Source: Alteromonas sp. M12
Lineage (GTDB): Bacteria > Pseudomonadota > Gammaproteobacteria > Enterobacterales > Alteromonadaceae
DNA: 64,000 nt
Assembly: GCF_037478005.1 (NCBI RefSeq)
Contig: NZ_CP144164.1
Span: 1,116,001-1,180,000, forward strand
Reading direction: 5' to 3'
The notes under the pieces are model-generated. The model saw only the letters and a program-made list of their open reading frames with translations, searched no databases and was not told the DNA's origin. This document shows positions 1-64,000 of the stretch, piece by piece. Within the stretch, counting starts at the first letter, position 1, and each line of letters opens with the position of its first letter. The translations under genes and the position numbers were made by a program.

Positions 1-16
1 GAGGCTGCAAATTAAA

Positions 17-1483
17 TCAAACTGTATTTATAGCAAAAGTGCTTAACTTAACTTTTTCAATTTTATTTTCTTCACTATCGTGGGCAATACAAAGTTCGCT
101 AAACGGTGCAGTAGGGAAGGTCAGCATAGTAATACATTGCCGAGCACCATTGAAAAATAGTTCGAACGAACAAGTGTCTGCGTAAATTTCAATTTCAACA
201 AGTTGGTGCTGCAGAACATCAATAGGCATTTCAACGATTGAATCAAATCCTTTTTCAGCAAAGCCACTGTGAGTTCTATCCGCCAAAATTCGTTTGTTTG
301 CAAAATCGAGTGTCAAAACAAAGGTTTCTTTATTCGCACTTTGCCATTGCAGAACGGTTTTACGGCTCTGTGAGCTAAGAGTAAAGGATAGCTTGTATGC
401 TTCGGGTATGTTTAACGGCTGTTGCCTAAGCACTTCGATTGTACTCAATGAATTTTCAGCATTGAATTCAATCGCGGGCGGGGTCGCGAGTTGGTAACCG
501 GATTGGTTTTTCACTAAGCTGATTTTTCGTGGCAAGGTCATCGCGCCTCGCCACGTATTATCGGGCGTGTCTCGCGCATAATCCCAGTTACTCATCCAAG
601 CGATGTAAGTCCGACTTTTCAATATCTCTGGGGTATTGTCCCAAGTAATACCGGCATAACAGTCAGTGCCATAGTCTAACCAATGGGTTGGGCTATTTGT
701 AGGTAGAGGGTCTTGAGGGGTAAATTCAACACCATCGAAGTCGCCAATGAAATATTGTGTGGCTGAGCCACCATTGGGGCCACCAGGATTAATGCTAATT
801 AATAAAACCCAACGCTCGATTCCAGTTTCGCTACAAATTAATGGAAACAGATCCGGGCATTCCCATACGCCACCATGAGCTCCGTGGTTATGTCCAAATT
901 CGGAGAGTTTGTGCCAACTTTTAAGATCGTTGGACTGATAAAAATAGACACATTGACCCGCAACCACGGCTTTTACCCAGTATTTTTTTTCTGCGTACCA
1001 GACAACTTTTGGATCTCTAAAATCTTTTAAGCCAGGGTTTGGAATAACCGGATTATGCGCATACTTAGTGAAACTTTTTCCGCCATCAACTGAATATGCA
1101 ATGCTTTGAACTTGCACTTCATTTTCTGAATGATGTGTAAATGTCGCGATTACCGCAGGATAATCCGAGCTGGCAAAACCTGCGGTATTATTTATATCCA
1201 CTACAGCGCCACCAGAAAAAATATAACCTAAGCCTTCTGGCTCGGCATGAAGCGCAATGGGTTGATGTTGCCAATGAATCAAATCCTCTGAAGTCGCGTA
1301 GCCCCAGTGCATATTCCCCCAAACCACGTCATCAGGATTGAGTTGGAAAAATAAATGGTATTTACCGTCCAAATAAAATAATCCGTTAGGATCGTTGATC
1401 CAAAAACCCTGTTTAAAAAAGTGATAATGAGGCGTCCAAGTACGATTCGTACTAGGACGGTTTTGGTTATCTAACTGCTGCAT
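17..1483 (-). CDS. GH32 beta-fructosidase (sucrose/fructan hydrolase)
   Basis: Glycoside hydrolase family 32, expected to release fructose from sucrose or fructo-oligosaccharides. From the ATG at 1483 the protein has 488 aa. The three acidic motifs of the five-bladed propeller are visible: WINDPNG with nucleophile Asp31, FRDP at 155-158, and WECPD with acid/base Glu208. A C-terminal beta-sandwich follows from about residue 340. An earlier ATG at 1540 is possible, but 1483 has an AGAGGT ribosome site just upstream and starts at the usual distance before the first motif. No signal peptide is visible, so it is probably cytoplasmic and acts on imported sugar. It is divergent from the LacI gene. 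Substrate choice between sucrose and longer fructans cannot be read from sequence. Confidence 0.93.
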   Translation of the reverse strand: MQQLDNQNRPSTNRTWTPHYHFFKQGFWINDPNGLFYLDGKYHLFFQLNPDDVVWGNMHWGYATSEDLIHWQHQPIALHAEPEGLGYIFSGGAVVDINNTAGFASSDYPAVIATFTHHSENEVQVQSIAYSVDGGKSFTKYAHNPVIPNPGLKDFRDPKVVWYAEKKYWVKAVVAGQCVYFYQSNDLKSWHKLSEFGHNHGAHGGVWECPDLFPLICSETGIERWVLLISINPGGPNGGSATQYFIGDFDGVEFTPQDPLPTNSPTHWLDYGTDCYAGITWDNTPEILKSRTYIAWMSNWDYARDTPDNTWRGAMTLPRKISLVKNQSGYQLATPPAIEFNAENSLSTIEVLRQQPLNIPEAYKLSFTLSSQSRKTVLQWQSANKETFVLTLDFANKRILADRTHSGFAEKGFDSIVEMPIDVLQHQLVEIEIYADTCSFELFFNGARQCITMLTFPTAPFSELCIAHDSEENKIEKVKLSTFAINTV

Positions 1484-1522
1484 ATGCACCTCTAGAAAAA
1501 TTAATAAAAAAGACTTGATAAA

Positions 1523-1540
1523 ATGTCTATCGATGGTCAT
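1523..1540. promoter_or_regulatory. possible LacI-family operator between GH32 and lacI-type gene
   Basis: Imperfect 18-bp palindrome with an ATCGAT centre and 7 of 9 half-site positions symmetric, about 40 bp upstream of the GH32 start and in the divergent intergenic region. CG-centred palindromes are typical of LacI-family operators. Its flanks differ from the CTTAAACGATTAAG core seen at the other sites in this locus, so it is the weakest member of the set. Confidence 0.4.
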
Positions 1541-1629
1541 TATGATGGCAAGTTTTAAATAAATGTCAACTTAATGTTGGAATAGTGTCAAATTGGCCTT
1601 TTAGTAATCGGCTACTCAACAAGGTTTTT

Positions 1630-2646
1630 ATGTCTTCAATTAAAGATGTTGCAGCAAAAGCAAATGTGTCAATTAAAACCGTTTCTCGGGTATTAAGCGG
1701 TTTTGCAGGCGTGAGCTCAAAAACCAAAGAAAAAGTTGAATCTGCAATGCAAGAGCTGGAGTTCTACCCCTCTGCAGCAGCCCAATCTTTACGAGGCCGT
1801 GACAAAGGAATAGTGTGTTTAATTACTGAAAAACTCACCACTACTCCAGACTCTTTTGACATTATTGCGGGTATCCAAAGCGAATGTGAAAAGCAAGGGA
1901 AGTTGCTGATGATTGGTGAATCCGGCGGTAGCGACGAAAGTTTTTCCCGCTTGGTGGATGATTTTAGAAGGCAAAGGGCAGAAGCAATTATATTTGCAAC
2001 GGTTTATCGTCGCCAAGTTAAAATAAAACAGTCTTTCAAAAAATGCCCTCTTATACTTGTGAACTGCTTTGAAGCCAACTTGAGTCACCCTACCATTTTA
2101 CCCAACGACTACTTAGGTGCTTATCAAATCACCGATGAACTTATCGCAAAAAAACACAGAAAAATAGCTTACTTAACCCTTTTTGAAGATATGCCTGCAA
2201 CACAATTACGGCTTGATGGTTACCGTAAAGCTCATGAAGCTGCAAATCTAGACGTTGATCGTGGTTTGATACAGGTAGGCGTATGTCGTGATAGCGAAGA
2301 CGAGTTTTCTAATCTTCCTGAAGTGTTGCGAACGCTTTTATCCCGCCAAGAGCCGCCCACCGCTATTTGTTGTGGTAACGATAAAATGGCAATGCGTGTC
2401 TATATGCTGATCAGAAAGCTCGGTTTTCAAATTCCAGAAAGCATTTCAATTGTTGGTTACGACAACTACAAATTAATTGCCGAAAACTTGTTGCCCAAAC
2501 TCACTACAGTGAGCTTGCCTTATTTCAGTATGGGGCAAAGAGCAGCTCAATTAGCCATTAATAAACAGCAGGTTACAACCCCTGAAATAATAGAAATAAG
2601 CGGAGAATTAGTTCTTAGAGATTCTCATGGCTACGCAACTTCATAA
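1630..2646 (+). CDS. LacI-family transcriptional regulator of the sugar locus
   Basis: 338-aa LacI/GalR repressor. An N-terminal helix-turn-helix (SIKDVAAKANVSIKTVSRVL, about residues 3-22) is followed by the hinge helix and a periplasmic-binding-protein-like effector domain. The start at 1630 has AAGG five bases upstream and places the helix-turn-helix at the very N-terminus, as usual; an upstream in-frame ATG at 1585 would add an unlikely 15-residue tail. The permease gene follows after 12 bases on the same strand, so the two are probably co-transcribed. It is divergent from GH32. By position it is the best candidate to bind the CG-centred palindromes at 3993, 11683, 13994 and 14103, controlling sucrose-type sugar use like ScrR/CscR/SuxR. 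The effector is not known. Confidence 0.92.
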   Translation: MSSIKDVAAKANVSIKTVSRVLSGFAGVSSKTKEKVESAMQELEFYPSAAAQSLRGRDKGIVCLITEKLTTTPDSFDIIAGIQSECEKQGKLLMIGESGGSDESFSRLVDDFRRQRAEAIIFATVYRRQVKIKQSFKKCPLILVNCFEANLSHPTILPNDYLGAYQITDELIAKKHRKIAYLTLFEDMPATQLRLDGYRKAHEAANLDVDRGLIQVGVCRDSEDEFSNLPEVLRTLLSRQEPPTAICCGNDKMAMRVYMLIRKLGFQIPESISIVGYDNYKLIAENLLPKLTTVSLPYFSMGQRAAQLAINKQQVTTPEIIEISGELVLRDSHGYATS

Positions 2647-2658
2647 TATAGGCCACAG

Positions 2659-3891
2659 ATGTCTGATCACATAGCAAGACGTAATTACTGGTTGTTAAGC
2701 GGATGTATTTTAAGTTTCTTTTTAACTTGGTCATTTTGCTTTTCAATTTATCCGATTTGGTTAAACCAAGCCATTGGATTAAACGGTGCAGAAACAGGAA
2801 TTGTATTTAGTATAAATGCGATTACTGCACTTTTTATTATGCCTTGTTATGGATTCATTCAAGACAAATTAGGCCTGCGTAAACAATTGCTTTGGTTTGT
2901 TGGGGCCATGCTTTTGCTTAGCGGACCATTCTTTATTTATATTTATACCCCGATGTTAATGGCATCTCTTTATGTGGGCGCAATTGTCGGCGGTTTCTTT
3001 TGCTCGGTGGCATTCTTTGCGGGGGTTGGTGCCGTCGAAACCTACATAGAACGGGTTGCAAGAACCACAGGTTTTGAGTTTGGGAAGGCTCGAATGTGGG
3101 GCTCTGTAGGTTGGGCAATGGCTACGTTTTTCACCGGTAAAATATTTAATATTTCGGTAACGTTAAATTTTGTGCTGGCTAGTTTGTGTGCGGTTATATT
3201 TTTAACTTGTCTGTTTTTTGTCACTGTTAGTGAAGACAACTCGAAGCAGATGAACGATGGCGAGCAGGCAAGTGCATTAAAACTTATTGATGCTATTTGC
3301 TTATTTAGGGATAAAAAATTTTGGGCGTTTACCTCATTTGTGATTGGTGTGTCGTGTATTTATGGCGTCTACGATCAGCAGTTTGCGGTGTATTTCGCAG
3401 CGCAATTTCCAACGAAAGCTGAAGGTAATGCAATGTTCGGCTATTTAAATTCGTTGCAAGTGTTCCTCGAAGCAGGTGGTATGTTTTTAGCTCCTTTTTT
3501 AGTGAATAAGATTGGCGCTAAAAATGGCTTAGTGCTTAGTGGCGTAGTAATGGCCATACGTATTATTGGCTCAGGGTATGCCGATGATCCCTATTCTATT
3601 TCTGCTATGAAGCTACTTCATGCCGTGGAACTGCCAATCATGCTTATTGCTATTTTTAAGTATATTTCCGCGACTTTTGACGCACGATTGTCAGCGACTA
3701 TTTATATTGTTGGTTTTCAATTTATGTCGCAATTTGCAGCGAGTGGGTTATCAATAGTAACTGGGATTTTGTACGATGAAATTGGCTTTGCCGCGGCCTA
3801 CAAACTAATTGGAATGGTTGTGGCCTTTTTTGTCATTGTTTCTATGTTTGTGCTGACGTCTGATAAAAAGCCCATTCAATCCACAGCGTAA
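2659..3891 (+). CDS. LacY/CscB-type sugar:H+ symporter (probable sucrose permease)
   Basis: 410-aa major facilitator of the oligosaccharide:H+ symporter family (LacY, RafB, CscB). About 12 hydrophobic segments run through the whole protein. The family traits seen are the N-terminal YWLLSG...SFCFSIYPIW stretch, the helix 2-3 loop GFIQDKLGLRKQLLW, and the acidic VETYIERV motif in helix 4, equivalent to the sugar-contact Glu126 region of LacY. It starts 12 bases after the LacI gene. With GH32 next door, sucrose is the likeliest substrate. It would act in the inner membrane after the TonB-dependent receptor has brought the sugar into the periplasm. Confidence 0.9.
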   Translation: MSDHIARRNYWLLSGCILSFFLTWSFCFSIYPIWLNQAIGLNGAETGIVFSINAITALFIMPCYGFIQDKLGLRKQLLWFVGAMLLLSGPFFIYIYTPMLMASLYVGAIVGGFFCSVAFFAGVGAVETYIERVARTTGFEFGKARMWGSVGWAMATFFTGKIFNISVTLNFVLASLCAVIFLTCLFFVTVSEDNSKQMNDGEQASALKLIDAICLFRDKKFWAFTSFVIGVSCIYGVYDQQFAVYFAAQFPTKAEGNAMFGYLNSLQVFLEAGGMFLAPFLVNKIGAKNGLVLSGVVMAIRIIGSGYADDPYSISAMKLLHAVELPIMLIAIFKYISATFDARLSATIYIVGFQFMSQFAASGLSIVTGILYDEIGFAAAYKLIGMVVAFFVIVSMFVLTSDKKPIQSTA

Positions 3892-3982
3892 AGAGCAGGC
3901 AATTACCTTCCACTAATAACTATGTAAATAGGTATACCAAGTATTTCCCTTTCCAGCTGAACCCTATTCGAAAATATTGTTG

Positions 3983-4016
3983 ATTTATTTAACTTAATCG
4001 TTTAAGTTAAATAAAT
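3983..4016. promoter_or_regulatory. 34-bp near-perfect palindrome, LacI-type operator (core 3993-4006)
   Basis: Comparing the two 17-base arms by eye gives 16 of 17 matching pairs around a central CG. The core CTTAATCGTTTAAG (3993-4006) is the exact reverse complement of the core at 11683-11696 in front of the receptor gene. It lies about 80 bp upstream of the GPH symporter start, where a repressor would cover the promoter. Binding by the neighbouring LacI protein is an inference. Confidence 0.75.
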
Positions 4017-4091
4017 GTAAAGCAACCGTTAATGCGCATCGTTATTCAGTTTGTCTTAATGTCATTAACTAGAAACCGGTTTGGAGAATTC

Positions 4092-5480
4092 ATGTCTACT
4101 GATTCAAGCAGAGCGCCATTGAGCTTTAAAGAAAAAATAGGGTATGGCGTCGGTGATATGGCTTCAAACTTTTATTTGGGTTTCTTCGGTTTATATTTAC
4201 TTTACTACTACACAGATGTTTACGGTCTTGCCCCTGCTGCCGTTGGCTTGATGTTATTGATTTCGAAAATTACCGATGCTGTTAGCGATCCTGTCATGGG
4301 ACTTATCGCCGATAGAACAGAGTCTCGCTGGGGGAAATATCGACCATACCTCTTGTGGGGAGCTATTCCTTATGGGTTGTTGGGTTTTGCGATATTTTTC
4401 GGTCCAAACTTTTCCGATACTGGTAAGTTGATTTATGCGTACGTGACTTACATTGGGGTGATGATCGCGTTTACTGCGATGAATGTACCTTATTCGGCTC
4501 TACTTGCCGTGATTTCGCCCGTCGCAGAAGAGCGAACCAAGGCTACCATGTACCGCTTTATTTGTGCTGGTCTTGGCGGTTTATTAATCGCAGCTTTTGC
4601 CACACCGTTAGTCAGTTTATTAGGTGGTGGTGATGACGTACTTGGGTTTCGTTTAACCATTAGTGTTTTTGCTGTGTTATCTATTGCGCTTTTTTGGTTC
4701 ACCTTTGCGGTAACAAAAGAAAGAATAAAATTACCTAGACACGACTCATCTGCTAGAAAAGATATGAAAGTGTTGATTAAAAATACATCTTGGGTGGTTT
4801 TAGCTATCTCTTGTGTTTTGCTTGTTGTGGCATTAGTGGCTCGTTTCTCATCTATTATTTTCTACGTAAAATACTACATGGGGGATGATGGAGAAGCCAT
4901 TTTCCTTATCTTTGACCGCGTGGCATTGTTTTCATCAATTGGTCTTTTTGGACAAATTGTCGGTTCTTTATGGACACCCACGTTAACTCGATTATTCAAC
5001 AAACATACTATTGTGTTAGTGATGTGTTTATTGCACACAGTTTTCCTAGTGATGAGTTATTTCATTCCACCTGATATGTTCTGGACTGCTGTGTTCCTGC
5101 ACTTTTTAGGGATAACTTCGTTTGGTGTGGTGATTACTTTGTTGTTTGCTATGTTTACTGATTGCGCTGAATTTGGAGAATGGCAAACCGGTAAAAGAAC
5201 GTCAGGTTTAACTGTGTCAGCATCTATGTTTGCCTTAAAATTTGGCTCGGCTGTTGGTGGCGCTCTGCCGGGATTTATTCTTGCTTATGTCGGTTTTGTC
5301 GCCAATCAAACTGTGTCTGCTTATGCATTGGAAGGAATTAGGGTAATGGCAACATTACTGCCAGCGGTGTTGTTTGCGCTAGGAGGGTTATTGATGTTGT
5401 TCTACAAGATAGATAGACCGCTTTTAACTCGTATCGAGAAAGAACTTACTGAACGCCGAAGTTTAAATCATTCTGAGTAA
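4092..5480 (+). CDS. GPH-family sugar:cation symporter
   Basis: 462-aa transporter of the glycoside-pentoside-hexuronide:cation symporter family (MelB relatives). It shows the family N-terminus KIGYGVGDMASNFY, the cation-site-type stretch SDPVMGLIADRTESRWGKYR, and about 12 transmembrane segments. The ATG at 4092 has GGAG six bases before it; an in-frame ATG at 4032 is less likely. It is the second sugar transporter in the locus, in a family different from the LacI-linked permease, and has its own palindromic operator. It may take another product of the same substrate, for example a glucoside handled by the GH13 enzyme. A hairpin follows the stop codon. Confidence 0.9.
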   Translation: MSTDSSRAPLSFKEKIGYGVGDMASNFYLGFFGLYLLYYYTDVYGLAPAAVGLMLLISKITDAVSDPVMGLIADRTESRWGKYRPYLLWGAIPYGLLGFAIFFGPNFSDTGKLIYAYVTYIGVMIAFTAMNVPYSALLAVISPVAEERTKATMYRFICAGLGGLLIAAFATPLVSLLGGGDDVLGFRLTISVFAVLSIALFWFTFAVTKERIKLPRHDSSARKDMKVLIKNTSWVVLAISCVLLVVALVARFSSIIFYVKYYMGDDGEAIFLIFDRVALFSSIGLFGQIVGSLWTPTLTRLFNKHTIVLVMCLLHTVFLVMSYFIPPDMFWTAVFLHFLGITSFGVVITLLFAMFTDCAEFGEWQTGKRTSGLTVSASMFALKFGSAVGGALPGFILAYVGFVANQTVSAYALEGIRVMATLLPAVLFALGGLLMLFYKIDRPLLTRIEKELTERRSLNHSE

Positions 5481-5489
5481 ACGGATACA

Positions 5490-5521
5490 AAGCCCCTAAA
5501 TTGATTAGCATTCAGGGGCTT
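5490..5521. terminator. hairpin between converging genes
   Basis: Inverted repeat AAGCCCCT (5490-5497) and AGGGGCTT (5514-5521) with a 16-base loop, between the converging symporter and halogenase genes. Eight GC-rich pairs fit a bidirectional terminator, although neither side has a long T run. Confidence 0.6.
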
Positions 5522-5550
5522 CTAAACGCTCGGTTATTATTTATATATCA

Positions 5551-7041
5551 TTACATCTGAGGTTTAAAGTTTAGGATACAGCCTGCAAATAATTGTTGTA
5601 TTTGATTGTCTTTAAAGTAATCAATCACAGGGGCTGTAGCTTTATTTGTTGCGCGTTGATTAAGCTGTGGAAACACGCCGTATCCGGCCAATAAACAATG
5701 CCAAGAGATCGCACCAAAATGTTGATTTATGCCTTGGCGAGCTAGTTCTTTGCTCAAATCATTTTTCTTATACCAAGTATCGAGTATCTGTAATAGCGAC
5801 TCAGATAATGCCATATTGTTGCGATTCGCTTTCCAATATTCGCTGTCTTGGCGGGTATTGAGTTTGTAATGGGCAACAATATAATCTCTTATTCGTTCAA
5901 AACGTTCGTTCATTTCATTATTGTAGTCATTTTGAAACTGGTTAGAAAAATGGCCTTTTTCAAAACAATCAATAAACATCTCAGTTGATATTTGTGTTAA
6001 ATGCAACGCAGTAGCTTCTAGCGGTTCAATAAATCCTTGAGCCAGTCCGATGGCGATACAGTTTTTACTCCAGTGTTTAGTTACCTGACCTACACGCATT
6101 TTTAAATGCCGGCATTCAATGTCGGTGTCTAATAAACCGAGGTGTTGTCGTAGCTCTGTTTCGGCATCATTCTTTGTTATATGTTGGGCGCTATAAACAT
6201 AGCCATTACCCGTCCTATTGCGCAAGGGGATACGCCAAGCCCAGCCGTTGGAAAGAGCTGTGGATACGGTTTCAACAGGCACTTGCGCAAGTGGTTTAGT
6301 GCCTATTACTAGCGCAGAGTCATTAAATAAGTTGTTGCTAAAGTCCTTGAACTTGACCCCTAGAGCACCTTGCAGCAGTAAAGAGCTAAAACCACTACAG
6401 TCCACAAAAAAATCAGCTTCAATTACCTGACCTTTATCGGTGTGAAGTCGAGCAATGCTGCCATCGGGGTGCAGTTCTACGTTCTGTACTTTTAATGCTT
6501 GGTGTCGGACTCCCAAATTCATTGCATGTTGTTGTAAAAATCGCCCCAAGCACGCCGAGTCAAAGTGATAACCGTATTCAATTTTAAATGGAAAGTTTTC
6601 CGGCGTAACTGGGCTTAAATTATGTTTTGCCAACCAACCATTGAACAGAAACTTATCGGCCGATGTAGTCACATCCTGGCCCATTCGTCGACCAAAACAG
6701 TTGGCATAAAACGGACGCTCACTAAATGTATCTAGTTGCGAGATAAAGGGGTGGCTATAGGATTCAATATTCGATTCTGGACTCCAGTGCTCGAACCTGA
6801 TATTGACCTTATAAGTCGCATGACATGCAGGCATCCACTGTGACTCAGGTATATCCATGATTTCAAAAAAACGTTTTAAGGTCGGAGTCGAACCTTCCCC
6901 CACACCAATAGTGGCAATATCAGGGGCCTCGATAACGCTGATTTCTATATTTTTTTGTTGCCACTGTTTAGCCATCAGGTTTGCCGCTAACCAACCTGCA
7001 GTGCCGCCGCCAACAATCGCAATTTTTTTACTAGGCTGCAT
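5551..7041 (-). CDS. FAD-dependent tryptophan-halogenase family protein (copy 1)
   Basis: 496-aa member of the flavin-dependent halogenase family (PF04820-type). The FAD-binding GGGTAGW is at residues 11-17. The family Lys, equivalent to Lys79 of PrnA, is at 78 in TYKVNIRFEHW. The WxWxIP motif is present as GWAWRIP, and the LEPLEAT stretch carries the Glu equivalent to PrnA Glu346. These catalytic features are intact, so true halogenation is chemically possible, but the substrate is unknown and family members in sugar loci of marine bacteria are uncharacterised. It lies two bases downstream of a second copy, so the pair forms one operon. No flavin reductase gene is nearby, although the family needs reduced flavin. 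Confidence 0.9.
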   Translation of the reverse strand: MQPSKKIAIVGGGTAGWLAANLMAKQWQQKNIEISVIEAPDIATIGVGEGSTPTLKRFFEIMDIPESQWMPACHATYKVNIRFEHWSPESNIESYSHPFISQLDTFSERPFYANCFGRRMGQDVTTSADKFLFNGWLAKHNLSPVTPENFPFKIEYGYHFDSACLGRFLQQHAMNLGVRHQALKVQNVELHPDGSIARLHTDKGQVIEADFFVDCSGFSSLLLQGALGVKFKDFSNNLFNDSALVIGTKPLAQVPVETVSTALSNGWAWRIPLRNRTGNGYVYSAQHITKNDAETELRQHLGLLDTDIECRHLKMRVGQVTKHWSKNCIAIGLAQGFIEPLEATALHLTQISTEMFIDCFEKGHFSNQFQNDYNNEMNERFERIRDYIVAHYKLNTRQDSEYWKANRNNMALSESLLQILDTWYKKNDLSKELARQGINQHFGAISWHCLLAGYGVFPQLNQRATNKATAPVIDYFKDNQIQQLFAGCILNFKPQM

Positions 7042-7043
7042 GT

Positions 7044-8534
7044 TTACTGACCTATGAACTGAGCAATAAATTGATCATGGGGAAGCAGACTAGATAATGG
7101 CTTTTGCTTTTCTGCTAACACTTTTTGCATCACATCTAACAGTGCATGATCTCCATACTTTTTGGCAACTGGATGATAGTCTTGTGGGTGTATTCCTTGC
7201 CCTAACATCACTTGTAACCATGACGCATCTCTAAAAATATCGTTGTTGTCATTAAAAATGGCTGCTGATGAACGGAAAGCTGCAATCTTTTCTTGCAACC
7301 TTTCAGGTATCGCCATGTTACGCATGTCCTTCCAAAAATCAGAGTCATCTCGCTCATTCACATGATAATGAAGAATAATAAAGTCAGCGATGGTTTCGAA
7401 TTCCCGTTTTGACTCAGCGTTATACATATGTGTCATTGCCTCTGAAATTCCGTTATTTGGAAACATTTTTAGTAGACGCACTATGGCTGCTTGAATCAAA
7501 TGGATACTCGTTGACTCCAGTGGTTCTAAAAAACCACTGGATAAGCCAATAGCAATCACGTTTTTATGCCATTGTTGTTCAGTGCGACCCGTTTCAAAAC
7601 TGATTTTTCTTGGCTCATCCAAGGGCTTGCTATCTAGGTTGCTCATCAAGGTGTCATGGGCTTCGTCGTCCGACATGTACTTAGAACTGTAGACGATACC
7701 ATTACCATTTCGATGGGTGAGGGGAATGCGCCATTGCCAGCCCTTCTTATGGGCAATACTGCGGGTGTACGGCAATGTTGTTGCAAATCGTTCGGTTGGG
7801 ATCGCGATAGCAGTATCGGCAGGCAGTAAACTTTCCCAGCTTTGAAAGTTTACGCCCAAGGTTTTACCAATCAGAAGTTTTCGCATCCCCGTGCAATCTA
7901 TAAATAAATCACCACTGATTTTATTGCCATCTTTGAGGTGCAACTGGGTAATAAAGCCGCTATTTTTATCTTGAACTATATGTTCAATTAGTCCTTCAGT
8001 GCGTTTTACCCCTAAATTTTCTGCTAATTTACGCAAAAACTTGCCGTACAAACCTGAATCGAAATGATAGGCATATTGCATTTCGTAAACAGGATTTTGC
8101 GTATTAATTTTGTTAAATAAGCCCCGTTCACAACTTAAGTAATTAAGATCGTAATCCCACAATGATGCTGTTGCACCGGCTTGTTTAGCGTGCAACCAAA
8201 AATGCTGAAAACTACAAAATCCAATGTTTGCACCTGGGGCACCGAAAGTATGGTAATAGCTTTCACCGGGCACTCGCCAGTTTTCGAATTTAATCGCAAG
8301 CTTAATTGATGCCTTGGTTTCGCGAAGAAACTGCTTTTCATCTACACCAAGGTATTGATTGAATAGTTGAATAGGAGGAATAGTTGCTTCACCAACGCCA
8401 ACAATACCGATATCTTCTGATTCAACTAACTCAATCTCGACCTGTTCTTGCAATACTTTTTTAAGTAAGGCCGCCGTCATCCAACCCGCGGTGCCTCCGC
8501 CAGCTATAACTACTTTTCTGACCGGCTTTTGCAT
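7044..8534 (-). CDS. FAD-dependent tryptophan-halogenase family protein (copy 2)
   Basis: 496 aa, the same length as its downstream neighbour and clearly related to it. Motifs: AGGGTAGW at 11-18, Lys78 in ASIKLAIKFENW, GWQWRIP, and FLEPLESTSIHL with the catalytic-type Glu. The two copies differ through most of the rest, so this is an old duplication and not a recent tandem. AAGGAG lies just upstream of the ATG at 8534, in a 127-bp gap after the receptor gene, and a terminator for the receptor transcript lies in that gap. The family is often found beside TonB-dependent receptors in Alteromonadales and related bacteria. Modification of an aromatic substrate is expected, but its link to sugar use is unexplained. 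Confidence 0.9.
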   Translation of the reverse strand: MQKPVRKVVIAGGGTAGWMTAALLKKVLQEQVEIELVESEDIGIVGVGEATIPPIQLFNQYLGVDEKQFLRETKASIKLAIKFENWRVPGESYYHTFGAPGANIGFCSFQHFWLHAKQAGATASLWDYDLNYLSCERGLFNKINTQNPVYEMQYAYHFDSGLYGKFLRKLAENLGVKRTEGLIEHIVQDKNSGFITQLHLKDGNKISGDLFIDCTGMRKLLIGKTLGVNFQSWESLLPADTAIAIPTERFATTLPYTRSIAHKKGWQWRIPLTHRNGNGIVYSSKYMSDDEAHDTLMSNLDSKPLDEPRKISFETGRTEQQWHKNVIAIGLSSGFLEPLESTSIHLIQAAIVRLLKMFPNNGISEAMTHMYNAESKREFETIADFIILHYHVNERDDSDFWKDMRNMAIPERLQEKIAAFRSSAAIFNDNNDIFRDASWLQVMLGQGIHPQDYHPVAKKYGDHALLDVMQKVLAEKQKPLSSLLPHDQFIAQFIGQ

Positions 8535-8597
8535 CTACATGCTCCTTAATTTTTATAATAAGCGACAGGTTACAATAATGTCTTCCAGTATAAACGT

Positions 8598-8634
8598 AAA
8601 AAAGCCTCAACAGTCTTTCAACTATGAGGCTTTT
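8598..8634 (-). terminator. rho-independent terminator after the TonB receptor gene
   Basis: On the minus strand AAAAGCCTCA and TGAGGCTTTTTT form a stem with a loop of about 15 bases and a U tract, 28 bases beyond the receptor stop codon. It separates the receptor transcript from the halogenase pair. Confidence 0.85.
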
Positions 8635-8661
8635 CATCAGTTAATATTAGCGTATAACTGT

Positions 8662-11592
8662 TTAGTAGAAAGAATAGTTAACGTTCAGCATATACGATGG
8701 TCCAAATTGACGGCGTGTGGTAACAATACCATTCGCATCAACTATTTCATCGTCTACATCAGTTAAGTTTGTGCCTTGTAAAGAAACCCGTAGACCTTGC
8801 AAATAGTCATGCTCAGATTCAGAAAAGTCATAGCTAATTTGAGCATCCACCAAAGTCACACCGTTACGTTGAACAGTATCAATTTTGTTTGAGCCACCAC
8901 GTTGGTATGTATAATATTCACCACGGTCAGTTCCGGCTACGCGCACTTCAAAACCACCCATTGCATAGTATGCTGTCAACGAGTAAGTCGAGTCTGATTG
9001 ACCAACAAGAGGTGATCCATCATCTAACTCTGCATCAATGAAAATAGCTGAAGCAGCCACACCAAAGCCGTCTAAGGTATCACTAAACATGCCAAATGGT
9101 ACGTTTGCAGTAAGCTCTAAACCTTGTACGTCACCTTTTAAGCCATCTTCAAAGAAGGAGTATGTGCCGTAGTCTGGAGGCGTGATTAAGTCGCCTTCGT
9201 TATAAACCACACCCGCTGGTTCATGGGGCCCAGTAAATAACGCTAGACGATCATGGAAGCCTGGAATGTAGTAATCCGCGCCATTATTTGTTTCATCATT
9301 TCTGAAGTTAATAAGTGAGCTATCACCACTACTTTCTTGGGTTAAATTGACTAAGTCTTTATAGAATAAAACCGCAGATAAATAACCTTCATCTTCAAAA
9401 TAATACTCGTAAGAAACGTCAAAATTATTTGATTCTAAGGGGCGTAGTTCAGGGTTACCCGCAAATTTAGACCAAGGAGAACCGTACTGGTTAACTGCCT
9501 CAACTGTATTTGGGATTGCAATCAGCGTGATGTTTTGATCAAATTTCACAAAACTAGAGGCTTTCATTTGGTCTATACGAGCGCGACTAATGGCTTTATT
9601 GGCTGCAAATCGAACAAATTGATTGTCGCCCACTTCCATGCTGATATTGACACTTGGAAGAACATGGCTGTAGTCAGCACCACCAGAAACACGACAGCTA
9701 TCGTCAATTTGCTGATCATTGTTGTCATCACAGACTGCAAAGTTGGAGCCTACAATGCCGTTAAAACCAGATGAAGTTTGGTCTGTTTGCACATATTGAA
9801 CACCCACGTTACCCATAACTGGGAAGTTGCCTAGTTCAGTGGCAAAGTCTACTTTAGCGTATAGTGTAGTGACTTCTTCTTCAACCACATAGGTATCACC
9901 TAAACGGTCAGGTTCAAGTAGACCCGCGTCATTTAAGGTGTATTCGCCATCTTGATAAGGGGCAAAACCGTCATAAGCCACAACCATACCAAGACCAGCC
10001 CAAGTTAAATCAGCTAACCCGTCGTACAAATATTTAGAAGGAATCGAATCAGATAAAGGGTAGGCAGACGCAGTAGCGAAGAAACCTTTGTTGTCTTTAT
10101 CCTTATAACGATCACTGTAGTTAATACCTGCTGTGAGGGTATGGAAGATGTCACCATCCAAATTACCCACCACTTCAAAGCGCACTGTGGTTAATTCTTC
10201 TTTGAAGTCTGCATAATTTAAGAAACCATCTTGAGCTTGAACATAACTAAATGGTTGGCCATTTGCTTGCAATTCAGAATGATCATCAAAGTTGTCAGCT
10301 AAGTTAGCTAAACCGCCACCCCATGCTTGAGGTCCAGTTAATTGCAAAGCGTTTGGATCAGAGAATGCGTCGAGCCCAGAAGTACTTGTAAAGTCGATAC
10401 CATTTTGACTCATCACGAATTCACGAGTACCAAACAAAGAAGGGTCAGAGGCGTCAAGTGCACCGTTACGTGCTAAACCTGAGTAAGACTCACCTTGTAA
10501 ATCACGTTTAGTTGATTTGCTTCGAGCCACATCCAATTCAACCGACCAATTGTCATTAACGTGATATTCAATGTTCAAACCATACACGTTCAAATCGCCG
10601 TCTTTTTGCTTAGGATTATTAATCAAAACAGAGTTGGCGTTAACTTGCGTACCTGTAGTGTTGAAACCTGAACCCGTCACATTTGCGGCTTCAAAAGGTT
10701 CAACGAAACCACGAATAATACCCGAATCAGAGAAACTGATATCCAATGCATCAATAACGATATCAAGGTCATCATTAGGCTGGAATTGCAATACCGCTGA
10801 AATGGTATCTCTTTCTAATACTGTACTTTGCACATTTGTATCTAGGCCTGATGGTAAAATCTGACCATCTTCGTTAGCTGGATTATAGCCCCACACACCA
10901 AATTTACGTTGGTTGTTAGGCGATTCAGTTGTGGCTAAGGCGACAGCCAAACCAATAGTATCGTCAGCAAACTTCTCTACGAAAGATAACGAATAACGGT
11001 GACCTTTGTTGTCGTATTCAGGGTTGTCAGATTCACGGCCACTTATTTCGTATACGCCAGTAACTGTCAATGTTTCTTGAGCTTGTAAAGGTCGTACCGT
11101 TTGTAAGTCTACAGTTCCGCCTATACCTTGAACCATCAACGATGCATCAGTGGTTTTATAAACGGTAGCGCCTGTCATAATCTCTGATGGATATAAATCG
11201 TATTCAACACCGCGGTTATCGCCAATCCCGATCAACTCTCTACCGTTTAACGATGTACCAGTAAAATCTTCTTTAAATCCACGTATTGAAATACCAGAAG
11301 TTCGGCCACCCACACGTTCACCAGACATTCCTGGTAAGCGAGCTAACGATTCGGCAATTGATGAATCTGGTAATTTACCAATATCTTCTGCTGAAATAGC
11401 TTCTACGATCGAGGAGTTGTCCATTTTGACAGCTTGCGCTCGAATTAGGGAGCCGCGTATCCCGCTGACCGAGATGACTTCTACATCTTCTGCTACGGCA
11501 TTGGCTTCTTGTGCTAGTGGTTGGCCTGATATCAAAGCTGCAGAGATAGCAGCTGATAATAACGCTGGTTTAAAATATGTGCTCGTTTTCAT
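8662..11592 (-). CDS. TonB-dependent outer-membrane receptor (carbohydrate type)
   Basis: 976-aa outer-membrane receptor. It has a signal peptide (MKTSTYFKPALLSAAISAAL... ending near AQEA), then a TonB-box-like EDVEVISVSG and the plug beginning SGIRGSLIRAQ. The plug contains EDIGKLPDSSIAESLARLPG and GGRTSGISIRGF, typical of the long proteobacterial TonB-receptor subfamily that serves oligosaccharides. A 22-strand barrel would fill the rest, and the C-terminus MLNVNYSFY ends in an aromatic residue as needed for BAM insertion. Region 7 and barrel loops are rich in Asp, Gly and Tyr. The operator core at 11683-11696, about 90 bp upstream, matches the one before the GPH symporter, so co-regulation with sugar transport is likely. 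Confidence 0.93.
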   Translation of the reverse strand: MKTSTYFKPALLSAAISAALISGQPLAQEANAVAEDVEVISVSGIRGSLIRAQAVKMDNSSIVEAISAEDIGKLPDSSIAESLARLPGMSGERVGGRTSGISIRGFKEDFTGTSLNGRELIGIGDNRGVEYDLYPSEIMTGATVYKTTDASLMVQGIGGTVDLQTVRPLQAQETLTVTGVYEISGRESDNPEYDNKGHRYSLSFVEKFADDTIGLAVALATTESPNNQRKFGVWGYNPANEDGQILPSGLDTNVQSTVLERDTISAVLQFQPNDDLDIVIDALDISFSDSGIIRGFVEPFEAANVTGSGFNTTGTQVNANSVLINNPKQKDGDLNVYGLNIEYHVNDNWSVELDVARSKSTKRDLQGESYSGLARNGALDASDPSLFGTREFVMSQNGIDFTSTSGLDAFSDPNALQLTGPQAWGGGLANLADNFDDHSELQANGQPFSYVQAQDGFLNYADFKEELTTVRFEVVGNLDGDIFHTLTAGINYSDRYKDKDNKGFFATASAYPLSDSIPSKYLYDGLADLTWAGLGMVVAYDGFAPYQDGEYTLNDAGLLEPDRLGDTYVVEEEVTTLYAKVDFATELGNFPVMGNVGVQYVQTDQTSSGFNGIVGSNFAVCDDNNDQQIDDSCRVSGGADYSHVLPSVNISMEVGDNQFVRFAANKAISRARIDQMKASSFVKFDQNITLIAIPNTVEAVNQYGSPWSKFAGNPELRPLESNNFDVSYEYYFEDEGYLSAVLFYKDLVNLTQESSGDSSLINFRNDETNNGADYYIPGFHDRLALFTGPHEPAGVVYNEGDLITPPDYGTYSFFEDGLKGDVQGLELTANVPFGMFSDTLDGFGVAASAIFIDAELDDGSPLVGQSDSTYSLTAYYAMGGFEVRVAGTDRGEYYTYQRGGSNKIDTVQRNGVTLVDAQISYDFSESEHDYLQGLRVSLQGTNLTDVDDEIVDANGIVTTRRQFGPSYMLNVNYSFY

Positions 11593-12181
11593 GTGTGTGC
11601 CCCGCTCAGTGCGTTTTTTATAGTCAATATTGTTACTGCAATGTTAAAAATACTATCAAATGTAAATAAGATCAATATTTTTCTTAAACGATTAAGGTTA
11701 TTTCTGTGGTTGGTGTTATTTTTTATCACAACGACTCTTTTGCATAACCTCTTTGTAACTAATATATAAGCTTAATATTATTTAGATTAAGCTCTATGGT
11801 GATTTTAAAATTTTCTTTTAATTCAGTTTGTTATCATATTTTTCGAAGATTCGTTAAACCGAGTTAAAGCAATTTTGAGTGCGCTAACACAATAAAAATT
11901 TTAAATGTAGATGTTGAAGTAGCAAAAATGACTTTTGTTTACAGAATACTAAGAGAGCAAATTTTTTCACTAAATGATTTAAGTTTTTGAGCTTTTTTGA
12001 TGCTAATTAAGGCTTGAATTGAGGGCTTATCAAAAAGCATTAACATGGAATTAATATCAAAGGTTACAATTTTGTTTTTGTAACGACTTTAAAGCTTGCT
12101 TAGCGACAAACTAATTATTAATCCATTTTGGTTTTATCATTAGTTTGTCATCTAGCCTAAATAGTACTATGTAAATTCAGA
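11593..12181. other. 589-bp intergenic region: receptor promoter and hairpins
   Basis: AT-rich, with no credible gene. It holds the LacI-type operator at 11683-11696 and two inverted repeats near the 3' end of the GH13 gene: GTTACAA/TTGTAAC at about 12063-12084, and GACAAACTAAT (12105-12115) with ATTAGTTTGTC (12139-12149), 11 perfect pairs. The second lies 32 bases beyond the GH13 stop codon and could be a 3' mRNA stem; it has no T run. Confidence 0.6.
11683..11696. promoter_or_regulatory. LacI-type operator upstream of TonB receptor
   Basis: CTTAAACGATTAAG is the exact reverse complement of the 3993-4006 core in front of the GPH symporter. It is CG-centred and sits about 90 bp upstream of the receptor ATG. 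Two identical 14-bp palindromic cores before two sugar-transport genes in one locus are strong evidence for a shared regulator. Confidence 0.75.
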
Positions 12182-13867
12182 TTACTCTTTTTGAGATAAA
12201 ACCACTGCCTGATAAGGTTTTAATTTTAGCCAGCCATCATCGATACTCAATTGTGAATAGTTGTTAGCTTGAATTTCAAAAGTTTGCATATTGTTTGGTA
12301 ATTTCAAGTTTGCATCAGTTTCAACAAAACTGAGTATTACTAACCAAGTTTGGTTATCAAGGCTTCTGGTATAAGCATAAATATGCGGATGATCCGGCTC
12401 TACTTGTTGGTAAACGCCGTATACTAAAATGTCATTCTCGGTTCTAAGTTTGGTTAGCGTTCGAAAGTGATTTAATACTGAATCAGCACGGTTCTCTTGG
12501 CTTGCAACATTGACCTCTTTATAGTCACTGTTTACCGATATCCAAGGTGAGCCTGAGGTGAAGCCAGCATTTTCAGTGTTATCCCATTGCATTGGCGTGC
12601 GGCTATTATCCCGCGAGTAAAACCGAAGGTTTTGCATGAATTTCTGCATGTCTTTGCCTTCACTCAAGGCTTTTTTATAGCCATTTATGGCGGCAATATC
12701 TTGATACTCGTTGATATCCTCAAAATAAATATTTTTCATCCCTAATTCATCACCAAAATAGCAATAGGGGGTGCCTCGCATAGTCAGTATGAAAGTGTTA
12801 AGCATTTTGCTCGATACGGCTCTAAATTCATCACTATCATTGCCGAATCTCGATACCATGCGCGGGACATCGTGATTCGCTAAGAATATCGAAATCCAAC
12901 CCTTGTCTTTGAATGCTTCTTCCCACTTAGAGTGGACTTCTTTGAAATCGGCTAAAGTGTGAGGATCATCCAATCCATTCCCTATTTCGACGCCTTCAAA
13001 ATGATAGACCATATGCAATTCATTGCGATCTTCGTCAACGAGTGAATGGGCATCTTCAAAACTACTGCCTGCTCCCTCACTTACGGCAAATACTTCATAT
13101 TTACTTAGCACTTCTTGGTTCATTTCACGAATGTGATTGTGCAAGGTGGGTCCCATGCCATGGTGTTTTATTACATCCACCACGTCATCTTGATAGCCCT
13201 CAGGAAAAGCCGGGAAAGTGGTGTCTTTAGAGATAAATTGGAATGCATCGAGTCGAAAGCCATCAACTCCTTTTTTCGCCCAAAAATGCATGATGTCGTA
13301 TATCTCTCGGCGTAGTTCAGGGTTTTCCCAGTTTAAATCTGGCTGTTTAGCTGAAAAATAATGTAGGTAATACGAGTCCGTTTGCTCATCGTACTTCCAA
13401 GCGTCGCCTTTTTCGTCAAAATAGCTGAACCTATGGTTCGGTTTGCCTTTTTCTGCCGGCCACCAGTGATAATAATCACGGTATAAATTGTAGCGAGAAC
13501 TACGAGACTGCTTGAACCACTCATGCTCATCACTCGAATGATTTACCACAAGATCCATGATGAATTTGATACCGCGTTGGTGAAAACCTTTTATCATCTC
13601 ATCGAAATCATTCATGTCTCCAAATTCGTCCATAATTTTACGGTAGTCACTTATGTCATAGCCATTGTCATCATTTGGAGAAGCGTAAAATGGATTAACC
13701 CACACAGCGGTCACGCCGAGACTCTTGATATAATCAAGTTTTTCAATAATGCCGTTTAAATCACCGATACCATCACCATCGCTATCAAAGAAACTGCGAG
13801 GGTAAATTTGATAAATAATTTGTTCCTTCCACCATTTCTTTGACAAAGAGTTTTTTGACGTAGTCAT
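12182..13867 (-). CDS. GH13 alpha-glucosidase / sucrose-active hydrolase
   Basis: 561-aa glycoside hydrolase of family 13, oligo-1,6-glucosidase/alpha-glucosidase type. A (beta/alpha)8 barrel begins at WWKEQIIYQIYPRSF. Catalytic residues are Asp207 in DGFRLDAF, Glu264 in VSEGAG and Asp333 in ANHDVPR. A QPDLNWENPELR stretch precedes the nucleophile, as in this subfamily. The ATG at 13867 has GGAGA seven bases upstream; an in-frame ATG at 13891 is less likely. No signal peptide, so it acts on imported sugar in the cytoplasm, releasing glucose from an alpha-glucoside or sucrose. Two CG-centred operators lie upstream. Sequence alone does not separate alpha-glucosidase from sucrose hydrolase or isomerase. 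Confidence 0.9.
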   Translation of the reverse strand: MTTSKNSLSKKWWKEQIIYQIYPRSFFDSDGDGIGDLNGIIEKLDYIKSLGVTAVWVNPFYASPNDDNGYDISDYRKIMDEFGDMNDFDEMIKGFHQRGIKFIMDLVVNHSSDEHEWFKQSRSSRYNLYRDYYHWWPAEKGKPNHRFSYFDEKGDAWKYDEQTDSYYLHYFSAKQPDLNWENPELRREIYDIMHFWAKKGVDGFRLDAFQFISKDTTFPAFPEGYQDDVVDVIKHHGMGPTLHNHIREMNQEVLSKYEVFAVSEGAGSSFEDAHSLVDEDRNELHMVYHFEGVEIGNGLDDPHTLADFKEVHSKWEEAFKDKGWISIFLANHDVPRMVSRFGNDSDEFRAVSSKMLNTFILTMRGTPYCYFGDELGMKNIYFEDINEYQDIAAINGYKKALSEGKDMQKFMQNLRFYSRDNSRTPMQWDNTENAGFTSGSPWISVNSDYKEVNVASQENRADSVLNHFRTLTKLRTENDILVYGVYQQVEPDHPHIYAYTRSLDNQTWLVILSFVETDANLKLPNNMQTFEIQANNYSQLSIDDGWLKLKPYQAVVLSQKE

Positions 13868-13993
13868 TTGTTTATCTCCAAATTTCAGCAAATATAAGTC
13901 GCTAAACCTACCTATTTCATCTTATAGCTGTTTATTACTGCCAGTATTAACTTCTTCGACTCTCAGTATTAAAGTCTGAAAAACGCCAATAAA

Positions 13994-14007
13994 CTAACAC
14001 GATTAAG
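13994..14007. promoter_or_regulatory. LacI-type operator, imperfect, upstream of GH13
   Basis: CTAACACGATTAAG matches the 11683 core at 12 of 14 positions and keeps the right half-site CGATTAAG intact. It is about 130 bp upstream of the GH13 start codon. Confidence 0.55.
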
Positions 14008-14102
14008 TTAACTAAGAATAGCCAGAATAGTCACTTAATGCTAAAAAAATGTTAATTAAGTTAAATTTATAAGATTTAAAATAAAATTTGATTAATTATT
14101 AG

Positions 14103-14114
14103 TTAATCGATTAA
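14103..14114. promoter_or_regulatory. LacI-type operator, perfect palindrome TTAATCGATTAA
   Basis: A 12-bp perfect palindrome centred on CG, followed by G so that the right half again reads CGATTAAG. It lies about 240 bp upstream of GH13 and about 110 bp from the 13994 site; paired sites at this distance would allow looping by a tetrameric LacI protein. Confidence 0.55.
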
Positions 14115-14463
14115 GTGCGGTATTTAGGTTTATTGTCTGAATTTAGAGGCTCTGAAAATAGCTGCTGAGAAAACAAAAAGTAAAAAGCAAAAGCATTTGA
14201 TATTCGTTGGTTGCAGATTTACGCGCTTAGCTGATTAAATGGCTTAACTGTAGTCGTTCATATCTGATCTTAAAGTTTCGATGAATAGGTTAGAACCTCA
14301 CCTGGTAGGCAGCTTTGAGCGAATTATAGTCATTGGAGACATTCAGTTTCATGCATTTAACAAACCTGATAGGCTGGATGCCTAGTTATTTAATTAGTAG
14401 AAAATGATTTAGAAATTTCCGCGACTAACGATACACAAACAGTTGGAATGAAGAGAATTAATA

Positions 14464-15966
14464 ATGAAAAAGAATATAATCTACTATTTCACACTGCTAA
14501 TTTTCTTTAGCTACCATCATAATTCTATTGCTCAAAGCCAAGATCGGAATAAGGCATTGGTCCTAAATAAGGCGACTCAAAAGCAACTAAAGGAATATGA
14601 TAGGTTTTTCATAGAAAATCATAAAAGACATATCAATGAGTTAGTTGAACTGATTGCCATCCCTACCATGTCGATGAAGCCAGAAAACAAGCCTGAACTC
14701 CAAAAAGCTGCAAACTTGCTTAAAGACAGGCTCCACTCGATTGGTATGGAAAACACAGAAGTGCATTTTACCAATGAATTGCCAATAGTTACTGCCTCTT
14801 ATACACGAAACGAAAATCAACCCACCATTCTTTTTTATGGGCATTTTGATGTGCAACCTGTCGCTAAAGAACGTTGGAAAAGCGATCCATTTAGTGCAGA
14901 GATAAGAGATGAAAGGCTTTATGGGAGAGGGGCCACCGATGACAAAGGGCCTATCATTGCTTTAATTAGTGCCATCGAAGGATTGATAACGGTGGATGGT
15001 AAGCTTCCTGTCAACATCAAGCTGCTATTGGATGGCGGTGAAGAAATCGGCAGTCCACATTTGCCAATATGGCTAGCTTCAAATCAAGAATGGCTAAATG
15101 ACATTGATTATGGAATTAATGTAGATGCAATGATGAAAGGTGACAATCAGGGAATGATGTGGAAAGGACTACGTGGAGCAGCAGACCTTGAAGTCACAAT
15201 TACATCGGCCAATACCGATTTACACTCGGGCATTTATGGAGGTGTTGCACCGAACGCTGCATTGGCAGCTTCTAAAGTGATTGCTTCTCTTTGGAATGAT
15301 GATGGATCAATAGCTATTAAAGGATTTTATAATGGCTTAAAGCAATATTCCGAAAAAGAACGACAGGAAATCGCTGCTGTTGTAGACCCTAATCAGGAAA
15401 CTGAGGATCTAAAAAAATTCGGCATCGACCAATGGATTGGAGAGAAAGAATACACCTTTTATGAGCGACCTTGGATACGTACCTCAGTAGACATTACAGG
15501 GTTTAAAGCTGGTTATATTCAAGGCAAGGCCTCTATTATACCTCACACTGCTTGGTTTAGAATGTTGGCAAGGACAGGGCCTGATCATGATCCTAAAGAA
15601 GTATTGGAAATGCTTAAAAAGCACGTCAAAGATAGTCTTCCATGGGGGTTGCAAGTGGGTTTCAAAGAAAGTGTGATGGGTACTGCACCTGTTTTCGATG
15701 AAAGTGATTTAGGCTTTAGAATAGGCAAACAAGTATTAACAGACTTTTTCGGCACCCCTCCGATTATAGTCTATATTGGTGGTACCGTGCCCGCCCTGTC
15801 ATCTGTTCCCGACGGCGGTGGCCCGAATTTAGTTTCCATAGGTTTCCAAAGAAGTGACGAAAATTTTCATGCTGACAATGAATATATGCGTATTGATAGT
15901 TTCAAGAAAGGCCAACGTATATACGTGAACTTGCTTCATGCATTTGTAAATCAATTGAGTGAATAA
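14464..15966 (+). CDS. M20-family metallopeptidase (dipeptidase-like), exported
   Basis: 500-aa zinc peptidase of the M20/M28 clan. A signal peptide of about 23 residues (MKKNIIYYFTLLIFF... to IAQ) suggests a periplasmic enzyme. Metal and catalytic positions: His127 and Asp129 in GHFDVQP, the GATDDKG aspartates at 159-160, GGEE glutamates at 193-194, Asp221 in NVDAM, and the late His in ENFHADN. The dimerisation lid lies at about 240-400 (LHSGIYGG). It would cleave di- or tripeptides. It stands alone, with Lys/Ile/Asn-rich sequence and an AT-rich N-terminus resembling Bacteroidota homologues, next to a decayed transposase, so lateral acquisition is possible but not shown. Confidence 0.85.
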   Translation: MKKNIIYYFTLLIFFSYHHNSIAQSQDRNKALVLNKATQKQLKEYDRFFIENHKRHINELVELIAIPTMSMKPENKPELQKAANLLKDRLHSIGMENTEVHFTNELPIVTASYTRNENQPTILFYGHFDVQPVAKERWKSDPFSAEIRDERLYGRGATDDKGPIIALISAIEGLITVDGKLPVNIKLLLDGGEEIGSPHLPIWLASNQEWLNDIDYGINVDAMMKGDNQGMMWKGLRGAADLEVTITSANTDLHSGIYGGVAPNAALAASKVIASLWNDDGSIAIKGFYNGLKQYSEKERQEIAAVVDPNQETEDLKKFGIDQWIGEKEYTFYERPWIRTSVDITGFKAGYIQGKASIIPHTAWFRMLARTGPDHDPKEVLEMLKKHVKDSLPWGLQVGFKESVMGTAPVFDESDLGFRIGKQVLTDFFGTPPIIVYIGGTVPALSSVPDGGGPNLVSIGFQRSDENFHADNEYMRIDSFKKGQRIYVNLLHAFVNQLSE

Positions 15967-16105
15967 ATATCTCAGTTTCTTAATACTAGCGTCGCGACTT
16001 CACCCACGTTAGCGCAGAATGAATAGATTTGCATGGACAGCCACAAACTAGACTACTAGGAAAACCAAATAAACTATGTTTTAGTATGCTTAATTCAAGG
16101 AATGA

Positions 16106-16663
16106 ATGATGCCACTGGCAAGGAAGCGACAAATCAACCTTTTCGATCCCCCTTATTATCATTGCGTATCTCGCTATGTTCGGCGGGCCTTTTTATGTGG
16201 AGAAGATAAACTGACGGGGAAAAGCTAAAAGCATCGTCGCCAGTGGGTAGAGGACAGGTTACTATTTTTAACCACGGTTTTTGTAATTGAAGTCTGTGCC
16301 TATGCGGTGATGAGTAATCACACCAGTATTAAACGCCGTATTCACGATTTCAATAAAGGGTATCAGCCCTCTACGTTAATGCCTTTTGTTGGCAATCCAA
16401 AGCAACTTCAACCGTTCGGATTAGCCTTTGACTTAATAGATTATGTTGAATTGGTTGACCTATCTGGTCGCTGCATAGCGCCTAACAAAAAAGCTACCAT
16501 TGAAGTGGATGAGTCACCCATATTGCAGCGCTTAGGATTGGATGAACACACCTGGTAAGATATGTTTCTAACGTTTGAAACTAATTTTAGCGTGGTAGCA
16601 GGTCAAATAGACACTTTAAAACGCTACAAGCGAAAACGTCGGTTAAAGAGTTCTTTAGGTTAA
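16106..16663 (+). pseudogene. decayed REP-associated (Y1/IS200-like) transposase
   Basis: One constant frame can be read from ATG 16106 to TAA 16661-16663 with two internal stops. It opens [19 protein letters not shown] and continues [21 protein letters not shown], then TAA, then KHRRQWVEDRLLFLTTVFV and IEVCAYAVMSNHT, matching the N-terminus of Y1 transposases of the REP-associated (RAYT) kind that I know from Alteromonadales. At SNHT, where HTH and the catalytic Tyr region should follow, it jumps in frame to SIKRRIHDFNKG, normally near the C-terminal third, so roughly 100 or more codons are deleted. A second TAA follows DEHTW, after which DMFLTFETNFSVVAGQ continues. Catalytic Tyr is lost; the element is dead. 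Confidence 0.75.
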
Positions 16664-17157
16664 CATTTACCCATTAAACCTATTCATTTCAATTGTATCT
16701 TTGCACAAGAGACATGCCTCCCTCTGTACTAAATTCACATTAATAACGCTCATTTTCCAGAAACCGATGATTGTATTGGTACTTATCTAAACTATGAGCA
16801 CATTAAAAAACTTTCATCAACTTCCGACAGAAATTAAAGGCCTCAATTTCCACTAATTAAAAGATGCCTGTCCATCTTACTTTTCCCTCGTTAATGGAAA
16901 TCTAAATTTAGTCGGTTGCGAATAGTCTTAAGTTTGAAATGTAAACCGTGGATTTTAGGGATTTGCAATCATAAGACTGCCTCCACAAGTATCTAGGATC
17001 TGAAAAACTGTTAATAAAAGATGTCGCGGTCGGTGCATTTAAGGTTAGTTAGCTGTCGCAGTCAGTAAAAGGGGAACTAGGTAGTTGAAGTAAAGGGTGT
17101 CGTATAGGTGTACACTCATCTTACATTCATTGAGCAGCCCTAGAGAGTTAAATCATC
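16664..17157. other. 494-bp region without a recognisable gene
   Basis: Lies between the transposase relic and the DUF1840 gene. I see stop codons in all frames, no long repeats and no terminator. It may be further debris of the same insertion, but nothing in it supports that directly. Confidence 0.5.
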
Positions 17158-17472
17158 ATGCTAGTAACTTTTTCCAGTCAGCCTAGTGCCAACATTACCA
17201 TGTTCGGAGATATAGCAGTGCAATTACTGAAAATGATGGGGCACAGCGGTACTGTTCCCAGTGCAATACTTGCAAAAGATGTCCCCTCAGCACTGGCGAA
17301 TTTGGAAGCTGCGCTGGGGGTAGCAGAGCAACAACCAGAATCAGAAGAACCTACTGACGATATCGAGAAAACGTCTTTTGTTAGCCTTTCTCACCGTGCT
17401 TTACCCTTAATCGATTTACTGAAGGCTGCAATAAAAGATGAAAGTAATGTGCAGTGGACGAACAATAATTAG
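17158..17472 (+). CDS. DUF1840-family protein
   Basis: 104-aa cytoplasmic protein. The N-terminus MLVTFSSQPSANITMFGDIA, the central SALANLEAAL, and a C-terminal helix with LPLIDLLKAAI match the DUF1840 family as I know it (small proteobacterial proteins, function unknown). An acidic linker lies in the middle (residues 58-68). It is monocistronic between a transposase relic and a convergent PEP-CTERM gene. The start is the first ATG of the frame, at the family's usual N-terminus. No enzymatic motif is visible. Confidence 0.75.
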   Translation: MLVTFSSQPSANITMFGDIAVQLLKMMGHSGTVPSAILAKDVPSALANLEAALGVAEQQPESEEPTDDIEKTSFVSLSHRALPLIDLLKAAIKDESNVQWTNNN

Positions 17473-17811
17473 TCCCGCAGCGCTATGTTAAAGTAAAAAG
17501 ATAAAGCAAATTGGATTTTTACCAGTAAGGGAGCGGAGTTAAGCATCTTTCGTCTCGCTCCACCTCGAAACTCTTTACAAAGTCCAGACTGTCGGCTTTG
17601 AGGCGATAACCGGTCATATTGGATTTTGAGTTTTCATTCTTGGGAGCAGCCATTCATAGGTAGTATCGTCGGACGCTTATGAAACAAATGGCAGAGGTTT
17701 TAGTGGCAAAAAAATACCCCAAAAGCTTCGAAAACTTTCGGGGTTTTACATATGCAACTTTTAACAAAAATTCTTTTTAAAGAAAAAGGAAGTTCGAATC
17801 TCTTAACTAAA
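17473..17811. other. 339-bp intergenic region holding one terminator
   Basis: Convergent gap between the DUF1840 and PEP-CTERM genes. Apart from the hairpin at 17708-17743, I see nothing recognisable in it. Confidence 0.5.
17708..17743 (-). terminator. terminator for the PEP-CTERM gene
   Basis: Minus-strand stem CCCCGAAAG...CTTTTGGGG (one G-T pair), then a T-rich tail given by seven A on the plus strand at 17708-17714. The plus side has four T after the stem, so it may also stop the DUF1840 transcript. Confidence 0.7.
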
Positions 17812-18450
17812 TTAACGCGATCTTATTCTTAACATAGTTAACAGCATTATTCCCAACAAGCCAATAGTAGCCGGTTCTGAAACTGCTACGCTAGAAATAG
17901 AAACGTTATCTAACGAAAATTCGGGGTTGCAAACAGTTAGACAAACACCTGAAAATTCTAATAAAGAAAGACCTGTAAATCCGCTCGCAGTAAACGTTTG
18001 CAAACCATTAATCTCGTCTTTTATTGTATCTAAATCGAACACTTGAGTAATCGATCCGCCCGCGGCAAAGTAGCCTATTACTTGAATAGAATTCGACCAA
18101 GCATGAGGAAGGTTATCCCAAGTTTCGCCGCCGTCGAAACCAACTAAATTAAAAGTCTCAGTTGATGACATTGTAATTGTAGAATTATTAAATGAATACA
18201 AAGCTGTAGTCGTATTGCCTGATAGTCGGTCATCGTTTGTGCTAGAGTTTAAAGCGGCAAAACTACCTGAATGAGAAAATGTAACGTTGCCTGATGTATA
18301 CATTGATGAGTTAGCGTAAGCCGTCCAACTAGCTGTTACATCATCAAAATTGATTAGCGTTGCGTTGGCAACATTACTAATGACTAATATTGAAATTAGA
18401 CCTATTAATTTTCCTGCACTTTTACATATTTTGTTAATTGAAGCGTTCAT
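17812..18450 (-). CDS. PEP-CTERM sorting-domain protein
   Basis: 212-aa secreted protein. An N-terminal signal peptide ends near NANA (about residue 30). The mature part is rich in Ser, Thr and Asn with a lectin/beta-sandwich look (residues 31-188, LINFDDVTASWTAY, NLVGFDGGE, SLDNVSISSV). The C-terminus is SEPATIGLLGIMLLTMLRIRSR: the EPxxxGLLG signature, a hydrophobic helix and a basic tail, as in PEP-CTERM proteins that are sorted by exosortase (EpsH/XrtA systems) to the exopolysaccharide-coated surface. Two cysteines (CLTVC) may pair. No exosortase is in this window, so the sorting enzyme must be elsewhere. A terminator follows. Confidence 0.85.
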   Translation of the reverse strand: MNASINKICKSAGKLIGLISILVISNVANATLINFDDVTASWTAYANSSMYTSGNVTFSHSGSFAALNSSTNDDRLSGNTTTALYSFNNSTITMSSTETFNLVGFDGGETWDNLPHAWSNSIQVIGYFAAGGSITQVFDLDTIKDEINGLQTFTASGFTGLSLLEFSGVCLTVCNPEFSLDNVSISSVAVSEPATIGLLGIMLLTMLRIRSR

Positions 18451-19110
18451 ATATTATATACCTTGTTTACTACTAATAAGGGTTTTGGCTCATTAGATCT
18501 AACTAGATCATAACTGTACTAGGCAGGATTTATACCAATTAATATCAGCTTTAATATCAGTGTCTTATAATGTTTCATTTATTGGCAATTGCGTAAATGT
18601 AAAAAATATCGACATAGTAAAAGCAAAACAATCAACTAACAAAGTAAGTTGAATTATCACTTGCGTTTGTTCATTTCATAAAGCTTGCGGCGTCTTTATC
18701 TTCTATAATTTATCGAGGTGAGCCGAAACGCGTAAGGTTAAGTCTAGGTGGAGGAACTAGTGCGGCTAGTTTGCCAATAAAAACGATGGGTGAGAAGAAA
18801 ATGTGTGTTTAATTCGGTTACCGGTACCATCTCGATATAGCGCTTCAAGCCCATTATTGCCCTACGATGATGATTTTGAAACGTCCGCTTTCTTCAGTAA
18901 TACCAATAATATTGAGGCCGAAAAGTCCGCTCATGGCATTTAAGTGACAGACGACTTCTACGGCGATATTACTGACAAAGCCGCCGATGGTATTAGCATT
19001 GAAACACTTTAATTAAGCTTCCTTATGCGGATCGATTTGTCACGTTATATGAAGTTAATTGGCGGTATGTATCCATAAACTATATTGAAATAATTATTTG
19101 TGAATATACT
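18451..19110. other. 660-bp intergenic region, possible gene debris
   Basis: The PEP-CTERM promoter should lie near 18460-18560. Between about 19015 and 18854 on the minus strand a 46-codon open stretch without a proper start reads like protein (NTIGGFVSNIAVEVV, then MSGLFGLNIIGITEES), possibly the tail of a lost gene. I cannot assign it to a family. Confidence 0.35.
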
Positions 19111-19539
19111 TTATAAAAGAGAACTTATCGCTTCAATAGGTAATAACCTTGAATCAACAATTGCGGCTTCTCTATGCCCTAGTACAACTTGATATTGTGG
19201 GTCAGACGCAAACGATAGAAAACTATCTAATGACTTTTGTTTTATTATCATCACTAAGTCCCACTTTTCTTCCATTGGGCCAATAAAAAAATGTTCACTT
19301 TTACCAAGTAGCATAATTTCACCGCCACTTTTCTCTAAGAATGGTAACGTTTGATTAATATAAATTTGATAAGCCTCTTTTCCTGTTATAGGTGTTTTAG
19401 GTGCTATTTCAGAAAATTGACTATAGTTTGCAATTTCTTTAAAACGAAGCAAGTTAAGCATAATAACTTCGCCTCTTATTGATTTTGAAAATAGTTGTTT
19501 TGCTGATTCGTCGGTTGGATTTAAGTAACTCGCTTGCAT
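19111..19539 (-). CDS. DUF1330-like protein (dimeric alpha-beta barrel type)
   Basis: 142 aa. GEVIMLNLLRFKEIANY at 28-44 and ITGKEAYQIYINQTLPFLEKSGGEIMLLG match the DUF1330 pattern (one strand with MLNLLRF, then a helix, then GG-x-I). A later DLVMIIKQKSLDSFLSFASDPQYQ fits the second half of a ferredoxin-like barrel. No catalytic residues are known for the family, and the function is unknown. It is divergent from the AraC-type regulator, which is 370 bp away and could control it. Start at 19539 is the first ATG and leaves a short N-terminal extension. Confidence 0.7.
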   Translation of the reverse strand: MQASYLNPTDESAKQLFSKSIRGEVIMLNLLRFKEIANYSQFSEIAPKTPITGKEAYQIYINQTLPFLEKSGGEIMLLGKSEHFFIGPMEEKWDLVMIIKQKSLDSFLSFASDPQYQVVLGHREAAIVDSRLLPIEAISSLL

Positions 19540-19702
19540 GATAATTCATCTCTAAATGTTATTTTCCATGAATTATACGTGCACCTTTCTCTTGTGCTTT
19601 TCCATTCTTGCTAGAAAGTCTTAAGAATAGCAATATTGGAAAATCCCACTAATGCATTCGTTGATAAACTTAATTGAATTGAACTAATAGAGGCCATTTA
19701 TC

Positions 19703-19906
19703 ATGAAAACGAATCAACGGGTATTAAGGAATTTTATTTATCTCGCGTTTATACTTTGTTTATGTACTAAGTTTGGATTGCAACCGTCAAATAGCACACA
19801 AACTGGTTCCACGACCGTTCTACTTATATCTGCCGATCTATGCTGTTCATTTAAAGTAGAAAGACTAACTAATAGCCTTGCTATTTCAGTGACAATAGGA
19901 GGTTGA
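19703..19906 (+). CDS. possible 67-aa leader ORF upstream of the AraC-type gene
   Basis: Small open frame with AGAGG nine bases before its ATG, a basic then hydrophobic N-terminus (MKTNQRVLRNFIYLAFILCL), and a stop codon that sits inside the TGAAATG junction with the AraC-type start at 19908. The coupling hints at a translated leader. Against it: an overlapping open frame on the other strand, no recognised homologue and a C-terminal half with little protein character. Low confidence. Confidence 0.25.
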   Translation: MKTNQRVLRNFIYLAFILCLCTKFGLQPSNSTQTGSTTVLLISADLCCSFKVERLTNSLAISVTIGG

Positions 19907-19907
19907 A

Positions 19908-20819
19908 ATGAATCCCATATATAAACAAAGAATTTTGACGGCACTTGCCTATATTGAATCAAATCTAGCCCAACCTCTTAGTTTGGAATTAGTTTCAAAT
20001 CATTGTCATTTTTCACCTTTTCATTTTCATCGTATTTTTAGCGGCGTTATGAATGAAACGTTGAACAATTATGTGGGCAGAAAAAGGCTGGAAAAAGCGG
20101 TTAATTTATTGGTATTTAGAAGAGAGCTTAGTATTACAAATATTGCATTGGATTGTGGCTTTTCTTCTAGCTCGAATTTTGCTAAGTCAGTTAAAAAATA
20201 TTTTGGTTATAGTCCTACCGAAATTCGTTCTCCAAAGCCTGAAGAGCTACCCAATCTCGGTGATATTTTTAGTAAATACGGAAAGAAATTTAATCCTAAT
20301 GAGTTGTATCCCGCATCAACAGACAGAACGTCTCAAAACAATAATCAAATGAATGTGGAAGTTAAAACAATAAAACGAAAACGATTAAGCAAATTAGTAT
20401 CAAAAGGTGGCTATCAGCCAGAGTCGTTATTTGAAACATGGGATATATTAAGTCATTGGGCTAAGCTTCGAGGAATACCTGAGAAGTCACAATATAGGTT
20501 AGCTTGGTGTTATGACAATCCTTCATTGACGGCTGCTCACAAGTGTCAATATGAAGCATCAATAGAAATTGATGATAGGGTACTTGTTACTGAACCCTTT
20601 CGGGTAGGATATTTACCTGAAGGGAAATATGCTGTGATTTATGTTAAAGGGTCTCCAGAAGATATCACCCAAGCACAGCTCTATTTGTTTAGCTGTTGGT
20701 TGCCTGATAGTGGTTTCGAACCAGATAATTTACCCATGTTAGAACGTTATTTAAATGACGTCAGAGTTGATGGTTTTCTAGAGTCTGAAATTATGGTTAA
20801 GCTGAAAGTTTTAACCTAA
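19908..20819 (+). CDS. AraC-family regulator with GyrI-like effector domain
   Basis: 303 aa. N-terminal AraC/XylS DNA-binding domain with two helix-turn-helix units (residues 5-105: LSLELVSNHCHFSPFHFHRI, then ITNIALDCGFSSSSNFAKSV), then a linker, then a C-terminal GyrI-like/effector-binding domain (about 145-303, with VEVKTIKRKRLSKLVSKGGY and FRVGYLPEGKYAVIYVKGS). This order matches Rob and the many small-molecule-sensing AraC/GyrI fusions. GGAGG lies nine bases upstream of the ATG. It probably senses a hydrophobic compound and activates nearby or drug-response genes; the divergent DUF1330-like gene is the nearest candidate target. Confidence 0.9.
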   Translation: MNPIYKQRILTALAYIESNLAQPLSLELVSNHCHFSPFHFHRIFSGVMNETLNNYVGRKRLEKAVNLLVFRRELSITNIALDCGFSSSSNFAKSVKKYFGYSPTEIRSPKPEELPNLGDIFSKYGKKFNPNELYPASTDRTSQNNNQMNVEVKTIKRKRLSKLVSKGGYQPESLFETWDILSHWAKLRGIPEKSQYRLAWCYDNPSLTAAHKCQYEASIEIDDRVLVTEPFRVGYLPEGKYAVIYVKGSPEDITQAQLYLFSCWLPDSGFEPDNLPMLERYLNDVRVDGFLESEIMVKLKVLT

Positions 20820-21006
20820 CCTCAATTTTAAATCTACAAGCAGCACATAGGGTTGATTTTTGGGGTGGACAGCCGTTTTGGTTTCGTTTTTCTAGGACCG
20901 CTTTGGTGGCATTCCATCATAGTCAGTTTGTTCGAGCCACCGCTTTGACTACAATTGGCACATAGATGACTGTCAGCTCAAGTTTAAGGGTCTATAACTT
21001 TGTCCA

Positions 21007-21225
21007 CTAACTTACTTCTTCACCTTCGTACTTGCTAGCTAGATCATCTAGTTCTGCGCTCGTGCTGTCGAACCCTGAGTCTGAGTACTGATATGTAACT
21101 TGTACCTTCAACGAGCCGCGATAAAGTTTTGCTTTGATATTCGGCCGTTGTTCGGAATTCACGTCATTTAAAAAGCGGTTGGCTACTTGACCGCTGGGAA
21201 ATTTATAAATTATTTGATTTTGCAT
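21007..21225 (-). CDS. 72-aa protein of unknown function
   Basis: Small acidic-tailed protein (MQNQIIYKFPSGQVANRFLN... ELDDLASKYEGEEVS) with no transmembrane segment. The pattern of a strand (QIIYKFPSG), a helix (QVANRFLNDV) and two strands (KAKLYRGSLKVQVTYQY) looks like a small alpha-beta fold. It lies downstream of the giant PAS protein on the other side of a hairpin-free gap and on the same strand. I do not recognise the family. The Shine-Dalgarno is weak, so its expression is less certain than that of its neighbours. Confidence 0.5.
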   Translation of the reverse strand: MQNQIIYKFPSGQVANRFLNDVNSEQRPNIKAKLYRGSLKVQVTYQYSDSGFDSTSAELDDLASKYEGEEVS

Positions 21226-21287
21226 GTTTAGACGAAATTGAAGAATTTTTTGAATAGTGCATGTTCACTGTTTAATTAGCAAGAGTG

Positions 21288-21316
21288 AGGCTTAGCAAAT
21301 TTGCAATGCTAAGCCT
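21288..21316 (-). terminator. 10-bp perfect hairpin after the giant PAS gene
   Basis: AGGCTTAGCA (21288-21297) and TGCTAAGCCT (21307-21316) pair perfectly over a 9-base loop, 14 bases beyond the stop codon of the long minus-strand gene. The tail is not T-rich, so it is a weak terminator or an mRNA 3' stem. Confidence 0.55.
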
Positions 21317-21329
21317 ATATTCTTGAATC

Positions 21330-24300
21330 TTATTTGTTTAAATGGGAATAAATCACTCTGAGCGTGGTCATGATGGATTCTTTTACGCTAGGCCAGAAAA
21401 TGGAAATGCTATCAACTTGTCCTTGCCGGAAGTCTGCTTCTAATCGAGTCGCAACATCGTCTAATGGATTAGAGTTAACTTTGCGAGCAATATGTGCAAG
21501 CTTGCGTGCTTGTGTCAGTATTGCGCTGTTGTTGTCTTCCATCACTGCATTATCCATATTTTGCATGGCACTTTCTAATTCACTCATTAACGCACCAAGA
21601 TCAATTGCCAGCGATTGTTTAGGTGGATTCTTTTGCAAGAATGGCAATAAATCGAACCAAATATGAGGATCCCTTGGCATATCTAGCTTGGCAAATTCAG
21701 GGGTTTCTTGAACTTCAGGAGTAGGGCGTTGTTCTTGCGCTTGTTTCAATTCCTCTTTGTGGGCTGCGACAAGGGCTTTTTCTTTAACTTGCAATTTGGC
21801 CTGACTGGATTCAAGTTGCTTTTGTGCTTGCTGCAGCTCAGTTTCTTTATTGGCAATTTGACTCTTATTGCTAATTAACTCTTGTTCTAGCTGCTTTAAT
21901 TTTTCACTTAATTCTGACTGATTGTTATCTTGCGCGCTTAAACTGGCTTTTGTGTTGTCGTATTCAGCTTGGATTGCCTGTAATTCAGTAGCCAACTGTT
22001 GTTGCTCATTTTGCATTTTTTGCACATTTTGTTCGCTGTTTTGCAATGCTTTTTGCTGTTCAGCCAGTTGTTGCTGCAGCTTCAATTCCTGCTGTTCCTG
22101 TTGTTTTAGTCTGTCTTGCAATTCTTGAGCTTCTCGTTTTGCTTGCTCTAATTCAGACTGCAATTTCTGTTCACCAGATTGAGTATCACTGACCTGTGAT
22201 TCTGCACGTTGTAATTCTTGTAGACTTTGTTGCAGTTTCTCCTGCATTTGTTGGTTTTGACGCTCAGCTTCAAGTAATGATTGTTGCAATTGTTTTTTCT
22301 GTTGCTCGATTTCTGCATGGTGTTGACGCCACTGTTCATCGCTTCCTTGCAACATTTCTTTTTGTTTAGTAGCGCGGTTTTCCACGTCTGATAATTCTAG
22401 TTTTAACTGATCTAGCTTCTGTTGCTGTTCAAGACGTTGACGTTTTTCTTTGTCAGTTTGGCGCTGATTTTCGTCTAATTGTTTCTGGGTCAACTGCAGT
22501 TGTGATTGTTTTGCTTGTACTTCTTTTTTCAAGGCTTCTTGACGTTGTTGCCACTGTTGATCACTTTCTTGCATTTCCCGTTGCTGCTCAGAGCTGCGTT
22601 GCTCCATTTCTAGCAATTCAGATTGCAGCTGCTCAAAAATCTTTTGCTGTTGCTGCTTAGCTTCTTTTTCTGCTTCAGTTTGGCGTGCGGTTTGTTGCAA
22701 AGCTTGTTCGGTTTCAAGTAATTTCTGTTGTTTAATTTGCAGTTCTTTTTGCAACGCATCTTGTTTATCTTTCCAGCGACGGTTTGCTTCTTCGATAATC
22801 TGTTTTTGCTGCTGTTCACTGCGTTTTTCCATATCGACTAATTCAGATTGTAAACGCTGCATTAATTCACGTTGTTGTGCTTTTTCTGCCTCAGTTTGTT
22901 GCTTGGCTTGATTTAAGTTCTGTTCCGCTTGTTTCAGCTTTTGCTGTTGCTGTTCCCGCTCTTGTTGCCATTGGCGTTGCTGTTCTTGCAGTCTTAATTC
23001 TGCTTCATCATTTTTTTGTTGCTGCTGCAATTCGCTGCGTCTTTCCATTTCAGCTAATTCTTGTTGTAACTTTTCAAACACTTTTTGCTGCTGAGCTTTG
23101 GCTGATTTTTCTGCTTCGAACTGTTGCTCTTGTTGCTGCAAAATACGTTGAGTTTCTTGCAGTTTTTGTTGTTTACTGTGTAGCTCTTGTTGCAGTTTTT
23201 GCTGTTGCTGAGCCCAGTGTTTATCGGCTTCAGCTATTTTTTGTTGCTGCTGTTCACTGCGGCGTTCTACTTCTTTTAAGTCTTCTTGTAATTGTTGTAA
23301 CCGCTGTTGTTGAAGTTGTTTTTCAGCTTTATCTTGTTCTGATTGGCGTTTGGTTTCGTTTAAAATACCTTGGGTTTTTTGCAACTGGCGTTGTTTATTT
23401 TCAAGCTCTTGTTGTAACAATGCCTGTTGTTTTTCCATGTCGCCTTTTTGCTGATTAGACATTTCTTCAAACTTGTCCATTTCATGTTGCAAATGATCAA
23501 TGTGGCGAGCTTTATTGGATAGTTCAGATTGTGCAACAAAACAGGATTGTTCTAAGTCGCGACGTTGTTTTTCAGCTAGTTCGCTGGCTTTTCGTTGGTT
23601 AATTAACAGTTGGCGTAATTTCTCACTGGCTTGGCTGGAGCTCGATAACTTCGATTGCAAGGCGCTAATCTGACCGTTTACATCTGAAATTTGTTTGTCT
23701 TTTTGATAAATAGACGACTTGAGATCACTAATTTGCCCCTCAAAAGCTGCCATTTTTTGTTGTTGTTCTTGTCGTTCAAGTTCTAAATTACTGGCGGTTT
23801 TTTCACTTTCAGCTAGCTCTTTTTGCGCATCTTTATACTTTTTATTACTGTACTGGAGTTCATCGGCAATTTGATTTCGTTGTTTTTCTAAGCCATGAAT
23901 TCGTTTACTGGTTTGTTCAAGTTGATCGGCTAAATCTTGGTTGGCTTTTTCACTGTTGGCCAGTGATTCTCGACTTTGTTGATAGTCTTGCTGCAATTGA
24001 GTTAAATGTGCAGTGACATTGTCATGTGCTTGCTGCAAAGTAGTTAGCTCTGAGGTTTTATCGGATATATCGTCTTCCGCCGCTTTTAACTTCGATTGGG
24101 TAGCTGATAACGACCTTACTTTGCTGGCAAGTTGGTCTTGACTGCTTTCTAACAACTGTTGCTTCTCAACAATTAATCGCTCGGCCGCCTGATGTAAGTT
24201 AATTGCTTCTAAGCGTTCTTGGTCGGCTTTTTTGATCGCTCTAAGATCCGTCCAAATACACAAGATTGAATCAAAATCTTGGCCTTTAAACATAGGTACA

Positions 24301-26285
24301 AATGTGGCCTGACAGGGCAGTTTGTTGCTACCTCGGCTATGTTGCCAGGTCATTGATAACGCTTTTCCGTCTTGTTTTATTTGCTCAATTTTGTTCTGGA
24401 AGTTTTCGAGATCAGCTTCACTATCATTCAGTTTTTTAGAGTATGGGTAGTGTCCAAATAGGTCTTCTTCGTCTTCCACAGAGAAAAACTCACAGGCCGC
24501 AGGGTTTAGTTTATTGAAGCCATTTTCGGTTAATACGGCCATTGGCATGCTGCTGTGTTGCAACAAACTCTCGAATTTATCTTGTTGATATTGCTCATCA
24601 CTAATGTCGGATATCCAGCACAAAAAGTGCTGTTTTTCGCGGTCAAACAGTTCGATGTTCAGTTCACTTGGATGGAGTTGCTGTTGTTTGCCTTTTAAGT
24701 CTGCATGAAATCCTTCTAGGCTGCCATTTTTATGTAATTTCTTGGCGGCTTTTCCAGAGTTTTTGGGATCATTAAATAGTTGATAAAACGAGCCTTTCAT
24801 CAGTTCTTTCTCGGTCAGATCCAAGCGCAGTGTTAATGCTTTATTAGCCTGCACAATGCGATCATCGTCATCAATCATGACTATGCCTAGGGGCGCTTTA
24901 TCAATGATATTAGAGAAATGTTGGCGCTCATGTTCAAGTAGCGCTTTAGTGTGTTGCAGCTCTGTAATATCTTCCATTAAACATATGGAGCCTGCGGGGT
25001 TGCCGGTTTCATCTCGGAAAGATTGAATTTTCACTTTTAAGGTTTTTTTATCACCCGAAGCTAGCTCTAAAGTTATTTCTTTGGCACTGCCGACACTGGC
25101 AGAGTATGCCATGCTGGGGGATTGACCTTGGGGCATGATAGCTTGAATATCAGCAGGCAAAATAGATAGTTGTTTAGCCGGTTGATTGCGTAAATTGTCC
25201 ACAGAAGTATTAAAAAACAATTCAAATGCTGTGTTACATGCAACCACTAAACTATTTTCATCTAGTAGCAGAGTCGGGTGACTAATGGAGCTGAGCATGC
25301 CCTTAACAATTTGTTTGTTAGCGGTTAGTTGATGCTTCAAAACAACTTGCGGACTGATATTGGTGACAGTTATATGGGCTTTTAACGCCTTACCTTTTTC
25401 ATCCAAGGCTAACAGGAAACCGATAAATCTGACAAATAGATCACCTTCATGCGCATCCAATTTACATTCTAAATCAATCTGTTGGCCTCGTTCTAAATCT
25501 TTATATCCTTGATTCCAAGCAAACTGTGTATCTTGTGAAACGTATTGTTCAAACTGTTTTATGTCACCGCTAAGCTGTTTGTCAGTGTTTGTCAGCATGT
25601 TGGAAAAAACGCTATTTGTGCTGAATGTTTTTTCTGACAAGTCGATTTCTAATTGGCCAATTTGGGTGCTATCTAATAATTGGTTATTTAAGCTTAAGGC
25701 ATCGTTTAGGGAATCTATTTGAGTCTGAGAAGCCGAAACGTCGACAATTGATATAATTGAAGCGATCTGTTGTTGATTGTCTTTTTGTGGTGCAAATTCG
25801 AGCACTAAATTTCGATCTTTAACCGGTCCGATAAGTTGCTCTTTGCATTGAATTTTAGCCTTGATTCCGTTTTCAATTTGCGCACTATATTGTTGATCAA
25901 ATAGCGTGTTCAAGCCTTTACCTTGCAAGTTTTCTGCTCTATTTCCTAAATAATATGCCGCTAATTTATTGCAATACTGTATTTCGCCTGCATGATTAAC
26001 TTGAACCATGCCAACGTGGAAATTGTCTAAATACTGGGTGTTTTGCTTGAGAATAAGTTGATTTTCGGCGAGCTGATTAAGCGCTCTTTTTTGATTGATT
26101 TTAAAAAATATCGTTAGCACAAACAGCACAACGAAGATGGCAGCAATAGCAATTAATCCGTATTCAATGTTATCTGCGGATTGCGCCAGTACTTGTTCGC
26201 CAATCGCATACACATTGTTAGTCATCAGCAGTGTGCCAAGCGCAATGCAGGTTTTGGACACTTTTTTAAATACGTGCAGCGTCAT
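21330..26285 (-). CDS. giant membrane-anchored multi-PAS coiled-coil protein with HPt-like tail
   Basis: 1651 aa from the ATG at 26285, which has GGGA eight bases upstream and gives a clean signal peptide (MTLHVFKKVSKTC... to VYA); an ATG at 26306 is an alternative. Order: signal peptide, one transmembrane helix (about 43-61), four or five PAS-like domains (about 83-188, 198-313, 328-443, 453-568, 573-688; e.g. IIDKAPLGIVMIDDDDRIVQ), about 820 residues of Gln/Glu-rich coiled coil (690-1515), and a helical tail (1540-1651) where RKLAHIARKVNSNPL resembles an HPt phospho-His site, His1598. No kinase, GGDEF, EAL or MCP domain is present. The coil holds a repeat of 67-75 residues (LQxELxxMExRSExQQ). 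Two flagellar-type genes follow upstream on the same strand. Function unknown; a polar scaffold or phosphorelay receiver are options. Confidence 0.75.
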   Translation of the reverse strand: MTLHVFKKVSKTCIALGTLLMTNNVYAIGEQVLAQSADNIEYGLIAIAAIFVVLFVLTIFFKINQKRALNQLAENQLILKQNTQYLDNFHVGMVQVNHAGEIQYCNKLAAYYLGNRAENLQGKGLNTLFDQQYSAQIENGIKAKIQCKEQLIGPVKDRNLVLEFAPQKDNQQQIASIISIVDVSASQTQIDSLNDALSLNNQLLDSTQIGQLEIDLSEKTFSTNSVFSNMLTNTDKQLSGDIKQFEQYVSQDTQFAWNQGYKDLERGQQIDLECKLDAHEGDLFVRFIGFLLALDEKGKALKAHITVTNISPQVVLKHQLTANKQIVKGMLSSISHPTLLLDENSLVVACNTAFELFFNTSVDNLRNQPAKQLSILPADIQAIMPQGQSPSMAYSASVGSAKEITLELASGDKKTLKVKIQSFRDETGNPAGSICLMEDITELQHTKALLEHERQHFSNIIDKAPLGIVMIDDDDRIVQANKALTLRLDLTEKELMKGSFYQLFNDPKNSGKAAKKLHKNGSLEGFHADLKGKQQQLHPSELNIELFDREKQHFLCWISDISDEQYQQDKFESLLQHSSMPMAVLTENGFNKLNPAACEFFSVEDEEDLFGHYPYSKKLNDSEADLENFQNKIEQIKQDGKALSMTWQHSRGSNKLPCQATFVPMFKGQDFDSILCIWTDLRAIKKADQERLEAINLHQAAERLIVEKQQLLESSQDQLASKVRSLSATQSKLKAAEDDISDKTSELTTLQQAHDNVTAHLTQLQQDYQQSRESLANSEKANQDLADQLEQTSKRIHGLEKQRNQIADELQYSNKKYKDAQKELAESEKTASNLELERQEQQQKMAAFEGQISDLKSSIYQKDKQISDVNGQISALQSKLSSSSQASEKLRQLLINQRKASELAEKQRRDLEQSCFVAQSELSNKARHIDHLQHEMDKFEEMSNQQKGDMEKQQALLQQELENKQRQLQKTQGILNETKRQSEQDKAEKQLQQQRLQQLQEDLKEVERRSEQQQQKIAEADKHWAQQQQKLQQELHSKQQKLQETQRILQQQEQQFEAEKSAKAQQQKVFEKLQQELAEMERRSELQQQQKNDEAELRLQEQQRQWQQEREQQQQKLKQAEQNLNQAKQQTEAEKAQQRELMQRLQSELVDMEKRSEQQQKQIIEEANRRWKDKQDALQKELQIKQQKLLETEQALQQTARQTEAEKEAKQQQQKIFEQLQSELLEMEQRSSEQQREMQESDQQWQQRQEALKKEVQAKQSQLQLTQKQLDENQRQTDKEKRQRLEQQQKLDQLKLELSDVENRATKQKEMLQGSDEQWRQHHAEIEQQKKQLQQSLLEAERQNQQMQEKLQQSLQELQRAESQVSDTQSGEQKLQSELEQAKREAQELQDRLKQQEQQELKLQQQLAEQQKALQNSEQNVQKMQNEQQQLATELQAIQAEYDNTKASLSAQDNNQSELSEKLKQLEQELISNKSQIANKETELQQAQKQLESSQAKLQVKEKALVAAHKEELKQAQEQRPTPEVQETPEFAKLDMPRDPHIWFDLLPFLQKNPPKQSLAIDLGALMSELESAMQNMDNAVMEDNNSAILTQARKLAHIARKVNSNPLDDVATRLEADFRQGQVDSISIFWPSVKESIMTTLRVIYSHLNK

Positions 26286-26409
26286 TAAATTATTCCCATT
26301 CAACATATTGCAACCAGATTAACCTGTCAGCTTGGTACAACAAATCTTTTTAAAAACAACTAGGTGTAGAAAACAATACGCAAGTCATTGGTAAACAATA
26401 AGTAAGCCA

Positions 26410-26733
26410 TTAGGCTTTGGTCGATAATTTGTGGTGACTTGCCGCCCAGCTTTCAGGAAACTTGCCTTGCAAAACGTATGAAAAGGCGATGAGTTCTGCA
26501 ATCACATGGTACAATTGTTCGGGGATTTCCTGGCCTAAATCCATTCTGGCGAGAAAATCACTGAGATAGGGATCTTCATGCACTAACACACCACTTTGTT
26601 TGGCTAGGGAGACTATTTCTTCTGCTAAGTCACCAAAACCCTTGGCAATAATTTTGGGCGCTTGTTTCTCTCCTTCTTGGTATTGAATACCTACAGCGCT
26701 CTTGGTCTTTTTTGATTTTTTTGGGTCGGTCAT
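26410..26733 (-). CDS. FlhB C-terminal-domain-like protein
   Basis: 107-aa homologue of the cytoplasmic domain of the flagellar export switch FlhB (FlhB/HrpN/YscU/SpaS family), lacking the membrane part. VGIQYQEGEKQAPKIIAKGFGDLAEEIVSLAKQ (residues 14-46) and VHEDPYLSDFLARMDLGQEIPEQLYHVIAELIAFSY match the region after the FlhB autocleavage site. The NPTH cleavage motif itself is absent. Stand-alone copies of this domain are known beside FliK-like genes and are thought to affect hook-length or export control. It starts 12 bases after the FliK-like gene's stop region and is probably co-transcribed with it. Confidence 0.85.
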   Translation of the reverse strand: MTDPKKSKKTKSAVGIQYQEGEKQAPKIIAKGFGDLAEEIVSLAKQSGVLVHEDPYLSDFLARMDLGQEIPEQLYHVIAELIAFSYVLQGKFPESWAASHHKLSTKA

Positions 26734-26745
26734 AATCGTTACTTA

Positions 26746-29046
26746 TTAAGCCTGAGTTTGAAAAATTTGATAAGGACGAGTGTGCAAATGCTCGGGTATT
26801 TTACCTAGCTGGCATTGCGCTTTTGCCACTTCAATACCTAAACTTTTCAATCGTTTTTTGAACAACGGAAGATAGTTATAAACCAGCTCTTTTACAGCTT
26901 CGTTGGATGTGTATAAATCTAGCTCCAATTCATCTTGTTGTAATTTGGCTTTGGTGAGTATCTGGCCGATTTCGCCAATGTCCATTTTCATCGTTAAATG
27001 CCAAATCGCTGACTTGTTGTGTTGTTTTTCAGCGCTAGCGTGTTTTTCTGGTTCGCGTTTTATTAATAACTCGATGTCTTTTTTCTGTTCGCCTACACCG
27101 CTGGGTAAAACATAATAAAATGTTTCTTGTCCTTGCAAGGCTTGTTCGGCGTTACTTAATTTACTCGATTGGTGTTGCGCAAACATACGCCCTAACTGTT
27201 TAAGTAACTGATGCTTCTGTTCCATTTGGTTCAGATCATTCAGGCTGCGCTGGGTTTGCGGAGCCGCTGCTTTGCCGGAACTCGATATGATGCTACTCAC
27301 TATCTGCGCGATTTTTTCACTGTTTTGCGGTTGGTTTCTATTCAATCTAGAAGCTAAGCTAATTTGTAACATCGTCATCAGACCTGCAACAATTCCTTGT
27401 GAGGAAATGGCTTGAGTGAGTTGAATGGGTGACAAATTAAGGGGCGCTTGAGTGATGAGTTGTTTGATGTTTTCAGCGTCAGCCTCTTTGCCTTGCGGTG
27501 TGCCTTGTTGCAGCTGTTTCAATATCGCTTCGGCAAGCGCTTTAGTTTCTGGCGATTTGGCTAAAATGGGATCGCGCAGTGCCATTTCTATATTCTGTAA
27601 GGTTTCGCTTGGACTGGCAGCTTGGGGTAAAACCCGTCGCATTAAATCGCTTATTTGTTCAAGTACTTGTTGTTTTTGAGCTACAGGTATCGAGTCTAAC
27701 TTTTGGGTTAAGGTTTGCAGGTTTTTTTCAATCGTCGTGTTATCTGATTGGATTGCCTTAGCCGCAGCTTCTTTGGGAGTTAGCTGATTTAAGTTGGCTT
27801 CAGCGGCGCGTTTATCGGCACTAGGAGACTGGCCGTCGGCTTGAACCTTGAGATTTAATTCGGGTTTATTGGTTCCCCCATCTGGACGCATAATCGACGT
27901 TTCAGTGGATTGCGCAGTTCCTTGTTTTGCATCACTTGGCAAAAACAGTGCATTTTTAACTTGTTGCACTTGGGCTTCAGTGAGCGGCAGCTGCGCAAGA
28001 GGAGTTTTAACCGGACCTTTAATTTCTCCTTTACCAGCTGCGAGTAAATCGATACTGACATTTTTCACACTAACATCAACATTTAAAAGTTTAGGGATTG
28101 CATTGTCTAAACGTAATTGTGGCTGTTGGGTCAGTGTGTCGATCAATATTTGACGAGGAACCGCTAATGAAATGTTGTGAGATGGATTATTTAGCCGCGC
28201 AGAATCAGATTGTAACAATTTAACGATATCTGGCTTAGTCAAATTAAGCATAATTACTTTTTGCGCAATATTGCTTTGGTTGCTGTGTTGAATTTGCTCG
28301 GGACGTTTCTGTAATTGGATGTTTTGGGAATATTTGTCTGCCGTTACTTGTTGGTTTATCTGTTCTGACTTTCCCGATTGAATAGCCTCTTTGGGGGCGG
28401 CAGGATTCAGGTTATTCCCATCCGTTTTTGCAACACTCTGGGAGATGTTTGGGCTGTCTACTATCAGCCTAACCTGCCATTGGTTACCCTTTGGGGTTAT
28501 CTGCAATTGGACATTTTGATTGCTTGGCAACACTTTTGCTGACGCCGGTAAATTCACACTGATTATTTGTGATTTAGCATTAATCGAGGTTGCTAAATTG
28601 GCTGTGTTGCCATTGATACTAATCACTTTTGCATCCACAGCGACATTGTTAGTTTGTGCTGCTGGTGAAGCCTTGCTGCTAATAGCATTTAAAATGGTTG
28701 CGAGTTGTTTTTGATTGAGGCTGGCAATTACCGATTGAACGTCTGTTTTGGTTGACGGACTGTATAACAATAGTGCTGAAGTAGTATTTTGATTACCCGA
28801 CGAACTGGTATGATTCTGTAATTGCGCTTGCACTTGTGTCGCGTTTAACGACTGTGGCAAGTTATTCGGTCGTGGCAAGGTCACTGTTTGTTGCTGTTTG
28901 GGTAGCGTTAAAGCAATTTGATTATTAGCTAAAAATTGAATAATAACCTGCGCAGCCTGCTTTGCTACTGGCGAGTTTGATGACAACTTCGAAAGCTGAG
29001 CGGCAGCCTGCACAAGTTGTTGAGCGTTTAGTGATATATCTGACAT
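26746..29046 (-). CDS. FliK-like hook-length control family protein
   Basis: 766 aa. The first 600 residues are low-complexity, rich in Gln, Asn, Ser, Thr and Pro, as in FliK ruler regions. The C-terminus (about 640-750) has the Flg_hook-like fold: SAIWHLTMKMDIGEIGQILTK, ELELDLYTSNEAVKELVYNYL and KKRLKSLGIEVAKAQCQLG. It precedes the FlhB-like gene, a pairing that suggests a role in type III export substrate switching. At 766 aa it is longer than typical FliK. It is not in a classical flagellar cluster here; its neighbours are the ccm operon and the giant PAS protein. It may be a paralogue of the main fliK. Confidence 0.8.
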   Translation of the reverse strand: MSDISLNAQQLVQAAAQLSKLSSNSPVAKQAAQVIIQFLANNQIALTLPKQQQTVTLPRPNNLPQSLNATQVQAQLQNHTSSSGNQNTTSALLLYSPSTKTDVQSVIASLNQKQLATILNAISSKASPAAQTNNVAVDAKVISINGNTANLATSINAKSQIISVNLPASAKVLPSNQNVQLQITPKGNQWQVRLIVDSPNISQSVAKTDGNNLNPAAPKEAIQSGKSEQINQQVTADKYSQNIQLQKRPEQIQHSNQSNIAQKVIMLNLTKPDIVKLLQSDSARLNNPSHNISLAVPRQILIDTLTQQPQLRLDNAIPKLLNVDVSVKNVSIDLLAAGKGEIKGPVKTPLAQLPLTEAQVQQVKNALFLPSDAKQGTAQSTETSIMRPDGGTNKPELNLKVQADGQSPSADKRAAEANLNQLTPKEAAAKAIQSDNTTIEKNLQTLTQKLDSIPVAQKQQVLEQISDLMRRVLPQAASPSETLQNIEMALRDPILAKSPETKALAEAILKQLQQGTPQGKEADAENIKQLITQAPLNLSPIQLTQAISSQGIVAGLMTMLQISLASRLNRNQPQNSEKIAQIVSSIISSSGKAAAPQTQRSLNDLNQMEQKHQLLKQLGRMFAQHQSSKLSNAEQALQGQETFYYVLPSGVGEQKKDIELLIKREPEKHASAEKQHNKSAIWHLTMKMDIGEIGQILTKAKLQQDELELDLYTSNEAVKELVYNYLPLFKKRLKSLGIEVAKAQCQLGKIPEHLHTRPYQIFQTQA

Positions 29047-29257
29047 AAACAGGTTATCGGCAAAGCGTCAGTAGATTTAACAATGACTAAGCATAACCTG
29101 TTGTAGATATAGAATCTAATAGCTGGATTTGGCTTTTTGCTATGGTATCATTTGCGCCGATTTTTCGGCTTGTAGCTTTTCAGTAAATTAAAACGACTTT
29201 GATTTGCTAATTAGTTAAGTCGTTGTTGTATATAGCCTAACTGGAGAATGACTCAAC

Positions 29258-29887
29258 TTGGCATTGTTACGTGGGCAAAATTTGGGATGTGTGAAGCAAG
29301 ATCGAACTTTGTTTGAGAACATTGAATTTTCAATCGAACCTTCCGAATTACTTTATGTGCGTGGCCAAAATGGCGCTGGAAAAACCAGTTTGTTGAGAAT
29401 TTTGGTTGGTTTAGCCGATCCTTCTGAAGGGTCAATAGAGTATAAGCATCAAGATATTCAGCATGTCAGTGAAAGTTATTTTCAAGATTTAGTCTATTTT
29501 GGACACAAACTAGGCTTAAGTCTCAATCTTAACGGAATTGAAAATTTACGATTTTGGTGTCAATTAAATCAAGTTAACTGCACTGAGTCAGAATTATTCG
29601 AATTGTTAGCTAGTTTAGGGTTGGTTGGCTTAGAAGATGTGCCAGTAAGTCAGCTTTCTGCTGGTCAGCAACGTCGTGTTGCTTTGGCGCGTTTGTGGTT
29701 GAAAACCGACGCTAAACTATGGATTTTAGATGAACCCTTCACAGCTTTAGATGTCCAAGGGATTGCCTTGTTGCGAGACAAAATGATTCAACATTTGAGT
29801 GTAGGTGGGGCGATTATTATTACCTCTCACCAAACCTTAGAGGTGGATTACCCCACATCCGAGTTGCTGTTGGAATATCGCATATGA
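29258..29887 (+). CDS. ccmA: heme exporter ATP-binding subunit CcmA
   Basis: 209-aa ABC ATPase of System I cytochrome c maturation. Walker A GQNGAGKTS at about residues 36-44, signature LSAGQQRR, and Walker B LWILDEP are all intact. With CcmB, CcmC and CcmD it drives release of heme-loaded CcmE. The frame has a stop codon at 29249, so the start must be a non-ATG codon: TTG at 29258, 11 bases after GGAG (29243-29246), gives the normal N-terminus MALLRGQNLGCV. An ATG at 29248 is in another frame. First gene of the operon; it overlaps ccmB by four bases. Confidence 0.95.
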   Translation: MALLRGQNLGCVKQDRTLFENIEFSIEPSELLYVRGQNGAGKTSLLRILVGLADPSEGSIEYKHQDIQHVSESYFQDLVYFGHKLGLSLNLNGIENLRFWCQLNQVNCTESELFELLASLGLVGLEDVPVSQLSAGQQRRVALARLWLKTDAKLWILDEPFTALDVQGIALLRDKMIQHLSVGGAIIITSHQTLEVDYPTSELLLEYRI

Positions 29888-30552
29888 CGTCTATTTTATT
29901 GGCGGTATTTAAACGTGATTTAGCGTTGGCGTTTCGTCAGCGGGCAGAGCTGCTGCAGCCCATGATGTTTTTTGTATTGGTGATCAGTTTATTTCCATTA
30001 GGTGTGGGTCCTGGCCCTGAAATTTTACAAAAAATTGGCCCTGGTGTTATCTGGGTAGCTGCAATTTTGTCTTCATTGTTAGGTATGGAAAGGTTATTTC
30101 GAGACGATTTTCAGGATGGAACCCTTGAGCAGATAATGTTGAGTGGCGCACCTATGCCCCTTGTCTGCGTGGTGAAAGTGGCGGTGCATTGGTTAGCCAG
30201 CATTGTTCCTTTGATTTTATTGTCTCCATTGTTAGGGGTTTTTTTAAACCTTAGTTTAGATATGTACTGGGCATTGCTAGCGACCTTATTAGTGGGGACT
30301 CCGTTGCTGAGTTTAGTTGGAGCTGTAGCGGTTGGCTTAACCGTTGGACTTCAAAAAGGCGGTGTGTTGCTCGCCCTGTTATTGTTACCCGTTTTTGTAC
30401 CTTTATTGATATTTGCAACCGCGGCAGTAGATGCAGCATCGTTGCAGATATCCTATTCAGCCCATTTAGGCTTAATTGGAGCAATGTTATTACTAGCTCT
30501 TGCATTGGCTCCTATGGCCATTGCCTATGCATTAAAAGTGAGTCAAAGCTAA
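29884..30552 (+). CDS. ccmB: heme exporter membrane subunit CcmB
   Basis: 222-aa inner-membrane protein with six predicted transmembrane segments. The N-terminus with KRDLALAFRQRAELLQPMMF, then LFPLGVGPGPEILQKIGPGV and RLFRDDFQDGTLEQIMLSG, are standard CcmB stretches. It pairs with CcmA and CcmC in the ABC complex that releases holo-CcmE. It starts in an ATGA overlap with ccmA and ends in a TAATG junction with ccmC, so the genes are translationally coupled. Confidence 0.95.
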   Translation: MTSILLAVFKRDLALAFRQRAELLQPMMFFVLVISLFPLGVGPGPEILQKIGPGVIWVAAILSSLLGMERLFRDDFQDGTLEQIMLSGAPMPLVCVVKVAVHWLASIVPLILLSPLLGVFLNLSLDMYWALLATLLVGTPLLSLVGAVAVGLTVGLQKGGVLLALLLLPVFVPLLIFATAAVDAASLQISYSAHLGLIGAMLLLALALAPMAIAYALKVSQS

Positions 30553-31298
30553 TGTGGAAGTGGTTACATCCCTACGCTAAATCAGAGTCTACTTACAAAC
30601 TCTGTCAAACCTTATTGCCTTGGTTTTCAATCAGTGCGGCAATTACCCTCGTCGTTGGCCTGATTTTGGGGTTGATGTTTGCTCCAGCTGATTACCAACA
30701 GGGTGATTCTTTTCGCATCATTTATATTCATGTCCCTAGTGCCATCACATCGATGAGTGCCTATGCTGCGATGGCAGTTGCCGCGCTTATTGGTTTAGTT
30801 TGGCAAATCCGCACAGCCTATATGGCGATGATTGCGATTGCACCAGTTGGGGCGATGATGACCTTTATTGCGTTATTTACCGGGGCAGCATGGGGTAAAC
30901 CTATGTGGGGCACTTGGTGGGTATGGGATGCCAGATTAACGTCTGAACTGGTGTTGTTATTTTTATACCTTGGGGTAATTTCGTTATACAAATCCTTCGA
31001 CGATAAAGTACAGGCAGGAAAAGCAGCCGGAGTTATGTCCCTTGTCGGTGTGATTAATTTGCCCATTATTCACTACTCGGTTGAGTGGTGGAATACTTTG
31101 CATCAAGGTGCAACCATCAGCAAATTTGATAAGCCATCTATTGCGCCAGAAATGTTTTGGCCGTTAATGGTTAATTTGTTGGCAGCAGTCTTATTAATTG
31201 GTGCAATCACCTTAAAGCGTTTGCAAAACGAATTGTTGCGTCGCGAAATACACCGTCCTTGGGCTGTTAAAACCTTATTGAAAGAGGGCAAATCATGA
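30552..31298 (+). CDS. ccmC: heme handling protein CcmC
   Basis: 248-aa membrane protein of the heme-handling family, with six transmembrane helices. The tryptophan-rich WGTWWVWDARLTSEL motif faces the periplasm and binds heme, with conserved histidines (IHVPSA, and HYSVEWWNTLHQG) on either side. It attaches heme to CcmE. It sits in the operon between ccmB and ccmD with a one-base overlap upstream and an ATGA overlap downstream. Length and motifs are as expected. Confidence 0.95.
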   Translation: MWKWLHPYAKSESTYKLCQTLLPWFSISAAITLVVGLILGLMFAPADYQQGDSFRIIYIHVPSAITSMSAYAAMAVAALIGLVWQIRTAYMAMIAIAPVGAMMTFIALFTGAAWGKPMWGTWWVWDARLTSELVLLFLYLGVISLYKSFDDKVQAGKAAGVMSLVGVINLPIIHYSVEWWNTLHQGATISKFDKPSIAPEMFWPLMVNLLAAVLLIGAITLKRLQNELLRREIHRPWAVKTLLKEGKS

Positions 31299-31549
31299 AT
31301 TTTCAATTCGATTCTTGGCAAGCTTTTTGGCAAATGGGCGGATATGGTTTTTATGTCTGGTTGGCATTTGGTGTGTCGTTTTTGGCTGTTTTTTTGGTTG
31401 TCTACGAAAGTATTTGGGCTAAAAAACAACTCATCAAAGCGGTTAACGCACAAATTGCCCGTAAAAAACGAATTAAACAGAAAAAAGCAGCTGATTCAGC
31501 ACGTGAAGAAGCACAGTCAACATCTGAAAAGAAAGGTGAATTATCGTGA
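31295..31549 (+). CDS. ccmD: heme exporter small subunit CcmD
   Basis: 84 aa, one transmembrane helix (about 13-33: [20 protein letters not shown]) followed by a long basic cytoplasmic tail, as in CcmD. It helps release holo-CcmE from the CcmABC complex. Identification rests partly on its fixed position between ccmC and ccmE. It overlaps ccmC by four bases, and its TGA stop overlaps the GTG start of ccmE. Confidence 0.9.
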
Positions 31550-32034
31550 ATCCAAGACGTCAAAAACGTTTGTTTGGAATATTAGCCGTTGTGCTCTTAG
31601 TAGCCGCTGCAGTATGGATGATGCTTAGCGCATTAAGTGAAAATATTGACCACTTTTACACACCCTCTGAAATCATCGACGGTAAAGAAGGTGTCACGCC
31701 AACTATTGGTCAACGTCTGCGTATTGGCGGAATGGTGGTTCCGGGGAGCGTTAAACGGGATCAGGAAAGTTTGGCCGTGAGTTTTGATTTAGCCGATACC
31801 GGTCCCATAGTAACCGTGCGTTATGCCGGCATTTTACCTGATCTTTTTCGTGAAGGTCAGGGCATAGTGGCAACGGGCAGACTAACTGAAAATAACCTCA
31901 TCGTTGCCGATGAAGTTTTAGCTAAACATGATGAAGAATATATGCCGCCCGAATTGGCTGAAAAAATGAAAGGCATCAAGCATGTAAAACCCGACAATTT
32001 ACAAACAGATCAGAAAGCTGGATCTGGATATTAG
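31546..32034 (+). CDS. ccmE: periplasmic heme chaperone CcmE
   Basis: 162-aa heme chaperone. One N-terminal transmembrane anchor (about 10-30), an OB-fold domain ([29 protein letters not shown]), and the heme-attaching histidine in [13 protein letters not shown] near the end. The start is GTG at 31546 with AAGGTG seven bases upstream; the GTGA overlap with ccmD supports it. It carries heme from CcmC to CcmF. Confidence 0.95.
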
Positions 32035-32046
32035 GATTAATTAAAC

Positions 32047-34092
32047 ATGTTTGCAGAATTAGGACATTTTTCCTTGGTATTGGCCTTACTTATGTCAATG
32101 CTATTGTCGATTTACCCCATGTGGGGAGCGTACAAAAACCAAAGCCAATACATGGCGTTAGCAAAGCCATTAGCTATTGGTATGTTTGTTTTCACCGCCA
32201 TCGCTTTTGCGGCATTAATGAATGCGTTTTATACCGATGATTTTAGTATTGCTTATGTGGCGAATCATTCCAACAGCTTACTGCCTTGGTATTACAAACT
32301 AACCGCAGTTTGGGGTGGACATGAAGGTTCATTCTTACTTTGGGTGTTGATTTTCTCAGTGTGGACTGTCGCTGTCGCTGTGCTGAGTAACAGTATTCCA
32401 CAGGCGATGGTGGCGCGAGTGTTATCTATATTGGGAATGGTTGCGGTCGGGTTTTACTTGTTTATTTTGACTGCTTCTAATCCATTTGAAAGTCTTTTAC
32501 CTTTTTACCCTGTAGATGGACGGGATCTTAACCCTCTTCTTCAAGATTTTGGAATGATTATCCATCCTCCTATGTTGTACATGGGTTATGTAGGATTTTC
32601 GGTTGCTTTTGCTTTCGCTATATCAGCGCTCATATCTGGCCAGCTAGATTCTACTTGGGCCCGCTGGTCTCGCCCTTGGACATTAGCCGCTTGGTGTTTT
32701 CTGACAGTAGGTATTGCATTGGGTTCGTGGTGGGCATATTACGAATTAGGCTGGGGTGGCTGGTGGTTCTGGGATCCAGTAGAAAATGCTTCTTTTATGC
32801 CTTGGTTAGTGGGCACAGCTTTAGTGCATAGTTTAGCGGTAACTGAAAAGCGTAAGATCTTTAAGTCTTGGACTGTATTGTTAGCTATTTCAGCTTTTTC
32901 TCTTAGTTTGTTAGGCACATTCTTAGTCCGTTCTGGCGTGCTGGTGTCTGTGCATTCGTTCGCTAGTGATCCCACTCGAGGTTTGTTCATCCTTGCTATT
33001 CTGGGTGTGGTCGTGGGTGGTTCATTAATCTTGTACGCCATTAGAGCTCCTCATTTAAAAAGCGTTGGTCGATACGAGTGGTTTTCCCGTGAAGTGATGT
33101 TAATGGGCAATAATTTGTTATTAACTGCGGCCACAATTGTGGTGTTAATGGGCACATTATTACCTTTAGTGCATAAAGAGATTGGCTTAGGATCTATCTC
33201 AATTGGTGCGCCATTCTTTAACCAAATGTTCACTTACTTGATTGTACCTTTTGTTTTGCTGTTAGCGATGGGGCCGTTGTCTCGATGGAAAAAGCAGTCA
33301 CCCAAAGCGATTCAAAAACAGCTAATAATTGGTTTTTTAATTAGTGTGTGTGGCGCGCTCTTGATCCAAGCTAGTTATAACCAAATGACATACATGGCCA
33401 CTTTAGGCTCAATTCTAAGTGTTTGGATTTTGGTTTCCACAGTGCAAGAAATAATGCAGAGAGTTTCATCGGAAAACGACAAAACTCAATCTGCAACAAC
33501 TTGGCAACGCTTACGCCGTTTAACCCCAAGTCATTGGGGAATGGTAATGGGACACCTAGGTTTTGCTGTGACGGTAATCGGTATTACTTTAGTCAGTAAT
33601 TACGAGCAAGAAAGAGATGTGCGCATGCACACTGGTGATGTGATTGAAATTAGTGGATACGTTTTCAAATTTACCGGTGTTCGGGATTTAAAGGGCCCCA
33701 ATTATGTAGGTCATGTGGGTATAGTGGATGTTTATACGGATACGACGTTAACTGAAAAAATCACTCACTTAGAAGCTGAAAAACGCTTTTATCCTGTACA
33801 GCGAACAAGCATGACCGAAGCAGGAATTGACAGCGGTATTTCCAGGGATTTATTTGTCGCCTTAGGTGAACAGTTAAATGATGGTGCCTGGGCGGTGAGA
33901 ATTTACATAAAACCCTTCGTGAATTGGATATGGGCCGGTTCATTGATTATGGGATTCGGTGGCATTTTATCTATTTCAGATAAACGCTATCGGATGGCTA
34001 AAGTTGCCAAAGTTAAGGGACGTTTGGCAGCTAAAAAAACCAAAATTGATACCCCTGAAGTGCTCGCGACCAAAACACAAGGACAAGCATGA
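32047..34092 (+). CDS. ccmF: cytochrome c heme lyase subunit CcmF
   Basis: 681-aa integral membrane protein, usual length about 650. It has many transmembrane helices, the WGG(W)-type motif in GWGGWWFWDPVENASFMPWL, and the WGGHEGSFLLW stretch. Conserved periplasmic histidines flank these. It takes heme from CcmE and ligates it to apocytochrome c with CcmH and CcmI. It begins 12 bases after ccmE and overlaps ccmG by four bases. Confidence 0.96.
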   Translation: MFAELGHFSLVLALLMSMLLSIYPMWGAYKNQSQYMALAKPLAIGMFVFTAIAFAALMNAFYTDDFSIAYVANHSNSLLPWYYKLTAVWGGHEGSFLLWVLIFSVWTVAVAVLSNSIPQAMVARVLSILGMVAVGFYLFILTASNPFESLLPFYPVDGRDLNPLLQDFGMIIHPPMLYMGYVGFSVAFAFAISALISGQLDSTWARWSRPWTLAAWCFLTVGIALGSWWAYYELGWGGWWFWDPVENASFMPWLVGTALVHSLAVTEKRKIFKSWTVLLAISAFSLSLLGTFLVRSGVLVSVHSFASDPTRGLFILAILGVVVGGSLILYAIRAPHLKSVGRYEWFSREVMLMGNNLLLTAATIVVLMGTLLPLVHKEIGLGSISIGAPFFNQMFTYLIVPFVLLLAMGPLSRWKKQSPKAIQKQLIIGFLISVCGALLIQASYNQMTYMATLGSILSVWILVSTVQEIMQRVSSENDKTQSATTWQRLRRLTPSHWGMVMGHLGFAVTVIGITLVSNYEQERDVRMHTGDVIEISGYVFKFTGVRDLKGPNYVGHVGIVDVYTDTTLTEKITHLEAEKRFYPVQRTSMTEAGIDSGISRDLFVALGEQLNDGAWAVRIYIKPFVNWIWAGSLIMGFGGILSISDKRYRMAKVAKVKGRLAAKKTKIDTPEVLATKTQGQA

Positions 34093-34661
34093 AAAAGGCA
34101 TCACTATTTTTAATTCCAGTTACCATGTTTGTGCTGTTATCGGTTTTTTTATTCAAAGGCCTGTACAGCGATCCTCGACAACTGGATTCCACGGTTTTAA
34201 ACAAACCGGCACCGAATTTTTCATTACCTGATTTAATGAATCCGGATGTGATATACGACCCTAGCATATTTGAAGGCCAAGTGACTTTGATGAACGTGTG
34301 GGGTGTTTGGTGCGTAACCTGTGCTGTTGAACTCCCTTATTTAACTGAATTAAGTCAACAGGGGGTGCGTATTATAGGTTTGTACTACGACCAAGATACC
34401 GACCCAGATTTTGGGATTAAAAGTATTCCTACCATTCAAAAAGAAGTGGCTGCTAAATTGGCGCAATTGGGCAACCCTTATGAGTTTAATGTCTTTGATG
34501 TAAAACGAGATTATTCCTTGGATTTAGGCGTAACCGGTGCACCCGAGACTTTCCTTATTGATAAGCAAGGTGTAATTAGAATGCATCATATTGGTGACAT
34601 CAATACTCGGGTTTGGCGAAATAAAATTGCACCTCTATACAATGAGTTAATAGCCCAATGA
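34089..34661 (+). CDS. ccmG: thiol:disulfide interchange protein CcmG/DsbE
   Basis: 190 aa, one N-terminal membrane anchor and a periplasmic thioredoxin fold. The redox motif is WCVTC (residues about 76-80, in NVWGVWCVTCAVELP); CcmG usually has WCPTC, so the Pro to Val change is a small oddity. The later cis-proline site GAPETFLI is present. It keeps the CXXCH cysteines of apocytochrome c reduced. Overlaps ccmF and ccmH by ATGA junctions. Confidence 0.94.
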   Translation: MKKASLFLIPVTMFVLLSVFLFKGLYSDPRQLDSTVLNKPAPNFSLPDLMNPDVIYDPSIFEGQVTLMNVWGVWCVTCAVELPYLTELSQQGVRIIGLYYDQDTDPDFGIKSIPTIQKEVAAKLAQLGNPYEFNVFDVKRDYSLDLGVTGAPETFLIDKQGVIRMHHIGDINTRVWRNKIAPLYNELIAQ

Positions 34662-35098
34662 AAAAATTAATCCTGTTATTTGTGTTGTTTACCAGCCCAC
34701 TTTGGGCGCTGGAAGAAGCCTACATATTTGATGATCCGGTAAAACAAAAAATGTTTTTGGATTTGACCCAAGAACTGCGTTGTCCGCAATGTCAGAATCA
34801 AAATATTGCGGATTCTGATGCCATGATTGCCCACGATTTACGTCGAAAAGTGTATGAGTTGCTTAATCAAGGTAAAAGTAGAGACGAAATTGTTGATTTT
34901 ATGAAGTCGCGCTACGGCGATTTTGTGTCTTACCAACCACCTGTCACTCCATTAACTATTTGGCTATGGGTGTTGCCCGTTATTTTTGTAATAGGTGCTG
35001 CGTGGTTTGTATTTACTCAACGCAAAAAACAAGTGAATGATTTTGATGAAGATGTGCTAGCCAAAGCTGATTCGTTATTGGAGAAAGAAGATGAATAG
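34658..35098 (+). CDS. ccmH: cytochrome c maturation protein CcmH (N-terminal type)
   Basis: 146 aa with a signal peptide (MKKLILLFVLFTSPLWA), the redox motif LRCPQCQNQNIADSDA, and a C-terminal membrane helix (about 102-122). It reduces the apocytochrome disulfide together with CcmG. Here CcmH and CcmI are separate genes, not fused as in E. coli. It overlaps ccmG and ccmI. Confidence 0.94.
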   Translation: MKKLILLFVLFTSPLWALEEAYIFDDPVKQKMFLDLTQELRCPQCQNQNIADSDAMIAHDLRRKVYELLNQGKSRDEIVDFMKSRYGDFVSYQPPVTPLTIWLWVLPVIFVIGAAWFVFTQRKKQVNDFDEDVLAKADSLLEKEDE

Positions 35099-36341
35099 TT
35101 ACTGGCTGGGTATTGCCATGTTGTCGGCCATAGCAGTAGGGATTTTAATCGTTCCTTGGTTATTGAAACGCAATAGACATCAGCAAGATGTGCTAACTAA
35201 CACGCAAATTATTAAACAGCGGATGCAAGAACTTAATCGTGAAGTAGATGAAGGATTAATATCTACTGATGACAAAGATATCGCTGTGAAAGAATTAAAG
35301 TTAGCGCTAGTCGATGAAACCGTGTCAGGCTCAGACGCTAAGCAAGCGGGCTCTTGGCCCTTGTTTATCGGCATTGTTATTAGCGTAATCTTGTGTGGAA
35401 CTTTGTATTATAAAAGCAATGAGGTTGGCGATTTACAACATTGGCAAGACGTGAAACAACAGTCATCTGAGTTAGCCAAGCGAATTGTTATTGAAGCTGA
35501 TCCTAATGTGACCGTTGACGATTTGAATGATTTTAGTTTAGCCATGCGCAGTAAGCTGGTGAGTGCGCCAGATGACTATATTGGTTGGTTATTATTAGGT
35601 AGGCTACACGCATCTCTAAATCGTACAGAATCAGCGTTACAGGCCTTTGAAAAGGCCTATTTACTGGCACCGCAACACAGCGGTGTATTATCTAGTTACA
35701 CTCAAACACTAGTAATGACAGGCGATGAGAATTATATTCGCAAAGCCCAAGGGTTATTAAAAGCAATGGTGATTAATAATCCGCAAGATATGAATGCGAT
35801 AGGCATGCTAGCTGTGGCATCGAGCCAATTAGGTGATACTCAGCAAGCGTTAGAAAGTTGGCAACAATTGAAATTGATTCTGCCTGCTGATGATCCCATG
35901 ACCGCTGAAGTTGATAGACGCATCGCTCAATTAAGCGCACAGTCCATGGATGAGTTAGCCGAAACGCAAGTAGATACAACAGGGGCCGCAACGTCAGTTT
36001 TAATTACGGTGTCTATCGCCGACGAACTTGTTGCTAAAATACCAGAAAATGCGTTCATCTTTGTATTTGCACAAGATGCTAATGGCTCGGTTAGAATGCC
36101 CGCTGCGGTGGTTAAAAATAGATTGTCGGCTTTGCCAATACAGGTCGAGTTATCTGACGCCAATGCAATGATGCCAAGTTTTAAGTTGTCGCAACTTGAA
36201 AGCGCACGCTTAGTGGCGCGAATTTCGTTAGATGAAAATGTTGCACAGGCTAAAGGTGAGTTACAAGGAGAAGTAACCATACCACTTCAAGCCGGTGAGC
36301 AAATGACACAATCGATAGTGATCGATAAGGAATTGATGTAA
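35091..36341 (+). CDS. ccmI: cytochrome c maturation TPR protein CcmI
   Basis: 416 aa. Two transmembrane helices at the N-terminus (about 3-22 and 88-106) flank a cytoplasmic leucine-zipper-like loop, then periplasmic TPR repeats (about 155-280: YIGWLLLGRLHASLNRTESAL, NPQDMNAIGMLAVASSQLGD) and a C-terminal beta-rich domain. This order is that of CcmI/CycH, the apocytochrome chaperone that delivers substrate to CcmFH. It overlaps ccmH by eight bases, and its TAATG stop is joined to the start of mlaA. Confidence 0.92.
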   Translation: MNSYWLGIAMLSAIAVGILIVPWLLKRNRHQQDVLTNTQIIKQRMQELNREVDEGLISTDDKDIAVKELKLALVDETVSGSDAKQAGSWPLFIGIVISVILCGTLYYKSNEVGDLQHWQDVKQQSSELAKRIVIEADPNVTVDDLNDFSLAMRSKLVSAPDDYIGWLLLGRLHASLNRTESALQAFEKAYLLAPQHSGVLSSYTQTLVMTGDENYIRKAQGLLKAMVINNPQDMNAIGMLAVASSQLGDTQQALESWQQLKLILPADDPMTAEVDRRIAQLSAQSMDELAETQVDTTGAATSVLITVSIADELVAKIPENAFIFVFAQDANGSVRMPAAVVKNRLSALPIQVELSDANAMMPSFKLSQLESARLVARISLDENVAQAKGELQGEVTIPLQAGEQMTQSIVIDKELM

Positions 36342-37117
36342 TGAATCAAAAATTTTGTTTGCTGTTATTAGCAACATTGTTGCTAGGTGGATGTGCATCA
36401 AAGCAAGCAGCAAATGAACAAGCACAAAGTGTTGAATACAATGATCCCCGAGACTCATTCGAAGGGTTCAACCGCGCCATGTGGGACTTCAACTATGATG
36501 TGCTTGATGCTTATATTTTGCGACCGACAGCTGTTGTATACGTAGACTATATGCCTCAGCCAGCTCGGCGAGGACTGCACAACGCTGCTCTGAATCTAGA
36601 AGAACCGTCTAATTCAGTGAATAACTTACTGCAAGGTAAAGTCGGTGGAAGTTTAACCAGTTTAGGACGCTTTGTACTGAACTCAACTGTGGGTGTTTTG
36701 GGTCTGTTTGATGTAGCTAAAGAAATTGGCTTAGACAGGCAAGAAGAAGAGTTTGGTGAAGTGTTAGGTAAGTATGGTGTTGGTACTGGGACTTATTTAA
36801 TGTTACCGGCTTATGGTCCAACTGATCTTCGCTCGTTAACTGGTGACTTTGTCGATTCATCCTACTTTCCGCTGCAAGATTTATCCTTTTACGTAGCGGC
36901 AGTGCGAACCGGCATTAAAGTACTTGAAGCTCGCGCTCAATTGATGGAGCAAGAAGGGCAGTTAGATCAATCATTAGACCCGTACGCATTCGTGAAAAAC
37001 GCTTACTTCCAAAACTTGGAGTTTCGGGTAACAGACGGAAAAGTACCGCAATCTGATTTGAACACCGACCCAGAAGTTGAAAGCGAAAACTTCGAAGACT
37101 TTTTAGACGACCTATAG
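36341..37117 (+). CDS. mlaA: outer-membrane lipoprotein MlaA (VacJ)
   Basis: 258 aa. A lipoprotein signal with lipobox LLGGCA puts the lipidated Cys near residue 18. The MlaA/VacJ domain follows: DSFEGFNRAMWDFNYDVLD, then YILRPTAVVYVDYMPQPARRG, then GKYGVGTGTYLMLPAYGP. It removes mislocalised phospholipids from the outer leaflet with porins and passes them to MlaC. It shares a TAATG junction with ccmI, which ties it to the ccm operon; no mlaBCDEF genes are here. The acidic C-terminal tail ends EDFLDDL. Confidence 0.95.
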   Translation: MNQKFCLLLLATLLLGGCASKQAANEQAQSVEYNDPRDSFEGFNRAMWDFNYDVLDAYILRPTAVVYVDYMPQPARRGLHNAALNLEEPSNSVNNLLQGKVGGSLTSLGRFVLNSTVGVLGLFDVAKEIGLDRQEEEFGEVLGKYGVGTGTYLMLPAYGPTDLRSLTGDFVDSSYFPLQDLSFYVAAVRTGIKVLEARAQLMEQEGQLDQSLDPYAFVKNAYFQNLEFRVTDGKVPQSDLNTDPEVESENFEDFLDDL

Positions 37118-37145
37118 GTTCGTCTTTGTATCGAGAGGGTTACTC

Positions 37146-37952
37146 TTGCTTAGTATTGCAAGCAATGCTGCGATTGGCGTTTTTGACTCAGGTGTCGGTG
37201 GATTATCCATCGCAGCAGCTATCCGTAAAATATTGCCCCATGAAAACATTATTTATGTAGCTGATAGTGCCAATGCGCCCTATGGTGGCAAAGCTGAACA
37301 CTTTGTATTGCAGCGTTGCCAAGCCATAGTTGAGTTTTTAATGGCGCAACAAGTGAAACTCATTGTGGTGGCTTGTAACACCGCAACTCTTACCTGCATA
37401 TCCAAATTAAGAGCACTTTATCCCATAGAATTTGTTGGGGTAGAACCTGGAATAAAACCTGCACTGAATGCAAGTCAGTCCGGCACAATTGGCGTTTTAG
37501 CCACCCACAACACCATCAAAAGTCAGCAATATCAGCAATTAGTTGCGCGTTTGAAAAGCCACAACCAGGTGTTATCGCAAGCATGTCATGGTTTAGTGGA
37601 AAAAATTGAAGCGGCAGAGTTTGATACCGTCGCTACTCACGAATTAATTAAGCAATACCTATTGCCGCTAATCAATGAGGGAGCCGATCAAATTGTTTTA
37701 GGCTGTACTCATTACGGTTTTTTAAGTCGGCAAATTAGTCGTATCGCAGGTGACAAAATTCAATTAATCAACACCAGCGATGCGATTGCTCGACAAACCT
37801 TGGCCGTTTTAGAACGCAATGGAGTAAAAAATAGCAATCAACAAAATGCAAAAAACCTGCTTTATTCCAGTCGCTGCGATGCGGATTTTTTAACTGTATG
37901 TCAATTGTTGTGGCCAAATGAAATTGAACAAGTATACAAATTTGAACACTGA
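37146..37952 (+). CDS. murI: glutamate racemase MurI
   Basis: 268 aa. The substrate motifs of glutamate racemase are intact: GVFDSGVGGLS, ADSANAPYGGK, the first catalytic Cys in VVACNTAT, and the second in LGCTHYGF. It supplies D-glutamate for peptidoglycan. The start is a TTG at 37146, seven bases after a strong GAGAGGG site (37133-37139), and gives the usual N-terminus. It follows mlaA by 28 bases. Confidence 0.93.
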   Translation: MLSIASNAAIGVFDSGVGGLSIAAAIRKILPHENIIYVADSANAPYGGKAEHFVLQRCQAIVEFLMAQQVKLIVVACNTATLTCISKLRALYPIEFVGVEPGIKPALNASQSGTIGVLATHNTIKSQQYQQLVARLKSHNQVLSQACHGLVEKIEAAEFDTVATHELIKQYLLPLINEGADQIVLGCTHYGFLSRQISRIAGDKIQLINTSDAIARQTLAVLERNGVKNSNQQNAKNLLYSSRCDADFLTVCQLLWPNEIEQVYKFEH

Positions 37953-38002
37953 TAGACGTGTTGATATATAGTGAAAATGTTTCTTCTTCTGGGGGCTTAG
38001 CT

Positions 38003-38542
38003 ATGCGCATTACGAGTTGTTTTTTGTTGGTTTATTGGTTGTCAGGGTGTGCCAGTCAAAACACCCCATACCAAGGTGAAAACCTAGTCATACCTTCTAT
38101 TCAATTACTTAAATCATGGCAATTATTTCAAAAGGAAGATCATACTTACCGCTCTAATATGTGGCAAAAAAAAGGTCAGCGTTGGGCGGATACCTTTGCT
38201 GTAAGCATTTATTATCAACAACAAGAAGACTTAGTGCAAAAACGCATTGAGCTGGATGCGCCGGGTAAAATGCACTGCCAAGAGTTTCAATCGATTGACA
38301 TGCCGCATCCTAAAACCCAAGATGTTTCAGTCAAATATTGGCAGACTCGTTGCCAAGTAAACGGCAAGATGATTGCCCGTATGATTCATTTAATGATGCA
38401 GGGCCAAGAAAGTTTTTATCATATTCAGAAGGTGTGGGCATTTGATGTGGATGAATCCGAGTTTTTGTTCTGGAAGCAACAAATGGATGACACATTTTTA
38501 TGTGATTTGGGGGCGAGCGATAATACTTGCCCCCTGGATTAA
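38003..38542 (+). CDS. putative lipoprotein of unknown function
   Basis: 179 aa from the ATG at 38003 (GGGGG seven bases upstream; the in-frame ATG at 37958 lacks a site). The N-terminus MRITSCFLLVYWLSGCASQ has a lipobox LSGC. The mature part has two Cys and many aromatic residues (NMWQKKGQRWADTFAVSIYYQ), probably a beta-rich fold. The last gene of the ccm-murI run, 50 bases after murI. I do not recognise the family; an envelope role is inferred only from the lipidation signal. Confidence 0.65.
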   Translation: MRITSCFLLVYWLSGCASQNTPYQGENLVIPSIQLLKSWQLFQKEDHTYRSNMWQKKGQRWADTFAVSIYYQQQEDLVQKRIELDAPGKMHCQEFQSIDMPHPKTQDVSVKYWQTRCQVNGKMIARMIHLMMQGQESFYHIQKVWAFDVDESEFLFWKQQMDDTFLCDLGASDNTCPLD

Positions 38543-38566
38543 CGCAGAATTTCTTAGCTAGCCGAA

Positions 38567-39940
38567 TTACTCTCCAAATGCGCCAGCAGCACCTGGGAAG
38601 ACGATAGGGCTTTCAAAGCCTTGTTTATTTACGCTACTGACCCCAAAAAAATAGTTATCAATGACCACATTTGCCAATGTGAATTCCGACACCTTGCCAA
38701 CATATCGACTAAATTGCCACTGAGGTGCGTCTGTGTATCGCCAATAAATCTTATAGCCCGCTAGATCGGGCGCCTGTTCAGCTGAAGCAATCTGCCAACT
38801 TAGGGTAGTACTAGGTTGTACCGCGCCCTTTATATTGACTTTGGCAGGTGGTGTGGGCGCCCACGCCATGCCTGCTAATGAAACGGCATTTAAAGCGGTT
38901 AATTTGGCGGCATAGTCAAAATTAACTCCCTCTATGCTATCTCCATACTTGATACCATCTTGGCTACGTAGGTCTTGGTGTTGGCGATGGTAGTTTTCAT
39001 TCGTTTCCATAATACGCACGCCAGGGTAGCCTAAATCATTAAATGGACGGTGGTGTCCACCGCGGGCAAATCTGTCTAAGCGGTAGATAACCATAGTATC
39101 TAAGTTAGGAATGTAACGGTCAGCCATCCAGTCGATGTATCGGGCTAAGTTACGGCTTGGTGAGTCGACTTCGCCACCAGTGAAGCGTCGTGTTCTTGCT
39201 TCTTTTGGGGTTTCGGTTTGTCGCGTGCCCTCTGCAAAAATTCGCGCTGTGGTGTTGTTAATGACACCATTGATTCCTGCAATATTGCCAATCATGTCAT
39301 TGTTCAATACTGCTTTTATTCGCCAACCATTTTGTTGTGCATGCTCAGCTAGAATTTTACCGCCAAACAGCCCTTGTTCTTCTCCTGCAAGCGCAGCATA
39401 AACGATAGAGCCATTAAATTTGTATTGGGATAATACCCGAGCAGCTTCCAAGGTTCCGGCAATGCCTGACGCATTATCATTTGCACCAGGGGAGTCTGAT
39501 GTAAAATCCATCACATCTGAGACTCTTGAATCAATATCACCAGACATTATTACGTACCTATCGGGATCTGTTTGACCGCGCTGAATGGCAATAACACTCA
39601 CTACCTCTGTGGCATTCGGAATGCGTTTTTCGCCACTTATGGTTTTTGACTGAAAATAAACTTCCAAGCAGCCACCGCATTGGGATGAAATTTTGTCAAA
39701 TTCAGCTTTTATCCAACGCCTCGCTGCACCGATTCCGCGAGTATCTGATTGGGTCTGTGATAGCGTATGGCGAGTTCCAAAATTTACCAAAGTGCGTATA
39801 TCATTTTCGATATTTTGCGCGGATATTTGTCCCGCAATGTCATGTAATTTTTGTTGATCTTGATATTCCACATTCCCATGGGCGTATGCAGAAGTTAGGC
39901 TTGATAAAAATAAACAGAAAACTAGTCTAGAAAGGGTCAT
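38567..39940 (-). CDS. M28-family zinc aminopeptidase, secreted
   Basis: 457 aa. A signal peptide ends near AYA (about residue 20). The M28 peptidase core spans about 60-350: the metal ligands lie in VIMSGDIDSR (where most relatives have GHxD), PGANDNASG with the bridging Asp, GEEQGLFG with the catalytic and metal Glu, NNDMIG, and a late His in NENYHRQHQ. An FnIII-like domain follows (about 370-457, TLSWQIASAEQAPDLAGYKI). It probably digests peptides in the periplasm or outside the cell. The first metal ligand is SGDID where M28 relatives have GHxD: the His is replaced by Gly, which deserves a check. Convergent with the lipoprotein gene. Confidence 0.85.
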   Translation of the reverse strand: MTLSRLVFCLFLSSLTSAYAHGNVEYQDQQKLHDIAGQISAQNIENDIRTLVNFGTRHTLSQTQSDTRGIGAARRWIKAEFDKISSQCGGCLEVYFQSKTISGEKRIPNATEVVSVIAIQRGQTDPDRYVIMSGDIDSRVSDVMDFTSDSPGANDNASGIAGTLEAARVLSQYKFNGSIVYAALAGEEQGLFGGKILAEHAQQNGWRIKAVLNNDMIGNIAGINGVINNTTARIFAEGTRQTETPKEARTRRFTGGEVDSPSRNLARYIDWMADRYIPNLDTMVIYRLDRFARGGHHRPFNDLGYPGVRIMETNENYHRQHQDLRSQDGIKYGDSIEGVNFDYAAKLTALNAVSLAGMAWAPTPPAKVNIKGAVQPSTTLSWQIASAEQAPDLAGYKIYWRYTDAPQWQFSRYVGKVSEFTLANVVIDNYFFGVSSVNKQGFESPIVFPGAAGAFGE

Positions 39941-40357
39941 GTCAACCTCTTGTTATTTAAAGTGTGCGGCCAAAGGCCACCTAGATCGTACCTTGCTATT
40001 AAAACCATAAATCCATCTAAATTAAATCATTAATCGTTGAACAGCCTAAATAATCATCCAGAAACTCCGCAATAGCGCAGCATTACAATTCATAGAAAAA
40101 ATACATTTACGTTTGAAATTAATTCACGTTGCAAACAAAGGAAATCAATAATCAGTTCAATATTTTTAATGGGTTTATTTTTTAACTACATGATTTTACT
40201 GAGGTTAGCTTGCCTTTAACAGAGGAGGCGAAAGTGGTTCAGTCTTTGCTGATTAACTCTCAATAAGTTCTACTTAAATTGGAATAAATGACTTTGAAAA
40301 TCCTAATACCTAGTTTGACAACCTATCGAATTGCTTTTTTTAGCTGGGGACGGACTT
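39941..40357. other. 417-bp divergent intergenic region
   Basis: Holds the promoters of the M28 peptidase and of the C26-type gene. I see no gene, long repeat or operator in it. Confidence 0.5.
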
Positions 40358-41131
40358 ATGGCTTCTGATAACAAACCTTCGATTGCGATAACTGGGCCAA
40401 ATAGTTCTGGTTTAACTGCGTGGCTATTCACTGCTTTGAACGTACGTCTAGCGGGAGGTTTACCGGTTCGAGTTACACCGGCAACATTCAGCGGAAAAAT
40501 TGATTATGACGGCATCATCATCGGTGGTGGTTCAGACATTCACCCGGATAATTATGTTGCTCAACAAGTTCCTAAAGTCAAACGTTCAGGATGGTTAAGA
40601 ATAAAAGAAGCTTTGATGTATCCGATGGAGTGGTTAAGCCGCTTCTCAGCAACAAAGTACGACAAAGAGCGCGATGCAATGGAGCAAGAGTTTATTGATT
40701 ATGCGATGCAGCAAGACAAACCTATCTTAGGAATTTGCAGGGGACACCAACTGCTCAATGCAGAGCTAGGTGGCAGCATGTATCAATCAACACTGCCGTT
40801 GTTGCAGAAGAAAATGCGCATACGAAGCCCATTTCCTCGCAAAAAAGTTATTTATACTAAAGACAATTCCCTTATCAGTGACATTGCTGGCGATGATCCC
40901 CTCAAAGTGAACGCTATCCATTCTCAAGCGATTGCCGAGCCTGCGGATAGCTTGGAAGTGACAGCAAAAGAAAAAGCCGGCATTAATCAGGTTATCGAAA
41001 GCAAAGATAGTGACAAGGTGCTTGGGGTGCAGTGGCATCCGGAATATTTGTTTTATATGAAAGCGCACAGAAGCATTTTCCAATGGCTAGTTGAACAGGC
41101 CAGAGATACAAACAACAAAGAGGATTGCTAA
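40358..41131 (+). CDS. class I glutamine amidotransferase-like peptidase C26
   Basis: 257 aa, gamma-glutamyl-gamma-aminobutyrate hydrolase (PuuD) type. The nucleophile Cys is in PILGICRGHQLLN, the catalytic His/Glu in GVQWHPE, and an early GIIIGGGSDIHP precedes them. The ATG at 40358 has GGGGA seven bases upstream; an upstream ATG at 40331 is unlikely. A membrane-near basic loop (KVKRSGWLRIKEALMYP) is unusual for the family. It is followed after one base by the TVP38-type gene, so the two are coupled. Substrate unknown. Confidence 0.85.
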   Translation: MASDNKPSIAITGPNSSGLTAWLFTALNVRLAGGLPVRVTPATFSGKIDYDGIIIGGGSDIHPDNYVAQQVPKVKRSGWLRIKEALMYPMEWLSRFSATKYDKERDAMEQEFIDYAMQQDKPILGICRGHQLLNAELGGSMYQSTLPLLQKKMRIRSPFPRKKVIYTKDNSLISDIAGDDPLKVNAIHSQAIAEPADSLEVTAKEKAGINQVIESKDSDKVLGVQWHPEYLFYMKAHRSIFQWLVEQARDTNNKEDC

Positions 41132-41132
41132 G

Positions 41133-41792
41133 ATGAAAAAAAGTAATGGGATTAAATTAGCGTCGGTTGTTTTTATTTTAGCCGCGCTTACAGCAGCATA
41201 CTTTTTGACACCTTTAGGGGACTATTTGAGTATCGACAAGATCACTGATTTAACCAGTAGTGTGCCGCAAAACTTCGCGACTGCGTTGATTTTTCTGGGG
41301 ATCTTTTTTATTGGTGGAAGTTTACTCATTCCAATCCCACTAATGGCGTTTGCGGTTGGTTTGGTTTTTAATATTTGGATAAGTTTGTTGATTTGCATAC
41401 CGGGTTTTTTATTGGCAAGTTTGAGCGGCTATGGCGTCGGTAAATTTATCGGTGTGGAAGTGTTTGGCGAAAAAATCAGTAATAGTTTAGACAAAGTTAA
41501 AAATAAAATGGATGATAAAGGTGCTTGGGCTGTTCTTGCACTAAGGTTAGCACCCACTCCTCCGTTTACTGTCACAAGTATCATTGGGGGCTCTTTAGAT
41601 ATCAATATCTGGAAGTACGCATTTGGTTCTACAGTAGGTATTATGCCTTTAGGTTTAAGTGCGGTATTTTTTGGAGAGGGCGCGCTACAGATGATGAAAG
41701 AGCCATCTGGCTTGGCCGCCACATCAATTGTTGCTGCCATTATTCTATTCATTGTATATCGAGTGATGGTGAATAAGCAGACTGAGCAGTAA
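41133..41792 (+). CDS. TVP38/TMEM64 (VTT-domain) membrane protein
   Basis: 219 aa with about five to six hydrophobic segments. The VTT/SNARE-associated domain is seen in FIGGSLLIPIPLMAFAVGLV, GYGVGKFIG and LRLAPTPPFTVTSIIGGS. The family includes DedA-like proteins that move lipids across the membrane. The ATG at 41133 lies one base past the upstream stop and has AAAGAGG ahead; the in-frame ATG at 41091 would overlap the previous gene. Related to YdjX/YdjZ. Precise function unknown. Confidence 0.85.
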   Translation: MKKSNGIKLASVVFILAALTAAYFLTPLGDYLSIDKITDLTSSVPQNFATALIFLGIFFIGGSLLIPIPLMAFAVGLVFNIWISLLICIPGFLLASLSGYGVGKFIGVEVFGEKISNSLDKVKNKMDDKGAWAVLALRLAPTPPFTVTSIIGGSLDINIWKYAFGSTVGIMPLGLSAVFFGEGALQMMKEPSGLAATSIVAAIILFIVYRVMVNKQTEQ

Positions 41793-41834
41793 AATTCAAA
41801 TTGCGCTTAGGTTAACTTTATATATTGGAAGTCT

Positions 41835-42731
41835 ATGATCCCACTGGTATTCCACCCTATTTATTCAATTCTAGATTTACCGGTTAGACACCGATTTCCG
41901 ATTCAAAAGTATCAGGAAATTTATACAGCGTTACGTCAATTTGGTGTATCTGAATCTAGCTTTCATCAACCTCAAGCTGTCAATGTTGAAAGTTTAAAAT
42001 CGGTTTTAAACCCCTTATATGTGCAGCAACTAACTACCGGCACCCTTGATGCTAAAGCAATGCGGCGAATTGGGTTTCCTTGGTCAGAACAATTGATTAA
42101 ACGCACTCTGACCGCCGTTGGCGGCACTATCTTAACCAGTCAACTTGCGTTAGACGCAGGCAAGGCAATAAACCTAACAGGTGGTTATCATCACGCGTTC
42201 GCCAATTTTGGCTCAGGTTTCTGCATGGTCAATGATTTGTATCTAAGTGCACTAAATATGCTGCAACATCCAGATGTAGATCGGGTTTTGATATTTGATT
42301 GTGATGTGCACCAAGGCGATGGCACGGCAAAATTGGCGGAACGAAATGCCAATGTTAAAACTGTCTCTATTCATGGCGAAAAGAACTTTCCCCATCGAAA
42401 ACAAGTTTCGGATTACGATTTTCCATTGCCTAAAGGAACAACAGATGCTGAGTACTTAGACACTGTCGACTGTGCTTTAAATCTTGCGCTTAACAGTTTC
42501 CAACCTGATGCCGTGATTTATGACGCTGGGGTGGATGTGCATGAAAACGATGATTTAGGGCATTTGTGTATCAGCACCCAAGGTGTGTATACCCGAGATA
42601 AATTAGTTTTCGACCTGTGTGAACAAAAAGGGCTTCCCGTTGCCGCTGTCATTGGCGGCGGATATCAGCGAGATATCGATGCCTTAGTCAAAGTGCATTT
42701 ACAGTTATTCAAGGCCGCTGGAGTTTATTGA
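41835..42731 (+). CDS. histone-deacetylase-family (AcuC-like) deacetylase
   Basis: 298 aa. The zinc-deacetylase fold shows GGYHHAF (catalytic His pair), FDCDVHQGDGTA and DAGVDVHENDDLGHL (metal Asp/His set), and the C-terminal GGGY. Bacterial members remove acetyl groups from small amines or proteins. It has no neighbour that names its substrate. It follows the TVP38-type gene by 42 bases on the same strand. Full family length. Confidence 0.9.
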   Translation: MIPLVFHPIYSILDLPVRHRFPIQKYQEIYTALRQFGVSESSFHQPQAVNVESLKSVLNPLYVQQLTTGTLDAKAMRRIGFPWSEQLIKRTLTAVGGTILTSQLALDAGKAINLTGGYHHAFANFGSGFCMVNDLYLSALNMLQHPDVDRVLIFDCDVHQGDGTAKLAERNANVKTVSIHGEKNFPHRKQVSDYDFPLPKGTTDAEYLDTVDCALNLALNSFQPDAVIYDAGVDVHENDDLGHLCISTQGVYTRDKLVFDLCEQKGLPVAAVIGGGYQRDIDALVKVHLQLFKAAGVY

Positions 42732-42760
42732 GCCTGCTCTTGCTCCCGTTGCACGGCCTA

Positions 42761-42929
42761 GATATCAATAGAGCGCGGGGCTAAAGCGCCCGCCACAGGT
42801 TTAGGATGTTCAATTTTCTTTTTGTAGCATGGGCTTTTGCCCATGGATATCAATAGCGCGGGGCTAAAGCGCCCACCACAGGTTTGGGATGTTCAATTTT
42901 CTTTTTGTAGCATGGGCTTTTGCCCATGG
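42761..42929. repeat. two tandem REP-like units of about 85 bp
   Basis: Copies at 42761-42845 and 42846-42929 both begin GATATCAATA, differ at only a handful of positions, and lie in the gap between the HDAC-type and fadH genes. Each contains two hairpins: a GC-rich one of the type GCGGGGCTAAAGCGCCCGC and the perfect CATGGGC-TTTT-GCCCATG (7-bp stem). Paired hairpins of this shape are typical of REP/BIME elements moved by RAYT transposases. A dead RAYT-like transposase is at 16106 in this window. Confidence 0.85.
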
Positions 42930-42942
42930 GAAAATGCTGAAT

Positions 42943-45051
<2,109 letters not shown>

Positions 45052-45081
45052 CTACTCTAAAATTAAAGTGTTGAATCTAAT

Positions 45082-46083
45082 ATGGATCAAAGTTATCACA
45101 GTGCGCTATTGGAAATATTGAAAGGGTATTTTCAAGACCAAAACCTGCATAAAGTAGAATCTATTCAAACTCTATGGAGTGGGTATGGTGAAATTGCACG
45201 CTACAATATCCCCACTAGGCAGCGCAATTATGTGGTAAAGGTCGTAAATCCCAACTCTGAATCTGCACATCCAAGAGGTTGGAACACCTCTATTTCTCAT
45301 CTTCGTAAATTAGATTCATACCAAAACGAACAAATTTTTTATGACAGCTACAGCGGGCTAACAGATCAATATAGTCGCATTCCTAAGTGTATTGCCTCGG
45401 GTCAAAATCAACAGATACGTTGGTTAATAATGGAAGATCTGGATGCCAGTGGATTTACCTATAGATGTGATGATGCACCGCTAGATTTGGTGAAACTAGG
45501 TGTGCGTTGGTTAGCCTACTTCCATGCTCGATTTTTAAATAATGCCACCCCTGAACTTTGGCCTATTGGCACCTATTGGCATCTTAAAACGCGCCCTGAT
45601 GAGTATCAAAAAATGCCAGAAGGACGACTAAAAGAAGCAGCGACTGGGCTCGATCAGCAACTTAACTCGGCTAGCTACCAAACGCTACTACATGGTGACG
45701 CTAAACTGGCCAATTTTTGTTTCTCTGCTCACAAAGATGACTTGGCTGCTGTGGATTTCCAGTACGTTGGTCGTGGCGTTGGGGTAAAGGATTTGGCGTA
45801 TTTCTTAGGTAGTTGTTTTTATCAAGATGGTTTATTTAAGCATGCCGAAACTCTTTTAAATGATTATTTTAGTCACTTTAAAAAGGCGCTGCTTCACTAT
45901 CAAGTAAATTGCAATTTTGGATTACTCGAAGAGCAATGGCGGGTCTTGTACCCGCTAGCATGGGCCGATTTTGAACGCTTTTTGAGTGGCTGGGCGACTG
46001 AACATTACAAACGTAATGAGTATATGCAGAAACAAACCGAATTGGCGTTAGCTTATTTAAATCAGCATAAATCCAGCAGCTAA
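45082..46083 (+). CDS. kinase-like phosphotransferase (choline kinase/CHK type)
   Basis: 333 aa. The aminoglycoside/choline kinase-like fold is read from YVVKVVN (ATP Lys), LLHGDAKLANF (catalytic loop, Asp in HGDAKLxN), and VDFQYVGRGVGVKDLAYFL (metal Asp). The CHK-kinase-like branch often has the DFQ-x-G pattern seen here. Substrate unknown; a small alcohol, amino sugar or antibiotic would be usual. It is divergent from fadH, and its 3' end overlaps the TauE gene by 27 bases on the other strand. Confidence 0.85.
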   Translation: MDQSYHSALLEILKGYFQDQNLHKVESIQTLWSGYGEIARYNIPTRQRNYVVKVVNPNSESAHPRGWNTSISHLRKLDSYQNEQIFYDSYSGLTDQYSRIPKCIASGQNQQIRWLIMEDLDASGFTYRCDDAPLDLVKLGVRWLAYFHARFLNNATPELWPIGTYWHLKTRPDEYQKMPEGRLKEAATGLDQQLNSASYQTLLHGDAKLANFCFSAHKDDLAAVDFQYVGRGVGVKDLAYFLGSCFYQDGLFKHAETLLNDYFSHFKKALLHYQVNCNFGLLEEQWRVLYPLAWADFERFLSGWATEHYKRNEYMQKQTELALAYLNQHKSSS

Positions 46084-46809
46084 TCCTGTAACGGCAATCA
46101 CCAACCAGCGATATTGTTTGTCAGGTACTCGTTTGACGATTTGAATACCCAAATAAATTCCTAGCGCGATGAACGGCAAACCAAGCAAATTTAATGCAAA
46201 CGAATTAACGCTAATGGTTTCCCACGACCAGATGTGAAAGGGAACTTTAAATAAGTTGATGATCAAAAAGAACCATGCGGCAGTGCCAATATATTCATTT
46301 TTAGGTAAACGCATACTCAATAAATACAGCGCCATCACTGAACCGGCCAGATTGCCAATCATAGTTGTAATACCACCTAGGGTGCCCATTAAAATTGCAA
46401 ACCATAAGTAGTCAGGTATTTTTTCCTTATTAATGGTTTCCATCCAAAGCATAATCCCAAGGCTGGCGATTATGATGAATCCCATGACTTGCTTAAACAC
46501 TTGGTCATCAATGCTATTACCGATTAGCGTGGCGATGAGCACGCCTATTGCCGCAGAAGGAAATAACTTAATCAAGAAACTCCAGTTGGCGTGGCGGTGA
46601 TAATATTTTACGGCGAATAGATCGGCCATAATTAACATCGGTAACATCAATCCCGAAGAGGCTTTGCCACCAAAAATAAGTGCTAGAATTGGCACCGCGA
46701 ACATTGAAATTCCGTGCACACCAGCTTTTGCCATACCGATAAAAAATGCGACTAAAAATAGCAAGCCAAGTTGCTGGTAACTCAATGTGTAGGAAAATAA
46801 TTCAATCAT
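46057..46809 (-). CDS. TauE/SafE-family sulfite or organic-anion exporter
   Basis: 250 aa with about eight hydrophobic segments. TauE/SafE features: AFFIGMAKAGVHGISMF near the N-terminus, and GTLGGITTMIGNLAGSVMALYLLS in the second half. The family moves sulfite, sulfoacetate or other small anions. The start at 46809 is the first ATG; a TTG at 46818 is possible. It overlaps the 3' end of the phosphotransferase gene and precedes the prp terminator. Confidence 0.85.
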   Translation of the reverse strand: MIELFSYTLSYQQLGLLFLVAFFIGMAKAGVHGISMFAVPILALIFGGKASSGLMLPMLIMADLFAVKYYHRHANWSFLIKLFPSAAIGVLIATLIGNSIDDQVFKQVMGFIIIASLGIMLWMETINKEKIPDYLWFAILMGTLGGITTMIGNLAGSVMALYLLSMRLPKNEYIGTAAWFFLIINLFKVPFHIWSWETISVNSFALNLLGLPFIALGIYLGIQIVKRVPDKQYRWLVIAVTGLAAGFMLI

Positions 46810-46912
46810 TAAAATCAATTCATAAGCTGGTGGCTGAAATCTGACAAGCTGCTATTAATTCAGAATTGACATTGAACTACAAGACGCGTTTAACTTTTTA
46901 ATATCCAGATAA

Positions 46913-46944
46913 CAAAAAACGGCCAACTTAGTTGACCGTTTTTA
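46913..46944 (-). terminator. terminator of the prp operon (bidirectional)
   Basis: A 12-pair stem with one mismatch: AAAACGGCCAAC (46916-46927), loop TTA, GTTGACCGTTTT (46931-46942). T tracts occur on both strands, so it can stop the prp operon, which ends at 46974, and is symmetric for the opposite direction. Confidence 0.9.
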
Positions 46945-46973
46945 TTTTAGTTATGATTTTAGTTTAAGGTAAA

Positions 46974-48155
46974 TTAAAGGCTTGGTTCAGGTACTCTAAT
47001 CCAGCCTTCCATTAAGATCCTAGCACTGCGACTCATAACGGCTTTTTCAACTTGCCATTTACCCTGATTAAGCACCGCTTTTGCACCTACGCGCAATGTG
47101 CCTGATGGGTGACCAAAACATACAGATTCAAGCTCACCGCCGCCAGCGGCAAGATTGACTAAGGTGCCAGGAATGGCTGCGGCCGTGCCAATTGCTACTG
47201 CGGCTGTGCCCATCATCGCATGGTGAAGTTTGCCCATGGAAAGCGCTCGAACCGACAAATCGATTTCCGATTTTGCCACTGTTTTCCCACTTGAGGCCAG
47301 ATAATCAGCTGCTGGAGCCACAAAAGCGACCTTTGGCGTATGTTGCCGTTGTGCGGCTTGTTCAAGGGAATCAATCAAGCCCATTTTAAGTGCGCCGTGA
47401 GCACGAATTGTTTCGAACTTAACCAATGCATCGCTATTGCTGTTGATCACGTCTTGCAATTCAGTGCCTTGATAACCTAACTCTTGAGCATTCAAAAATA
47501 TCGTAGGTATTCCAGCATTGATAAGTGTTGCATTGAGCTTACCCACACCTGGAACATCCAATATTTCAGACACCTTACCGGTAGGGAACATGTCACCTTC
47601 ACCATCGGCAGGATCAATAAACTCAACAGGTATTTCAGCGGCAGGGAAGGTAACCCCGTCTAACTCAAAATCTCCGAGTTCTTGCACTTGACCATCACAC
47701 ATTGCTACATGAGCGATAATGGTTTTTTGGATATTAACCTGCCAAATTTTAATCGTAACAGACCCGTTTTTAACCAGCTTCTCGGCAGGTATTAAACCAG
47801 CGTGAATCGCGAAAGGTCCTACTGCTGCAGACAAGTTACCGCAGTTTCCAGACCAATCTACAAAGGCTTTGTCGATTGCCACTTGGCCAAACAAATAGTC
47901 AACATCATGATCAGCTTGTTGGCTTTTTGACACAATCACGGTCTTGCTGGTACTAGAGGTCGCGCCCCCCATTCCATCGGTTTGTTTGCCGTAGGGATCT
48001 GGGCTACCAATAGTACGTAGCAACAAGGCGTCGCGATAAGCGCCAGCTGTTTGCGCTTGCTCAGGCAGATCTGCAAGGTTAAAAAACACGCCTTTACTCG
48101 TTCCGCCGCGCATATAGGTGGCGGCAACCTTTATTTGTTGAGCAAAGCCACTCAT
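46974..48155 (-). CDS. prpF: 2-methylaconitate cis-trans isomerase PrpF
   Basis: 393-aa AcnD-accessory isomerase. The family N-terminus ATYMRGGTSKGVFF, the isomerase-fold DWSGNCGNLSAAVGPFAIH and the later GHPSGTLRVGA match PrpF. It converts the methylaconitate made by AcnD to the isomer that aconitase rehydrates to 2-methylisocitrate. It overlaps acnD by four bases and is the last gene of the operon. Confidence 0.95.
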   Translation of the reverse strand: MSGFAQQIKVAATYMRGGTSKGVFFNLADLPEQAQTAGAYRDALLLRTIGSPDPYGKQTDGMGGATSSTSKTVIVSKSQQADHDVDYLFGQVAIDKAFVDWSGNCGNLSAAVGPFAIHAGLIPAEKLVKNGSVTIKIWQVNIQKTIIAHVAMCDGQVQELGDFELDGVTFPAAEIPVEFIDPADGEGDMFPTGKVSEILDVPGVGKLNATLINAGIPTIFLNAQELGYQGTELQDVINSNSDALVKFETIRAHGALKMGLIDSLEQAAQRQHTPKVAFVAPAADYLASSGKTVAKSEIDLSVRALSMGKLHHAMMGTAAVAIGTAAAIPGTLVNLAAGGGELESVCFGHPSGTLRVGAKAVLNQGKWQVEKAVMSRSARILMEGWIRVPEPSL

Positions 48156-50749
48156 TGAGCTTGTCCTTCTGACTCCAAAAAGTCTTGAGCGAAACGTTGC
48201 AATACGCCACCGGCTTCATAAATAGACACTTCTTCTGCTGTGTCTAAACGGCAATTTACTGGGACTTCTATGGTTTCACCGCTAGTACGGGTTATTATCA
48301 AGGTTAGTGAAGCACCAGGTTGACGCTCGCCTTTCACATCGAAAAGCTCACTGCCATCGATATTCAGTGTTTTACGAGTCGTGCCAGCTTCGAATTCTAG
48401 CGGTAACACACCCATTCCAATTAAGTTGGTTCGGTGAATACGCTCAAACCCTTCAGCCACTATGACTTCTACACCAGCTAAACGAACCCCTTTGGCAGCC
48501 CAGTCTCGAGATGAGCCTTGCCCGTAGTCAGCTCCGGCAATAATAATTAATGGTTGTTTGCGTTGCATGTAGGTTTCAATGGCTTCCCACATCCGCACGG
48601 TTTGACCTTCAGGCTCAAGACGAGTTAACGAACCTTGTTTAACTTCACCGTTTTCGATCACCATTTCATTTAACAACTTAGGGTTAGCAAACGTTGCTCT
48701 TTGCGCAGTTAAATGGTCGCCCCTGTGAGTAGCATAGGAGTTAAAATCAACTTCGGGAACATCCATTGATAACAAATACTCTCCGGCTGCACTGTCTGCT
48801 AAAATCGCATTAGAAGGTGAAAGGTGATCTGTTGTTATGTTGTCACCAAGTACTGCCAAAGCGCGCATGCCTTTCATTGTGCGCTCTGCCGCCAAGGCAC
48901 CTTCCCAATATGGAGGGCGACGGATATAAGTACTCTTAGGACGCCATTCGTATAGCGGATCAATATCTTCGCCATAATCCACAGTCAAATCAAACATGGG
49001 ATCATACACTTTCTTAAATTGTTCTGGTTTTACGCTGCTGGCAACAATGGCATCGATTTCTTCATCGCTTGGCCAAATATCTTTTAAGGTAATCGGATTA
49101 CCTTGAGCATCAGTTCCGAGCACATCTTTTTCGATATCAAATCGAATCGTACCGGCAATAGCATAAGCTACCACTAGCGGCGGAGACGCTAGGAACGCTT
49201 GTTTTGCATAAGGATGAATACGGCCATCGAAGTTACGATTTCCAGAAAGTACCGCTGTGGAATATAAATCACGGTCGATAAGTTCTTTTTGAATTTTAGG
49301 ATCCAAGGCTCCACTCATACCGTTACAAGTTGTACATGCAAAACCAACAATACCAAAGCCTAACTGCTCAAGTTCAGGCAGTAGCTTGGCATCTTCCAAG
49401 TACAACTGAACCGCTTTTGAGCCCGGTGCTAAAGAGGTTTTTACCCATGGCTTGCGAGTGAGTCCAAGTTTGTTGGCATTTCTGGCAACCAGTCCTGCTG
49501 CGATAACATTGCGAGGATTACTGGTATTGGTACAACTTGTAATTGCAGCAATGATGACAGCGCCATCAGGCATTAAGTCACCGTCGTGCTCAACAATACC
49601 TGATATTCCTTGTGCCGCTAAATCAGCAGTAGATACACGGCGGTGTGGATTAGAAGGGCCCGCAATATTGCGACCAACTGAGGACAAGTTAAAGGTTAAT
49701 ACACGTTCGTATTTAGCATTTTTTAATGTGTCTGCCCACAAACCCGCTTGTTTGGCATAGTTTTCCACAAGTTGTACTTGTGCATCGTCCCGACCTGTTA
49801 GTTTAAGATAATCGATGGTTTTGTCATCGATATAAAACATCGCTGCAGATGCGCCAAATTCTGGGGTCATATTAGAGATAGTCGCACGATCGCCAAGGGT
49901 TAAATCCGATGCTCCTTCGCCGAAGAACTCTAAGTATGAGGAAACAACACGCTCTTTACGCAAGAATTCGGTAATCGCTAAAACAATATCGGTGGCAGTG
50001 ATACCAGGTTGACGTTTACCGGTAAGCTCTACGCCAATAATATCTGGCAGACGCATGTAAGATGCACGGCCTAACATCACACTTTCGGCTTCCAGTCCGC
50101 CGACACCTAATGCAATTACACCTAAGGCATCAACGTGAGGAGTGTGGCTATCTGTTCCAACAAGTGTGTCAGGGAAAGCAACGCCGTCTCTGGCATGCAC
50201 AACAGGCGACATTTTTTCCAAATTAATTTGGTGCATAATGCCGTTACCTGGCGGAATCACATCAATATTCTTAAAGGCTGTTTTGGTCCAGTTAATAAAG
50301 TGAAAGCGGTCTTCGTTTCTACGATCTTCAATGGCGCGGTTTTGTTCAAAGGCGTCAGGTTCAAAACCTGCATGCTCCACAGCCAAAGAGTGGTCAACTA
50401 TCAATTGAGTTGGGACCACAGGGTTTACTTTAGAAGGATCGCCACCTTTTAACGCAATAGCGTCACGGAGTCCGGCTAAATCTACCAATGCGGTTTGACC
50501 CAAGATATCGTGACACACTACTCGCGCTGGATACCACGGGAAATCAAGATCTTGTTTACGTTCGATTATTTGTTCTAGTGCAGCATTAAGTTTTTCAGGC
50601 TCACATCTACGAACTAAATTTTCTGCTAATACACGGGAAGTGTAGGGAAGGGTGTCATACGCCCCTGGTTTGATTGCGTCTACAGCTTCACGGGTGTCAA
50701 AAAAATCAAGTTTGGAACCAGGAAGGCGTTTTCTGTATTGAGTATTCAT
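48152..50749 (-). CDS. acnD: Fe/S-dependent 2-methylisocitrate dehydratase AcnD
   Basis: 865-aa aconitase-family enzyme. The 4Fe-4S cysteines lie in AITSCTNTSNP and FACTTCNGMSG. Aconitase stretches include LVGTDSHTPH, the swivel domain ALAVLGDNITTDHLSPSNAI and GADYGQGSSRDWAAKGV. It dehydrates 2-methylcitrate in the methylcitrate cycle and requires PrpF, which is the next gene. It replaces the cofactor-free PrpD found in enteric bacteria. Confidence 0.96.
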   Translation of the reverse strand: MNTQYRKRLPGSKLDFFDTREAVDAIKPGAYDTLPYTSRVLAENLVRRCEPEKLNAALEQIIERKQDLDFPWYPARVVCHDILGQTALVDLAGLRDAIALKGGDPSKVNPVVPTQLIVDHSLAVEHAGFEPDAFEQNRAIEDRRNEDRFHFINWTKTAFKNIDVIPPGNGIMHQINLEKMSPVVHARDGVAFPDTLVGTDSHTPHVDALGVIALGVGGLEAESVMLGRASYMRLPDIIGVELTGKRQPGITATDIVLAITEFLRKERVVSSYLEFFGEGASDLTLGDRATISNMTPEFGASAAMFYIDDKTIDYLKLTGRDDAQVQLVENYAKQAGLWADTLKNAKYERVLTFNLSSVGRNIAGPSNPHRRVSTADLAAQGISGIVEHDGDLMPDGAVIIAAITSCTNTSNPRNVIAAGLVARNANKLGLTRKPWVKTSLAPGSKAVQLYLEDAKLLPELEQLGFGIVGFACTTCNGMSGALDPKIQKELIDRDLYSTAVLSGNRNFDGRIHPYAKQAFLASPPLVVAYAIAGTIRFDIEKDVLGTDAQGNPITLKDIWPSDEEIDAIVASSVKPEQFKKVYDPMFDLTVDYGEDIDPLYEWRPKSTYIRRPPYWEGALAAERTMKGMRALAVLGDNITTDHLSPSNAILADSAAGEYLLSMDVPEVDFNSYATHRGDHLTAQRATFANPKLLNEMVIENGEVKQGSLTRLEPEGQTVRMWEAIETYMQRKQPLIIIAGADYGQGSSRDWAAKGVRLAGVEVIVAEGFERIHRTNLIGMGVLPLEFEAGTTRKTLNIDGSELFDVKGERQPGASLTLIITRTSGETIEVPVNCRLDTAEEVSIYEAGGVLQRFAQDFLESEGQAQ

Positions 50750-50778
50750 ATTTTTCTACCTTGCTATTGCGTGAGTAG

Positions 50779-50801
50779 AGTGGGCATTAGGAATGCCCAC
50801 T
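50779..50801. other. perfect intercistronic hairpin between prpC and acnD
   Basis: AGTGGGCATT and AATGCCCACT pair over a 3-base loop, 10 perfect pairs, in the 78-bp prpC-acnD gap and without a T tail in the transcribed direction. It looks like an mRNA processing or stabilising stem, which could set different levels of PrpBC and AcnD/PrpF. Confidence 0.7.
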
Positions 50802-50827
50802 TATTGATTGCCTGGAAAAGGAAAGTT

Positions 50828-51952
50828 CTATCGTTGTTTAATCGGAGTCACTTTACGTGGCTCTTCGCCGATATAATCCGCACTTGGTCTAATGATGCGG
50901 TTATTTGATCTTTGTTCCATCACATGTGCAGCCCAACCTGTTAAGCGAGAGCATACAAAAATCGGGGTAAACAATTTAGTTGGGATCCCCATGAAATGAT
51001 AGGCCGAAGCGTGGAAGAAGTCGGCATTACAGAACAGCTTTTTGCTATCCCACATAAACTCTTCACAAGCTACTGAGATGTCGTACAAGCTGGAATCGCC
51101 AAACTCTTTACCGAGTTTTTCAGACCAAGATTTGATGATCACATTACGAGGATCGGATTCACGATATATTGCATGACCGAAGCCCATGATTTTTTCTTTG
51201 TTGGCCAACATTTCAGCCATTTTAGCTTTGGCATCTTCAGGCGAACTGAATTTTTGAATCATATCCATGGCTGCTTCATTGGCACCACCATGCAATGGAC
51301 CACGCAATGTGCCAATCGCGCCGGTAATACATGAGAACATATCTGATAAGGTTGATGCACAGACGCGAGCCGTAAATGTAGAAGCATTAAACTCATGTTC
51401 TGCATACAAAATTAGCGACACGTCCATCACTCGGCGATGAAGTTCAGACGGATCTTGATCTGTTAATAACTTCAAAAAATGACCGGCGATTGAATCTTGA
51501 TTAGTGGTACATTCAATTTCCACATTGTCATGACTGTAGCGATACCAATAACACATTATTGCAGGGAAGGCGGCTAACAAACGATCCGCACTATCTTGTT
51601 GTTTACTAAAATCATCTTCAGGCTCTAAGTTACCTAAAAATGAACAACCGGTGCGCATCACATCCATAGGATGAGTATCAGCAGGGATTAACTTTAACAC
51701 TGCTTTTAAGGCGTCAGGCAAATCACGCTTTAACAGCAATCTGGCTTTATAATCTGCCAGTTGAGTTTCAGTGGGGAGTTCCCCTTTAAACAATAAATAA
51801 GCTACTTCTTCAAAGGTGGCGTTATCTGCTAAATCAGATACATCGTAACCGCGATAAGTTAAACCAGATCCTGATTTACCTACCGTGCACAATGCGGTTT
51901 CTCCTGCGCTTTGACCGCGAAGGCCCGCACCACTTAGTTTTTTGTCAACCAT
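50828..51952 (-). CDS. prpC: 2-methylcitrate synthase PrpC
   Basis: 374-aa citrate-synthase-fold enzyme. Family traits: GKSGSGLTYRGYDVSDLA, GPLHGGANEAAMDMIQ with catalytic His, MGFGHAIYRESDPRN with the second His, and the late SRLTGWAAHVMEQRSNNR. Length and early YRGYD motif fit the methylcitrate branch; its place between prpB and acnD confirms it. It condenses propionyl-CoA with oxaloacetate. Confidence 0.96.
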   Translation of the reverse strand: MVDKKLSGAGLRGQSAGETALCTVGKSGSGLTYRGYDVSDLADNATFEEVAYLLFKGELPTETQLADYKARLLLKRDLPDALKAVLKLIPADTHPMDVMRTGCSFLGNLEPEDDFSKQQDSADRLLAAFPAIMCYWYRYSHDNVEIECTTNQDSIAGHFLKLLTDQDPSELHRRVMDVSLILYAEHEFNASTFTARVCASTLSDMFSCITGAIGTLRGPLHGGANEAAMDMIQKFSSPEDAKAKMAEMLANKEKIMGFGHAIYRESDPRNVIIKSWSEKLGKEFGDSSLYDISVACEEFMWDSKKLFCNADFFHASAYHFMGIPTKLFTPIFVCSRLTGWAAHVMEQRSNNRIIRPSADYIGEEPRKVTPIKQR

Positions 51953-51987
51953 GATAGAGTCCTGTTTTATAAATGAAAAATATAGGG

Positions 51988-52866
51988 TTATTTATTTTTA
52001 CCTTGAGAGAAAAGACTATCTAATTTCTGCTCATAATCGTGATAACCAAGATAATCATAAAGATCCATGCGAGTTTGCATGCTATCTACAACGGCTTTTT
52101 GGTCACCATCTTTTAGTATTGAAGTGTAGACGGTTTCTGCTGCTTTATTCATCGCTCTAAAGGCACTCAACGGGTAAAGCACCATATCGGCTCCCCACTG
52201 CGCGAGTTGCTCTTTATTCCACAACTCAGTTTTACCAAATTCTGTGATGTTGGCTAAAATAGGCACGTCTAAAGCTTCTGAGAAAGCGCGGTAATGCTCT
52301 TCGGTTTGAATTGCTTCTGCAAAAATGCCATCAGCTCCGGCCGCAACATAGGCTTTAGCACGTTCGATTGCTGCCTCTAAACCTTCCTGTGCAAAAGAGT
52401 CTGTACGAGCCATAATGAAAAAGTCAGGGTCGGTACGGGCATCTACAGCTGCTATAATCCGATCAGTCATTTCTTCAATGGAAACAATCTCTTTGTTTGG
52501 TCTATGTCCACAACGTTTTTGTGCGACCTGATCTTCCATATGGACCGCTGCTGCTCCAGCTTTTTCCATATCTCTTATGGTTTTGGCAATGTTGAATGCG
52601 CCACCCCAACCGGTATCAATATCTACCAATAGTGGTAGGTCGCAAGCTGCAGTAATGCGTTGCACATCGACGATCACATCGTTAAGAGACGTCATGCCGA
52701 GGTCGGGTAGGCCGTAAGAAGCGTTTGCCACACCACCACCAGATAAATAAATAGCCTTGTGACCAATTTGCTTTGCCATCATGGCCGAATACGCGTTGAT
52801 AGTGCCAACAATTTGTAGTGGTTTGTTGTCAATCAATGCTTGTCTGAATTTTTTGCCTGGAGTCAT
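51988..52866 (-). CDS. prpB: 2-methylisocitrate lyase PrpB
   Basis: 292 aa, isocitrate-lyase superfamily. [21 protein letters not shown], the metal-binding [10 protein letters not shown], and the catalytic KRCGHR with Cys are all present. It splits 2-methylisocitrate into succinate and pyruvate. First enzyme gene after prpR. Confidence 0.96.
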
Positions 52867-52964
52867 AATTTCCTCTGTTTAACAATCGGTGAAGTTTGTA
52901 AACCTGAAGTGGGAATAATATATTTTGAGTTACGACGTCTTATTCCGAGCTCAGGTTAGTTACG

Positions 52965-53624
52965 TTACTGCAATTTCTTTTCAATATTATTTTTGGAATA
53001 CAAAATGTGTCGGCGCATTAACATTTCAGCTAATTCTCCATCGCGATTAGCTATCGCTTGAACAATGTGTTTATGTTCATCAAACGCCGTGGAGACTCTT
53101 GGTCCTGCCATACCTAATTGCACTCGATACATGCGAACCAGGTGATAAATGCCATTGATGAGCATTGAAATTAGATGTTCATTTTTGCTGCCAACAATAA
53201 TCCGGTAATGGAAGTCTACGTCACCCGCTTCTTGATAATATGACTGTCCTTCTTTTACTTCTTGAAAGTGTTCAGAAAGTAAAGATTCGAGCTCGTTCAC
53301 TTCTTGGTCAGTCATATTGGTAGCAGCCAAGCGGGCTGCCATTCCTTCAAGAGACTCTCGTACTTGATACAACTGAATTAACCCTTCAGGCGTCAACGAA
53401 ACAACCCTGGCACCAACATTTGCTTTGCGTTCAACTAAATGGCAGGTTTCCAAGCGGTTAATCGCTTCACGAACCACTGCTCGACTGACCGCATACTTTG
53501 TCGACAATTCTGTTTCACTCAGCTTGCTACCAGGTTGGATATCTCCTTCAACAATATCTTTGCGAAGTTGGAAAAAGGTTTTATCCGCTGATGTAACCGG
53601 TGATTCTGATAAAAAATTGACCAA
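52965..53624 (-). CDS. prpR: GntR-family (FCD) repressor of the prp operon
   Basis: 219 aa. Winged-helix domain (about 15-75: TFFQLRKDIVEGDIQPGSKL, AVSRAVVREAINRLE) followed by an FCD ligand domain (about 90-215). GntR-type PrpR, not the sigma54-dependent PrpR of enterics. The start codon is TTG at 53624: the frame has a stop at 53640-53642 and no ATG before the helix-turn-helix; GAAGAA lies six bases upstream. Two GTCGAC palindromes upstream are its likely operators, so it represses itself and the operon. The effector is probably a methylcitrate-cycle intermediate. Confidence 0.85.
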   Translation of the reverse strand: MVNFLSESPVTSADKTFFQLRKDIVEGDIQPGSKLSETELSTKYAVSRAVVREAINRLETCHLVERKANVGARVVSLTPEGLIQLYQVRESLEGMAARLAATNMTDQEVNELESLLSEHFQEVKEGQSYYQEAGDVDFHYRIIVGSKNEHLISMLINGIYHLVRMYRVQLGMAGPRVSTAFDEHKHIVQAIANRDGELAEMLMRRHILYSKNNIEKKLQ

Positions 53625-53647
53625 AAATTTTTCTTCATATTATCTGT

Positions 53648-53659
53648 AATGTCGACAAT
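53648..53659 (-). promoter_or_regulatory. PrpR-type operator 1, overlapping the -10 box
   Basis: AATGTCGACAAT, with core TGTCGACA (53650-53657). It overlaps the -10 element of the promoter read at 53657-53685, so a bound repressor would block RNA polymerase. Confidence 0.75.
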
Positions 53660-53685
53660 ATAGACCTATATGGACATTAATTCAA
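53657..53685 (-). promoter_or_regulatory. sigma70 promoter of prpR-prpBC-acnD-prpF
   Basis: On the minus strand, -35 TTGAAT (53680-53685), a 17-base spacer, and -10 TATATT (53657-53662). The transcription start would fall at about 53650, 25 bases before the TTG start of prpR. Confidence 0.75.
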
Positions 53686-53699
53686 CATTAAATCTTAAT

Positions 53700-53711
53700 A
53701 TTGTCGACAAT
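53700..53711. promoter_or_regulatory. PrpR-type operator 2 (perfect palindrome)
   Basis: ATTGTCGACAAT, a perfect 12-bp palindrome just upstream of the -35 box. The same motif is the operator of GntR-type PrpR in Shewanella, as I recall it. A half-site ATTGTCGT follows at 53743-53750. Confidence 0.8.
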
Positions 53712-53914
53712 GTGTGGTTGTTCGATTGGATCCGTTTTTTATATTGTCGTATTAGGAATCTCGGTAAGAGCTTAGAATGGATGTAATTTGTGGATAGACA
53801 ATTGAAAGTGCAAATTGGATAAGCTTGGTTCGACCAACCTTCTGCCGTGGATTGTTCGCAGAGGGCCAGTCGAGGTGTATCGTTATGCCAATGGTAATGA
53901 TTTAGTTAGCTGAA

Positions 53915-54106
53915 TTAAGCACCATAGCGGGGAGATTTGAGTGGTGCTAACAATAGATAAAATATCCACGCAAACCAGGAAATAAATATAACAGCTAATA
54001 ACCATGCAGCTTTTTCGCCTCCGCAGGTGCGGTTTGATGTGGCAATGGCCACAATGGGGATTAACCATAAACAAAAAATTATTAAGCCACATAAAAAAGT
54101 AAACAT
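53915..54106 (-). CDS. 63-aa two-helix membrane protein
   Basis: Two hydrophobic helices (about 3-22 and 36-56) with a short polar loop holding SNRTCGGEKAAW. The second helix, LLAVIFISWFAWIFYLLLAP, resembles the small Imm/PLDc_N-like membrane protein families, but it is too short to assign. AAGGAG seven bases upstream of the ATG supports expression. It is preceded by an overlapping alternate frame (53883-54092) with less protein character. Function unknown. Confidence 0.7.
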   Translation of the reverse strand: MFTFLCGLIIFCLWLIPIVAIATSNRTCGGEKAAWLLAVIFISWFAWIFYLLLAPLKSPRYGA

Positions 54107-54496
54107 CTATATTCTCCTTTTAACCCCAACCACAGTAACGGGGGGATTTACATTATTGATTTTTCTAACACTTGTCATTTCGCTTAATAGCAATTAGAGC
54201 AACATTTATTCCAAATAAAAAAGTTAATGAAATCAATTGGATGTGTTTTTTATTATGTTCGCATTCGATGTTTTTTGACTAAAAAGTGGTAATTTTGCCT
54301 AACTAAATTGCTTGTTCTATGAGATTAAGCGTTAGTCGTTCAAAACAAAGCTGTACAAAGGTGCAGACAATCGTTATTTCACTGATATACTCGGGCGTGT
54401 AATAAAAATGTAATTAAGTTATTGATGACTTAATGGTTAATTTGGCAATCGTTTGGACAAGGTGTTTCCGCTTCGTTTTGCTGTTTGGAACTATAT
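54107..54496. other. 390-bp divergent intergenic region
   Basis: AT-rich, between the small membrane protein and the HDOD-GAF gene. No gene, repeat or clear operator seen. Confidence 0.5.
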
Positions 54497-55960
54497 ATGC
54501 GTGAAAAGTCAAAGCTGACGTCAGATCAGTGGGTAGCGTTACTTGCCAAAGAAGAGTTACCAGCAATTACATCCATTGCCGGAATTTTAGATAAGTTCTC
54601 AAATGATGATAGATCATCTATTCCCAGCCTCAGTAAAGTCATACTGCACGATCAGGCGTTATCTTCCAGCTTATTAAAAGTGGCTAACAGTTCGAGTCGT
54701 TCGCCGGTGAAACGGGTGACTACTGTCTCTCGTGCTGCAATATTTCTAGGTATTCAATCAGTTAAAAACATTTGTTTAACTGCCAAGGTGTTGGAAGGTT
54801 TGTTGAATAGCAAACATCTTTCGCCAGCGGTCTACGAAAGGCTAATGAAATTAATGGCAAATGCATTTTTTGCTGGATTGCTGGCTAAAATGATGGTGCC
54901 TGAATACGATGAAAGTACCCAAGAAGAAGTGTATTTAGCGGCCATGATGTACAACATAGGCGAAACGTCATTTTGGAGTACCGGCAATCCTCTTACACGT
55001 CAGTTGATCCAAAAAGCGGGTATGCCAAAAATAGCATTTGAGCAATATTGCGCATCCACGGCAGGGATTAAATTTAAAGATTTGAGCGTAGGGCTTGCTC
55101 GCACCTGGAACTTGGGGGAGTTGCTGATCAAATCGTTAAATCAGCCACAAAGTCGCACCAAAGAGATGAATATCATTAGCTTATCCAATCAACTCAGTGA
55201 AGCGATTGGTTCTCCGCCTAAGAATAGGGCGAAATTTGATCATCTAATCAAAGACATTTGTGCACTGATCAATGTGGATGAACATAGACTAAAACTTAAG
55301 ATTGAGTCCACACGCAAACTGGCAGTTGAGTTGCTTGCATCTTACAACGCATCTGCTTTGGAAAGTTATATTAAACCTTTGCCCAAGCAGAAGGATTTTG
55401 GCGGATTACCAGCCCCTGTAGAACTTGCTAATTTGACCATCGAAGAGCAATTAATCATCAGCATCAAATCATTAAATGCGCTGACGAGAACCAGTCGTAG
55501 CATCAATGAATTCCTTACCCATACCTTACAATTATTATCACAAATATTTCATTTTCATCGCTGTGGTTTTTGGGTGTTTAGTCAAGATAAGCGTCAAATT
55601 GAATGTAGGCAGAGTGTCGACAGTGAAGGGGAGGCGGTGCGATTCCACTGTTCATTTCCTTTAACCGACTCACAGAACATTATGAGTTATGCCATTCAGC
55701 ATGCCGAAACTGTGTTTATCGAAAATTATCAGGATATTAAATGGCGTGATTATCTGACTTTTGAATCAGAACAGTTTATTGAAAATGGCTTACTGTGTTT
55801 ATCGCCAGTAAAAGTAAATTCGAAAGTAGTGGGGATGATAAGTGCGCAATTTTTTGACAAAGCAAGTTACTTCAGCGAAGAGGACTTTGCTCATTTTGAT
55901 TTAATCGCTGAGCAATTAAATCTTTGTTTATCCTATGTTTCCAAGCGACTTCAGTCTTAA
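54497..55960 (+). CDS. HDOD-GAF signalling protein
   Basis: 487 aa. An N-terminal HDOD domain (about 15-220: AILDKFSNDDRSSIPSLSKVI, NSSSRSPVKRVTTVSRAAIF), without metal-binding HD motifs, as in this regulatory family. A GAF domain follows (about 320-475: FHFHRCGFWVFSQDKRQIEC and YLTFESEQFIENGLLCLSPV). It probably senses a small ligand and acts on another signalling protein. The ATG at 54497 has GGA seven bases upstream; the preceding in-frame TTG at 54485 lacks a site. The first gene of a three-gene plus-strand run. Confidence 0.88.
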   Translation: MREKSKLTSDQWVALLAKEELPAITSIAGILDKFSNDDRSSIPSLSKVILHDQALSSSLLKVANSSSRSPVKRVTTVSRAAIFLGIQSVKNICLTAKVLEGLLNSKHLSPAVYERLMKLMANAFFAGLLAKMMVPEYDESTQEEVYLAAMMYNIGETSFWSTGNPLTRQLIQKAGMPKIAFEQYCASTAGIKFKDLSVGLARTWNLGELLIKSLNQPQSRTKEMNIISLSNQLSEAIGSPPKNRAKFDHLIKDICALINVDEHRLKLKIESTRKLAVELLASYNASALESYIKPLPKQKDFGGLPAPVELANLTIEEQLIISIKSLNALTRTSRSINEFLTHTLQLLSQIFHFHRCGFWVFSQDKRQIECRQSVDSEGEAVRFHCSFPLTDSQNIMSYAIQHAETVFIENYQDIKWRDYLTFESEQFIENGLLCLSPVKVNSKVVGMISAQFFDKASYFSEEDFAHFDLIAEQLNLCLSYVSKRLQS

Positions 55961-56292
55961 TTCAATGTCCGCTAAAACCTGTTGATATTAACCAGTAAAC
56001 TTAAACCGATAAGCCTAATCAATGAAACAGGGGCAATAAAAAAGTCATTGGCCAATAAAAAAGCCGTTAGCATTTACTGCTCACGGCCCGGGGAGATTCA
56101 ACAGTTCACTACGCTGTCATTATGTATGACGCGCAAAACCACCAAAAAGTTTAAAAAGTTTTCAACTTTTTTTTATTTAGTCCTTTCTCAAGTAAATATC
56201 AGTAAATTAAAATCAAAAAGATGCCATCAATTTGATTGCAATCTTTTGTGGAAGTCCTTATAGTTGAAAAAAACGTTACCGGAACTAACAAG
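55961..56292. other. 332-bp intergenic region with an unexplained minus-strand terminator
   Basis: Lies between two plus-strand genes. It contains the strong minus-strand terminator at 56057-56087 and an AT-rich symmetric hairpin AAAAAGTT-TTC-AACTTTTT at 56153-56171 with T tail on the plus strand. The 93-aa open frame at 55982-56263 has no protein character and is left out. Confidence 0.6.
56057..56087 (-). terminator. minus-strand terminator with no annotated gene upstream
   Basis: Minus-strand stem GCCGTGAGCA (56087 down to 56078), loop GTAAA, TGCTAACGGC, then six T (A at 56057-56062). Nine of ten pairs match. The genes on either side run on the plus strand, so this terminator points to an unseen short minus-strand transcript starting to its right, within about 56090-56290. 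Confidence 0.75.
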
Positions 56293-57168
56293 ATGGAAAA
56301 TGAATTAGACACTATGAATCATGGTCAAAAAGAGCGTTTAGCTTTTATTGATTTTAGTTTACAGTATTTTGGACACGTAGCGCGCACTGACTTAATTCAG
56401 CGTTTTAAAACGGGTCTAGCGGCATCGACACGAGATTTTAGTGCTTACAAAGCCCTTGCTCCGAATAATCTTATTCTTGTCCATCAAACCAAAAGTTATC
56501 ACCGTACAAAGCAATTTAAACCAGTTTTTAAACATGACCCTGAAGTGATTTTAACATCCTTGAGTCGCGGCTTTGGCAATGGAATTTCGAATGGCGTACA
56601 ACCGTCTGAACAGTGTTTTGATGCCGTGCGTTTAATTCATCCTGATCAAAATATTATTGCGGCCTTGATGCGCGCAATTCACATTAAGCAGCCTATTGAA
56701 TGCGGTTATGTTTCAATCAGTTCTGGCGAGTCAACCCGAGTTATTGTACCTCACGCTATTGTTAATAACGGTCATCGATGGCATGTAAGAGCCTACGATC
56801 GGAAACATCAAAGTTTTAGAGATTTTGTGTGTACTCGATTTACCTTTGTTAATGCATTAGCACAAGACATCAATACCTTAGAGGCTAGGAAATTTGATGA
56901 ACAGTGGAATCATCAAATCGAGTTAGTGTTAGTGGCTCATCCCAGTATTAAACATCCAAAAGCCATTCAACTAGACTATGCCATGGTAGAAGGAAAATTA
57001 CGGGTAAAAGTGAGGTCTGCACTGGCTGCCTACTTATTAAGACAGTGGCAAGTTGATTGCTCTCAAGGGCATAAATTTATTGGTCAAGGATGTCAATTGG
57101 CATTAGCCAACCCGGAAGCATTAATTGGCGTAGAAAATACCGCCTTGGCACCAGGTTACAAAAGTTAA
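56293..57168 (+). CDS. WYL-domain regulator, CapW/BrxR type
   Basis: 291 aa. Winged-helix N-terminus (about 14-80: ERLAFIDFSLQYFGHVARTD, STRDFSAYKALAPNN) matching the CapW/BrxR family as I know it. WYL domain (about 140-210: RVIVPHAIVNNGHRWHVRAY and QSFRDFVCTRF) and C-terminal WCX-like extension (to 291). These ligand-responsive repressors often sit beside phage-defence genes, but relatives also occur elsewhere. The ATG at 56293 is the chosen start; a later ATG at 56314 is possible. It converges on the pseudo-AAA gene with a 4-base overlap of stop codons. Confidence 0.8.
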   Translation: MENELDTMNHGQKERLAFIDFSLQYFGHVARTDLIQRFKTGLAASTRDFSAYKALAPNNLILVHQTKSYHRTKQFKPVFKHDPEVILTSLSRGFGNGISNGVQPSEQCFDAVRLIHPDQNIIAALMRAIHIKQPIECGYVSISSGESTRVIVPHAIVNNGHRWHVRAYDRKHQSFRDFVCTRFTFVNALAQDINTLEARKFDEQWNHQIELVLVAHPSIKHPKAIQLDYAMVEGKLRVKVRSALAAYLLRQWQVDCSQGHKFIGQGCQLALANPEALIGVENTALAPGYKS

Positions 57169-57695
57169 TGTGTAGCTAACACGCTGATATGCCTAGCCTT
57201 GAGGCGCTCTGCACTTTCAAATTGGGTTAACGAAAATATCACTAAACCTTGGTATTTTTCAATGACGCTAAACAGTAAGTCTAGGTTTATTTGTTCGTCC
57301 GTATCGGCGTAATCAATGTTGTCGTTGAGCAAGTCGTCAGCGAACTCAAAATAAATAATGGCATTTTGTTGCTGGGTTTGTGCGATAAGTTTAGCTAAAT
57401 CTGACGTAGAGAGATCGTTGATAAGTTCTTGGGTCACCAACAACACTTTGTTTTTCGTCTGATATGCAATATTAGCCAACAATAAACCTTTATTGAATTC
57501 TGAGTTGCCTAAAAATCCACAGACCATTGGTGTGTTCTTTTTAGCCATACTGGTCACAAGAAAAGATTGCTCTCGATCCTGTTCTGATAAGGGAGGATCT
57601 TGTAGCGGTTTTTCAACAAGACTCAATAAAAGTGTGTGTTGCAAAGGACCTTGGGTTTTGTCGCCAAAGTGTTTTGTATAGTTTACTCGACTCAT
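57165..57695 (-). CDS. AAA-ATPase-like protein with lost nucleotide motifs
   Basis: 176 aa. The order of an AAA domain is recognisable: VCGFLGNSEFNKGLLLANIA (59-78) at the Walker A position, where GKT is missing; NAIIYFEFADDLL (111-123) at the Walker B position, where DExx is replaced by FEFADD; an acidic linker ending LLFSVIEKYQ; and GLVIFSLTQFESAERLKARH (150-169) at sensor 1, where T/N-rich TTN is replaced. This is my reading; the similarity is to the gAILFFDEAD...GLVILATN pattern of AAA ATPases. With neither Walker motif intact it should not hydrolyse ATP. It overlaps the WYL regulator gene tail to tail. Confidence 0.6.
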   Translation of the reverse strand: MSRVNYTKHFGDKTQGPLQHTLLLSLVEKPLQDPPLSEQDREQSFLVTSMAKKNTPMVCGFLGNSEFNKGLLLANIAYQTKNKVLLVTQELINDLSTSDLAKLIAQTQQQNAIIYFEFADDLLNDNIDYADTDEQINLDLLFSVIEKYQGLVIFSLTQFESAERLKARHISVLATH

Positions 57696-57861
57696 TTAAT
57701 TACTCTTGCCGCCTCAAGTTACAGATTAACAGTGTAGTCAATTACATCAAATTGCAAATACTTAGGGTATAAACAACTTCAGATGATGCTCTTGAATTCA
57801 GTTTTTTTAATCCAATACTAGTTAAAACCCGTTCCTATATGTAGTTAACAATTAAGGAAAA

Positions 57862-58932
57862 ATGATGTCAGCATTATTTGAGCCACTAAAACTTGGCAAT
57901 ATTAGTTTAGAAAATCGAGTGGTAATGGCGCCACTGACAAGATGCAGAGCGACTGAAGAAAATGTGCCGACTGAGCTAATGGCTACTTATTATGCCCAAC
58001 GAGCTGGAGCGGGACTGATTATCGCCGAAGCAACAATGGCAATCTCTGGAAACTCCGCTTTTTACCGAGAGCCAGGAATACATTCTGATGAACAAGTGGC
58101 AGCCTGGAGAAAGGTCACTGATGCTGTGCATCAAAATGGTGGCAAAATAGTATTACAACTATGGCACGGCGGCAGAGCTTGTCATCCTGTATTGAACAAT
58201 GGCCGTACGCCAGTAGCACCAAGTGCATTAGCCATTGATGGTTATGTCCATACCCCACAAGGTAAAAAAGATTACGTCCTTCCCCAAGCACTTAGTTTGC
58301 AAGAAATCGCAAATATCGTTGAAGGCTTTGCTAAAGCGGCGATTAACGCCAAGGCCGCTGGTTTTGACGGCGTTGAGATACATGGTGCAAATGGATATTT
58401 AATTGATGAATTTTTGCGTGAAAGTGCTAACACTCGCACCGATCAATATGGCGGCAGCATGGAAAATCGCAGTCGCCTGTTATTTGAAGTGTTAGATGCA
58501 GTGACCAATGTTTGGGACAGTGGAAATGTTGGTTTAAGAATTTCACCAATTAACAGCTTTAACAGTATGCGCGACAGCGATCCAGAAGGCCTGACTGCTT
58601 ATTTAGCAAAACGATTAAATGATTATAACCTGGCTTATCTACATGTAATGCGCGCTGACTTTCAGCAAGAACAACAAGGTAACGTAATAGCAGCCGCGAG
58701 CAAGGTTTTTGACGGCAACCTAATTGGTAACATGGGGTATGATTTCACTGAGGCTGAGCAAGCAGTGGAGCAAGGTGATTTAGCCGCTGTTGCCTTCGGT
58801 TCAGCCTTTATTGCTAATCCAGATTTACCTTATCGGTTTAAACATGGTATCGCCTTAGCTGAACCGGATCCCAAAACCTTCTACACTCACGATAGTGTGG
58901 GTTATATCGATTATCCTGCCGCAGCCGAGTAA
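57862..58932 (+). CDS. Old Yellow Enzyme family alkene reductase (NemA-like)
   Basis: 356 aa, FMN-dependent TIM barrel. LFEPLKLGNISLENRVVMAPLTR at the N-terminus, YYAQRAGAGLIIAEA, the substrate His/Asn in GVEIHGANGYL, and FLRESANTRTDQYGGS are diagnostic. It reduces activated alkenes or nitro compounds with NADPH. ATGATG at the start allows 57862 or 57865. A terminator follows. It is one of two OYE-type proteins in the window, FadH being the other. Confidence 0.93.
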   Translation: MMSALFEPLKLGNISLENRVVMAPLTRCRATEENVPTELMATYYAQRAGAGLIIAEATMAISGNSAFYREPGIHSDEQVAAWRKVTDAVHQNGGKIVLQLWHGGRACHPVLNNGRTPVAPSALAIDGYVHTPQGKKDYVLPQALSLQEIANIVEGFAKAAINAKAAGFDGVEIHGANGYLIDEFLRESANTRTDQYGGSMENRSRLLFEVLDAVTNVWDSGNVGLRISPINSFNSMRDSDPEGLTAYLAKRLNDYNLAYLHVMRADFQQEQQGNVIAAASKVFDGNLIGNMGYDFTEAEQAVEQGDLAAVAFGSAFIANPDLPYRFKHGIALAEPDPKTFYTHDSVGYIDYPAAAE

Positions 58933-58942
58933 TCATCAAGTG

Positions 58943-58984
58943 GTGCTCTGAGCCGATAAATATGGTTACAGAGCACTATTTTTT
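58943..58984 (+). terminator. terminator after the OYE-family gene
   Basis: GTGCTCTG (58943-58950) and CAGAGCAC (58969-58976) pair perfectly and are followed by TATTTTTTA. It lies 10 bases past the OYE stop codon and also at the 3' end of the converging gene. Confidence 0.85.
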
Positions 58985-58993
58985 ACGAATAGC

Positions 58994-59689
58994 CTATTTT
59001 GGGTCTGATGATGAGCTTTCTGAAAAGGGTTCTGAATGGTAATAAATGGGTTTCATTGAGCCACAAAAACTCAAACGATAATTTAGCATGTCTTGCTCTG
59101 GTACACTGCTTTTAGCGTTCACATCAGTGATGCAACTGATATTTTCGAACAACAAAATAAGATGATCGTAGCTTGGTGCACCTTGAATTTGGTGGATCAA
59201 CGCACGGCTGTTGTAACCTAGTTCCACAATATCGTACTTTTGTCGATTATTGGGTTCCCCTAAATCCTTCAGAACTCTAACGTACTTTTGTTCACTGAAG
59301 GTTAAGTCCATTTGTTCATAAGTTAAACTCCCACCTTGTTTATAATTGCCGATATAAACGTCAGCTTTAACACTTACAGATTCGCCACGGATTAATTTTT
59401 CAATATTAAACGATTCTGGTTTGATGGTAACCAAATCTGCATCTCTGACTAAATATACTAACGCGGAGTCTTTGGGAATAAGTTTATAAATCAACTGGAC
59501 GTTATGGGGTTTTCTGTAACTTGGAAGATTAGAAACATATAATGAGGACGCATGATTAAATACCACCATGCCATGCACACCTTCATATGCCGGATCTAAG
59601 GGTTCTGCTGCTGCACTCGCATCGCCATCTTGAGCAAAGCCAGTACTTGAAATTGCTAGTAACAACCAGCAAAAAACTATTCTAATCAT
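58994..59689 (-). CDS. exported protein of unknown function
   Basis: 231 aa with a signal peptide (MIRIVFCWLLLAISSTGFAQ). The mature protein has a beta-rich look, with a VVFNHASSLYVSNLPSYRKPHN stretch and a conserved-looking PKDSALVYLVRDADLVTI, then Cys pair at about 191 and 208. AGAGG lies five bases before the ATG. It converges on the OYE-family gene. A His-rich VFNHASSLYVSNLP pattern is seen in some metal-binding periplasmic proteins, but I cannot name a family. Confidence 0.7.
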   Translation of the reverse strand: MIRIVFCWLLLAISSTGFAQDGDASAAAEPLDPAYEGVHGMVVFNHASSLYVSNLPSYRKPHNVQLIYKLIPKDSALVYLVRDADLVTIKPESFNIEKLIRGESVSVKADVYIGNYKQGGSLTYEQMDLTFSEQKYVRVLKDLGEPNNRQKYDIVELGYNSRALIHQIQGAPSYDHLILLFENISCITDVNAKSSVPEQDMLNYRLSFCGSMKPIYYHSEPFSESSSSDPK

Positions 59690-60047
59690 AAAAACCTCTA
59701 AATTGGCATCGCTACAACAAATTATAACTTAACTATGTAATTTCACCGCCATTATACCAGTCTATTGCCAAGTGGAGATTGCACTTTAGTCTAAGCGAGT
59801 CAGGGGAAAGCTCTGGGCAACTCGCTAGCCGCAGAGCTTAATATAACAAGTTAATTTTACAACGATGACTGGGGGAGGTTTTAGCATCAATCATTCAACC
59901 TTAGTGGTGCATTTATCTCTATAAGGTTTATCTGCAAATCGTGCTATTAGAAAATCGATAAAGGCGCATAAGCTTAATCGGTTATCAACTTGTTTGCGCC
60001 AACCCTATTTTCATCTTTTTGAGTTTAAGAATGGAATATTTTCAAAC
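59690..60047. other. 358-bp intergenic region
   Basis: Between the exported unknown and the DUF6435-like gene. No gene, repeat or terminator seen. Confidence 0.5.
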
Positions 60048-60224
60048 TCATTTATAGTTCATTTCAAATTCTTCAATTTTCTCAAACAAAGCTTCAGCTT
60101 CGCTATTGTATTTTGCGTAATCTCGAAGATTTCCCTCCTGCTGTGCTTGCATCGCTCGAGCTAATTTTTGATCGTATTGCTTGCGTAGCTTTTTAATCGG
60201 ATTTGCTTTGAATAATCCAAACAT
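60048..60224 (-). CDS. DUF6435-like small protein (58 aa)
   Basis: 58-aa protein read directly from the minus strand. It begins MFGLFKANPIKKLRKQYDQK and continues with LARAMQAQQEGNLRDYAKYN, then SEAEALFEKIEEFE. The pattern MFGLF(K)xxPxKKLxKxY...AMQAQxxGxxxxYAxxSxEAExxxxxIxxLE fits the small DUF6435 family. A helix-turn-helix-like pair of amphipathic helices is likely; function unknown. Too short for automated calling here. Confidence 0.75.
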   Translation of the reverse strand: MFGLFKANPIKKLRKQYDQKLARAMQAQQEGNLRDYAKYNSEAEALFEKIEEFEMNYK

Positions 60225-60595
60225 AGTTAACTTAAAATCCTTTTAATACTGTTTCTATAAGCCTAGAGGATAAGACCAGATTTTCATCTTTTTATATTCA
60301 AATAATTTAAAAAAATTTTATTTAGTGGTTGGACGGTAAATAATCAACCCGCAAAATTATAAAATACTATTTATGACGACGCTAAATCAAGCACTTACAA
60401 ATTGGTTTTTAGGGTTAGCGAATAATAACCCTAGTTTGGCCGATAAATACTGATATTTAGGGTGTTAAATTGAATTAAACCTCGCTAAAATCAGCGGCTG
60501 TACGGAATTCTACACCTGCTTCTCCAAGTTACCTTCATTTAAGCATTTGAATCCCGAGTTAGCTGTCTCAATCATAATTATAAATTAGGATGTTT
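60225..60595. other. 371-bp intergenic region upstream of the SMC-like gene
   Basis: AT-rich; should carry the promoters of the two divergent genes. No operator, repeat or further gene seen. Confidence 0.5.
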
Positions 60596-63500
60596 ATGCC
60601 TGGGTTACATCGCATTATTCTCATCGACACACACCTTCCAGGTGTAGTGGAATTAAAATTAAACGGTCATACCAATATTTGTGGAACCAATGCCTCTGGC
60701 AAAACCACGTTACAACGATTGATTCCTGTGTTTTACGGAGAATATCCAAGCCGAGTTGTACCCTCTACACGAGATAGTTTCGAAAAGTGGTATTTACCCA
60801 GAGAATCGAGCTTTATTGTTTACGAATACGCCCGCAATGAAGGGGATTTGTGTCAAGCAGTCTTGGCATCTTCTGGAAATGGTGTGAATTACCGATTTAT
60901 CGGAAAACCTTTCGAATTAAACGACTATTTATATAAAAACAAAGCTGGCGAGCATAGCAGTGTGACTATGAATGAACTGGCTCGTAGTTTAAAACGCGCC
61001 AATATTTTAGTTACAAACCTGCTCAATACCAAAGAATTTAAAGCGGTATTACAAAATGATAGAGGTGTTTTAAACGACAGCACCAATAGCCGTGAGTTAC
61101 TGGGATATGCTCGAATATTCAGTTTATGTGAACAGGCTAATCACCTTAGACACATCGAAAAACTAGCCAAAGCTGTGCATTCTAAAGAAGGCAAAATGGA
61201 AACCATTAAAGCCATGATTGCCGCTATTCTAGAAGAAGATGGTGTGCAGCCACCGAGTTCCAGTTTGAGTAGAAATAGAGTCGAAGATTGGATTAAAGAG
61301 TGCCATCTGATTAAAGAGTTTGATGCGATACGCCCTGAGTTTGCTAAATTGGAGCAAGCCGACCATCAACTTAATCAGACGGAATATCGTCTCTCAGAAT
61401 TACAACAGCAGTTCGCGGTAGATACCAGCGCGTTAGCCGCCAATGTGGTGGATTTTGAGCGCGAATTAGATGAAATTCAACTATCCAGTAAAAAACTTGA
61501 ATCAGATTGGACTCAACAAAGAGATGAGTTGAATCAGGCGCTTTCAGTGGCCAAGGCCGACTCGGAAAAATTAGAATCCGATTTGGAGCAGATAGAAAGC
61601 GAATATGATGATTGGCAATCGCAGGATATTGAAACCCTACAGAGCAATTTACAACAACTGCCGCAATGGGAAAGCGAATTAGAGACATCATCAACCCGAT
61701 ATACCCTGCTGACTGAGAAACATCAAGATGTTGAAGCCAGTTTCAATAAACGGGTAGCGCAAATCAGTGAAAAATTAAATGAAGAGCTTGAGGGGTATTC
61801 TGAAGAGAAAAGCCTTTTACAAGATAAGTTGTCTGAACAAAAAAGTCAGGAACAGCTTAAATTACAGCAGATCCGAGATGACTATCAAGGTCAGCTTAGC
61901 AGTGTTGAATCAGAGTATCGACAAAGAGCGGATGAGCTCAAAACACAGTATACCGAAATAACTGCTGCCCTTAAAAATGCAGGGTTCGACGAGTTTGAAC
62001 AAAGTCAGTTAGATATTCTTGATGCCACCTTAAAAGAAGCCGGTATCGCTGAGGATGCAGCTCGAGAGAAACATCGAAAAGCACAACAAGAATTTGTTCA
62101 GGCAAGTCAATTGCGGGTTAAAGCGAATGCAGTCCTTGAAGAAACCCGTCGCAGTCAATTAGAAGCGCAGCACCAGTTAGACAAAATCGAAGGTATTCTT
62201 TATCCAGGTGAAAACAGTTTATTGGAATTTCTCCGCAAAGAGCGACCAGATTGGCAAGATAACCTTGGTAAGGTCTTGCATCCAGAGCTATTTAAACGCA
62301 AAGATTTAAAACCAAGTGTAGGCGATGACTCTACTAGCATTTTTGGGATTAAACTGGATTTACATGCAGTTGATATGTCGGAATTCGCAGAAACTGAAGT
62401 TCAACTTCAGCAAAAACTCAGCGATGTTCAACAAATTCTTGACCAAGCCATTGCTAATCAAAATGAAGCTGAACTTAATTTAGCCAAGGCCAGTGAAGAG
62501 GTTCGTAATAAAGAACTGGCTCAAGCGAAAACCGAAAGCGCCTGCAAAACCGCTGAAGCGACTCGCAGACGGGCGCAACAAGATAAAGATCAGGTTCAGC
62601 AAGAATATGCTCATGCTTTATCCCAGCGTAAGTTACAAAATAAGAAACGCTTGAGCAATATCCAAACTGAGCAATCAAAGTGCAAGACGCAACACGCTGA
62701 AGCCATTGCTGAAGTCAAAGATCAGCAGCGAGAAGCCGAAACTGAGCATCAATTCCATTGGCAACAGCTTATCCAAGATATTCAAACTAAAATATCTATT
62801 GTCGACAGCCATATCAAAAAAGCCAAACAAGTCGCCGCGGAAGACAAACAAAAAATTGAGCAGTGGAAAGAAGACGAGCTGAATAACCGAGGCGTTGATG
62901 TTGACGATATCGGCACCTTGCAAAAACGTATCAAACAATTGCAAAAAGATATCACTTACACAGACACCCACCGTCACAAAGTGAAAGATTACCAACGTTG
63001 GTACGACACTTATTTTGTTGGCTATAAAGTGACTTGGCAGCAAAACCTAACGGCGGCCAAAAAAGCCGCAAGCAAAGCGGAACGTTTGTTAAATCAGAAA
63101 CAAGCTGATTTCAAACAACAGCGTCAGAAAAGTAAAGACCAACAAGCTCAGCTAGAGCAAGATTTGCGAACTGCACGAGAGCAGCATATTGATGTACAGA
63201 GCATCAATCGCAGTTTAGGTAAACTCAGACTGGTTAAAGCGGATCAAAACAGTCCATCAAGCAAGTCGGCTAAACCGGATACGGTAAATATTGGACAGCG
63301 TATATCTGAAGGACAAGAATTACTGCAAACCAGAGATCGTTTATTGGGTGATATCAAGGTGTATGTGGAACACTTTGACCAGCTTATTGCTGCGCAATCG
63401 GGCACCGGCTTAGCCGATATTTGGGAGCGCTCCAGAGATGAATGTGCGGTGGTGAATGACCAAGGAATTCGCAATATTGATCACCGCAGAATGGTGGTGC

Positions 63501-64000
63501 ATCTGGCCCAGTTATTAAATGAAGTGGTTCCACAAAAACTCCACGGATTACGAGAACAAGGTCGAATTTTTGGTGCTGACTTAACCCAATATTATAATGT
63601 GCTGGAAGATATCGATAAACGTATCGCCAGCCAAAGTAAACGAATTAGTAAAGAAGTCGATGAAGAATTGTTTCTCGATGGAGTCTCTGATTCAGCCGTA
63701 AAAATTCGCTCGCGTATTTCAGAATTAGAGTTTTGGCCTGAGTTAGCCCAATTCAATAAGCTTTATCAGGCTTGGATGAAAAGTGGTGCCGTTGAGCTGC
63801 CAGATGATGAATATGCGCTGAGCATGCGTAAAGTCTTGGATATTCTTGGTCGCGCCGCCTTAAGCGGCGGGATCAGTAAATTATTAGATATTGAGCTGCA
63901 CATCAAAGAAGGTAATTCTAATCTGGTTATTCGAACGGACCGTCAATTAAATGAGTCTTCCAGTCATGGTATGGCGTACTTAATTTTATGTAAATTCCTA
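60596..64000 (+). CDS. SMC/MukB-like large coiled-coil ATPase, 3' end outside window
   Basis: 1135 codons are visible and the frame is still open at the right edge. The ATG at 60596 has AGGA five bases ahead. Walker A is GTNASGKTT at 30-38 in HTNICGTNASGKTTLQ. About residues 210-990 are mostly long Glu/Gln/Lys-rich coiled coil with two arms. The end, SSSHGMAYLILCKFL, is where an ABC-like signature and then Walker B should come; Walker B is beyond the edge. The layout matches SMC/MukB/RecN-like ATPases, and I think of the DUF3584 family, but that is from memory. It could be a condensin-like or defence protein such as a JetC/MksB relative. Its downstream partners lie outside the window. Confidence 0.75.
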   Translation, partial: MPGLHRIILIDTHLPGVVELKLNGHTNICGTNASGKTTLQRLIPVFYGEYPSRVVPSTRDSFEKWYLPRESSFIVYEYARNEGDLCQAVLASSGNGVNYRFIGKPFELNDYLYKNKAGEHSSVTMNELARSLKRANILVTNLLNTKEFKAVLQNDRGVLNDSTNSRELLGYARIFSLCEQANHLRHIEKLAKAVHSKEGKMETIKAMIAAILEEDGVQPPSSSLSRNRVEDWIKECHLIKEFDAIRPEFAKLEQADHQLNQTEYRLSELQQQFAVDTSALAANVVDFERELDEIQLSSKKLESDWTQQRDELNQALSVAKADSEKLESDLEQIESEYDDWQSQDIETLQSNLQQLPQWESELETSSTRYTLLTEKHQDVEASFNKRVAQISEKLNEELEGYSEEKSLLQDKLSEQKSQEQLKLQQIRDDYQGQLSSVESEYRQRADELKTQYTEITAALKNAGFDEFEQSQLDILDATLKEAGIAEDAAREKHRKAQQEFVQASQLRVKANAVLEETRRSQLEAQHQLDKIEGILYPGENSLLEFLRKERPDWQDNLGKVLHPELFKRKDLKPSVGDDSTSIFGIKLDLHAVDMSEFAETEVQLQQKLSDVQQILDQAIANQNEAELNLAKASEEVRNKELAQAKTESACKTAEATRRRAQQDKDQVQQEYAHALSQRKLQNKKRLSNIQTEQSKCKTQHAEAIAEVKDQQREAETEHQFHWQQLIQDIQTKISIVDSHIKKAKQVAAEDKQKIEQWKEDELNNRGVDVDDIGTLQKRIKQLQKDITYTDTHRHKVKDYQRWYDTYFVGYKVTWQQNLTAAKKAASKAERLLNQKQADFKQQRQKSKDQQAQLEQDLRTAREQHIDVQSINRSLGKLRLVKADQNSPSSKSAKPDTVNIGQRISEGQELLQTRDRLLGDIKVYVEHFDQLIAAQSGTGLADIWERSRDECAVVNDQGIRNIDHRRMVVHLAQLLNEVVPQKLHGLREQGRIFGADLTQYYNVLEDIDKRIASQSKRISKEVDEELFLDGVSDSAVKIRSRISELEFWPELAQFNKLYQAWMKSGAVELPDDEYALSMRKVLDILGRAALSGGISKLLDIELHIKEGNSNLVIRTDRQLNESSSHGMAYLILCKFL

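Follow-up and report, generated by a model that had tools for sequence, protein, structure and literature searches.

The window analyzed here, a 64,000-nucleotide stretch of DNA from Alteromonas sp. M12, encodes a protein of marine bacteria that looks like a sensor-controlled tether and not a relay. It is anchored in the membrane and combines an array of PAS folds with a long repetitive coiled coil and a C-terminal domain which, judged from its sequence, is a pseudo-HPt whose phosphate-accepting His is gone. Computation supports the membrane anchor, the PAS folds, the coil, the repeat, the HPt ancestry of the tail and the loss of the His; we infer the orientation, the dimer, the docking, the PAS control and the role of length. 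Full-text literature searches, judged by their listings and by the opening lines of abstracts, returned no paper that we recognized as describing the protein family, in keeping with a first-pass annotation of this DNA, to which the combination was not familiar as a described family. The features of the gene and its upstream neighbors are collected in Table 1.

Table 1. Features of the gene and its neighborhood in window coordinates; residues follow the 1658-aa count.
Feature	Coordinates	Strand	Residues and basis
Whole gene	21330..26306	(-)	1658 codons from first ATG, 1651 from ATG at 26285
Likely signal peptide	26205..26285	(-)	8-34, end VYA; read from sequence
Transmembrane helix	26103..26159	(-)	50-68; preceded by about 15 residues outside
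PAS1	25740..26012	(-)	99-189; secondary structure of AlphaFold model m57420e99a128
PAS2	25359..25658	(-)	217-316; AlphaFold model m57420e99a128
PAS3	24969..25274	(-)	345-446; Pfam and AlphaFold model; profile match to solved DosP
PAS4	24606..24887	(-)	474-567; Pfam and AlphaFold model
PAS5	24246..24542	(-)	589-687; AlphaFold model m57420e99a128
Coiled-coil rod	21726..24242	(-)	689-1527; heptad-range periodicity
Six 74-residue repeat units	22212..23492	(-)	939-1365; first and last incomplete
Pseudo-HPt head	21333..21710	(-)	1533-1658; fold model, PDB match, family profile
Arg1601	21504..21506	(-)	Equivalent of HPt phospho-His
His1605 (1598 in first-pass annotation)	21492..21494	(-)	At HPt glycine position
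FlhB C-terminal-like gene	26410..26733	(-)	PF01312 over cut-off; TIGR00789 best NCBIfam match, below cut-off
FliK-like gene	26746..29046	(-)	PF02120

Gene, membrane anchor and PAS array

The first-pass annotation had placed a 1651-aa protein at 21330-26285, which corresponds to the same minus-strand open reading frame read from the second ATG; the database copy P0002 also has this length (1651 aa). Residue n of that annotation is n+7 in the numbering used here. Searching its own genome gave one match to the protein at E ≤ 0.001. In a scan of named genomes (four loci), Aliiglaciecola lipolytica strain D2R05 matched across the whole protein, with 100% in the best segment. Database copies, where they are named, are called PAS domain S-box or PAS domain-containing protein. 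P0043, P0046, P0048 and others carry the misnomer epidermal growth factor receptor substrate 15, which probably stems from coiled-coil similarity. Promoter and terminator scans of the DNA gave signals no higher than in shuffles.

At the N-terminus, the transmembrane helix has a mean hydropathy of 3.03 over 19 residues, and a hydropathy stretch of at least 2.0 is present in 37 of 37 family N-termini, which bears out the proposal of a membrane tether. A candidate cleavage site was found in 36 of the 37 (the exception being L062) by a loose pattern applied without a control, which chose a later site in the window protein and some other members. Given the transmembrane stretch in every member and the signal-peptide-like candidate in all but one, we infer a probable N-out, C-in topology.

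Pfam PAS_9 passed its cut-off on four stretches. Furthermore, AlphaFold, run on residues 73-742 (single chain, 11 sequences), gave a model with a mean pLDDT of 82 whose secondary structure comprises five PAS-like folds with helices between them, and after these a long exit helix; at a pTM as low as 0.41, the inter-domain arrangement is not reliable. Foldseek matched this model to PAS tandems, e.g. PpsR, FixL and DosP, and the protein has the serial PAS folds by which a PAS-domain sensor is recognized. A clue to a PAS cofactor was sought among the profile and Foldseek matches, which were general PAS matches only. Solely PAS families passed the Pfam cut-offs: neither HisKA, HATPase or receiver domains nor any output enzyme did so, and the domain set of a hybrid histidine kinase is absent at these cut-offs. 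Both parts of the earlier description, several PAS domains and no output enzyme, were hence upheld. An identity with SMC/Rad50 was rejected, the SMC matches being far below their cut-offs and no ATPase domain being over cut-off.

The coiled-coil rod and its 74-residue repeat

No proline occurs anywhere in residues 672-1527. The hydrophobic period in three rod stretches is 3.50-3.56, with a power of 17-20 against a shuffle 95th percentile of about 6. Six starts of the repeat motif, at residues 939, 1006, 1080, 1152, 1227 and 1301, reproduce exactly the spacings of 67, 74, 72, 75 and 74 residues that the first-pass annotation had counted. An offset of 74 scored 0.47; across all offsets, 200 heptad-shuffled controls reached no more than 0.33. 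The offset of 14, namely two heptads, outscores it at 0.54, as would be expected of a coil with similar adjacent heptads; an offset of 56 scored 0.43. When offsets from 51 to 160 are compared, 74 comes first in 27 of 37 family proteins but not in ten (L037, L038, L054, L059, L060, L063, L064 and L066-L068). The repeat region consists of 30% Q, yet its register is kept in relatives; we regard the 70-odd-residue repeat as genuine. At the DNA level, no tandem array matching the protein repeat was found.

A profile of the unit detected 3 to 8 units in 105 of 109 family proteins (37 from loci, window included, and 72 from the database, with overlaps) and none in the other four (L054, L066, L067 and L068). 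Proteins with four units are 1463-1548 aa long (58 of the 109), those with five 1593-1600 aa (3), with six 1643-1675 aa (34), with seven 1738-1749 aa (3) and with eight 1789-1812 aa (4), the length rising by about 75 residues per added unit. For 99 distinct proteins placed on a tree, the unit number required 14 parsimony changes against a shuffled mean of 37, and seven of these 14 inferred changes were of exactly two units. Three proteins assigned three units (1492, 1497 and 1510 aa) match the 4-unit proteins in length; the three 4-to-3 changes on the tree are therefore probably missed weak terminal units. As read from this tree, the unit number is inherited, yet it has repeatedly changed. Unit numbers are mostly even, being 4, 6 or 8 in 96 of the 109 proteins.

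The tail domain and its phosphate site

AlphaFold modeled the tail as a single-chain HPt four-helix bundle (model mb75a42728b2c; pLDDT 90.4). The best structural match of this model in the PDB is the HPt 3myf, with Foldseek E-values below significance (best 0.024). Pfam Hpt matched this tail alone at an E-value of 0.049 with 14.3 bits, under the cut-off of 24.6. Across the members, Pfam Hpt matched 13 of 31 at E ≤ 1, the best at 1.5e-7, and the next family matched three of 31; weak and scattered matches from single members brought the total to 54 families at E ≤ 1. In the order-wide search, the tail profile A1 matched HPts of other proteins, those of true hybrid kinases included, with a best E-value of 4.5e-10. 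Against PDB sequences, the best HPt for the tail profile was again 3myf (E 0.011), outranked by a designed helical protein. Given the weak PDB-sequence and Foldseek E-values, the supported descent of the tail from an HPt rests mainly on the profile matches to HPts and the structural match to 3myf. The degenerate HPt suspected near the C-terminus in the first-pass annotation is confirmed by family profile and fold. At another locus (L082 1-1863, plus strand), a piece of a 1210-aa frame has a sub-threshold Hpt match alone; Pfam found neither a kinase nor a receiver at E ≤ 0.01 in the stretch read, and the frame may be a degenerate hybrid kinase.

The phospho-His column holds His in ten of ten comparison HPts (nine Pfam-confirmed plus L088), and the glycine column Gly in nine of them. 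In the 37 family members, the former column holds Arg in 28, Lys in three, Gln in two, His in three and Ala in one. The window protein, with Arg1601, has neither the phospho-accepting His nor the motif of an HPt. Phosphorelay through the tail domain is unlikely on this alignment, because the true His column is Arg in the window protein, and the phosphorelay scaffold role put forward earlier was not borne out. The His that had been proposed as the candidate, His1605, aligns with the HPt glycine and is a His in five of the 37 members; it is not the phospho-His. L050, L065 and L068 (three of 37) retain a His at the ancestral position, and therefore not every member need be inert.

Conservation within the domain follows a different order as well. 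Family members score lowest in the His helix (0.423), compared with 0.605 for the lid and 0.647 for the last helix, whereas the ten HPts score highest in the His helix (0.581) and lowest in the last helix (0.451). Since these HPts, unlike the family, are a diverse set, and since HPt ends align poorly, only the order of the elements is readable from these values, that of the last helix with care, as its low conservation in the HPts may partly reflect poor alignment to the family columns. By this order, conservation appears to have moved from the His helix to the lid and the last helix, an order opposite to that of true HPts. Taken together with the HPts of hybrid histidine kinases (PF01627; 3myf), the tail shares their fold and a detectable sequence ancestry, but it is without the phospho-His and motif, lid and last helix being conserved instead, and neither a kinase nor a receiver domain exceeded its cut-off in the family protein.

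Putative function and genomic context

The reading we favor, to which we give about an even chance, is that of a membrane-anchored sensory tether presenting a repurposed HPt as a docking head under PAS control. In this model, the signal peptide and one transmembrane helix would hold the protein in the inner membrane, leaving a short stretch outside. Five cytoplasmic PAS domains would lie in series near the membrane, followed by a continuous coiled-coil rod of about 840 residues, probably a parallel dimer. If fully extended, the rod would be about 125 nm long, as estimated from the textbook rise per residue, and the number of 74-residue units would set its length. At the rod tip, the HPt-derived domain, its phosphate-accepting His apparently lost and its conserved parts at the N-terminal lid and the last helix, would dock a putative partner protein. 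The state of the PAS domains would alter the availability of the head via the coil, and the rod would set the distance of the partner from the membrane. The AlphaFold models cover two single-chain pieces, the PAS array and the tail, and neither the rod nor a dimer.

With considerable reserve, we further propose a new class of signaling tether, in which the output of a PAS receptor would be the position of a phosphate-blind HPt head on a stepwise-evolving coiled-coil ruler. If true, the family would be a clear case of phosphorelay components put to mechanical or docking use. Two-component proteins of bacteria tend to be interpreted through their catalytic domains; this conserved family has sensors and a domain of the last-relay type, yet no kinase, a broken relay site and a rod whose length is stepped. 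Its natural series of rod lengths is suited to asking whether reach matters.

Alternatively, the head might bind receiver domains via the old HPt face, acting as a decoy or as a reader of the phospho-state, which we regard as possible though doubtful. The modeled fold is still that of an HPt, and most members (28 of 37) have Arg in the His column. Such a role would have precedents: according to PMC6963811, Arabidopsis AHP6 is an HPt without the phospho-accepting His that competes with the AHPs for kinases and receivers; Caulobacter DivL, as described in PMC4211667, is a PAS-bearing two-component protein with a repurposed catalytic part, a kinase by origin, that binds DivK~P. However, within the family domain no element is less conserved than the His helix, which speaks against retention of the surface that docks receivers. 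The family protein also differs from AHP6 in being membrane-anchored, multidomain and bacterial, and from DivL in that DivL has a histidine-kinase region, of which none was found in the family protein, a rod being in its place.

It appears unlikely that the protein is a structural organizer of the pole, division or chromosome, with the rod as scaffold and the PAS domains mainly for oligomerization. The very long coil and the lack of any enzyme over cut-off would suit such a role. The Myxococcus protein FrzS has a coiled coil. According to PMC1974792, FrzS couples an atypical receiver without the Asp to polar localization; it resembles the family protein in having a signaling domain with its phosphorylation site lost, but the latter has a pseudo-HPt, a PAS array and a membrane anchor. 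Against an organizer stand the SMC-type matches far under their cut-offs and the neighborhoods, none of whose genes was common to the whole family across the 36 fetched stretches, so that no common neighbor hints at division or segregation. AHP6, DivL and FrzS, the nearest analogues, each match the family in one trait.

Of 196 genomes sampled from the taxonomic family, 37, spread over 13 of 52 genera, carry the tail, and in the order sample (295 genomes) the full-strength members were all inside that taxonomic family. The neighbor scan took in 36 stretches, drawn from 35 of these 37, as G116 has two copies; the remaining two genomes are the window's own and G164 (covered by L004, left out of the scan). 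As the first-pass annotation had stated, the gene sits downstream of FlhB-like and FliK-like genes, both directly upstream on the same strand, the former at a distance of 103 bp. The FlhB-like gene (E ≤ 1e-12) is present in 37 of 37 family genomes and 81 of 159 others (Fisher p 6e-10 by genome and 0.002 by genus), and flagellin in 37 of 37 and 143 of 159, all uncorrected for the tree. These observations would fit a regulator of motility or flagellar export acting with the two upstream genes, but we consider this very unlikely. The adjacency is limited to this genus, the FliK and FlhB-like genes lying upstream in the window and five of six same-genus stretches and in none of 30 stretches from other genera. 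In 29 other-genus genomes and G144, the FlhB-like gene either shares no contig with the family gene or is separated from it by 100 kb or more, and the 143 flagellin-bearing sampled genomes hold no family match. A motility operon was thus rejected as a family feature, and the suggested link to motility is not supported at that level. Finally, a working phosphorelay HPt acting via another residue or via His1605, on the same helix four residues past the ancestral position, is scarcely credible, since His1605 occurs in just five of 37 members and the motif lysine and glycine are replaced by Ala1604 and His1605.

Several loci have neighborhoods of their own. Five loci of a single other genus (L051, L052, L053, L056 and L069) have the gene immediately after pdsR/pdsS, with pdsO nearby; the pds names come from tests on L051, with which the remaining four were grouped by clustering, and we take pdsR/pdsS there to be a dedicated-sortase two-component pair. 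Short relatives of 1042-1232 aa (L066 7083-10370, L067 2635-6333 and L068 2303-5431) each adjoin a gene of cluster c22, a predicted membrane coiled-coil protein for whose L068 copy no NCBIfam model reached its cut-off. As a general partner c22 was rejected, its C-terminal part occurring in six of 196 genomes, with no match in the window's genome at E ≤ 0.001. In the window itself, a 212-aa protein encoded at 17812-18450 on the minus strand has a C-terminal end resembling a PEP-CTERM sorting signal.
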